A stretch of 32,654 nt of DNA from Cyclobacteriaceae bacterium (GTDB taxonomy: Bacteria > Bacteroidota > Bacteroidia > Cytophagales > Cyclobacteriaceae), in NCBI GenBank assembly GCA_947458585.1, contig CANGYY010000026.1:1-32654 (forward strand), in the 5' to 3' direction. This document shows positions 1 through 32,654 of the stretch, in pieces. Under the pieces are notes generated by a model. That model saw nothing but the letters and a program-made list of their open reading frames with translations. It was not told the origin of the DNA and did no database searches. Position 1 is the stretch's first letter, and each line of letters opens with the position of its first letter. A program made the position numbers and the translations under genes.

Positions 1-60
1 GATTTACATCACCGAATCAAATTCGTAGTCAAATCCATTTTTGTTACTTACTTTTAATCT

Positions 61-717
61 ATGACTCGAGACATCCTAAGGAAAGCGCTACCCAATCTAA
101 CAGATCCCAAACTATTGGATCGCTTAGTTGAAAAAGGTCAGTTTTTGACCTTTGAGCCTGGCAAAACCTTGATGGAACCCGGACAATTTGTAAAGGCTGT
201 TCCTCTGGTTCTGGAAGGCTCCATCAAGATCATGCGCATGGACGAGGACGGGAAGGAGTTATTTTTATACTACCTAGAAGCAGGAGAGACCTGTGCACTT
301 TCATTGACTTGTTGCTCAGCATCAAGGCCAAGTGAAATCAAGGCAGTAATAGAAGAAAAAGCAACTTTATTATTTATTCCCATTCAGATTCACGAGCAAA
401 TGACCGATGAGTTTAAGCAATGGAAGGATTTTGTTTCGAGCACCTACCAACACCGCTTTCAAGAAATGCTTACCGTATTGGATGCGGTTGCCTTCAAGCG
501 TATGGATGAGCGCTTGATGAATTACATAGTTACCAAAATGAAGCAGTTGAAAACCAATGAATTGCATACCACACACCAGGAGGTGGCCAACGAATTGGGG
601 ACTGCTCGTGAAGTGATCTCCAGATTACTGAAGCAATTGGAAAAGAAAAAGTGGATTGAACTGGGTCGTAATATCATCTACATCCGTGATGACTTCGAAG
701 AGTTGATTAGCAAATAA
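61..717 (+). CDS. Crp/Fnr family transcriptional regulator with clustered cysteines
   Basis: 218 aa, the normal Crp/Fnr length. An N-terminal cyclic-nucleotide-binding-type beta barrel (about residues 20-115) is followed by a long dimerisation helix (about 118-160) and a C-terminal winged helix-turn-helix (about 168-208). The recognition helix reads R183-E184-V-I-S187-R188, which combines the R-E-x-x-x-R of CRP with the E-x-x-S-R of FNR. Cys78, Cys84 and Cys85 lie in the barrel, where CRP binds cAMP. The N-terminal FNR Fe-S cysteines are absent. The gene ends exactly where the convergent universal stress protein gene ends. Matching Crp-type dyads lie upstream of the nearby tauE-like and rhodanese genes, so those are likely targets; no such dyad is visible in the 60 bp before this gene. 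Thiol or persulfide sensing is inference. Family assignment is secure; ligand unknown. Confidence 0.93.
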   Translation: MTRDILRKALPNLTDPKLLDRLVEKGQFLTFEPGKTLMEPGQFVKAVPLVLEGSIKIMRMDEDGKELFLYYLEAGETCALSLTCCSASRPSEIKAVIEEKATLLFIPIQIHEQMTDEFKQWKDFVSSTYQHRFQEMLTVLDAVAFKRMDERLMNYIVTKMKQLKTNELHTTHQEVANELGTAREVISRLLKQLEKKKWIELGRNIIYIRDDFEELISK

Positions 718-1524
718 CTAGCGAAGGATAAGAAGGGGAACCTGGGTTTGAAAGGCCATTTGGATGGACTTACTTTTGGTAAAAAGTTCCTCCCAAAATC
801 CCTGATGTGCATGGCTCATCACCAATATCCCTGGATGTGATTTCATGTAAGTACCAAGTACCTCTGTTGGCTTTTCTCCAGTTAGTGTTAAGAATTCAGC
901 CTTTATACTCGGATATTTTTTGCTGAGGTACTGCTTGATTCCCAATTCCAGAAGAATCTCTTTAAACTCTTGTTTTTCAGTAATTTGTACGTGAATTACC
1001 TGAAGTTTTCCTTTCCATTTTTTGATTTGCTTGGCCAACCAATCCAGCGTTGGAGGTTCGTGCTCGGCAAACTCCAAGCCAAGGACAAATTGATGGAGGT
1101 TGGTTTTGGCCGCAGTCGCAGGAATTACCAGGACTGGAGAGGGGGCCTCGCGGATCACCGAAACTGCCACGGTACCGATCAGTGACTTTGTAATCCCGCT
1201 AGCGCCCTGGGTTCCCATCACAATCAAGTTTACTTTTTGTTTTGAAGCCAGTTGACTGATTTGAAGTGCAGGATTTCCCTCTTCAAGTTTAAACCTCAAG
1301 GCTACCTGAGTATGGGCATGCTTTGCGAGCAATTCCTTGCCTCTTTTTCTTCCTTCTTTGAGTTGCTGTTCGGTAAATAATGCCATCTGAGTTGCAAAAT
1401 CATAGTGCGTTTCAATGACATGGATTACCGTGATCCGATCTACTCTTGGAGATGCTAGTGCCAAGGCGACGTCAAGGGCTTGGAGGGAGTTGTCCGAAAA
1501 ATCTACAGGAACGAGGTAGTGCAT
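718..1524 (-). CDS. Universal stress protein, tandem UspA domains
   Basis: 268 aa, two UspA folds in tandem (about 1-138 and 145-268). It starts with the typical Usp strand MHYLVPVDFSDNS. The first domain keeps the ATP-binding motif G-x2-G-x9-G-(S/T) near residues 103-117 (G-TQ-G...G-T). The second domain has no intact copy of that motif, so probably only the first binds nucleotide. These soluble proteins support survival under starvation, low oxygen or oxidative stress, and in Bacteroidota they often sit beside Crp/Fnr regulators. The gene converges on the Crp/Fnr gene with no spacer and diverges from the tauE-like gene. An imperfect inverted repeat (AACCAGGAATTCCCTGGGTT read on this strand, 1571-1590) lies about 50 bp before the start and could form a 5' leader hairpin. 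Confidence 0.92.
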   Translation of the reverse strand: MHYLVPVDFSDNSLQALDVALALASPRVDRITVIHVIETHYDFATQMALFTEQQLKEGRKRGKELLAKHAHTQVALRFKLEEGNPALQISQLASKQKVNLIVMGTQGASGITKSLIGTVAVSVIREAPSPVLVIPATAAKTNLHQFVLGLEFAEHEPPTLDWLAKQIKKWKGKLQVIHVQITEKQEFKEILLELGIKQYLSKKYPSIKAEFLTLTGEKPTEVLGTYMKSHPGILVMSHAHQGFWEELFTKSKSIQMAFQTQVPLLILR

Positions 1525-1723
1525 ACTGGATCTGCGTTTTATGGTTTAAAAATGAAAGGATGACCCCATAAACCCAGGGAATTCCTGGTTGGAAAAACTA
1601 ATGGAGTATACGGATCTTAAAAGGTTAAAGTTTAGTGATTTAGGTGGTCATGTAACATTTGTCACCGCTTTTGGGGAGGTCGGTGCGCTACTTTTGAGAA
1701 GTAAACTCTAACTTGTCATCTTA
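1525..1723. other. Divergent intergenic region between usp and tauE-like genes
   Basis: 199 bp with no credible ORF or RNA gene. It holds the tauE-like promoter (dyad 1652-1665, -7 box 1689-1696) and an imperfect inverted repeat at 1571-1590 in the presumed leader of the stress protein gene. On the minus strand the best -7-like sequence is TAGTTTTT near 1599-1592, one mismatch from TAnnTTTG; I do not call it. Confidence 0.6.
1652..1696 (+). promoter_or_regulatory. Crp-type operator plus -7 box of the tauE-like operon
   Basis: The dyad GTAACATTTGTCAC (1652-1665) fits GTRA-N6-TYAC, the CRP half-site geometry. A -7 box TACTTTTG (1689-1696) fits the Bacteroidota consensus TAnnTTTG. The dyad begins 37 bp before the box, which puts its centre near -41.5 if transcription starts about 11 bp after the box begins. 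That is the class II activator position, and the dyad lies where a -33 element would be. The same layout recurs at 3654-3698. Box and dyad are seen; binding by the adjacent regulator is inferred. Confidence 0.7.
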
Positions 1724-2530
1724 ATGGACGTGATCGTAATTATTGGTTTTGCTGCTGCTATTTTGATTGGTATCAGTTTGGGTCTGATCGGTGGTGGAGG
1801 ATCCATTCTTACTGTACCCGTGATGGTTTATATCCTGGACATTGATCCAGTTTTGGCTACTGCTTATTCCTTATTTGTAGTAGGAAGCACTTCCTTGGTA
1901 GGTGCAGGTACTTACATGAAAAAAGGATTGGTGAATTACAAAACAGCCTTGGTGTTTGCCATCCCTTCTTTCATCGCAGTATTTCTTACTCGGAAATTTT
2001 TAGTACCCGCACTTCCAGATCCTTTATTTTCTATCGGTGAGGCGATGATTACCAAAAACATCGGAATCATGGTTTTCTTTGCCTTGATCATGCTTGCTGC
2101 ATCGTATTCCATGATTTTTGCTAAAAAATGTGTGGATTGTGAGGAAGATAAGCCCGTCGCATTCAACTTCCCCATGATAGCGCTGGAAGGGTCAGTGGTA
2201 GGAGTAATTACAGGAATTGTTGGTGCTGGTGGAGGGTTCTTGATTATCCCTGCCTTAGTACTTCTGGCCAAACTCCCCATGAAAATGGCGGTAGGGACTT
2301 CACTGTTGATCATTGCTGCTAAGTCCTTAATTGGATTCTTGGGAGACCTTTCCACGCAGACCATCGATTGGCAACTCTTGTTGATATTTACTGGGCTTTC
2401 CATCGTAGGGATTTTTATTGGAAGTGCTTTGTCCAAAAAAATAAATGAAAAGGTTCTCAAAACAGGCTTTGGTTGGTTTGTGTTAGTAATGGGAATTTAT
2501 ATCATAACCAAAGAATTGTTAGCAGTTTAA
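1724..2530 (+). CDS. TauE/SafE family sulfite/anion exporter (membrane)
   Basis: 268 aa, about eight membrane segments in two homologous halves. Each half opens with the family's Gly-rich motif: G20-L-I-GGGGS-ILTVP near residues 20-32 and G164-IVGAGGG-FLIIP near 164-176. Family members export sulfite, sulfoacetate or other organosulfur anions, or move sulfur compounds for cysteine metabolism. The loop joining the halves has a C136-x-x-C139 pair followed by an acidic stretch, compatible with redox or metal/thiol chemistry, although that role is inference. The sterol-desaturase-family gene follows after 6 bp, so the two are co-transcribed. The promoter shares operator and -7 box with the rhodanese gene, which supports a sulfur role. 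Family assignment is firm; substrate unknown. Confidence 0.93.
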   Translation: MDVIVIIGFAAAILIGISLGLIGGGGSILTVPVMVYILDIDPVLATAYSLFVVGSTSLVGAGTYMKKGLVNYKTALVFAIPSFIAVFLTRKFLVPALPDPLFSIGEAMITKNIGIMVFFALIMLAASYSMIFAKKCVDCEEDKPVAFNFPMIALEGSVVGVITGIVGAGGGFLIIPALVLLAKLPMKMAVGTSLLIIAAKSLIGFLGDLSTQTIDWQLLLIFTGLSIVGIFIGSALSKKINEKVLKTGFGWFVLVMGIYIITKELLAV

Positions 2531-2536
2531 GATTCT

Positions 2537-3409
2537 ATGCAAGAATACATTCAGGTCTTCTTAGATGGTTATTACGGGTATTGGGACTACCTCAGTTCGG
2601 AAATTCTATATCCTTCTTGGCACAACTATTTCTGGTGGCTTATTGGTATTTCAATACTCGTATGGGGGCTTGAGTTGGCTTTTCCTTGGCGCAAAAACCA
2701 GGACGCTATTCGAGCGGATTTCTGGTTGGATGGCTTCTACATGTTTTTCAACTTTTTCCTCTTTTCCTTGATAGGATACAATGCGGTATCCAATGTGGCA
2801 GTAGCCGCTTTTTCTGATTTTCTAGGGCTGTTTGGAATTGAAAACTTGGTTGCCATTCAAGTGGCTTCTTGGCCCGCCTGGTCCCAGTTTTTACTACTCT
2901 TTGTCGTGGCTGACTTTATCCAGTGGAACGTTCACCGTTGGCTGCATTACAGTCCTTGGCTTTGGGAGTTTCACAAAGTGCACCATTCCGTAGAGGAGAT
3001 GGGCTTTGCGGCACACCTGCGCTACCATTGGATGGAGACCATTGTGTACAAATCTGTGCAATACATCCCGCTTGCCATGATTGGTTTTGGACTGGATGAT
3101 TTCTTTATCCTACACCTGGTGACCATAGTCATTGGCCACCTCAATCACGCCAATGTGAAGATCACTTATGGTCCGCTCAAGTATGTATTCAATAATCCAG
3201 TCATGCACCTTTGGCACCATGCGAAGGAGCTACCTGCTGGAAGCCATGGAGTCAATTATGGGATTTCTTTGAGCCTTTGGGATTACCTGTTTGGTACGGC
3301 CTACATCCCCAATGATAATGCAAATGAGCCGCTAGGTTTTGAAGCAGTGGAGACCTTCCCAAAAACCTTTTGGCAGCAACTCACCCACCCATGGAACAAG
3401 AAAAAGTAA
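2537..3409 (+). CDS. Sterol desaturase / fatty acid hydroxylase family di-iron membrane protein
   Basis: 290 aa integral membrane protein with the histidine boxes of the fatty acid hydroxylase superfamily: D126...H133-RWL-H137, H146-KV-HH150, H201-LN-H204 and H224-LW-HH228, with further His at 160, 164 and 237. These would hold a non-haem di-iron site that hydroxylates or desaturates a lipid. Membrane segments are predicted around 32-50, 66-88, 115-130 and 175-200. The spacing of 6 bp after the tauE-like gene indicates one operon, and its last 19 bp overlap the next small gene. Placement beside a sulfur exporter and a rhodanese is unexpected for a lipid enzyme. The substrate cannot be read from sequence. 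Confidence 0.9.
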   Translation: MQEYIQVFLDGYYGYWDYLSSEILYPSWHNYFWWLIGISILVWGLELAFPWRKNQDAIRADFWLDGFYMFFNFFLFSLIGYNAVSNVAVAAFSDFLGLFGIENLVAIQVASWPAWSQFLLLFVVADFIQWNVHRWLHYSPWLWEFHKVHHSVEEMGFAAHLRYHWMETIVYKSVQYIPLAMIGFGLDDFFILHLVTIVIGHLNHANVKITYGPLKYVFNNPVMHLWHHAKELPAGSHGVNYGISLSLWDYLFGTAYIPNDNANEPLGFEAVETFPKTFWQQLTHPWNKKK

Positions 3410-3648
3410 GCAAGCTCAGTGCATTGAATAGTTTCCGTTTTGTTGGGATACTATGTCTCCTTCTTGGTCTCGCTCCCTTTTTTCCGGAGCCGCATGTCTG
3501 GGGCAAGATTCGCTGGGTAGCCGGTGGAGCAGTAGGAATGGGAACCATGGATTGGTTGGACCTGCTCTGGCATGGATTTCCTTGGGTACTTTTGGCTCGT
3601 CTCGGGGTACTGGAGTTGAATAAAAGAAAAAAAGCAGCAGTCAAGTAA
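3391..3648 (+). CDS. Small membrane protein, unknown function
   Basis: 85 aa from the ATG at 3391, which overlaps the end of the sterol-desaturase-family gene by 19 bp and implies translational coupling. An upstream in-frame start at 3370 lies deeper inside that gene and is less likely. Two hydrophobic stretches are visible: about residues 15-32 (FVGILCLLLGLAPFF) and about 57-75 (around WHGFPWVLLARLGVLEL). They are joined by a loop rich in Gly and Trp, and the protein ends in a basic tail. I recognise no family. The context suggests an accessory subunit or a partner of the tauE-like/hydroxylase pair. Coding status is supported by the overlap and by fitting between two co-oriented genes. Confidence 0.7.
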   Translation: MEQEKVSKLSALNSFRFVGILCLLLGLAPFFPEPHVWGKIRWVAGGAVGMGTMDWLDLLWHGFPWVLLARLGVLELNKRKKAAVK

Positions 3649-3653
3649 GGGAG

Positions 3654-3698
3654 GTGACTTTTATTACTGAAGATATGGTTGCGCCCGTGGTACTTTTG
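3654..3698 (+). promoter_or_regulatory. Crp-type operator plus -7 box of the rhodanese gene
   Basis: The dyad GTGACTTTTATTAC (3654-3667) fits GTRA-N6-TYAC. A -7 box TACTTTTG (3691-3698) starts 37 bp after the dyad starts, exactly as in the tauE-like promoter, and nine bases (TACTTTTGA) are identical at both. GTGGT (3687-3691) and ACCAC (3699-3703) also flank the -7 box as an inverted repeat, which may add a further control point. Because this promoter exists, the rhodanese gene need not depend on read-through from the upstream operon. Confidence 0.7.
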
Positions 3699-3719
3699 AC
3701 CACCTAAACAACAACGACC

Positions 3720-4055
3720 ATGTTTAATTTCTTTTCTTCTAAAGCAAAAAAATACGAAGATATCCCTGCAGGACCTTTTCACGACCTCATGACCCAACCC
3801 AATGCGGTGGTGATTGATGTCCGCACAGCTGGTGAATTTGCCGGAGGCAAACTTCGTGGAGCACGAAATATCGATATCATGTCTTCGACCTTTGTATCAC
3901 AAATCAAGAACCTTCCCAAAGACAAGACCTACCTCATTTATTGCCGAAGCGGCAATCGAAGCGGGCAGGCTTGTGATAGGATGTGCGAAGAAGGATTTGA
4001 AAATGTAAAAAATCTGGCCGGTGGCATCATGAGATGGCCATTTCAGACTGTTTGA
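3720..4055 (+). CDS. Single-domain rhodanese-like sulfurtransferase
   Basis: 111 aa, one rhodanese domain. The N-terminal VIDVRTAGEF (residues 31-40) is the conserved first motif. The active-site loop is C75-RSGNRS, with Cys75 the persulfide-forming residue, and the C-terminal GGIMRW motif (101-106) is typical of GlpE/PspE-like enzymes. Two more cysteines (85, 89) follow the loop. There is no signal peptide, so it acts in the cytosol, moving sulfane sulfur from thiosulfate or persulfides to acceptors such as glutathione-like thiols or cyanide. Its own promoter carries the dyad shared with the tauE-like operon. A strong bidirectional terminator follows 18 bp after the stop codon. Confidence 0.94.
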   Translation: MFNFFSSKAKKYEDIPAGPFHDLMTQPNAVVIDVRTAGEFAGGKLRGARNIDIMSSTFVSQIKNLPKDKTYLIYCRSGNRSGQACDRMCEEGFENVKNLAGGIMRWPFQTV

Positions 4056-4073
4056 CCTTATTGATGGAATCTT

Positions 4074-4105
4074 AAAAAAGCCTTTCTTTTCGGAAAGGCT
4101 TTTTT
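4074..4105. terminator. Bidirectional intrinsic terminator
   Basis: Stem GCCTTTC (4080-4086) / GAAAGGC (4093-4099) with loop TTTTCG, flanked by A6 (4074-4079) and T6 (4100-4105), so it gives a U-tract on both strands. It ends the rhodanese transcript and, on the minus strand, the DUF2805 transcript whose stop codon is at 4107. Confidence 0.92.
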
Positions 4106-4106
4106 G

Positions 4107-4391
4107 TTAGCGCTTGGGCATTTTATTCAATGCAATTCCTTTTTGCATCCTGGATTTGAAGGTAATTAGGTCTTCAGGGGCTTTTTTGCTGTGTTTGGTG
4201 CTGCGACCTTGCACCCGAGCACGCCACATTTTGAAGGAACTTTTCTTCATTTGAAGACGCATTAGTTGAATGGTCTCTCCCTCAGTAATTCCAAATTGAC
4301 TCAAAATAGCATCAAAAGGGGTGCGATCCTCCCAGGCCATTTCGATGATTCGATCGATGGCTTCAGGCGAAAGTTCTTTTAATTTTTTCAT
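4107..4391 (-). CDS. DUF2805 / TIGR03643 family protein
   Basis: 94 aa from the ATG at 4391 ([20 protein letters not shown]). Longer readings run into the divergent photolyase gene and are rejected. The sequence matches my memory of the TIGR03643/DUF2805 family: an acidic N-terminal helix, the conserved [12 protein letters not shown], a helix-turn-helix-like stretch with FGITEGE, then a very basic tail ([14 protein letters not shown]). The shape suggests a small nucleic-acid-binding protein, but no function is established. It is divergent from the photolyase gene with only 39 bp between start codons, so the two probably share a control region. It pairs with the DUF2256 gene on the far side of the photolyase. 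Confidence 0.85.
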
Positions 4392-4430
4392 TCTTCTAAA
4401 ACCTTGAGGCGCCGGCAAAGTTTTAAGAAT

Positions 4431-5897
4431 ATGAAAATTTCTGTGGTCTGGTTGAAGCGTGATTTGAGGTTGAGTGATCACCAACCCTTGGCTGACGCCA
4501 TTGCCGCAGGATTCCCCATACTTTTGCTGTACTGCTTTGAACCTTCGCTGCTGGCGGCTCCGCAAAGTAGCGATCGGCATTGGCGCTTTGTGTGCGAAAG
4601 CCTCAAAGACATGGAGCAGCGATTAGTTCCACTGCAGGCGAATCTGTTGATCGTCAGAGACGAAGTAAAAACGGTTTTTACCCAAATTCAGCAAGACTAT
4701 TCCATACAATCCGTCTATTCGCACCAGGAAACGGGTATCGCGGTTACTTACGCCCGAGACCGGGAGATGGCGGCTTATTTCTCCGCTCAGGGCATCCCTT
4801 GGAAAGAGTACCAGCAGCAGGGTGTGCAGCGCAAACGTAAAAACAGAAGGGGATGGGAATCTTTTTGGCATACCTTCATGACTGCTCCACTTGCTCATCC
4901 TGAATTCGATCGGGCTACCTTCGTTCCCATTCCTGAAGCGCAGCAACTCAAGCAGGTCTTTAGCACCTTGCCGGAATTTTGGACTACTCCACAAGACATC
5001 ATGCAGCCTGGAGGAGAACGAAACGGGCGTAAGTACTTGAAAAGCTTTCTTGAGGATCGCGTCAAAAACTACAGCAAACAGATAAGCAAGCCCGAAGGAA
5101 GTCGAACAGGCTGTAGCCGATTATCGCCCTATTTGGCTTGGGGATGTCTCTCACTACGGGAAGTGTTTCAAGCTTCAATGCAAAAGTCAGCCACTGGTTT
5201 TCAAGCCCGAAATCTGGCGAATTTCCAGTCGCGCTTGAGGTGGCATTGCCACTTTATCCAAAAATTTGAGATGGAGTCCCGCATGGAAAAAGAGCCCATC
5301 AACCGTGGATTTTTGGCCTTTCCCTACGCCCTCCAACCCGCTTGGATCAAGGCATGGGAAGAGGGCAAGACAGGCTTTCCCCTCGTGGATGCTTGTATGC
5401 GCTGCTTACTCGCGACAGGCTACATTAACTTCCGGATGAGGGCTATGGTGGTCTCTTTTCTTACACATCACTTGAGTCAGCCTTGGAAGTCGGGTTCTGC
5501 CCACCTAGCTCAGCAATTTTTGGATTTTGAGCCGGGTATCCACTATCCTCAATTGCAAATGCAGGCTGGTGTCACGGGGATCAATACCGTGCGCATCTAC
5601 AATCCCGTCAAGCAATCTCAAGAGCAGGACCCAGAGGGAGTCTTTATTCGCAAATGGGTGCCTGAGCTGGCACCTGTGCCTCTTGCATTTTTGCATACAC
5701 CGTGGGAACTGACTCCCCTCGAGTTGCAGGGGCTCGATTTTGCCTACGGTGAAACGTACCCTTACCCCATAGTCGATGTGGAAAAGGCAGCTGCTGAGGC
5801 TAGAGACCGCATCTGGGCAGCACAAAAGGCTCCTGAAGTGGTAGCCGATGCGGTACGCGTATTGGCCAAACACACCCTTTCTAAACGTTGGTCCTAA
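4431..5897 (+). CDS. Cryptochrome/photolyase family flavoprotein
   Basis: 488 aa from the ATG at 4431; a TTG 27 bp upstream in frame is unlikely. The N-terminal alpha/beta antenna-binding domain (about 1-130, starting [16 protein letters not shown]) is followed by the all-helical FAD domain (about 200-488). FAD-domain hallmarks are present: [15 protein letters not shown] (227-241), [14 protein letters not shown] (311-324), the [14 protein letters not shown] helix (335-348), RIYNP (388-392) and a late [14 protein letters not shown] (400-413). The region that in E. coli photolyase holds Asn378 and Trp382 reads H371-Y-P-Q-L-Q-M-Q-A-G. No Trp lies between residues 353 and 408, so the proximal triad Trp is missing. 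DNA repair or blue-light sensing are both possible. Flanked by DUF2805 and DUF2256 genes. Confidence 0.92.
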
Positions 5898-5898
5898 C

Positions 5899-6045
5899 AT
5901 GAAAAAGCAACACCTGCCCACCAAAATCTGTGTGGTTTGCAATCGCCCCTATACCTGGCGGAAAAAATGGGAAAAAAACTGGGAGGAAGTCAAGTATTGC
6001 TCCGACCGCTGTAGGGGAGACGCCAAAAAGTTAAAGCCGGCTTAG
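5899..6045 (+). CDS. DUF2256 small zinc-ribbon protein
   Basis: 48 aa, ATG one base after the photolyase stop codon, so the two are almost certainly co-translated. Four cysteines form C11-x2-C14 and C34-x3-C38 around a Trp/Lys-rich centre (RPYTWRKKWEKNWEEVKYCSDRC without its flanks), the DUF2256 pattern of a single zinc site. The protein is strongly basic, consistent with nucleic-acid binding. It resembles the zinc-binding domain of small ribbon proteins, but no activity is known. Its stop overlaps the stop of the convergent membrane protein gene by 3 bp. Confidence 0.9.
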   Translation: MKKQHLPTKICVVCNRPYTWRKKWEKNWEEVKYCSDRCRGDAKKLKPA

Positions 6046-6689
6046 CGGAAGGAGGCAGCATAAAATGCAAGCCAAAGCAGTAAGGGAAGGAAATAGGATA
6101 ACAGCACCACAGGAATGCTTTCTTGGATGCTTCTACGACTGATGGTGTGAAATCCAAGCACCCAAACGATCCCGTAAACAAGTTCAAATAGGTTCAGTAG
6201 GGACAGGGGGTAATGGTATTTTTCTGGTACATTTTCCGGTCCCAGCACCCACAGGGCAGACAAGGGTTCAAAGTTTTGGATTTCCAGGTAACTCACCGTA
6301 CCTGATGGATTCATGTACCAGAGAAGTCGAAGTAATTCTGGGAATATAAAGATGAGTTCGGCCACCAAGGCAAATTGCCAGAGCGCTCTAAAATTTACTT
6401 TGTAGCCGATAGTCAAGCCAATGGACCAGAAAAGGAAGGCGATCACGGTGAATTTCCAGAGCAGGGCAAATGGAGTCCAAAGGTAGTTTAGCGTATTAAA
6501 AATGTGAAAAAATAGCAGATCTCCCTGAGCCTCCAATCGTTCCGAATCAGGAATGGCTTCCAAAACGAGGGTATTAGTCAAGTACCTGATTACAAGAAAG
6601 GTAAGCACTAGAAAAACGAAGAAAATTCGCTTGTCAAATTCCAAGGCATCTGAAATTTTTCGGGCTAAAGGGGAAGGTGCTGTTGCCAT
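6042..6689 (-). CDS. Multi-pass membrane protein, unknown
   Basis: 215 aa with about five hydrophobic segments: roughly 22-42, 70-92, 100-122, 160-182 and 190-212. The short N-terminal cytosolic tail begins MATAPSPLARKISDAL. No catalytic motif or transport signature is visible, and I do not recognise the family. Its 3' end overlaps the stop codon of the convergent DUF2256 gene. The secreted TPR protein gene is divergent, 78 bp away. Clean frame and membrane-protein composition support it as a real gene. Confidence 0.8.
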   Translation of the reverse strand: MATAPSPLARKISDALEFDKRIFFVFLVLTFLVIRYLTNTLVLEAIPDSERLEAQGDLLFFHIFNTLNYLWTPFALLWKFTVIAFLFWSIGLTIGYKVNFRALWQFALVAELIFIFPELLRLLWYMNPSGTVSYLEIQNFEPLSALWVLGPENVPEKYHYPLSLLNLFELVYGIVWVLGFHTISRRSIQESIPVVLLSYFLPLLLWLAFYAASFR

Positions 6690-6737
6690 TTTTTCGTCTT
6701 ATCCCCGTAAATCTAAACGTTTGTATTGAATTCACCG

Positions 6738-6745
6738 TAGATTTG
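6738..6745 (+). promoter_or_regulatory. -7 box upstream of the secreted TPR protein gene
   Basis: TAGATTTG matches the Bacteroidota -7 consensus TAnnTTTG and lies 23 bp before the start codon of the TPR gene. A TTTG at 6720-6723 is only 14 bp upstream, shorter than the usual 19-21 bp spacing, so the -33 element is uncertain. Confidence 0.55.
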
Positions 6746-6767
6746 CAGCGTAAACCCTTTACAAGCT

Positions 6768-7955
6768 ATGCGTCACCTGTTTCACGGGCTTCTTCTATTC
6801 CTTTGTTTAGTTTTCATCCCTGAGGCAAAAGCTCAGTCGCCTGAACCAGCTCCCGCCAATTCCTCCTACTTGCTGTTGGATAAAGGCTTGCAATATCGGA
6901 TTACCAAGGCGATCAATAGCATGTACAATTTTGATTTTGCTACGGCAGAACGAGATTTTGCGGTGATCATGTACCAATATCCTGACCACCCGCTGCCTGA
7001 TTTTTTGATGGCTTTGGGTTATTGGTGGCGTATTGAGATCAATGTAGATAACAAGCGTTACGACGATATTTTTATCCAATACCTGGATCGAGCCAATGCC
7101 AAGGCTAAAAAAATGTTGGATCAGAATCCAAAAAATAAGGAGGCTGCATTTTTCTTAGCCGCAGGTTATGGATTCCAAGGCCGCTTGTACAGCGAGCGGA
7201 AGAGTTGGACCAAGGCTACATTTGCAGGAAAAAATGCCTTGAACTACATGGAAATGAGTCGAGGGGAAGAGGAGTTTAATCCTGAGCTCTTGTTGGGAGA
7301 TGCGCTATTCAATTATTTTTCCATTTGGATCCCGGAGAATTATCCTTTGTTAAAACCCGTTTTGGCACTATTTCCAAAGGGCAACAAGAAGTTAGGGCTT
7401 ACGCAACTTGAAAAAGTGGCATCCAATGCCTTTTACACACGCGTGGAGGCTCAGTACTTTCTATTTCGATTGTATGGATCTGAGGAAAATAGACCTCAGG
7501 ACGCCTTACGAATCGTAGAATACTTGCACGAAAAATTCCCGAACAACCCTTATTTCCATCGTTCTTATGCTCGCTACCTCTATACCACAGGTAAGTGGAC
7601 ACAGGCCATGGAAGAATCCTTAGCCATCTTGGATCGGATTGAGCAAAAGCAATTTGGATACGAAGCCACAAGTGGGCGATATGCCTCATTTTATTTGGGT
7701 GAATACTTTTACCGCATAGGAAATCTCATTGAGGCAAAGCGTTATTATTCTAAAACTGTCATCATTGGCGAAGAATCTGAGACTCAAGAAAGTGGCTATT
7801 ACTTGTATTCTTTGATTTCTTTAGGGAAGATCGCTACGTTCGAGAAAAATAAGCCCTTGGCAAAAACCTATTTCAACCAAGTGAAAAAGTATGCGAAACG
7901 AAAGCACCCTGCGCATCAGGAAGCGAGAGATTTTATCAAAAAGAACAAACTATAA
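6768..7955 (+). CDS. Secreted tetratricopeptide-repeat protein
   Basis: 395 aa with a signal peptide (positively charged start, hydrophobic LLLFLCLVFIP, cleavage near ...EAKAQ, residue 23). The mature part is helical TPR-type repeats: visible units include FDFATAERDFAVIMYQYPDH (55-74), NRPQDALRIVEYLHEKFPNN (about 236-255) and the final KNKPLAKTYFNQVKKYAKR segment. It has no lipoprotein cysteine, so it is probably periplasmic. TPR proteins act as scaffolds; the partner cannot be read here. It stands alone, with its own -7 box and a 205-bp gap before the Lrp gene. Confidence 0.85.
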   Translation: MRHLFHGLLLFLCLVFIPEAKAQSPEPAPANSSYLLLDKGLQYRITKAINSMYNFDFATAERDFAVIMYQYPDHPLPDFLMALGYWWRIEINVDNKRYDDIFIQYLDRANAKAKKMLDQNPKNKEAAFFLAAGYGFQGRLYSERKSWTKATFAGKNALNYMEMSRGEEEFNPELLLGDALFNYFSIWIPENYPLLKPVLALFPKGNKKLGLTQLEKVASNAFYTRVEAQYFLFRLYGSEENRPQDALRIVEYLHEKFPNNPYFHRSYARYLYTTGKWTQAMEESLAILDRIEQKQFGYEATSGRYASFYLGEYFYRIGNLIEAKRYYSKTVIIGEESETQESGYYLYSLISLGKIATFEKNKPLAKTYFNQVKKYAKRKHPAHQEARDFIKKNKL

Positions 7956-8160
7956 GTCTGCTAACCCTCATTTTTTCCCGTTTGCCATAGATAATTTGAA
8001 TTCATGTAATAATAGGATCTAAATAAGTGGATTATTCGTTTTATTGTTTCTAATCTTTAACAAAATTCGGATTTCTCCCTAAAAAACATTCGCGCACACA
8101 TAGAATTTTCATCATTTATTGTAAATTTGTACCACATAAAATTTTGTAAAGCACAAAAAA
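7956..8160. other. AT-rich intergenic region
   Basis: 205 bp, clearly AT-richer than the flanking genes. It holds the lrp promoter region near its right end. I find no tRNA, hairpin terminator or short ORF with a convincing start. Confidence 0.5.
8122..8129 (+). promoter_or_regulatory. -7 box of the Lrp/AsnC family gene
   Basis: TAAATTTG matches TAnnTTTG exactly and lies 32 bp before the ATG. The sequence around it is AT-rich, as expected for a promoter. No clear -33 TTG at the standard spacing; autoregulation by the Lrp protein would be usual for the family. Confidence 0.6.
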
Positions 8161-8643
8161 ATGGATAGCAACATTCGAATTAAGTTTGATAAAATCGATC
8201 GAAGTATTTTGGAAATACTTCAGAGCAATGCAAAAATCACCAATGCTCAACTTTCAAAGGATATCGGGCTATCTCCTGCTCCCACTTTGGAGCGTGTGAA
8301 GAAGTTAGAGCAATCTGGAATTATCAAGAGTTACCATGCGAAATTGGATCCAGAGAAAATTGGTCTTGGCGTGAGCACCTTTGTCTTAGTAAGCTTAATT
8401 GGTCACAACAAGGGGAATATCGATGCCTTCATGAAGGAGATCAACCTTATTCCGGAAGTCATTGAATGTCATCACATTACCGGTACGGGTGACTTTATTT
8501 TGAAGATCATAGCCAAAGACATCATGGCCTACCAAAAATTGATGTTGGAAAAGGTTTCTGAGATCAAAGAAGTAGATTCCATGCAATCCATGGTAATCCT
8601 TTCTACTTTTAAGGATTCCAAAGTACTTCCAATTCCAGCTTAA
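8161..8643 (+). CDS. Lrp/AsnC family transcriptional regulator
   Basis: 160 aa, the standard length. An N-terminal winged helix-turn-helix (about 12-60: DRSILEILQSNAKITNAQLS, then IGLSPAPTLERVKKLE) is followed by the ligand-binding RAM domain (about 70-150), which contains the family's GxGDF-like G-T-G-D-F turn. Such proteins form octameric discs and respond to amino acids such as leucine, lysine or methionine. Here the gene is monocistronic: it has its own promoter, and an intrinsic terminator starts 19 bp after the stop. Which amino acid it senses cannot be told. Confidence 0.95.
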   Translation: MDSNIRIKFDKIDRSILEILQSNAKITNAQLSKDIGLSPAPTLERVKKLEQSGIIKSYHAKLDPEKIGLGVSTFVLVSLIGHNKGNIDAFMKEINLIPEVIECHHITGTGDFILKIIAKDIMAYQKLMLEKVSEIKEVDSMQSMVILSTFKDSKVLPIPA

Positions 8644-8661
8644 TTAGCCAAAAAGAATTTT

Positions 8662-8687
8662 AGGGTGGCTTGCCACCCTTTTTTTTT
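8662..8687 (+). terminator. Intrinsic terminator after the Lrp gene
   Basis: Stem GGGTGG (8663-8668) / CCACCC (8673-8678) with a CTTG loop, followed by T9 (8679-8687). Only 7 bp separate the T-tract from the ATG of the Nudix gene at 8695, so it may also act as an attenuator for the downstream pair. Confidence 0.9.
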
Positions 8688-8694
8688 GAACACG

Positions 8695-9237
8695 ATGACT
8701 GAAAACCCCTGGAAAACCAAGTCCACAGCGATTGTTTACGAGAATCCCTGGATTCGTGTGGAGCATCACGAAGTGCTAACCCCTACGGGAAAGGATGGGA
8801 TTTATGGTAAAACCCATTTCAAAAACAAAGCCATTGCCATTCTTCCGATTGATGAAGAAGGGAACACCTGGCTGGTAGGTCAATACCGCTATGCGCTGGA
8901 TGCCTATTCCTGGGAAGTCCCGATGGGTGGAGGACCTTTGGAACTCGATACATTGGATTCTGCAAAGCGGGAATTGAAAGAAGAAACAGGCCTGACTGCT
9001 AGCCAATGGACGGAGTTGCAGCTGATCCATACCTCCAATTCGGTCACAGATGAGGTTGGGTATATTTTTCTGGCCCAAGGACTGACGGAAGGCGAACCGG
9101 AATTTGAAGATACCGAAGACATCAGCATCAAGAAACTCCCTTTTGTAGAGGCATTGGATTGGGTGATGCAGGGGAAAATCACCGATTCCTTGTCCGTAAT
9201 TGCGATTTTTCGGGTGGCTAGAATGTTAGGATATTGA
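8695..9237 (+). CDS. Nudix hydrolase, ADP-ribose pyrophosphatase-like
   Basis: 180 aa from the ATG at 8695; the longer GTG reading would be translated from the terminator stem and is rejected. The Nudix box lies at about 78-100 and keeps the metal-binding core R92-E93-L-K-E96-E97-x-G99-L100. The first Glu of the canonical box is shifted by one residue (E83 then eight residues before R92). The upstream LVGQYRY and the EVPMGG segment are typical of the ADP-ribose/NDP-sugar pyrophosphatase branch, which hydrolyses a nucleoside diphosphate linked to X. Cytosolic. The MATE gene starts 4 bp later, so they form an operon. Confidence 0.92.
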   Translation: MTENPWKTKSTAIVYENPWIRVEHHEVLTPTGKDGIYGKTHFKNKAIAILPIDEEGNTWLVGQYRYALDAYSWEVPMGGGPLELDTLDSAKRELKEETGLTASQWTELQLIHTSNSVTDEVGYIFLAQGLTEGEPEFEDTEDISIKKLPFVEALDWVMQGKITDSLSVIAIFRVARMLGY

Positions 9238-9241
9238 TACT

Positions 9242-10600
9242 ATGGCAGTACGAGAACAAGTAAAAACCACCTTTCTTCTGGCTTATCCAGTGATGCTCAG
9301 TCAGCTAGGACAAGTGGCTGTGGGCGTGGCTGATTCCATGATGGTAGGGCGCCTAGGTGCACTGGAACTGGCAGCTTCCTCCCTAGCCAATAGTATTTTT
9401 TTTGTACTCCTCATGTTTGGAATTGGCATTTCGATGGGATTGACACCCTTGGTATCCAAGGCTAATGGCAAGGGGAAGACCCATCAAATCTCGAGGCTCT
9501 TTAGCAATAGCCTTTTGATTAATTTTTTAACAAGCCTCTTGATGCTTGGATTGGTTCTTTTGTTCTCAAGAAATCTCAATTTTTTAAATCAGCCTGAAGA
9601 AGTCGAAACTTTGGCATTGCCCTTTTTGCTAATTATCACAGCCTCATTGGTTCCATTGATGCTTTTTCAAACCTTCAAGCAGTTTGTCGAAGGCCTTTCG
9701 CAAACCAAGCAAGCCATGTTCATCACCATTGCTGCCAATTTGGTCAACGTATTCCTGAATTGGCTACTGATCTGGGGACATTGGGGATTTCCGGAATTGG
9801 GATTTTTAGGAGCTGCTTGGGCCACCTTAATTTCACGTGTATTGATGATGGTGCTGATGGGTGCCTATGTACTTTATTCCAAGCGCTATGCAGATTTTGG
9901 CATTCGAATTCTTCGATTCAAACCCAATTGGACGCTTTGTCAGCGGATTTTGAAAATAGGTGTCCCAACCGGGTTTCAATTTATTTTTGAGGTATCCGCT
10001 TTCAGTGCAGCCGCCATCATGATGGGCTGGATTGGTGTCAATGCGCTTGCTGGACATCAAATTGCCTTGAACCTGGCTTCCATCAGTTACATGATGGCCA
10101 CAGGCTTGGCTACAGCAGGGATGATTCGCGTCAGTCATTACATTGGCAAAGAAGACTTCAATGGAATGCGAGAGGCTGGAATGGTGGCTTTCGGGATGGT
10201 GGCTACCTTTATGTTTGTCTGTGCCCTTCTATTTTTTGTACTCCGGTTTTTTCTGCCTACGCTGTACATTGATGATCCGCAGGTCATTTCCTTGGCCGCT
10301 TCGCTATTGGTTTTGGCTGGGTTATTCCAACTTTCAGATGGGATTCAAGTAGTGGGCTTAGGAGTCCTTCGTGGCCTAGAAGATGTCAAGGTGCCCACTG
10401 TAGTGACTTTTTTAGCCTATTGGGGACTTGGACTTCCACTAGGGTATTTCCTTGCATTTACGATGGGTTTTGCCGAAAAGGGAATTTGGATTGGGTTGTT
10501 AATTGGCCTTACCCTCACCGCGGGTATGCTCCTGTATCGGTTTGATAAGCTCAGCAAAAAGAAATCTAAGTCCAAGACAGACCTCCCCATTACTTCCTAA
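9242..10600 (+). CDS. MATE family efflux transporter
   Basis: 452 aa, about twelve membrane segments in two homologous halves, the usual MATE length. The opening AYPVMLSQLGQVAVGVADSM and the VGRLGALELAASSLANS that follows are characteristic of the NorM/DinF branch. The second half begins near residue 235 with the related FEVSAFSAAAIMMGWIGVNA. Members exchange Na+ or H+ for cationic drugs or metabolites. It begins 4 bp after the Nudix gene, a spacing that implies translational coupling. Substrate not predictable. The tail is basic (KKKSKSKTD). Confidence 0.94.
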   Translation: MAVREQVKTTFLLAYPVMLSQLGQVAVGVADSMMVGRLGALELAASSLANSIFFVLLMFGIGISMGLTPLVSKANGKGKTHQISRLFSNSLLINFLTSLLMLGLVLLFSRNLNFLNQPEEVETLALPFLLIITASLVPLMLFQTFKQFVEGLSQTKQAMFITIAANLVNVFLNWLLIWGHWGFPELGFLGAAWATLISRVLMMVLMGAYVLYSKRYADFGIRILRFKPNWTLCQRILKIGVPTGFQFIFEVSAFSAAAIMMGWIGVNALAGHQIALNLASISYMMATGLATAGMIRVSHYIGKEDFNGMREAGMVAFGMVATFMFVCALLFFVLRFFLPTLYIDDPQVISLAASLLVLAGLFQLSDGIQVVGLGVLRGLEDVKVPTVVTFLAYWGLGLPLGYFLAFTMGFAEKGIWIGLLIGLTLTAGMLLYRFDKLSKKKSKSKTDLPITS

Positions 10601-10666
10601 TTTTCTAGTTGCGGCTGTGATTTTTAGGAGGGAAGAAGTATCTTGACGATTCAAAATTTTGTCTCC

Positions 10667-12016
10667 ATGAATCGACTACTGCTCTCCATTGCCTTTTTCC
10701 TCTTCCTTTCCCCTGTTTTTGCCCAAGGTCCCGCTGTACTCTCTGTTCGAGAACAAGCAGCTGTAGTGGACGGATGGTTGGAAGATCGAATCCAGCAAGT
10801 ATTGCCCAATCTGATGACCGAGACGGGCATTGATTTTTGGATAGTCGTTTCCCGCGAGTACAACGAGGATCCGGTGATCCGTACCCTTTTGCCAGCCACC
10901 TGGCATGCTGCCCGTAGACGCACCATTCTAGTCATGTACCAACCAAGTCCAAATGCACCCGTAGAAACCTATGCCGTGGCGCGCTACGATGTGGGCAAAT
11001 CCTTTAAGAAAGCTTGGGATCCTGAAGCGCAACCGGATCAATGGAAAGCCTTGTTGGCCATCATTGAGGCCAAAAAACCTAAGAAAATTGGACTGAACTT
11101 CTCCAAGGATTACGGCCATGCTGATGGACTTACGCACTTCGATTACGAGGAGTTGATGCGAATTCTTCCAGCTCAAGAGAAGATAAAAGTGGTGTCCGCC
11201 CAGACGCTTGCAGTGCGCTGGTTGGAAACGCGTACTGCGGCTGAAATGGCTGCCTACAAGCACATTCAAGAACTGGCACATTACATTATCGCGGAGGGAC
11301 TTTCAGATCGGGTCATCACTCCAGGTGTCACCACCACAGAGGATGTAGTTTGGTTTTACAGAGAGAAAATCAAGGAGATGAAGCTAGATACTTGGTTTCA
11401 TCCAACAGTGGATATCCAAAGACCAGATCCAAGTTCTCAAGAGGCTTCCCGTTCCTTTGCCATACGTCCCACAGAGCAGGTAATTCTACCTGGGGATTTG
11501 CTGCATATTGATTTTGGGATTACCTACCTGCGCCTGAATACAGATACCCAGGAATTGGCTTATGTGCTCAAGGCTGGAGAAATCGAAGTTCCGGCCTACT
11601 TGCAAGATGCCTTGAAAGTGGGGAATCGTTTGCAGGATATTTTGACAACGAATTTTACGACGGGCAAGACAGGTAATCAAATTTTGAAGGCTGCTCGAGT
11701 GCAGATGGATAAGGAGGGAATCAAAGGAAGTATTTATACCCATCCCCTGGGCTTCTATGGGCATTCGGCTGGTCCGACTATCGGCATGTGGGACAACCAA
11801 GGGGATACCCCTGGAGCGGGTGACTTCCCGATGCACGCGCATACAGGTTATGCGATTGAGTTGAATGCAGTGGTTTTCGTCGAGGAATGGAACAAGGACG
11901 TTCGCGTGATGCTTGAAGAGGGGGCCTATTTTGACGGTAAAAAAGTGACCTACTACAATGGTCGTCAAAAATCCATTCTTGCCATTCCGCGAAAAAGCGA
12001 TTACCTAGGCTACTGA
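10667..12016 (+). CDS. Secreted M24 family metallopeptidase (Xaa-Pro aminopeptidase-like)
   Basis: 449 aa from the ATG at 10667, which gives a clean signal peptide (MNRLLLSIAFFLFLSPVFAQ, cleavage after FA). An in-frame TTG at 10643 has an unusually good Shine-Dalgarno sequence AGGAGGG (10627-10633) and is an alternative start. The C-terminal half is the pita-bread M24 fold. Metal ligands are visible: Asp in HIDFG and a second Asp 11 residues later (LNTD), His in GHSAGPT, Glu in AIELNAVV and Glu in VMLEEGAYF. The N-terminal half is the creatinase/aminopeptidase-P N domain. It would trim X-Pro peptides in the periplasm. The stop overlaps the convergent MFS gene by 12 bp. Confidence 0.92.
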   Translation: MNRLLLSIAFFLFLSPVFAQGPAVLSVREQAAVVDGWLEDRIQQVLPNLMTETGIDFWIVVSREYNEDPVIRTLLPATWHAARRRTILVMYQPSPNAPVETYAVARYDVGKSFKKAWDPEAQPDQWKALLAIIEAKKPKKIGLNFSKDYGHADGLTHFDYEELMRILPAQEKIKVVSAQTLAVRWLETRTAAEMAAYKHIQELAHYIIAEGLSDRVITPGVTTTEDVVWFYREKIKEMKLDTWFHPTVDIQRPDPSSQEASRSFAIRPTEQVILPGDLLHIDFGITYLRLNTDTQELAYVLKAGEIEVPAYLQDALKVGNRLQDILTTNFTTGKTGNQILKAARVQMDKEGIKGSIYTHPLGFYGHSAGPTIGMWDNQGDTPGAGDFPMHAHTGYAIELNAVVFVEEWNKDVRVMLEEGAYFDGKKVTYYNGRQKSILAIPRKSDYLGY

Positions 12017-13189
12017 GAGCGGTTCCGGTTTCCCGTCACTTTTGATGAAAAGCAAAATGACCAAACCGAGACTCGCTACTCCAGCAGAGAAAAGGAAGGC
12101 TGTTTGAAAATTAGCCGATTCGTTGCCATAAAGCCATCCAGAGACGAGTGCGCCCAGACCAATCCCCAATTCTAGGAAAATGTACATGGTCGCCAAGGCT
12201 CTTCCTCTAAATTGTTCCAAGGATCGATCTACCACCCAAGCAGTAGTAGTGGGGCTATACATACCTACTGCTGCACCGAAGAGCACCGCTGCACCTAATA
12301 GCATCACTTTGCTGGATGCAAAGGCCACAGCAACCATCGCTAGGACCATGACGGCAGATGCCACGCGCATCACACGCACACGACCGATGCGATCGGAGGT
12401 TCGGCCTGCGATCAGACGGATACCCAAGGAGGAAAGTGTAAACACCGCAAAGAAGAGCCCCTTATTTTGGATGCCTAAATGACTGGAAAGGTCAGGGACC
12501 AAGGTCAGCACCACCCCAAAGGAAAAGACGGAGAGAAAAAGAATGGCGGAAGGTAGCAGCACTCGCTTTTCCAAGATTTCGTTTTTATCCAATTTGAATA
12601 GTTTCCACCGAAGCGGTTCTTTTTCTTGGAGCGTTTCTTTCAAGCGAATCAAAATCAAGATGGAGAATATCGCCGTGAATGCTGCTGAATAAAACAACAC
12701 CTCAATGGGCCAAATACTGGCAATCCAGCCACCCAAGGCAGGTCCAGCGGCCATTCCCAAGGAGCCAAATAGCGATTGAATCCCCAGTGCTTCCCCACGC
12801 TGCGCAAAAGGAACCGTATCGGCCACATAGGCGGAAGAACCAGTAGGGGTAAATCCTGCTGAGAACCCATGGGCAAATCGGAGGAATAAAAATCCACCCA
12901 CAAATTGGAGTAGGGGATAACTCAATCCCACGACAAAGCAGACAGCAGCACCAAAAATCATCACCGGTATTCGGCCAATCTTATCTGCCAACTTCCCACT
13001 AAAGGGCCGGGATAATCCTGCCGACAGGGTAAATAGCGCAATGATCCATCCTTTGTAGGATTCCCCTCCCAAGGAAGTCAGGTAGGAGGGAAGTTCGGGA
13101 ATGATCATGTTGAAACTCGAAAAAAACAGAAAACTACTCAGGCAGAGCAGAAAAAAATTGAGTGTAAAGAAGGAGGGAAGTAGCCTCAT
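12005..13189 (-). CDS. Major facilitator superfamily transporter
   Basis: 394 aa from the ATG at 13189 (a TTG three codons earlier is possible), with twelve membrane segments. The MFS motif A appears between helices 2 and 3 as GKLADKIGRIPVM, and a related GRTSDRIGRVRVM marks the second half near residue 265. The N-half LxxxPALGGWI region matches drug:H+ antiporter 12-helix members, so it is probably an exporter of drugs or sugars. It overlaps the convergent peptidase gene by 12 bp. The prfB terminator lies between prfB and this gene, so it has separate transcription. Confidence 0.92.
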   Translation of the reverse strand: MRLLPSFFTLNFFLLCLSSFLFFSSFNMIIPELPSYLTSLGGESYKGWIIALFTLSAGLSRPFSGKLADKIGRIPVMIFGAAVCFVVGLSYPLLQFVGGFLFLRFAHGFSAGFTPTGSSAYVADTVPFAQRGEALGIQSLFGSLGMAAGPALGGWIASIWPIEVLFYSAAFTAIFSILILIRLKETLQEKEPLRWKLFKLDKNEILEKRVLLPSAILFLSVFSFGVVLTLVPDLSSHLGIQNKGLFFAVFTLSSLGIRLIAGRTSDRIGRVRVMRVASAVMVLAMVAVAFASSKVMLLGAAVLFGAAVGMYSPTTTAWVVDRSLEQFRGRALATMYIFLELGIGLGALVSGWLYGNESANFQTAFLFSAGVASLGLVILLFIKSDGKPEPLSVA

Positions 13190-13205
13190 GGAATGCAATT
13201 GTACT

Positions 13206-13234
13206 AAAAAGGCCGAAGAAGAAATCCTCGGCCT
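13206..13234 (-). terminator. Intrinsic terminator of prfB
   Basis: Read on the minus strand, a 7-bp stem AGGCCGA (13234-13228) / TCGGCCT (13216-13210) encloses an 11-nt loop and runs into T5 (13210-13206). It starts 6 bp after the prfB stop codon. Confidence 0.88.
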
Positions 13235-13240
13235 AGATAC

Positions 13241-14342
13241 TTAATCTTTGTTTGCATTTTCCTCACTTTGAGCGAGAAGGAATGCTTTCATAAATTCATT
13301 GAGTCCTCCATCAAGCACACCTTGTGCATCGGAGGTTTCATGACTAGTTCGGTTGTCCTTCACCAACTTGTAGGGGTGGAGTACATAGTTTCGAATTTGT
13401 GATCCAAAATCTACACGTAGTTTGGAAGATTCAATTTTGGCGATTTCTGCATTTCGCTTTTCCAATTCCAGTTGGTACAACCTGGATTTTAGCATTTGCA
13501 TGGCTAATTCCCGGTTGGCAAGCTGTGAGCGCTCCACTTGGCAGACGACTACGATACCGGTTGGCTTGTGCGTCAATTGTACCTTGGTTTCCACCTTGTT
13601 TACGTTCTGTCCGCCGGCGCCACCAGATCTAGAAGTATGTAGTTCCACGTCTCCAGGATTGATGTCGATTTCGATCGAATCGTCTACTTCTGGGTAGGCA
13701 TAGACAGAGGCGAATGAAGTATGTCTTCGTCCCCCAGAGTCAAATGGAGAGATCCTTACGAGCCGGTGCACGCCAGTTTCTGATTTGAGGAAGCCATAGG
13801 CAAGTGGGCCTTCAAAAAGGAGTGTTGCAGATTTGATCCCCGCGACTTCTCCAGGCTGCATGTCCATTTCACGAACTTTGTAGCCATTTTTTTCACCCCA
13901 CATGATGTACATACGCATGAGGATCGATGCCCAATCGTTACTTTCTGTTCCGCCAGCACCTGGATTGATTTCAAGAACTGCATTAAGTTGGTCTTCTTCT
14001 GCTGAGAGCATTTTCTTGAGTTCCAACTCTTCTACAGCATCTTTACAGAGTAGGAAGTCTTTCTTGAGTTCTTCTTCGGTAACTTCTCCTGCAGTGAAAA
14101 ATTCATACAGCACTTCCAAATCCTGAATTTTCGTGTCCAGGCTTTCAAAAGCAGTGGTCCAGCCTTTTCTGGCTTGGATTTGTTTCATTGTTTTTTCCGC
14201 TTCGTCTGGGTTGTTCCAGAAGTCAGCTTGGGCTGATACGGCCTCTAGGTCTTGGATTTCTACTTTCTTACGATCGTAGTCAAAGATACCTCCTCAAAGC
14301 CGATGTGCGGGCTTTCAAGTCTTTCAGTTGGTCTGAAGTCAT
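13241..14342 (-). CDS. prfB: Peptide chain release factor 2, with programmed +1 frameshift
   Basis: 366 aa after frameshifting, close to the 365 aa of E. coli RF2. Translation starts at the ATG at 14342 ([20 protein letters not shown]), meets an in-frame TGA at 14282-14280 and must slip +1 to resume at GAC (14281-14279, reading [10 protein letters not shown]). Plain ORF calling would start wrongly at internal Met52. RF2-specific features are the SPF anticodon-like tripeptide (198-200) and the universal GGQ motif (243-245) that triggers peptidyl-tRNA hydrolysis at UAA and UGA. The frameshift is autoregulatory: low RF2 slows termination at the UGA and favours the slip. An intrinsic terminator follows. 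Confidence 0.97.
14279..14294 (-). promoter_or_regulatory. prfB: prfB programmed +1 frameshift signal
   Basis: Minus-strand sequence AGGAGGTATCTTTGAC: a Shine-Dalgarno-like AGGAGG (14294-14289), three bases, slippery CTT (14285-14283), then stop TGA (14282-14280) followed by C. Order and spacing are the same as the E. coli site. The zero frame encodes 20 residues before the stop, and the +1 frame continues as GAC TAC GAT. Confidence 0.96.
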
Positions 14343-14373
14343 CTGTCTAAGTTAAAAATCTGAGTCAAAAATC

Positions 14374-14394
14374 GGTAAAAATTCTGGCTTTACC
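14374..14394 (-). terminator. Possible weak hairpin between prfB and the 181-aa gene
   Basis: GGTAAA (minus strand, 14394-14389) and TTTACC (14379-14374) form a 6-bp inverted repeat with a 9-nt loop about 12 bp after the stop of the upstream minus-strand gene. An alternative CTGG/CCAG stem with TTTTT after it overlaps. The stem is weak and AT-rich; it could be a terminator or part of the prfB control region. Confidence 0.35.
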
Positions 14395-14405
14395 AGTAGC
14401 TCTCC

Positions 14406-14951
14406 CTATTCTATTTCAAGAATTACCAGCTGAATCCTGTTTTTTTCGGAGAGTGTAAAGGTTTTGTAGCGCACGGGAAGCAATCCGAATCCCGTACCCA
14501 GGAGGATGGCTGAAGTCTTGATTAATCCAGGGCTAAATTGCAGTTTACGCTGTTGATAAAGACTATTGATACCTTCCAGAGCGATGGCCATGGTTCCTGC
14601 ACCCAAGGAAAGATTGGTCAAGTTGGTTAGCGTACGATTTCGAGGATCTTTTCTTCGGATGTCGATTTCGAGGATGTCTGAAGGGCTAAGAATATTCTCA
14701 GTGAGGTAGAGGTATTCCGTATCCAGGTTGACGATTTTATCGGTGACGAAGTAGCCAATCTTTTTGCTTTTGTAGGTAATGTCTTCCCCAGGGTAAAATC
14801 GAACTTGACTCTTTTGATTGGACCCTCGTTTGAGTAGTAAAAATTTCTTAGGCTGTTCTTGAGCAAGAATGGATCCTGCAAATAAACCAAGAAATAGGAA
14901 GGAGAGGAGCACCTTTCCGAATGGCTTAGTTGGTCTGCTTACCCAGCTCAT
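14406..14951 (-). CDS. Small exported protein, unknown function
   Basis: 181 aa from the ATG at 14951, 11 bp after the ilvE stop. An earlier in-frame start at 14981 would overlap ilvE by 19 bp. The N-terminus has a signal peptide or anchor (basic KPFGK, then VLLSFLFLGLFAGSILAQ). The mature part carries a beta-rich segment (about 25-95: RFYPGEDITYKSKKIGYFV and an acidic DTEYLYLTENILSPSDI) and a second hydrophobic zone around 105-150. I recognise no family. It probably rides on the ilvE transcript and acts in the periplasm or inner membrane. Confidence 0.72.
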   Translation of the reverse strand: MSWVSRPTKPFGKVLLSFLFLGLFAGSILAQEQPKKFLLLKRGSNQKSQVRFYPGEDITYKSKKIGYFVTDKIVNLDTEYLYLTENILSPSDILEIDIRRKDPRNRTLTNLTNLSLGAGTMAIALEGINSLYQQRKLQFSPGLIKTSAILLGTGFGLLPVRYKTFTLSEKNRIQLVILEIE

Positions 14952-14962
14952 CGTATTAACTA

Positions 14963-16021
14963 TCAGATTGTTAGCATCCACTGGTGCGGATCTTGGATCT
15001 CTCCATACTTAATGCTGTCCAATGCCAGGAGAACCCGTTTTGAAAAAGCATCCGGCTTTGGTTCTGGAAGGAGGTAATCTTTCCCGTTCACATTGATTTT
15101 ATTGATAAAAGCAATAGTTGCGGCGGTGCCTACTCCAAAAACTTCTTCTAGACTTCCATTTTGCAAGGCTTCCTCGAGTTCTGATACTGCAAGAAATCGC
15201 TCTTCTACAGCTTGTCCCCAATCTTTTGCAAGTTGGAGTACTGAGTTTCTGGTGATGCCCTTGAGGATGGTACCTCCATGAGTAGGTGCGGTGATGAGAC
15301 TGCCTTTGATCTTGAACATCACGTTCATGGTCCCACTCTCTTCTATTTGGCTATGGGTTTTGCCATCCGTCCAAAGTAACTGGTCATATCCTTCCTTCTG
15401 AGCCAAAAGGGCAGGATATAGGGATGCAGCATAGTTTCCAGCAGCCTTCGCTTCTCCTGTACCGCCTTCACAAGCACGGGTATAGGTGGTTTCTACTTTG
15501 ACGGAAACTGGCTTTGAATAATAAGCACCCACGGGGCTGGTGAAAATCATGAATCGGTAGGTCTCAGATGGTTTGACACCTAGGTAATTGTCCATGGCAA
15601 ACATAAACGGGCGAATGTAAAGGCTTGATCCTTTTTCTTGGGGTACCCAATCTCGATCAAGGCTGAGGAGCTGCTTGAGCGCTTCTAGGAAAATGGATTC
15701 CGGCAATTGTGGCATGCACATTCGTGCGGCGGATTCATTCAATCGTTTGGCATTTGCTTCTGCTCGAAATACCAATACTTCTCCTTTTTCATTTTTATAG
15801 GCCTTCATGCCCTCGAAAATGGCTTGCCCATAATGCAGGGATGCATTTCCTGGGTAAATTTCCATAGGGCCGTAGGGAACGATTCGAAAATCACCCCAGG
15901 CCCCATTTTGGTAATCGGCCACAAACATGTGGTCTGAAATCGACCTTCCGAAAACCAGTGAGGAAAAGTCTGTTTCTGAAAGTTTGGACTGGCTGGTTTT
16001 GGTTACTGGAATGGAAATCAT
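14963..16021 (-). CDS. ilvE: Branched-chain amino acid aminotransferase
   Basis: 352 aa fold-type IV PLP enzyme, the length of the longer BCAT2-like branch. The PLP-linked lysine is K192 in GTGEAKAAGNYAAS. Upstream hallmarks are HYGQAIFEGMKAY (63-75) and RLNESAARM (93-101), and downstream comes the EESGTMNVMF motif with the PLP-contacting Glu. It exchanges amino groups between leucine, isoleucine or valine and 2-oxoglutarate in the cytosol. It lies 49 bp after the cobalamin adenosyltransferase gene and is followed by the small exported protein gene, all in one direction. Confidence 0.95.
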   Translation of the reverse strand: MISIPVTKTSQSKLSETDFSSLVFGRSISDHMFVADYQNGAWGDFRIVPYGPMEIYPGNASLHYGQAIFEGMKAYKNEKGEVLVFRAEANAKRLNESAARMCMPQLPESIFLEALKQLLSLDRDWVPQEKGSSLYIRPFMFAMDNYLGVKPSETYRFMIFTSPVGAYYSKPVSVKVETTYTRACEGGTGEAKAAGNYAASLYPALLAQKEGYDQLLWTDGKTHSQIEESGTMNVMFKIKGSLITAPTHGGTILKGITRNSVLQLAKDWGQAVEERFLAVSELEEALQNGSLEEVFGVGTAATIAFINKINVNGKDYLLPEPKPDAFSKRVLLALDSIKYGEIQDPHQWMLTI

Positions 16022-16070
16022 GAGAGTGGGTGCGTTTAATTGCGAAGCGTATTTTTTATTGGATACTAGT

Positions 16071-16619
16071 CTACCAACGTGGTTTCCAAGTTACTTCTTC
16101 TACATCAAGTTCTTGAGCCATTTTCCGACCCAGAACGAAAAGGAAATCAGAAAGTCGGTTGAGGTATTGGATGACCAGCTCAGAGACCTGCTCCTCGGAG
16201 GCAAGCTCCACGACGATTCGTTCAGCTCGTCGGCAGACGGTTCGTGCTAGATGGCAAAAAGATACAGCTGTATGCCCTCCTGGCAGAATGAATGCAGTGA
16301 GCATGGGGAGTTCAGCATCCATGGCATCCATTTCTTTTTCCAATAGTTCCACGTCTTCAGGGAAGAGATCGGGTTTTTTTACCTTGTCTTTACCAGGAAC
16401 TGTAGCTAAGTCCGCACCGATGGTGAACAGACGATCTTGTATGGTTTTGAGCAACTCCGCTCTTTTTTTATTTACCTCTTGATCCCGAAGCAATCCCAAA
16501 TAGGAATTCAACTCGTCCAAGGTACCGTAGGCATCAATGCGTAGATCTGACTTCGGTACCCGTACTCCGCCCAACAAGGAGGTGATTCCTTGATCCCCTG
16601 TTTTGGTATAGATTTTCAT
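16071..16619 (-). CDS. Cob(I)alamin adenosyltransferase, PduO type
   Basis: 182 aa, a full-length PduO/MMAB-type four-helix protein. The N-terminal MKIYTKTGDQGITSLLGG is the ATP-binding signature, and the C-terminal C-R-R-A-E-R-I-V helix carries the catalytic Arg/Glu pair. It transfers adenosyl from ATP to cob(I)alamin to make coenzyme B12, used for example by methylmalonyl-CoA mutase. No other B12 gene is in this window. It is 49 bp upstream of ilvE on the same strand, so co-transcription is possible. Confidence 0.94.
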   Translation of the reverse strand: MKIYTKTGDQGITSLLGGVRVPKSDLRIDAYGTLDELNSYLGLLRDQEVNKKRAELLKTIQDRLFTIGADLATVPGKDKVKKPDLFPEDVELLEKEMDAMDAELPMLTAFILPGGHTAVSFCHLARTVCRRAERIVVELASEEQVSELVIQYLNRLSDFLFVLGRKMAQELDVEEVTWKPRW

Positions 16620-16668
16620 ATCAACGGTGAATCTGTATGCTATAAACGAAAACTGCCTTTTTTTAAGA

Positions 16669-17382
16669 TTAGACAGTCACTAAACCTCGGGTAGGATTTG
16701 GATTTACTTTATCCGATTCTACTAATCCATCTCGAAGACGAACGATGCGGTGTGCATAGTGTGCGATGTCGTCCTCGTGGGTAACCATGATGATTGTATT
16801 TCCCTTGGCATGCAGCTCATGAAACAATTCCATGATCCCGTAGGATGTTTTGGAATCTAGGTTCCCCGTAGGCTCATCCGCTAAGATGATGCTAGGGCTA
16901 TTGACCAAGGCTCTGGCAATGGCCACACGCTGACGCTGACCACCTGAAAGTTCGTTGGGACGGTGAGTGGTTCGATCTCCCAATCCTACGTTGTCTAAAG
17001 CCTTGAAGGCAATCTCCTCTCGCTCTGATTTGGAATAGCCTGCGTACACCAGGGGAAGGGCTACGTTATCCAAGCAAGTGGCTCTCGGCAAAAGATTGAA
17101 GGTTTGGAATACAAAGCCAATTTCTTTGTTTCGAATGTCCGCCAACTCGTTTTCACTCATGTCGCTGACATCCTTTCCTGCAAGAATGTAACTGCCAGAA
17201 GTAGGGGAATCCAAGCACCCGATGATGTTCATCAAGGTAGACTTTCCGGATCCAGAAGGACCCATGAAGGCGACGTATTCTCCTCTATTTACGTTAATGC
17301 TAACCGATTTCAATGCCTGAATAATTTCAGAACCCATTTTGTAGGTTTTATTGATTTCGTGCGTTTCAATGACTTTGCTCAT
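16669..17382 (-). CDS. ABC transporter ATP-binding protein, LolD/MacB type
   Basis: 237 aa from the ATG at 17382; a start ten codons earlier is possible but adds residues foreign to the family. All ATPase motifs are intact: Walker [10 protein letters not shown] (41-49), Q-loop [10 protein letters not shown] (91-100), signature LSGGQRQR (145-152), Walker B IILADEP (165-171) and H-loop VTHEDD. The [10 protein letters not shown] opening and the [13 protein letters not shown]-type Q-loop fit the MacB/LolD/FtsE-like group, which drives lipoprotein release or macrolide/peptide export. No cognate permease lies next to it, so it pairs with a permease encoded elsewhere. Cytosolic, membrane-associated. 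Confidence 0.93.
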
Positions 17383-17454
17383 GGTGTAAAAGTTTACTTG
17401 TTGGTTTAGCAATACGGAAAGGTACTCATTTACGATAAAAATACATGAAATCTC

Positions 17455-20202
17455 TCAATAGATCTCCCCCAAAACTGCTTCAATTTCTTCTTCACTCATC
17501 CAGGTCTTCATTTGTTCCCGTGCTTCAGAAGCGTAACGATCCAGCCCAAGATCTTGAGCTGCCTGCACTTTTTTAGACCAAATTAACGGGTCCTTAGTAA
17601 ATTCACTGGCAGATTGAAGGAGTTCGTAGGCTTGTAATTTATCCTTGGTTTGTAAGGCCGCGCTCCAAATCAAAGGGTTGAAGTAAGGATTGGCAGTAAG
17701 TTCTTCGGAAGATCCGATGAATCGAGCAAAGGCCCTTAGGGAATTTGGATTGGTCCAGTCTGGCTGGGCCAGAAAGGCTAAAAGCTCTTCCTCACGGTCT
17801 ATTTTTCCTTTTAAGAAATTCCCAAGCTCTTGAAGTTGCTCGGAAGTAAGTCCATGTGCCTTATGGCTCAGTAGCTTGAAGGCAACTTTCAATTTGAATT
17901 CAGCCGAAGGGATGTTTTTCCATTCGGTAAATAGCTTTTGGGAATGAGACTGATTGAAGGTTGCCAAGAATGCGAACTCTGTCGAAACAGGGCTATTTTC
18001 TTTCCTACTTCCCTCACTCTCACTTGATCCTATTTTTTCCCAATTTCGGATAGCTTCATGGATGGGGAGTTGGGCTTGAAATCCTTTTTCGGCGGAAAAT
18101 GCAAAATCTTTGGCAGCCTTTTCAAAATCAAGCTGCTGCGCTAGAATAAGCCCAGACAAGTTGAGGTAGTAGGCTGCATCTCCTGGATTTCGGAAGGCAA
18201 GGCCATTCAAATTCTTAACCGCCTCGTTGATTCTTCCTGCTCCCAAGCTCCTCAAAATCGCTGTTTCCTGCACCTGCATAGCATATTCCAGAAAGTCTTC
18301 CTTTTTGGCTAGCGAATCCAAAAAGGAGAGGTCGGAAGTTGGGTCTTCAAGGTTTTGAGTTGCCATCAAATTCCGGTAGCCTGCTTGAATTAGAAGGGGA
18401 GATCGTTCATTTTCCAGCATACTTTTCAAGTTTGCCAAGGTTTCAGTTTCTACCTCTAGTCCATTTTTCCGCGCTGCCGCCACCCAATTGATGCTTACGA
18501 TCAGGTCTTCTTGCTGGCTAGGTGGATCCACCTTATTGCCCAACTTCACTTGTAGGGCAAGCCAATTTGCTGCTGCTAGGGGATTATCCTTTGGCAAGGC
18601 CTCCAACAAGGCAACAGCTTCTTTTTCCTTCTTGAGCAAGGTGTAAAGCAAGGCTAAGTTTTGGGAGAGGTAGGAATTAGCGGGAAAGAATTTCAACCCG
18701 TTTTCTAAGTAAAATACTGCCTCCAAGGGCTTATTTTCCCGCTGCAATCGCTCCGATAGCAATAGGATATTGTCCACCTGGGGAGCCAGGTCAAAACTTT
18801 CTTCCAAGTGTTCTTTGGCCAAACTCGGTTGGTTCAGTTCAAATAGCAGTTGCGCAGTTAGATTTTTCGCCTTGGGATTGTATCGGTAGCGATCCCAACT
18901 ATTTTCAAAAAGGATGCTTGCCTCAAGTTTTTGATTCGTTTGGTAATAGTAATCTCCTACTATATTGTTGGTTAAGGAACTTGCTTGGAATGCAATGATG
19001 GCTTCTAAGTAGGTGGTAATTACCAAAAACGCAATAGTTCCACCGATTCGAAGGTGGTAATAGGGAAGCACAAAAGGTTTGTAAATAACTGAATGAACCG
19101 GCTTTCCTTGATTCATCAGCGGAAAAAAGTTGATCGCCACATAGATGAAAAAGAATAGGGAAAACCCAAGTTGAGCATATAGAATCAGGTGTTTCATCAA
19201 TTCCTCACCTGCCTGATTTTGTGATACGGTCAATTTCCAAATCGTCCACAAAGCACAAGTAAAACCTAGCAGGTAAAGGGTTTGCAGGATGGTGTTGGAA
19301 CTAGCTAAATTATCTCCTTGAGCTAACTTTTCTTGAGTAGAATACCATCCAATTACACCCAAAGGGAAAATGAGGTAGAAGATAGAGAAACCAGCAAAAG
19401 GTAAGCTGACCTCGCCTTTTAAATTGAGAAGTAAAAAGAAAAGAATTCCGATGTAAAGTAGGCCAATGCCTAAAAACTGTAGAGTCGTTTTGGTACCAAC
19501 ACCAGCACTTGCTTTGGAAATAAGGACCAAAAGTCCAGATAAAAGACCATGACCTTGCCAGAAAATCCATGCGATACTTAGTCCCAATCCAATAACTAAA
19601 CTTTGCTCAGCAAGGTAGAGACTTGGCTGGACGATTGGACTGAGAAGGATAAGTAGGGCAACGGTACCTCCTGTTGTGAGGGCAAGTGCTGTCCAACGGA
19701 TCCAAAAGGCTAATTGATTTCCCCAAATATGGAAATAAATGGTAGGGAGCAGGGTAGCGGTTAAAAGAAGTAAAAGTGGCAGATTTGAACTTGCGCCTCC
19801 AATATTTAACCCGTTTAAATTGGCCAAAGTTAGGATCAGAATCCAGCCAATTCCAGCACCTAAAAATGGGAATTTTTTAAACTGGCTCAGTGTAGCTAGG
19901 ACTGTTACGGAGAGGAGTAAAATAAAACCTCCAAAAATAAGACTTTCTGTAGTACCCATCGGGTAGGGGACTACTTGGTAATTTTGAAATACAAGAAAGT
20001 GGTCTACCTGAATGGGAATTTGAAAGGTGCCAATGTCTAGGGTAGATAAAGGAACTGACAAGCGATCCACAAAAGCTCCTACCAGGAGATTGGGACTGGA
20101 ATTGGTCGTTTCGTAAATTCCATAACCTGCTAGGATTGCTCCTACTCCAAGGAAAAGGGAGATGAGCAACTTTGCCAGAAAATTTGTTGTTGAATTGGGC
20201 AT
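17455..20202 (-). CDS. Large membrane protein with C-terminal TPR domain
   Basis: 915 aa from the ATG at 20202, one base after the gatC stop; the longer reading would overlap gatC by 53 bp. About residues 8-420 hold ten to twelve hydrophobic segments. From about 430 to the end the protein is soluble and helical, with TPR-like units such as NQKLEASILFENSW, NQPSLAKEHLEESFDLAPQ and NKPLEAVFYLENGLKFFPAN. The layout (polytopic domain then TPRs) resembles O-antigen-ligase-like or cell-envelope scaffold proteins, but I see no catalytic motif and do not assign a family. Translational coupling to gatC is likely. Confidence 0.85.
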   Translation of the reverse strand: MPNSTTNFLAKLLISLFLGVGAILAGYGIYETTNSSPNLLVGAFVDRLSVPLSTLDIGTFQIPIQVDHFLVFQNYQVVPYPMGTTESLIFGGFILLLSVTVLATLSQFKKFPFLGAGIGWILILTLANLNGLNIGGASSNLPLLLLLTATLLPTIYFHIWGNQLAFWIRWTALALTTGGTVALLILLSPIVQPSLYLAEQSLVIGLGLSIAWIFWQGHGLLSGLLVLISKASAGVGTKTTLQFLGIGLLYIGILFFLLLNLKGEVSLPFAGFSIFYLIFPLGVIGWYSTQEKLAQGDNLASSNTILQTLYLLGFTCALWTIWKLTVSQNQAGEELMKHLILYAQLGFSLFFFIYVAINFFPLMNQGKPVHSVIYKPFVLPYYHLRIGGTIAFLVITTYLEAIIAFQASSLTNNIVGDYYYQTNQKLEASILFENSWDRYRYNPKAKNLTAQLLFELNQPSLAKEHLEESFDLAPQVDNILLLSERLQRENKPLEAVFYLENGLKFFPANSYLSQNLALLYTLLKKEKEAVALLEALPKDNPLAAANWLALQVKLGNKVDPPSQQEDLIVSINWVAAARKNGLEVETETLANLKSMLENERSPLLIQAGYRNLMATQNLEDPTSDLSFLDSLAKKEDFLEYAMQVQETAILRSLGAGRINEAVKNLNGLAFRNPGDAAYYLNLSGLILAQQLDFEKAAKDFAFSAEKGFQAQLPIHEAIRNWEKIGSSESEGSRKENSPVSTEFAFLATFNQSHSQKLFTEWKNIPSAEFKLKVAFKLLSHKAHGLTSEQLQELGNFLKGKIDREEELLAFLAQPDWTNPNSLRAFARFIGSSEELTANPYFNPLIWSAALQTKDKLQAYELLQSASEFTKDPLIWSKKVQAAQDLGLDRYASEAREQMKTWMSEEEIEAVLGEIY

Positions 20203-20203
20203 A

Positions 20204-20491
20204 TTATTCCATGACTTTGGGTACTGTAAAGAACCCGTTATCTTTTTTCGGAGCATTTTTCATGGCTTGCTCCTGAGTAAATTGTTCGCCCACTTCATCG
20301 GCTCTGAAAACGTTAATTTCCGAGGACATATTGGTCAGGGGAATCACATTTTCGGTAGGAACTTCTTGAAGTTGATCTACCCAATCTAGAACCTGGGACA
20401 GGTCTTTACTCATTTTTTCCGCTCCCTGAGCATCAAGGTTAAGACGCGCCAAATGGGCGATTTTTTGCAAGGAGGCTTGATCAATTTTCAT
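20204..20491 (-). CDS. gatC: Asp-tRNA(Asn)/Glu-tRNA(Gln) amidotransferase subunit C
   Basis: 95 aa, the usual GatC size. The opening helix ASLQKIAHLARLNLD and the central LSQVLDWVDQLQEVPTENV match GatC, followed by the conserved acidic/Pro-rich loop and a C-terminal ENAPKKDNGFFTVPKVME-like tail (here MKNAPKKDNGFFTVPKVME). GatC wraps around GatA and GatB and stabilises the complex that converts mischarged Glu-tRNA(Gln) or Asp-tRNA(Asn). gatA and gatB are not in the window. Its start overlaps the plsC-like gene by 11 bp, and the next gene begins 1 bp after its stop. Confidence 0.95.
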   Translation of the reverse strand: MKIDQASLQKIAHLARLNLDAQGAEKMSKDLSQVLDWVDQLQEVPTENVIPLTNMSSEINVFRADEVGEQFTQEQAMKNAPKKDNGFFTVPKVME

Positions 20492-21269
20492 AAGTCTGGT
20501 AGGAAGGAGAGGAGCCAGCGCTGGAGACCTGTTGCGAACGAGTAATTGGATTATCCTGTAGCAATTGCTCCTGGATTACTTCAAAACAACGTTGCTTCAG
20601 TGAATCCTCCGAGTCAAATTCGGAAGGATTGAGCGCTTGATGCAACACCATTTTTGCAGGTTTTCGCTTTAAAATCAGTTCTTTTTGGTCAGCCAAAATT
20701 ACGTGATTGTAGGATAAGGTGACTGGAATGATGGGGATTTGTTTCTCTAGGGCTAATCGAAATGCTCCATTTTTAAAGGGAACCAGATTGGGTGGATCTT
20801 GAGTGTAGATTCCCCCTTCGGGAAATAAGACCATGCTGCTTCCTCGATCCAATGCCAAGCCAGCCCTCCGCATGGTTTCAGCTCGACTTTTCACGCGGTT
20901 GCGGTCCACGGCAATGTGTAGGTTCTTGAAATAATACCCAAAAAAGGGAACCTTACGTATGGATGCCTTGCCCACAAACACGGCATCTCCTGGGACAAAT
21001 CCCATCATGGCAACGTCCAGGTAACTGAAATGATTGGCCAAGAAAATGTAGGATTTCCCTTTTTCAAGTTTCCCTTCAAGTTCCACCTTTACGGGAAGGA
21101 AAATCATTGAAAAATAGGTTTTTGCCCAATACTGGTTAATTTTTCTACCAAATTTATTCCATTGAGGTACCCAGATGCAAAGCAGGAAGGCAGGGAAAAG
21201 CAGGGCAAATGTGAGTACAAAAGCCACTGCTGCATAATAGGTATAGATCCGGTCACTCCACTTAGTCAT
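20481..21269 (-). CDS. plsC: 1-acyl-sn-glycerol-3-phosphate acyltransferase (PlsC family)
   Basis: 262 aa, one N-terminal membrane segment (about 10-34) then the acyltransferase domain. The catalytic NH80-FSYL-D85 (H-x4-D) and the phosphate-binding FPE151-GG motif are both present, as is the third motif around IPIIPVTL. It acylates lysophosphatidic acid to phosphatidic acid in phospholipid synthesis; the acyl donor (acyl-ACP or acyl-CoA) cannot be told. A few residues follow the family fold (about 235-262), ending SSPSYQTYEN. Start overlaps the globin gene by 8 bp and stop overlaps gatC by 11 bp. Confidence 0.93.
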   Translation of the reverse strand: MTKWSDRIYTYYAAVAFVLTFALLFPAFLLCIWVPQWNKFGRKINQYWAKTYFSMIFLPVKVELEGKLEKGKSYIFLANHFSYLDVAMMGFVPGDAVFVGKASIRKVPFFGYYFKNLHIAVDRNRVKSRAETMRRAGLALDRGSSMVLFPEGGIYTQDPPNLVPFKNGAFRLALEKQIPIIPVTLSYNHVILADQKELILKRKPAKMVLHQALNPSEFDSEDSLKQRCFEVIQEQLLQDNPITRSQQVSSAGSSPSYQTYEN

Positions 21270-21636
21270 GGTTGATCATTGCATTTGCTACTTGGGTGAA
21301 ATACTGCATCAGTTCTTCTCGAACTTCTTGCTCTAAAGGGACTTTATCTAAAGCGTGCAACATGGCATTCATCCAGTGGGATCGCATTTTTGAATCTATT
21401 TTCCATTGCATGTGACGCATCCGCAGCCTTGGATGTCCGCGTTCTTCAGAATAGGTTGATGGACCGCCAAGTACTTGAACAAGAAACAAATAGATGCGTC
21501 TTTCGGCAGCATCTAAATCTTCAGGGTACAAACTTCTTAGTTCAGGATTCTTGGATACTTCTTGGTAGAAGTTTTTTGTAAGGTCCTGAAGCGAAGCTTC
21601 ACCAATTTGGGTGTACAGCATTCCTAAAGAATTCAT
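21262..21636 (-). CDS. Group II truncated haemoglobin
   Basis: 124 aa, the expected size for a truncated globin. Signature residues are visible: the LGGPSTYSEERGHPRLRMRH stretch (56-75) with proximal haem ligand His75, Trp88 at the group II G8 position, and Tyr24 as the probable B10 residue. Group II (TrHbO-like) proteins bind O2 and can react with peroxide, NO or sulfide. Soluble. It is the first of a tightly overlapping run (globin, plsC, gatC, membrane-TPR gene) and lies 25 bp after the NfeD-type protease gene, so an operon with it is likely. Confidence 0.9.
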   Translation of the reverse strand: MNSLGMLYTQIGEASLQDLTKNFYQEVSKNPELRSLYPEDLDAAERRIYLFLVQVLGGPSTYSEERGHPRLRMRHMQWKIDSKMRSHWMNAMLHALDKVPLEQEVREELMQYFTQVANAMINHD

Positions 21637-21661
21637 CTTTTAAAATTAACCATTTTTGACT

Positions 21662-23008
21662 TTAGCCTTCCCATTTTTTCACACGAAGCGAGGTTCCTTC
21701 TGTAGAAATCACCTCAATAGATTCCCCTTGTTCTAAAAATTCTCCTCTAGAGTAGGCATCGTAAATTTCCCCTTCGAGTTCTATTTTGCCACTAGGTCGA
21801 AGCCTAGAATGAACGGTTCCAATTTTTCCAACAAGATTTTCTGGATAAACACTCGCTGTGAAGCCTTGCGCACGATCTTGGGTGGTAGCGAGGGCTATAT
21901 GCTTGAAAGCCCCCCATTCATTTACTTTTGGGGTAAGCCAAAAAACCATTCCAACGGCGGCCAAAGCAGCTAAAATGACCGTCAGCAAGGCTTCAAATAG
22001 CTGAGAGGAGGATACCCACTCAAAATCAAATGCCTCGTTGGGGAGCATGCCAAGTACTAGCCCACCTAAGGTGAGCACAATTCCCGCTACTCCAAAAACC
22101 CCAAAACCTGGAATTACAAAAAATTCTACAGCGAGCAGAATAATCCCAATGACAAAAGCTAAAATCTCCCAATTTTCAGCCAATCCATTCAGGTAGTAAG
22201 GGATGAAATACAGAAGGGCTGCACTGATCGCCAGGGCGAGCGGAAAACCAATCCCTGGGGTTTGCAATTCAAAGTAAATGCCTCCAATGATGAGCAGAAT
22301 CAAAATTCCACTGACGGCTGGATTCAAGAAAAAAGAAATGATGGTATCTACAGTCTTCTCTTCGTAGGCAATCATTTGTGCGGACTGTAAATTTTGGGCT
22401 TCCAAAATAGCTTTTTGGGAAGCATATTCTCCCTCGCAAAATCCATTTTGTATGGCTTCAGAAACAGAAAATGTTATCACAGATTGATCATCAGAAAGCC
22501 CAGGCACCACCAATTTTTCATCTACCATTGCCTCTGCAATTTGCGGATTGCGACCGGTAGCTTCTGCTGTACTGCGCATCATGGATCGCATGTAGGATTG
22601 GTATTTGTCAGGTGCGGCAGCCCCATCTGTCCCATTCACTACCGTAGCAGCCCCGATACTCGCTCCAGGCGCCATGTAGATGCTGTCACAGGCAATGGAA
22701 ATCAGTGCCCCTGCTGAGGCAGCGTCCTTGTTGATAAATACATAGACCGGAATCTTGGATTCCAAAATACGGGTTCGAATCTCATCAGCATCCGTCACTG
22801 CACCGCCATAGGTATCCATTTCGATAAGGATGATATCCACTTTGAGTGCCTCTGCTTGTTCCATAGCTAACTTCACCCGACGATTCATTCCAGGATCAAT
22901 GTCTTGATCGATCGTGAAGGTGAAAACCTTTTTCTGTTTTTCTTGAGCTAGTAATAGGCTTGATGAAATCAAAAAAAGGATGAAGAAAAAGAGGGTAAAC
23001 CGGTGCAT
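21662..23008 (-). CDS. Membrane-bound NfeD-family serine protease (ClpP class)
   Basis: 448 aa. Signal peptide (residues 1-21, ending LLLAQ), then a ClpP-like protease domain (about 27-200), a block of four or five membrane helices (about 220-360), and a C-terminal OB-fold NfeD domain (about 380-448). The serine/lysine dyad fits the 1510-N type: Ser98 in DAASAGALIS and Lys135 in AAPDKYQS, close to Ser97/Lys138 of the archaeal prototype. These proteases cut hydrophobic membrane segments such as stomatin. The stomatin gene often found next door is not in this window. Divergent from the LysM gene, with a 199-bp intergenic region. Confidence 0.93.
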   Translation of the reverse strand: MHRFTLFFFILFLISSSLLLAQEKQKKVFTFTIDQDIDPGMNRRVKLAMEQAEALKVDIILIEMDTYGGAVTDADEIRTRILESKIPVYVFINKDAASAGALISIACDSIYMAPGASIGAATVVNGTDGAAAPDKYQSYMRSMMRSTAEATGRNPQIAEAMVDEKLVVPGLSDDQSVITFSVSEAIQNGFCEGEYASQKAILEAQNLQSAQMIAYEEKTVDTIISFFLNPAVSGILILLIIGGIYFELQTPGIGFPLALAISAALLYFIPYYLNGLAENWEILAFVIGIILLAVEFFVIPGFGVFGVAGIVLTLGGLVLGMLPNEAFDFEWVSSSQLFEALLTVILAALAAVGMVFWLTPKVNEWGAFKHIALATTQDRAQGFTASVYPENLVGKIGTVHSRLRPSGKIELEGEIYDAYSRGEFLEQGESIEVISTEGTSLRVKKWEG

Positions 23009-23127
23009 ATGCGCTTATTTTTCAGTCAATTGTCTTCCCTATTCTGCATGAACAACTTGCATCGATGAAAATGCCCAAATACACAGAAAAGTCAAATTCT
23101 AAATTAAGGAATTTTCCCGCTTTCAAC

Positions 23128-23157
23128 TTGAATAATGAGGGATGAAGGTTATTTTTG
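23128..23157 (+). promoter_or_regulatory. -33/-7 promoter of the LysM gene
   Basis: TTG (23128-23130), 19-bp spacer, then TATTTTTG (23150-23157), an exact match to the Bacteroidota TTG-N19-TAnnTTTG form. It lies inside the extended reading frame that would start at 23142, which argues for the ATG at 23208 as the true start, leaving a leader of about 45 nt. Confidence 0.72.
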
Positions 23158-23207
23158 TTTACTTGCTTACCAACTATTTCGTGTCACATTCAATTTTCCT
23201 TCCCCCT

Positions 23208-24623
23208 ATGTACGGTAGATTCCAACTATTGAGCTGCGTTCTTTTCCTATTATTTATTTCACAATCTGCATCATTTGCGGAAGATCGAGGTCGTGTGGAT
23301 TCTATCGGGGTGCAAAAAATTGGTGATCGAACTTTTATCCTTCATCAAGTAGTGGGTCAGGAGACCTTGTTCTCTATTTCTAGAAGGTACAAAGTGCCTA
23401 TGGTAGCCATTCAAGAGGCTAATGAGGCCCTGAAGCAAGGGATAAATGATGGGCAAACCCTTTTGGTTCCTTATGGTCAATCCAGCAGTTCTGAGCAGCA
23501 GGTTGTGACCTCTCCTCCGGTATCCTCTGCGCCAGCACCAGCAAATTCAATAATTAAACCTGAAGTAAGAGCTGCTGAAGGGAATTCGGTTTCTACAACC
23601 AATAAAGTTGAGGTCCCGGTAGTGGTAGCTCAACCTGCGGCTTCCCCTAAGCCAACCGCTACTGAAACTTCAACAGCTTCCCCTTCAAATTCAACTATTG
23701 AAACGACCCGAGCAGTCAAGACTACACACAAAATAGTGCGTGGGGAGTCTTTGTATTCAATTGCCGATAAATATGACGTGACTATAGCAGAGTTAAAGGA
23801 ATGGAATTCGCTGACAGGAAGTAAAGTACTGGTAGGTCAATCCTTGAAAATCTTTGCTTCTGTACCTGTAGAAGTGAGTAATAGTAATGCCGTGACGGTA
23901 GCACAAGTTGCTCCTCCCAAAGTGGAAAGAATGGAGGAAGTCAAAAAGGAGGAACCTAAGGTTGCAGAAAACAAAGTAGAACAGCCCAAAGAAACGAAGG
24001 AGCCAGTTTCAGCTCCTGTGAAGGAAACAAACGCTACATCCAATTCATCAAGCAGCTCAGGTGAGTGGACTACCCATACCGTCAAATCTGGAGAATCGCT
24101 TTTTTCCTTAGCCAAACAATACGATACCTCTATAGAAGACTTGATCCAATGGAATGCCCTAACTTCCAATAACCTTAAGGTGGGACAGTTTATCAAGGTG
24201 GGAAAAGTGGCTAACGCCGAACCTGAGCCTGTGGTAAGCCCGGTAAGAAACCAGCCCGCTGCAGTTCCTGCTCAGCCAGTTGAAACTGTATCAGCACCAA
24301 GACAAGAGGTTACCGCACCAAAAGAAGAAGTTACTGCGCCAAATACTTCGGGTGGATTTACGAATACCAAAGAGATGGGATTGGCAGAGCTAATTCCTGG
24401 GACTGAAGCCAATAAAAAGTACTTGGTCCTTCACCGAACGGCTCCGGTAGGAAGTGTGATTCGGGTAAAGAATGAGGAAAATAACCTCACCATATTTGCG
24501 CGCGTGGTCGGGGTGTTGCCCGAAACAGGGGACAATTCCAAAGTCTTGATCAAACTCTCTCAAGCGGCATTCGAACAATTGAAGGGAGTGAATGCACGAT
24601 TTCCTGTTGAGATTTTGTATTAA
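23208..24623 (+). CDS. Secreted protein with three LysM domains and RlpA-like C-terminus
   Basis: 471 aa from the ATG at 23208. This choice gives a typical signal peptide (MYGRFQLLSCVLFLLFISQ..., cleaved near SFAE) and fits the -7 box at 23150-23157. Three LysM peptidoglycan-binding modules are separated by low-complexity Pro/Ala/Val/Glu linkers: the first near 45-90 (starting VVGQETLFSISRRYKV), the second HKIVRGESLYSIADKYDV, the third HTVKSGESLFSLAKQYD. The C-terminal 70 residues (VGSVIRVKNEENN...FARVVG...VNARFPVEI) resemble an RlpA-like double-psi barrel. It would bind cell-wall glycan in the periplasm. Two genes follow in the same direction. Confidence 0.92.
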   Translation: MYGRFQLLSCVLFLLFISQSASFAEDRGRVDSIGVQKIGDRTFILHQVVGQETLFSISRRYKVPMVAIQEANEALKQGINDGQTLLVPYGQSSSSEQQVVTSPPVSSAPAPANSIIKPEVRAAEGNSVSTTNKVEVPVVVAQPAASPKPTATETSTASPSNSTIETTRAVKTTHKIVRGESLYSIADKYDVTIAELKEWNSLTGSKVLVGQSLKIFASVPVEVSNSNAVTVAQVAPPKVERMEEVKKEEPKVAENKVEQPKETKEPVSAPVKETNATSNSSSSSGEWTTHTVKSGESLFSLAKQYDTSIEDLIQWNALTSNNLKVGQFIKVGKVANAEPEPVVSPVRNQPAAVPAQPVETVSAPRQEVTAPKEEVTAPNTSGGFTNTKEMGLAELIPGTEANKKYLVLHRTAPVGSVIRVKNEENNLTIFARVVGVLPETGDNSKVLIKLSQAAFEQLKGVNARFPVEILY

Positions 24624-24655
24624 GTGGATGACCTCTGGGTCCTGCTTTCAATGCC

Positions 24656-24674
24656 AACTTCATTAAGGAAGTTT
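24656..24674 (+). terminator. Weak hairpin after the LysM gene
   Basis: AACTTC (24656-24661) / GAAGTT (24668-24673) with a 6-nt loop, followed by only TTCTT. It is 33 bp after the LysM stop codon. Too AT-rich and with too short a U-tract to be sure; partial termination or an mRNA-stability hairpin are alternatives. Confidence 0.35.
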
Positions 24675-24718
24675 CTTAGGTTCGTTTGGATTCGGATCCT
24701 TTAACTCTAAAGTTCCAC

Positions 24719-25273
24719 ATGTCAAAAATTCAGCTGTTCTTTCACCATGTATTCCGATTCATTTGGAACAGCGTTTTTGTGCTTTCTTACCCTATTCTAG
24801 CCAGCTTTGGCTTGCTATTTATTGGGCTTACTTTCTTGTTTTCCAAGCTTTCCCAACTATTGACCTTGCTTAAGCCAGAGGGTAAAAAGGGAATTGTGTT
24901 GCAAACGAATTGGGAAACTCTACCCAACTCCAACGATTTTTTGGAGGCAAAAGTGGAAAAACAAATCCTTTTTGGTCCAGTGGGAGTACGGTTGAGAAGA
25001 AAAGATGGGGTCCCATCAGTTTTGGGAGACCACGTGTTTGGTAGAAAGCTCCGGATAATTCCAGAAGGCCTTATTTTAGAAAAATGGAATACCCTAGATG
25101 CTGCAGCACTTCCCGATTTTGATATTTGTTTGTATGATCCCGAATTGGATCAAATTCGGACGCTAACTCAAGTCAAAAGTTTCGACTGGCATTTGTCGGA
25201 AATAAAAGAAAAGGAGTTGGTCTTAAAATGGTTTGACGGTACGCAAGGAGGGGAGCAGGTCGTGCAGTTATGA
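24719..25273 (+). CDS. Membrane-anchored protein of unknown function
   Basis: 184 aa from the ATG at 24719. A hydrophobic region (about 15-46: FVLSYPILASFGLLFIGLTFL) anchors it, and the remaining 135 residues form a soluble, beta-rich domain with alternating charged and hydrophobic residues (for example VRLRRKDGVPSVLGDHVFG). No known motif or catalytic triad is seen and I do not recognise the family. Its stop codon overlaps the start of the TIGR02757 gene in an ATGA, so the two are translationally coupled. It probably faces the cytosol with its large domain. Confidence 0.78.
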   Translation: MSKIQLFFHHVFRFIWNSVFVLSYPILASFGLLFIGLTFLFSKLSQLLTLLKPEGKKGIVLQTNWETLPNSNDFLEAKVEKQILFGPVGVRLRRKDGVPSVLGDHVFGRKLRIIPEGLILEKWNTLDAAALPDFDICLYDPELDQIRTLTQVKSFDWHLSEIKEKELVLKWFDGTQGGEQVVQL

Positions 25274-26040
25274 ACCAACGGATAAAAGATTTCTTGGATG
25301 AGAAGGTGGACCTGTACAATAGGCCAAATTTTATCGAACTAGACCCTATTTCCATTCCACATCGTTTCCAGAAAAAGCAGGATATTGAAGTAGCAGGATT
25401 CTTTGCTGCTATCTTGGCTTGGGGTCAACGAAAAACTATCCTCAATAAATGCAGCGAGCTGCTTGCGCGCATGGATGATGCTCCCCACGATTTTCTAATC
25501 AATCATTCTGAAGGAGACCTGAAGGCGTTTTTAGGTTTCAAGCACCGAACCTTCAATGAGGTAGATGCACTGTATTTCATTCATTTTTTGTCCTGGTTTT
25601 ACCGTCGGGAGGATAGCTTGGAAGCAGCTTTTCTTATCGGCCAAACCGGCGCTTTGGATAGCATGGAATCCATGCTTACCCAATTTCAATGCTATTTTTT
25701 CAGTTTGGAAGATGCTCCTTCACGAACCAAGAAGCACATTTCTTCTCCTGCTACCCGTTCGGCATGCAAGCGGATCAACATGTACCTGCGCTGGATGGTT
25801 AGGCAAGATAATCAGGGTGTGGATTTTGGGATTTGGAAAGCCATCAGTCCAGCTCAACTGATTTGCCCTTGCGACTTGCACGTGGACCGAGTAGGTCGAA
25901 AATTAGGATTGATTACCCGCAAGCAAACCGACTGGGGTACGGCAGTCGAACTTACCCAGGTACTCCGAACCTTTGATTCAGAAGATCCTGTCAAGTACGA
26001 TTTCGCCTTGTTTGGGCTCGGGGTTGAGGAAAAATTTTAG
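25270..26040 (+). CDS. TIGR02757 (DUF2400) family protein
   Basis: 256 aa, full length for TIGR02757, which is common in Bacteroidota. Hallmarks: DPISIPHRFQKKQDIEVAGF (25-44), AAILAWGQRKTILNKC, LNMYLRWMVR-like IKNMYLRWM (here RINMYLRWM), the late PAQLICPCDLHVDRVGRKLGL and TDWGTAVELT. The fold resembles a helix-hairpin-helix DNA glycosylase-like domain, but no activity is known. Soluble. It overlaps the upstream membrane-anchored gene by 4 bp, and its stop lies 30 bp from the convergent BamA-like gene. Confidence 0.9.
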   Translation: MNQRIKDFLDEKVDLYNRPNFIELDPISIPHRFQKKQDIEVAGFFAAILAWGQRKTILNKCSELLARMDDAPHDFLINHSEGDLKAFLGFKHRTFNEVDALYFIHFLSWFYRREDSLEAAFLIGQTGALDSMESMLTQFQCYFFSLEDAPSRTKKHISSPATRSACKRINMYLRWMVRQDNQGVDFGIWKAISPAQLICPCDLHVDRVGRKLGLITRKQTDWGTAVELTQVLRTFDSEDPVKYDFALFGLGVEEKF

Positions 26041-26070
26041 GAGGCAACTGATCCCTTTGGATTCTTTCGC

Positions 26071-27549
26071 TTAAAATGGAGCCTTGAAGTTGAAAAATAA
26101 ATTGCCATTGCCCTGATTGTTGATGGAGTATTCTAATCGAAAAACTGCATCATACCCTGTAACTAGGTCAATACCGGCTCCATAGCCGAAAAGGTATTGA
26201 TTGGTCAGCGCTAGGTTTTCTGGAATTCGATTTCGGTCCCGAACTGCGCCCTGATCAAAGTTGCCACTGAGGTAAATGCTGAGCGGAAGTGTATTGAATT
26301 GATCGTTGTAAATGGCTCTAGACAGGTCAAAACTGGTATCAACGAGTTGGAAACGCAAGCTGTTTTTTTGAACTACCAATTGCTGTCCTTCGATCACGTT
26401 GAGCTCATAGCCACGGATAAAATTGGGCATGTAGCCAATGCCTCGTACTAGGGTATAGGGCTGATTGGCACTGGTAAACCACCCTACATTTAATCCTGAG
26501 GCAAAATGAAATCCTTTTCCCAAAGGAATGTATCGGTTTGCTGTTACATTGATTTCCAATTCATCCAGATTCTTTCCTGAGAAGAGTCCATATTTGGTTG
26601 CAGTCAACTGCAGCAATTCCCCCTTGGTAGCATAGGCAATGTTGTCTCGCTTGTCGTGGAGAAAAGAATATTGAAAAAAGGAATAGGAAAGCCGATTACC
26701 GGGCTGAAGAAAATAATTGGGGTTTTGCTCCAATACTTTAGGGGACACCCAAGTCGTACTATGCCCTAAGGTGAGTAAGTGAAAATTATAAAAGGTTGGC
26801 CGATAGGTATACCGCAGTGCTGTTGCAAAATTCTTTCGTAAGACCTCTTCAAGCTCCGAGGTATAGAAGATTTGCCGGTTAAATCTGGAGGCAATGGGAA
26901 CTGTTTTTTGATCCCGGTAACTCAGTTGAAACGAAAGTCCATGCTTTTGCTTCTGGTCGATGTAGGGTTTGGAATAAATTACTTCTAGCCCTTTTGTAAA
27001 ACCCAGCTGACCCGAAAAACGGAACTTCTCATTTCTTCCTCCCACATTGGCATGATTGATTCTAACCCCATAGTTGACACGAGACCAGTCTCGATCTTGG
27101 TTGGTCCACCATTCCGCAAAATTTCGATCCGCCAATTGAAAAATGACCGAAGGCAAAATGTACCAACGCTCTTTGACCGCAATCAATACTTCGATCTCTT
27201 CTGGGCCAGTTCGAAGGGGTGTGATTTCAACTTCATTAAATAGCCTGAGGTTAAATATTTTCTGCTGATCTGCCTTGAGAATACCCAAAAAGGTTTCCCA
27301 TTCGTAGGGGTAATTGGTGACGAAATCGAGTTCGCGTAGAATTATCTCCTTTTCGGTTTTTTCATTGCCGATGATGTAGATGGAGTTGACGCGTATTTGT
27401 TTTGGTGTTTCCTGAACAAGAAGGCTGTCCTGCCCTTTAACTTGAAGAGAAAAAAGGAATAGCGCGCAAATTAAAAGTAACGTGCGTAACGCAAATAAAA
27501 ACTGGGGATATGAAAAATTATACCGGTAAATTTGCTCCAACTTCTGCAT
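26071..27549 (-). CDS. BamA/TamA-family outer membrane protein with one POTRA domain
   Basis: 492 aa. A signal peptide precedes ...LQVKGQ (about residue 39); the predicted N-terminus is longer than usual, and a start nearer LFALRTLLL cannot be excluded. A single POTRA-type domain (about 52-130: [22 protein letters not shown]...IAVKERWY) is followed by a 16-strand-type beta barrel ending in F. The FNEVEI strand is typical. It is shorter than BamA (five POTRAs), so a TamA-like or surface-antigen role in outer-membrane insertion is more probable. The 5' ends of this gene and yidD lie back to back. Confidence 0.88.
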
Positions 27550-27578
27550 GTTTGACCAAAATGGGAATCACCATGTTC

Positions 27579-27797
27579 ATGACCTACCTCCGCAAGATAG
27601 CCACATTTCCTGTTCTGGTGTACCAATATGTGATTTCCCCGATTTTTCCAGCAAGCTGCCGCTACAGTCCCACTTGTAGTCAATACATGAAGGAGGCTAT
27701 TCTAAAGCACGGGGTGCTTAAAGGTGGTTTTTTGGGAATGAAGCGAATCGGTAGATGTCATCCTTGGGGAGGGCATGGACACGATCCAGTACCTTAG
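27579..27797 (+). CDS. yidD: Membrane protein insertion efficiency factor YidD
   Basis: 72 aa from the ATG at 27579, the start that fits the family; in-frame ATGs at 27510, 27561 and 27573 would add an atypical leader, and the first overlaps the BamA-like gene. The core [25 protein letters not shown] has the two conserved cysteines, followed by the HGVLKG and RCHPWG motifs. YidD helps YidC/Sec insert inner membrane proteins and is amphipathic, attaching to the inner membrane. yidC and rnpA, its usual neighbours, are not present. The stop overlaps the lgt stop by 4 bp. Confidence 0.92.
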
Positions 27798-28894
27798 TCG
27801 AGTTTAGGACTTCCCATTTTCAGGGCTCTAATCACTAGAAAGACACCAAGCGTAACCAATGGAATACTCAGAAGCTGCCCCATGTTCCATTGCATGGATT
27901 GTTCAAAATCCACTTGAACTTCCTTGAAGAATTCCCAAACAAAGCGCATCCCAAATACCAAAATCAAGAATAAGCCCAAAAGTAAGCCATCCGGAAGTTG
28001 GGATTTATAGCGTATCCAAAGACTTAAAAGCAAAAGAAAGATTAAGAAATAGGATCCTGCTTCGTACAGCTGTGTGGGATACTTCACTCTTCCCAAAGTT
28101 TTCACCGTCACCAAGTAGTTGGAGGCTTGCTCCTTAATTTCGAGTTGCAAGGGGCTATTTAATGGCTCTGCCAGAAACTCCTTGGAGGAGTTGAACTGGG
28201 TGAGTGCATACTTGATGTCTTGGGATAGCACTGTCTCCAAGCTTTCTTTGGTGTAATTTCCTTTGGCGATCACCAGGTCAATGTTGACCGGCACAATCCC
28301 CGTCCCCTTAACTTCGCCCTCACGATCCAAAGGCTTGTAGGCTTCGATGGATTCGATGGGTACGCGCAGGGAACTCAGAATTTCTTCCGCATCACGCGCA
28401 AAGACAATTCCTGTATCGGAATTCGAATCTTTACCTCCAATCTCCGAATTCATCAAATTGCCCATACGAATCAAAGCTCCAGTCATGGCGGTCACGATCA
28501 CAATACGGTCGACTACCCAAAGGTACCGCTGCCCTTCATTTCGCTTGGAATAAATCCAAAGTGCGATAAGAATGGAAATAGCTGCACCATGTGAGGCCAA
28601 TCCACCCTCCCAAATTTTAAGGATGTCAATAGGATTGCTGAGGTATTTGGCCGGTTCATAAAATAAAACGTGCCCCAATCGCGCCCCAATGATGGTGGCC
28701 AACACCATGTAAATGGTGAGTTTGTCCACTAAAGCAGGATCTTTTCCTTCTTTTTTGAAAAAGTACACCATGATTTGCTGAGAGATAATAAATCCCAGGG
28801 CAAATAGTAGACTATACCATCTGAGGCGATCAAATCCCTCAAAAACGGTGGCGCTATAGTCCCAAACGATAAAGCTAAAAAGAGCGGATAGCAT
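27794..28894 (-). CDS. lgt: Prolipoprotein diacylglyceryl transferase, with long insertion
   Basis: 366 aa, against about 290 in E. coli. Seven membrane segments are predicted. Lgt landmarks align with E. coli numbering: His103 in ASHGAA, the signature R143-M-GN-x-MNSE151-xG, and the YPTQLYE motif (272-278). About 100 residues (roughly 165-268) are inserted between the signature and YPTQLYE, reading as a soluble, charged domain (...[20 protein letters not shown]...). That segment should face the periplasm. Lgt moves diacylglycerol from phosphatidylglycerol to the lipobox Cys. Its start lies 2 bp after the nadE stop, so it follows nadE in the operon. Confidence 0.95.
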
Positions 28895-28896
28895 GC

Positions 28897-30735
28897 TTAG
28901 TTATGATCTAATTCGTTTAATTCTTCTTCAAAACCTCCAGAGAGGATGGGGAATCGACACCAGGTTTTGGGGTCTACATTGAAATCATCCAAGTGAAAGG
29001 AGGGAGCTAATCGTTCTCTTTTCCATTGATTTCGAGACCAAAGTCGGAAGAATTTTTTAATATATTCCTTCAATTCTGCCTCTTCAAACTCATTTTTTTT
29101 CTGCAGCGCTACAAATACCTCAAGGGGTGATCGACGATCCCGGATCGCCAAGCGTTCGATCTCAACCAAAAGGGAATAGGGCATCAAGTCTTTTTCATCC
29201 GTTTGGCTACGTTCTAGTGGCCGTAGTTCTGCAGTAGGGGTAAGGGAATTCACCGCTCGTAATCCTGGTCGGTCAAGGTTTTTTTCAGCCCATTGCAACC
29301 AATGAATCACAAAATCCTTATCTACCCCAGCGATAGGAGAAATGCTGCCACTCGTATCCCCATCCATGGTGGCGTAACCCACATCTCCCTCGCTTCTATT
29401 GGATGTGGACAGGAGCAAGGCGTTTTTCAAATTGGCTAGAAGCCATATGATGGGTGAGCGTGTACGTGCTTGAATATTCTGTAAACTGATATCGTCTTGC
29501 TCCCAAGTAAGATCTCTTCCCAAAGCGGCTTCGATTTTTTGGGTATAGCCCTGCACTTCCTCGTCGATGGTCCAACTCATAAAGGTTGCTCCAAGACTTT
29601 CGGCCAAGCCTTTGGCTGAGTTAAAGGTGTCTACGGATGAGTTTTTTGTGCCTTGGTAGGCGGTGGTCAACAGTTGCTTGACCAAATCCTTTTCGGGCTC
29701 TTGTGAGCCGTAGGTCAATGGCAATCCAAGTTTGGCTACCCAAGCTTCTATTCCAAGCTCCTGAATGCCTCTACGCACCATTTCGGCTACCAGTACGGCT
29801 ATGGTGGAGGAGTCTGCACCTCCGGAAAGTGACAAGACAAAACCCTTGGCCTTACTTTTACGGAGGTAATCAAAAAGTGCCAAGCTAGCTGCCTGAGCAA
29901 ATTCCCATTCTTTGGGTTGAATGGCTGCGACTGCTTGCCGCTTATTTTCAAGGGAAAAGGCACATACTTGAACCGATTCGAAGGACAAAAGCTGGTTTCT
30001 ACCCAATAACTCCCCAGACTTGGCCAGTAAAATCTCCCCATCAAAAATCATTCTTCCCGCCTCATTGCCCAGCAGATTGACATAAAAGTAGTAGCAGTTA
30101 AATAGGGAGGAACTTTGGGTGACCAGATCTCTGCGCTCCAGGGTCTTGTTCATCGCAAAATGGGAGGCGCTGGGATTGAAAATCAAATCCACCTTCCGGT
30201 CGCAAAGTCGGTATCCAGGCCTAGCTTCTCCTCTCCATGCATCTTCACAGATTTCAAATCCATAATGCACGCCCTTCAATTCAAAGGTGAGGTCCCCAAA
30301 TGGGATCTCTTTTCCATCTAGGTCAATAAAAGATTTTTGAAAAGCAGGCCAAGGTGTAAACCATCTGAATTCATAGTGTACCCCATCGATTGCCATAAAT
30401 TGCTTGGCTACAATCCCTTTCAATTCCCCATTCTCAATGATGGCCATGGTGTTGTACACCTTGTGATCTAGACGAATGGGAAGCCCAACTGCCAGGGTGA
30501 TGTTCTTGCAATGGGGTAGGAGTTGGATAAGTTGCTGCTTGGCTTTATCGGCAAACCAAGGGCTTAGAAAAAGATCTTCCGCTCCGTAGCCTGTCATGGT
30601 GAGTTCTGGGAAGCAAAGTAATTCTACCTTTTGTTTTTTTGCTTTTTGGATGGCTTGAACAATACGGTCAAAATTTCCCTGCCAATCCAGCGGCGTTTGG
30701 TTGAGGGTAGCTCCAGCAATTTTTAGTGCATCCAT
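28897..30735 (-). CDS. nadE: Glutamine-dependent NAD+ synthetase
   Basis: 612 aa two-domain enzyme. The N-terminal nitrilase-fold glutaminase carries the Glu44-Lys111-Cys163 triad (FPELTMTGYG, VAKQFM, FEICEDAW). The C-terminal synthetase has the ATP pyrophosphatase P-loop S304-GGADSS (304-310) and the family STSNRSEGDVGYATMDGDTSG-type region (here split by windows). It amidates nicotinate adenine dinucleotide to NAD+, using ammonia channelled from glutamine. Cytosolic. Same strand as rnc (24 bp upstream) and lgt (2 bp downstream), so it is probably co-transcribed. Confidence 0.96.
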   Translation of the reverse strand: MDALKIAGATLNQTPLDWQGNFDRIVQAIQKAKKQKVELLCFPELTMTGYGAEDLFLSPWFADKAKQQLIQLLPHCKNITLAVGLPIRLDHKVYNTMAIIENGELKGIVAKQFMAIDGVHYEFRWFTPWPAFQKSFIDLDGKEIPFGDLTFELKGVHYGFEICEDAWRGEARPGYRLCDRKVDLIFNPSASHFAMNKTLERRDLVTQSSSLFNCYYFYVNLLGNEAGRMIFDGEILLAKSGELLGRNQLLSFESVQVCAFSLENKRQAVAAIQPKEWEFAQAASLALFDYLRKSKAKGFVLSLSGGADSSTIAVLVAEMVRRGIQELGIEAWVAKLGLPLTYGSQEPEKDLVKQLLTTAYQGTKNSSVDTFNSAKGLAESLGATFMSWTIDEEVQGYTQKIEAALGRDLTWEQDDISLQNIQARTRSPIIWLLANLKNALLLSTSNRSEGDVGYATMDGDTSGSISPIAGVDKDFVIHWLQWAEKNLDRPGLRAVNSLTPTAELRPLERSQTDEKDLMPYSLLVEIERLAIRDRRSPLEVFVALQKKNEFEEAELKEYIKKFFRLWSRNQWKRERLAPSFHLDDFNVDPKTWCRFPILSGGFEEELNELDHN

Positions 30736-30759
30736 GGATCAATCAGTCAATTCAAGGGA

Positions 30760-31503
30760 TCAACTCGCAATTATTTGTAATTGCTCACAAGCATTCTTGG
30801 AAGCTTCTTGTTCAGCCTTCTTTTTGGTTTCCCCCTTGCCTTGAGCGATGGATTCTCCGTTGACCACTATGGCTACAACAAATTCTTTGTAGCGTTGGTT
30901 GCTATTCACCTGAACAACTTGGAATTCCACTTGGTTTCCTTCCCGCTGCGACCATTCAATCACCTTGCTTTTATGATTGGAAACCGTGGTTACCATGCCC
31001 TCCAAATCCAAGTGTATCAAGATGCGTTGAAGAATCAATTTTTTGGAAAATGCATATCCTCTATCCAAGTACACTGCACCTAAAAATGCTTCTAGAATAT
31101 CCCCATACAAGGACTTGTTGCCTACAAACTGCCGATTGTCGACTACTTGTTGCAGGGTTTTCTTTAAGCCGATCTTTATTCCCACCTCGTTCAGGGTTTC
31201 CCGGTTGACGAGTTTGGATCGGGTTTCGGTAAGAAATCCCTCATCACGGTAGGGGTATTTTTTGAATAAGTATTCGGCAATGACGGCACCAAGAATGGCG
31301 TCTCCCAAGAATTCGAGACGTTCATTCGATTTGCGAAAACCTTTATCCGTTTCTTCTCCCAATCCTGCAGGTGTAAGGGCAAGTCGATACAGGGATAAAT
31401 TTAAAGGCTTGCTTCCCAGAATCAATTGAATCGAGGTAGCAAGCCTTTTGTCTTTCGCATTAAAAAAGAGGGAAGGGATTCCTAATCGCTGAAAGAGCTT
31501 CAC
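30760..31503 (-). CDS. rnc: Ribonuclease III
   Basis: 247 aa if translation starts at the GTG at 31503, 5 bp after the fabF stop. An ATG at 31539 would overlap fabF by 31 bp and adds a non-family leader, so GTG is preferred. The RNase III signature NERLEFLGDA (60-69) and the second acidic site D135...E138 (YGDILEAFLGAVYLD) give the Mg2+ cluster. A double-stranded-RNA-binding domain fills about 178-245. It processes rRNA and structured mRNAs. Expression may be coupled to fabF. Confidence 0.93.
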   Translation of the reverse strand: MKLFQRLGIPSLFFNAKDKRLATSIQLILGSKPLNLSLYRLALTPAGLGEETDKGFRKSNERLEFLGDAILGAVIAEYLFKKYPYRDEGFLTETRSKLVNRETLNEVGIKIGLKKTLQQVVDNRQFVGNKSLYGDILEAFLGAVYLDRGYAFSKKLILQRILIHLDLEGMVTTVSNHKSKVIEWSQREGNQVEFQVVQVNSNQRYKEFVVAIVVNGESIAQGKGETKKKAEQEASKNACEQLQIIAS

Positions 31504-31508
31504 GCGGA

Positions 31509-32654
31509 TCAGTTGTATTTTTTGAAAATGACAGAGCAATTGTGTCCGCCAAATCCGAAGGTATTACTTAGCGCATAGTTGATTTCTCGTTCCTGAGCCT
31601 TGTTGAAGGTCAAGTTGAGTTTAGGGTCAAATGCCTCGTCGTCCGTGAAGTGATTGATCGTAGGAGGCACAAGACTATGCTGCATGGCAAGGATACAAGC
31701 GATGGCTTCAATGGCTCCTGCTGCACCCAAAAGGTGACCTGTCATGGACTTGGTGCTACTGATGTTCAAATTGTATGCATGCTCTCCAAAAATCTGTTGG
31801 ATGGCTTTGGTCTCACTCACATCACCAAGAGGAGTAGAGGTACCATGCACATTGATGTAGTCAATTTGCTCTGGTTTAAGACCTGCGTCTTCGAGCGCAA
31901 TTCGCATCACACTGCTTGCTCCTAATCCTTCGGGATGTGGGGCAGTGATGTGATTGGCATCTGCGGTCATCCCGCCACCTACCAATTCGGCGTATATTTT
32001 TGCTCCTCTTGCTTTGGCGTGTTCTAGTTCTTCTAGAATCAAAGCACCTGCACCTTCACCCAAGACAAAGCCATCACGGTCGTTGTCAAAAGGTCTGGAA
32101 GCAGTTTGAGGAGAATCATTTCGTTGGGAAAGAGCTTTCATGGCATTGAATCCACCGATACCTGATTCGGTTACGGCAGCTTCAGATCCTCCACTGATAA
32201 ATACATCTGCTTTGCCTAGTCTAATGAGATTGAAGGCGTCAATTAGGGCATTGGTTGCAGAAGCACAAGCGGAAACAGTGACAAAGTTTGGACCTCTAAA
32301 ACCATACTTGATGGAAATAAAGCCAGCAGCGATGTCGGCAATCATTTTGGGAATAAAGAAGGGATTGAAACGAGGGGTACCATCGCCTTGTGAAAAAGCC
32401 ATGACTTCGTCTTGGAATGTTTTGATCCCGCCAATACCGGAACCCCAGATTACGCCCGCTCGGGAAAGATCAAGCGTTTCTAGATTGAGTCCTGAATCAC
32501 CCATGGCTTCCTCTACGGCTACCATTGCATATTGGGTGAAGGGATCCATTTTGCGTGCCTCTTTTCGTTCGATAAACTGTTCGATGTCCAAGTTTTTAAC
32601 TTCGCAAGCAAACTGAGTTTTGAAAAGGGAAGCGTCAAAATGAGTAATAGGCGC
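31509..32654 (-). CDS. fabF: Beta-ketoacyl-ACP synthase II, 5' end beyond the window
   Basis: 381 residues are visible, and the reading frame stays open to the last base; the first codon seen is GCG (A-P-I-T-H-F-D). Family length is about 415, so roughly the first 33 residues are missing. The thiolase-fold Cys lies in VSACASATNA, and the two catalytic His in HGTSTPLGD and TGHLLGAAGA. It elongates acyl-ACP with malonyl-ACP in type II fatty acid synthesis. Gene order fabF-rnc is common in Bacteroidota, and acpP is expected just outside the right edge. Confidence 0.96.
   Translation of the reverse strand, partial: APITHFDASLFKTQFACEVKNLDIEQFIERKEARKMDPFTQYAMVAVEEAMGDSGLNLETLDLSRAGVIWGSGIGGIKTFQDEVMAFSQGDGTPRFNPFFIPKMIADIAAGFISIKYGFRGPNFVTVSACASATNALIDAFNLIRLGKADVFISGGSEAAVTESGIGGFNAMKALSQRNDSPQTASRPFDNDRDGFVLGEGAGALILEELEHAKARGAKIYAELVGGGMTADANHITAPHPEGLGASSVMRIALEDAGLKPEQIDYINVHGTSTPLGDVSETKAIQQIFGEHAYNLNISSTKSMTGHLLGAAGAIEAIACILAMQHSLVPPTINHFTDDEAFDPKLNLTFNKAQEREINYALSNTFGFGGHNCSVIFKKYN

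Follow-up and report, generated by a model that had tools for sequence, protein, structure and literature searches.

Proteins of the Crp/Fnr family sense many things. CRP activates transcription with an R-E-x-x-x-R recognition helix and class II spacing, and the cyclic-nucleotide loop of Escherichia coli CRP contains a phosphate-binding Arg-Ser; FNR, a 4Fe-4S protein, has four cluster cysteines. Among the known persulfide regulators, BigR is of the ArsR type and CstR is a repressor. In Staphylococcus aureus, the CstR-cstAB system places a thiol-based persulfide sensor over an MBL-rhodanese persulfide dioxygenase (PDO), TauE and rhodanese. Sulfidic waters and sediments are commonly inhabited by heterotrophic Bacteroidota, and the Bacteroidota genomes examined here carried genes for SQR-like and PDO-like proteins. 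No published description of how Bacteroidota regulate these genes came up in the literature searches run.

The stretch of DNA analyzed here (32,654 nucleotides; hereinafter referred to as the window) originates from an Algoriphagus-like bacterium, in which, as in many relatives, a paired signal of dyad and -7 box marks sulfide- and persulfide-handling genes. The features concerned are listed in Table 1. On sequence evidence, we assign a probability of roughly 0.82 to the reading that the two dyads at the tauE operon and the rhodanese gene are operators of one regulon, in which the Crp/Fnr protein encoded at 61-717 would act by class II activation on a sulfide/persulfide pathway, control its own gene and perform thiol-type sensing.

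Table 1. Sites and genes at the regulator, tauE and rhodanese promoters of the window.
Feature	Position	Strand	Remarks
Incomplete dyad GATTTACATCAC	1-12	+	12 of 14 bases of expected GTGATTTACATCAC; precedes regulator gene; contig begins within dyad
-7-like box CATTTTTG of regulator promoter	36-43	+	one mismatch to TAnnTTTG; 37 bp from inferred dyad start
Crp/Fnr-family regulator, 218 aa	61-717	+	Pfam PF00027, PF13545, PF00325
Universal stress protein gene (usp), divergent	718-1524	-	PF00582
Dyad 1, GTAACATTTGTCAC	1652-1665	+	predicted operator of tauE operon
-7 box TACTTTTG of tauE operon	1689-1696	+	9-base stretch TACTTTTGA at 1689-1697
TauE/SafE-type sulfite exporter gene (tauE)	1724-2530	+	PF01925, E 2.6e-45
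Fatty acid hydroxylase superfamily protein, tauE operon	2537-3409	+	PF04116
Small conserved membrane ORF	3391-3648	+	ATG at 3391; no Pfam/NCBIfam match at E <= 0.001
Dyad 2, GTGACTTTTATTAC	3654-3667	+	predicted rhodanese operator
-7 box TACTTTTG of rhodanese gene	3691-3698	+	9-base stretch TACTTTTGA at 3691-3699
Single-domain rhodanese (sulfurtransferase)	3720-4055	+	PF00581

The original prediction gave the letters and coordinates of both dyads and boxes exactly, and the 37-bp offset from dyad to box and the nine identical bases that it claimed were found at both promoters. The window contained four GTRA-N6-TYAC dyads, where 200 order-1 Markov simulations predict 1.05; for pairs of dyad and TAnnTTTG at 36/37 bp, the count was two and the expectation 0.01 (both strands). 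The paired signal is far from chance. The boxes conform to the TAnnTTTG -7 box of Bacteroidota sigma-A promoters, which in Flavobacterium psychrophilum spans -12 to -5 (PMC9723704). Since this places the start site, the dyad centre would lie at about -42.5 for an offset of 37 bp and at -41.5 for one of 36 bp, which refines the predicted centre near -41.5. With this start-site position, the arrangement matches that of class II promoters (centre near -41.5, fixed spacing to the core promoter). An inverted 12-mer common to both promoters (TTTAGGTGGTCA at 1639 and TGACCACCTAAA at 3697) was absent in the nearest relative and was attributed to drift or chance. The small membrane ORF trails the hydroxylase gene in most hydroxylase-bearing loci.

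A third, partial site at the very start of the window had been overlooked in the original prediction. In near relatives, a full dyad is located 62 bp upstream of the regulator ATG (e.g., GTGATTTGGATCAC in locus L033), followed by nearly the same sequence, and from these we infer the two missing bases. Among 56 regulator promoters with a dyad, an exact TAnnTTTG was found at 36 bp in 10 and a one-mismatch box at 36/37 bp in 38, with CATTTTTG itself serving as the box in 11; no dyad was found 40-85 bp before the start in 25 of the 81 regulator promoters. The same interval contained no dyad before any of 68 usp genes, and usp was ruled out as a regulon member by this criterion.

A failure of relatives to keep the dyad and its spacing had been named beforehand as grounds for rejecting the idea, which survived the comparison. 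A dyad was located upstream of tauE in all 54 tauE-bearing loci, window included, and an exact box followed at a distance of 36 or 37 bp in 53 of them and a one-mismatch box at 37 bp in the other. For rhodanese, the dyad was present in 30 of 38 loci (window included), with an exact box at 36/37 bp in 29 and one mismatch at 37 bp in 1; the eight promoters without it included some directly after tauE and some with a decayed dyad. Two cultured relatives, A. aquaeductus (L043) and A. marincola (L049), have both the tauE and the rhodanese site. Taken over these 84 dyads, the first exact box stood at 36 or 37 bp in 82 and a one-mismatch box at 37 bp in 2, counts that are not independent events given the kinship of the loci, all drawn from a single bacterial family. 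Mean pairwise identity in the tauE promoters fell from 0.90 within the dyad to 0.35 in the spacer and 0.33 in the DNA upstream, and the invariant or near-invariant core was T-GTRAC-N4-GTYAC. No pair of dyad and box was found beyond the tauE, rhodanese and regulator promoters in 969 kb. The usual position of the -33 element is just after the dyad, where no TTG was conserved in the tauE promoters (12 of 54 at offsets 14-22). The activator probably stands in for the -33 element in these promoters because of this.

A promoter profile was run over whole genomes, as the original prediction had proposed. Ten genomes were covered, and their 20 best matches (E <= 0.0125) stood before tauE in 10 cases, rhodanese in 5 and thioredoxin in 4 (19 in all); the last lay within a coding sequence. 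Among the matches inspected, L149 and L154 were inside coding sequence, and L150 and L161 were before or in unrelated ORFs. The profile signal also preceded genes for thioredoxin/PDO-like, SQR-like, SoxB-like, SoxA/TsdA-type, SulP and rhodanese proteins and the regulator; this recurrence before several types of sulfur gene supported the proposed sulfur regulon. In the genome of origin, the next match after the two window sites (C13:7839-7885) had TACCTTTG 37 bp downstream of it and lay ahead of a thioredoxin-PDO-YeeE-DUF6691 gene row. Thirty matches were inspected in 12 genomes from the family's other genera, which show no tauE at their regulator loci; a sulfur gene, the same hydroxylase or the regulator followed in 24 of the 30 and not in the other six. 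Inspection covered matches with a locus (30 of 35 places in a further listing), to the exclusion of, e.g., G033:C1:1940131 (E 0.024), five identical matches in G010 (0.109) and two weaker ones in the genome of origin (G000:C1:12354 and C47:11925). Several gene names were assigned by resemblance of the protein start, and others by scanning against Pfam or NCBIfam. The regulon and its promoter geometry are, on these comparisons, well supported.

The SQR gene was divergent to the regulator gene in 32 of 81 loci, and the gap between them contained one to three dyads in all 32. In these SQR promoters, a dyad was located 40-85 bp before the start in 24, with a one-mismatch box at 36 bp in 14 and an exact box in none, and boxes of SQR and regulator promoters were weaker than those at tauE and rhodanese. 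PDO, SQR, TauE and rhodanese, the targets expected of a persulfide regulator, were assigned as such by operator position only. A search of the genome of origin gave no SQR match at E <= 1e-10, a result of little weight in an incomplete MAG (82.6% complete).

Across the order, inspected matches stood before sulfur genes in 11 of the 18 regulator-bearing genomes, compared with 1 of the 18 that lack it (Fisher p 0.0009). The count was made from the 30 of 62 listed matches that had a locus, of which 19 fell in regulator-bearing and 11 in regulator-lacking genomes. TauE was preceded by a dyad in 11/20 cases with the regulator and 1/10 without, and PDO in 9/23 and 0/7, respectively; in regulator-bearing genomes, 14 of 23 PDO and 9 of 20 TauE genes had no dyad. 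Of 198 genomes from across the phylum, 68 had a regulator homologue (E <= 1e-35), and 26 loci contained 20 dyads, with 4.4 expected. Binding of the dyads by the 61-717 regulator is strongly suggested by these sequence patterns. Two congeners scored as regulator-lacking (G029 and G049) are incomplete MAGs, and in each the contig breaks off a short way before tauE. In G049, tauE was 90% identical and the box was kept, with the dyad gone, and the contig end carried sequence, including a start codon, that resembled the L039 and L042 regulator promoters and ran into the tauE box region. Since this looks like a single deletion of regulator, usp and dyad or a MAG mis-join, co-loss of regulator and operator was rejected here, and G049 represents one event at most without independent weight.

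The regulator exceeded the curated cut-offs for PF00027, PF13545 and PF00325, corresponding to a cNMP-binding-like domain and a Crp-type HTH. The R-E-x-x-x-R recognition helix described in the original prediction was present (R183, E184, R188) and invariant in 81/81 sequences. Its only cysteines, Cys78, Cys84 and Cys85, lie in a loop of the cNMP domain, which we take to correspond to the cAMP-phosphate loop of CRP. Each was conserved in 81/81 sequences, and more distant homologues retained Cys78 in 20/20 and Cys84 in 18/20. The loop sequence is GETCALSLTCCSASRPSEIKA; the residue preceding Ser is Pro, Lys or others in distant homologues. The protein scored 54.5 bits with the curated cAMP-CRP model NF008732 (cut-off 266) and did not have the four-cysteine cluster of FNR. 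Pfam matches were of the Crp/Fnr type only, with no ArsR (BigR/SqrR), CsoR (CstR) or FisR domain. Fold matches among the best 50 of 1956 listed were CRP/FNR-type, and the AlphaFold2 model had a CRP fold (mean pLDDT 83.5, pTM 0.61), with low confidence in the cysteine loop (pLDDT <50 at residues 81-88).

Other explanations were weighed against these data. Conservation by chance or shared ancestry of functionless dyads is extremely improbable: near relatives share much and the footprint loci belong to one family, but the flanks have decayed to 33-35% identity against 90% in the dyad, and the same element precedes non-homologous genes at other loci. The dyads could be real operators of another Crp/Fnr protein in the cell, given the incompleteness of the genome and the presence of two or three homologues in some relatives; this is very unlikely, as dyads occur in the regulator's own promoter and the sqr-regulator gap, they occur less often in genomes that lack the regulator, and the one other family member in the genome (25% identity) has the helix T-A-T-E-S-V-I-R, not R-E-x-x-x-R. 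Presumably, that helix is of the FNR-like, TTGAT-preferring E-SxxR type.

Repression or dual regulation, in which the dyad at about -42 would block polymerase until a signal releases the protein, as with BigR and CstR, is also unlikely. The site overlaps the would-be -33 element, and BigR, a known persulfide regulator, represses (PMC7315123), but the fixed position of the first box (36/37 bp in 82/84 dyads) suits contact with polymerase, which needs fixed spacing where a block does not. Moreover, no TTG is conserved at the would-be -33 position of the tauE promoters, and R-E-x-x-x-R together with class II spacing matches CRP activation. It is quite possible, although we lean against it, that the regulator controls these genes in response not to sulfane sulfur but to oxygen, nitric oxide, thiol oxidation in general or some small ligand. 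Disulfide or metal sensing would also suit the invariant cysteines, and the title of the Eubacterium rectale structure 3dv8, with C-x5-C at the same place, names it only as a putative regulator; on the other side, most of the targets inspected belong to families that act on sulfide, persulfide or thiosulfate, and three cysteines are too few for the FNR-type cluster.

Activation by the regulator, and the signal it receives, are what we infer from this weighing. The 61-717 protein would bind TGTRAC-N4-GTYAC dyads centred near -42 and contact RNA polymerase as a class II activator, probably substituting for the -33 element at tauE and driving its own gene as well. The pathway would comprise SQR where present, thioredoxin, PDO and rhodanese, with thiosulfate-type transporters (YeeE/DUF6691) and sulfite export by TauE, to which some relatives would add SoxB-like and SoxA/TsdA-type proteins. 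The regulator is probably thiol- or persulfide-sensing, with sulfane sulfur or another thiol oxidant perceived via Cys78 and Cys84 (C-x5-C).

With its operator sharply defined, its regulator named and its targets listed, this regulation is directly testable, and the invariant cysteine loop offers a clear point-mutant test of a thiol sensor on a CRP fold. We give even odds to the broader proposal of a Bacteroidota-wide Crp/Fnr family in which the cyclic-nucleotide loop has become a C-x5-C sulfane-sulfur sensor, and which, as class II activator at TGTRAC-N4-GTYAC, would run the sulfide-to-sulfite/thiosulfate oxidation genes of the phylum (SQR, MBL-rhodanese dioxygenase, SoxB-like, TauE and YeeE). 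If true, this broader proposal would add another protein scaffold for persulfide sensing to the ArsR and CsoR repressors and FisR.

Among known systems, E. coli CRP has in common with this regulator the R-E-x-x-x-R helix, GTGA-type half sites and a dyad near -41.5/-42.5, and the CRP-type fold is shared with 4ev0 and 3ryp (rank 1 and 3 among the best 50 of 1956). Where CRP has its cyclic-nucleotide phosphate loop, however, the regulator carries the cysteine loop GETCALSLTCC, and its promoters have the Bacteroidota box TAnnTTTG and sulfur-gene targets. The closest sequence match among solved structures, EUBREC_1222 of E. rectale (3dv8; presumably from a Firmicute), is 23% identical, and its C-x5-C aligns at the same place. 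The CstR-cstAB system of S. aureus has a similar gene set, whereas CstR is a CsoR-family repressor. The same -7 box is used in sigma-A promoters of F. psychrophilum, and neither Crp nor Fnr is mentioned in the main text of that report (PMC9723704). Sulfide regulons of Acinetobacter baumannii FisR and BigR likewise contain PDO, SQR, TauE and YeeE/YedE genes, controlled as part of a sulfide response (PMC7315123). FisR works there as a sigma54 activator and BigR by repression, and neither belongs to the Crp/Fnr family, unlike the regulator described here.

The window is the entire contig C26 of a 2.78-Mb genome that is 82.6% complete. Its source is an Algoriphagus-like member of Bacteroidota, because the nearest named relative, locus L032, belongs to an uncultured Algoriphagus MAG; the L032 regulator is 95% identical to that of the window. 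The original prediction of two CRP-type dyads (GTRA-N6-TYAC) before tauE (1652) and rhodanese (3654), each followed at 37 bp by a −7 box (TAnnTTTG; 1689 and 3691), was exact in letters, positions and spacings on re-reading. Two such pairs at 36 or 37 bp were present, versus 0.01 expected per window when its sequence was simulated 200 times under an order-1 Markov model. In addition, the 12-mer TTTAGGTGGTCA directly precedes dyad 1 at 1639 and its reverse complement at 3697 overlaps the end of box 2; this inverted pair was not conserved in L032.

Features of the window
Feature	Coordinates	Strand	Remark
Third dyad, cut by contig start; bases GATTTACATCAC	1-12		before regulator gene
CATTTTTG, regulator box	36-43		37 bp from inferred start of truncated dyad
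Crp/Fnr regulator gene	61-717		
usp	718-1524	(-)	
tauE	1724-2530		
Fatty acid hydroxylase gene	2537-3409		
Small membrane ORF	3391-3648		
Rhodanese gene	3720-4055		

A phylogenetic footprint was compiled from the best 80 of 102 named regulator loci found by a genome contig scan, plus the window (81 loci). A dyad was located upstream of tauE in all 54 loci having this gene (window included), with an exact box 36 or 37 bp on in 53 and a one-mismatch box in the remaining one. Among the 38 loci with a rhodanese match, the dyad was present in 30 and absent in 8; the box was exact in 29/38 and had one mismatch in 1/38. The first exact box lay at 36 (27) or 37 bp (55) in 82 of the 84 tauE and rhodanese dyads, and thus both motif and spacing were conserved in relatives. 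Dyads in L060 and L099 lacked an exact box, and six additional pairs at 58-75 bp were second boxes. Mean pairwise identity across the 54 tauE promoters was 0.90 for the 14-bp dyad, 0.33 for the 30 bp upstream and 0.35 for the spacer, and the T immediately 5' of the dyad and the C three bases downstream of it were invariant. Over 969,293 bases of footprint loci, both strands, dyad-box matches were found at tauE (53), rhodanese (29) and regulator (10) promoters and nowhere else. None of the 68 usp genes, divergent from tauE, had a dyad within 40-85 bp upstream of its start.

In 56/81 loci a dyad stood 40-85 bp ahead of the regulator's own ATG, the truncated window site being scored among the 25 without. 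The boxes of these 56 dyads were exact at 36 bp in 10, exact at 35 bp in 1, one-mismatch at 36 or 37 bp in 38 and absent in 7; CATTTTTG serves as the box in 11 regulator promoters. A sulfide:quinone oxidoreductase (SQR)-like gene was divergent to the regulator in 32/81 loci, and all 32 gaps contained 1-3 dyads. An SQR-like oxidoreductase among the partner proteins scored 243.6 bits against the type III SQR model, under the NCBI cut-off of 525. In 24 of the 32 divergent SQR promoters a dyad lay 40-85 bp upstream of the gene start, with a one-mismatch box at 36 bp in 14 and an exact box in none of the 24. Two congeners (L130, L131) harbored a paralogous regulator, about 40% identical, preceded by a dyad; on the divergent side, this dyad is 73-78 bp away from a small ORF and has a box at 35 bp. 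A second copy of the regulator's final 48 codons (L036 7967-8107; G027:C11:7101-7244) sits ~1.3 kb past the intact gene, as would result from an insertion that duplicated the gene's end.

A sequence-only profile of 30 promoters, which by construction includes some window and congener sites and excludes thioredoxin sites, was searched against ten congeneric genomes. In agreement with a shared sulfur regulon, 19 of the 20 matches at E <= 0.0125 were before tauE (10), rhodanese (5) or thioredoxin (4); one was inside coding sequence (L154). A gene resembling the MBL-rhodanese persulfide dioxygenase (PDO) followed thioredoxin at each of these four matches (L147, L152, L153, L155). The third-best match in the window's own genome (C13:7839-7885), where TACCTTTG follows the dyad at 37 bp, preceded consecutive thioredoxin, MBL-rhodanese, YeeE and DUF6691-type genes. 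Partner proteins of congeners corresponded in Pfam/NCBIfam to Lactamase_B plus Rhodanese, Thioredoxin, Sulf_transp and DUF6691, and those of more distant loci to YgaP-like_TM and DUF302. In one congener (L280; G049, contig C51), a sequence resembling a regulator promoter, start codon included, continues into the region of the tauE −7 box, and regulator, usp and dyad are all missing, by natural deletion or MAG mis-join.

Twelve more genomes were reached via named loci, representing ten genera: Lunatibacter, Belliella, Cognataquiflexum, Cyclobacterium, Aquiflexum, Rhodonellum, Arthrospiribacter, Indibacter, Cecembia and Nitritalea. Of the 33 matches listed in them, 30 had a locus and were assessed; 24 precede sulfur genes, hydroxylase or regulator and 6 do not. 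The genes preceded were regulator (6), thioredoxin (5), rhodanese (4), SoxB-like (2) and SoxA/TsdA-type cytochrome (2), with one each for SQR-like, SulP, YeeE, MBL-rhodanese and fatty acid hydroxylase; for the last three, the site was 190-280 bp upstream. The SoxB-like proteins are relatives, not proven SoxB, since they scored ~206 bits against TIGR04486 (cut-off 550). A tauE adjoining the regulator was not found in these twelve genomes.

The fatty acid hydroxylase gene comes after tauE in many congeners, and in L307 a dyad-box pair lies 269 bp upstream of a homologue. Algoriphagus makes sulfonolipids, so a lipid-sulfur link may be worth a look. The conserved small membrane ORF had no match in Pfam or NCBIfam; at the distant locus L115, which had no tauE or hydroxylase match, its homologue sits downstream of regulator and a dyad.

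To assess co-occurrence, 36 genomes, mainly of the wider order, were divided at E <= 1e-20 into 18 that carry the regulator and 18 that lack it. The profile matches inspected lay before a sulfur gene in 11/18 and 1/18, respectively (Fisher p 0.0009, ignoring relatedness). Among places read directly (PDO 30/35, TauE 30/30), a dyad 40-150 bp upstream was found for PDO in 9/23 with the regulator versus 0/7 without, and for TauE in 11/20 versus 1/10, again ignoring relatedness. The lone exception, a dyad in a genome scored as lacking the regulator, is in the MAG G029, where the contig breaks off 848 bp before that dyad. Across the phylum, a homologue was detected in 68/198 evenly drawn Bacteroidota genomes (E <= 1e-35). 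In 26 of the phylum loci (L194-L219) it was often, not always, beside presumed sulfur genes, called by resemblance (PDO, TauE, SQR-like, YeeE, YgaP-like, rhodanese); these loci hold 20 dyads versus 4.4 expected, some within coding sequence.

The CRP-like R-E-x-x-x-R recognition helix attributed to the regulator was present (R183-E184-x-x-x-R188) and invariant in 81 sequences; a more distant set of 20 homologues kept R183 and R188 in 20/20 and E184 in 17/20. The regulator's only cysteines (78, 84, 85) were each kept in 81/81, and in 20/20, 18/20 and 17/20 distant homologues, respectively. The C-x5-C (78, 84) was retained in 6/7 phylum loci with a parsable loop and also occurs in PDB 3dv8. The structure model has a CRP fold, with the Cys loop at low confidence. 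The genome's other Crp/Fnr protein (L002, G000:C2) has a CxxC at its N terminus and a helix of the E-SxxR type, and the next gene encodes a rhodanese-like protein whose start resembles a signal peptide.

PMC9723704 places the −7 box at −12 to −5, which would center the dyad at −42.5 or −41.5. TTG directly 3' of the dyad was found in only 12/54 tauE promoters, and therefore a −33 element is not conserved at that position. Fixed spacing, the missing −33 element and the CRP-type helix argue that the regulator would act as a class II activator at the dyads. Among the matches listed in open-access full text, none described sulfide oxidation in Bacteroidota as controlled by a Crp/Fnr regulator, which is not proof of novelty. 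Gene content here resembles the sulfide regulons of Acinetobacter baumannii FisR and BigR (PMC7315123); together with the promoter evidence, this likeness suggests an activator responsive to persulfides or thiols, with sensing as the least certain step.
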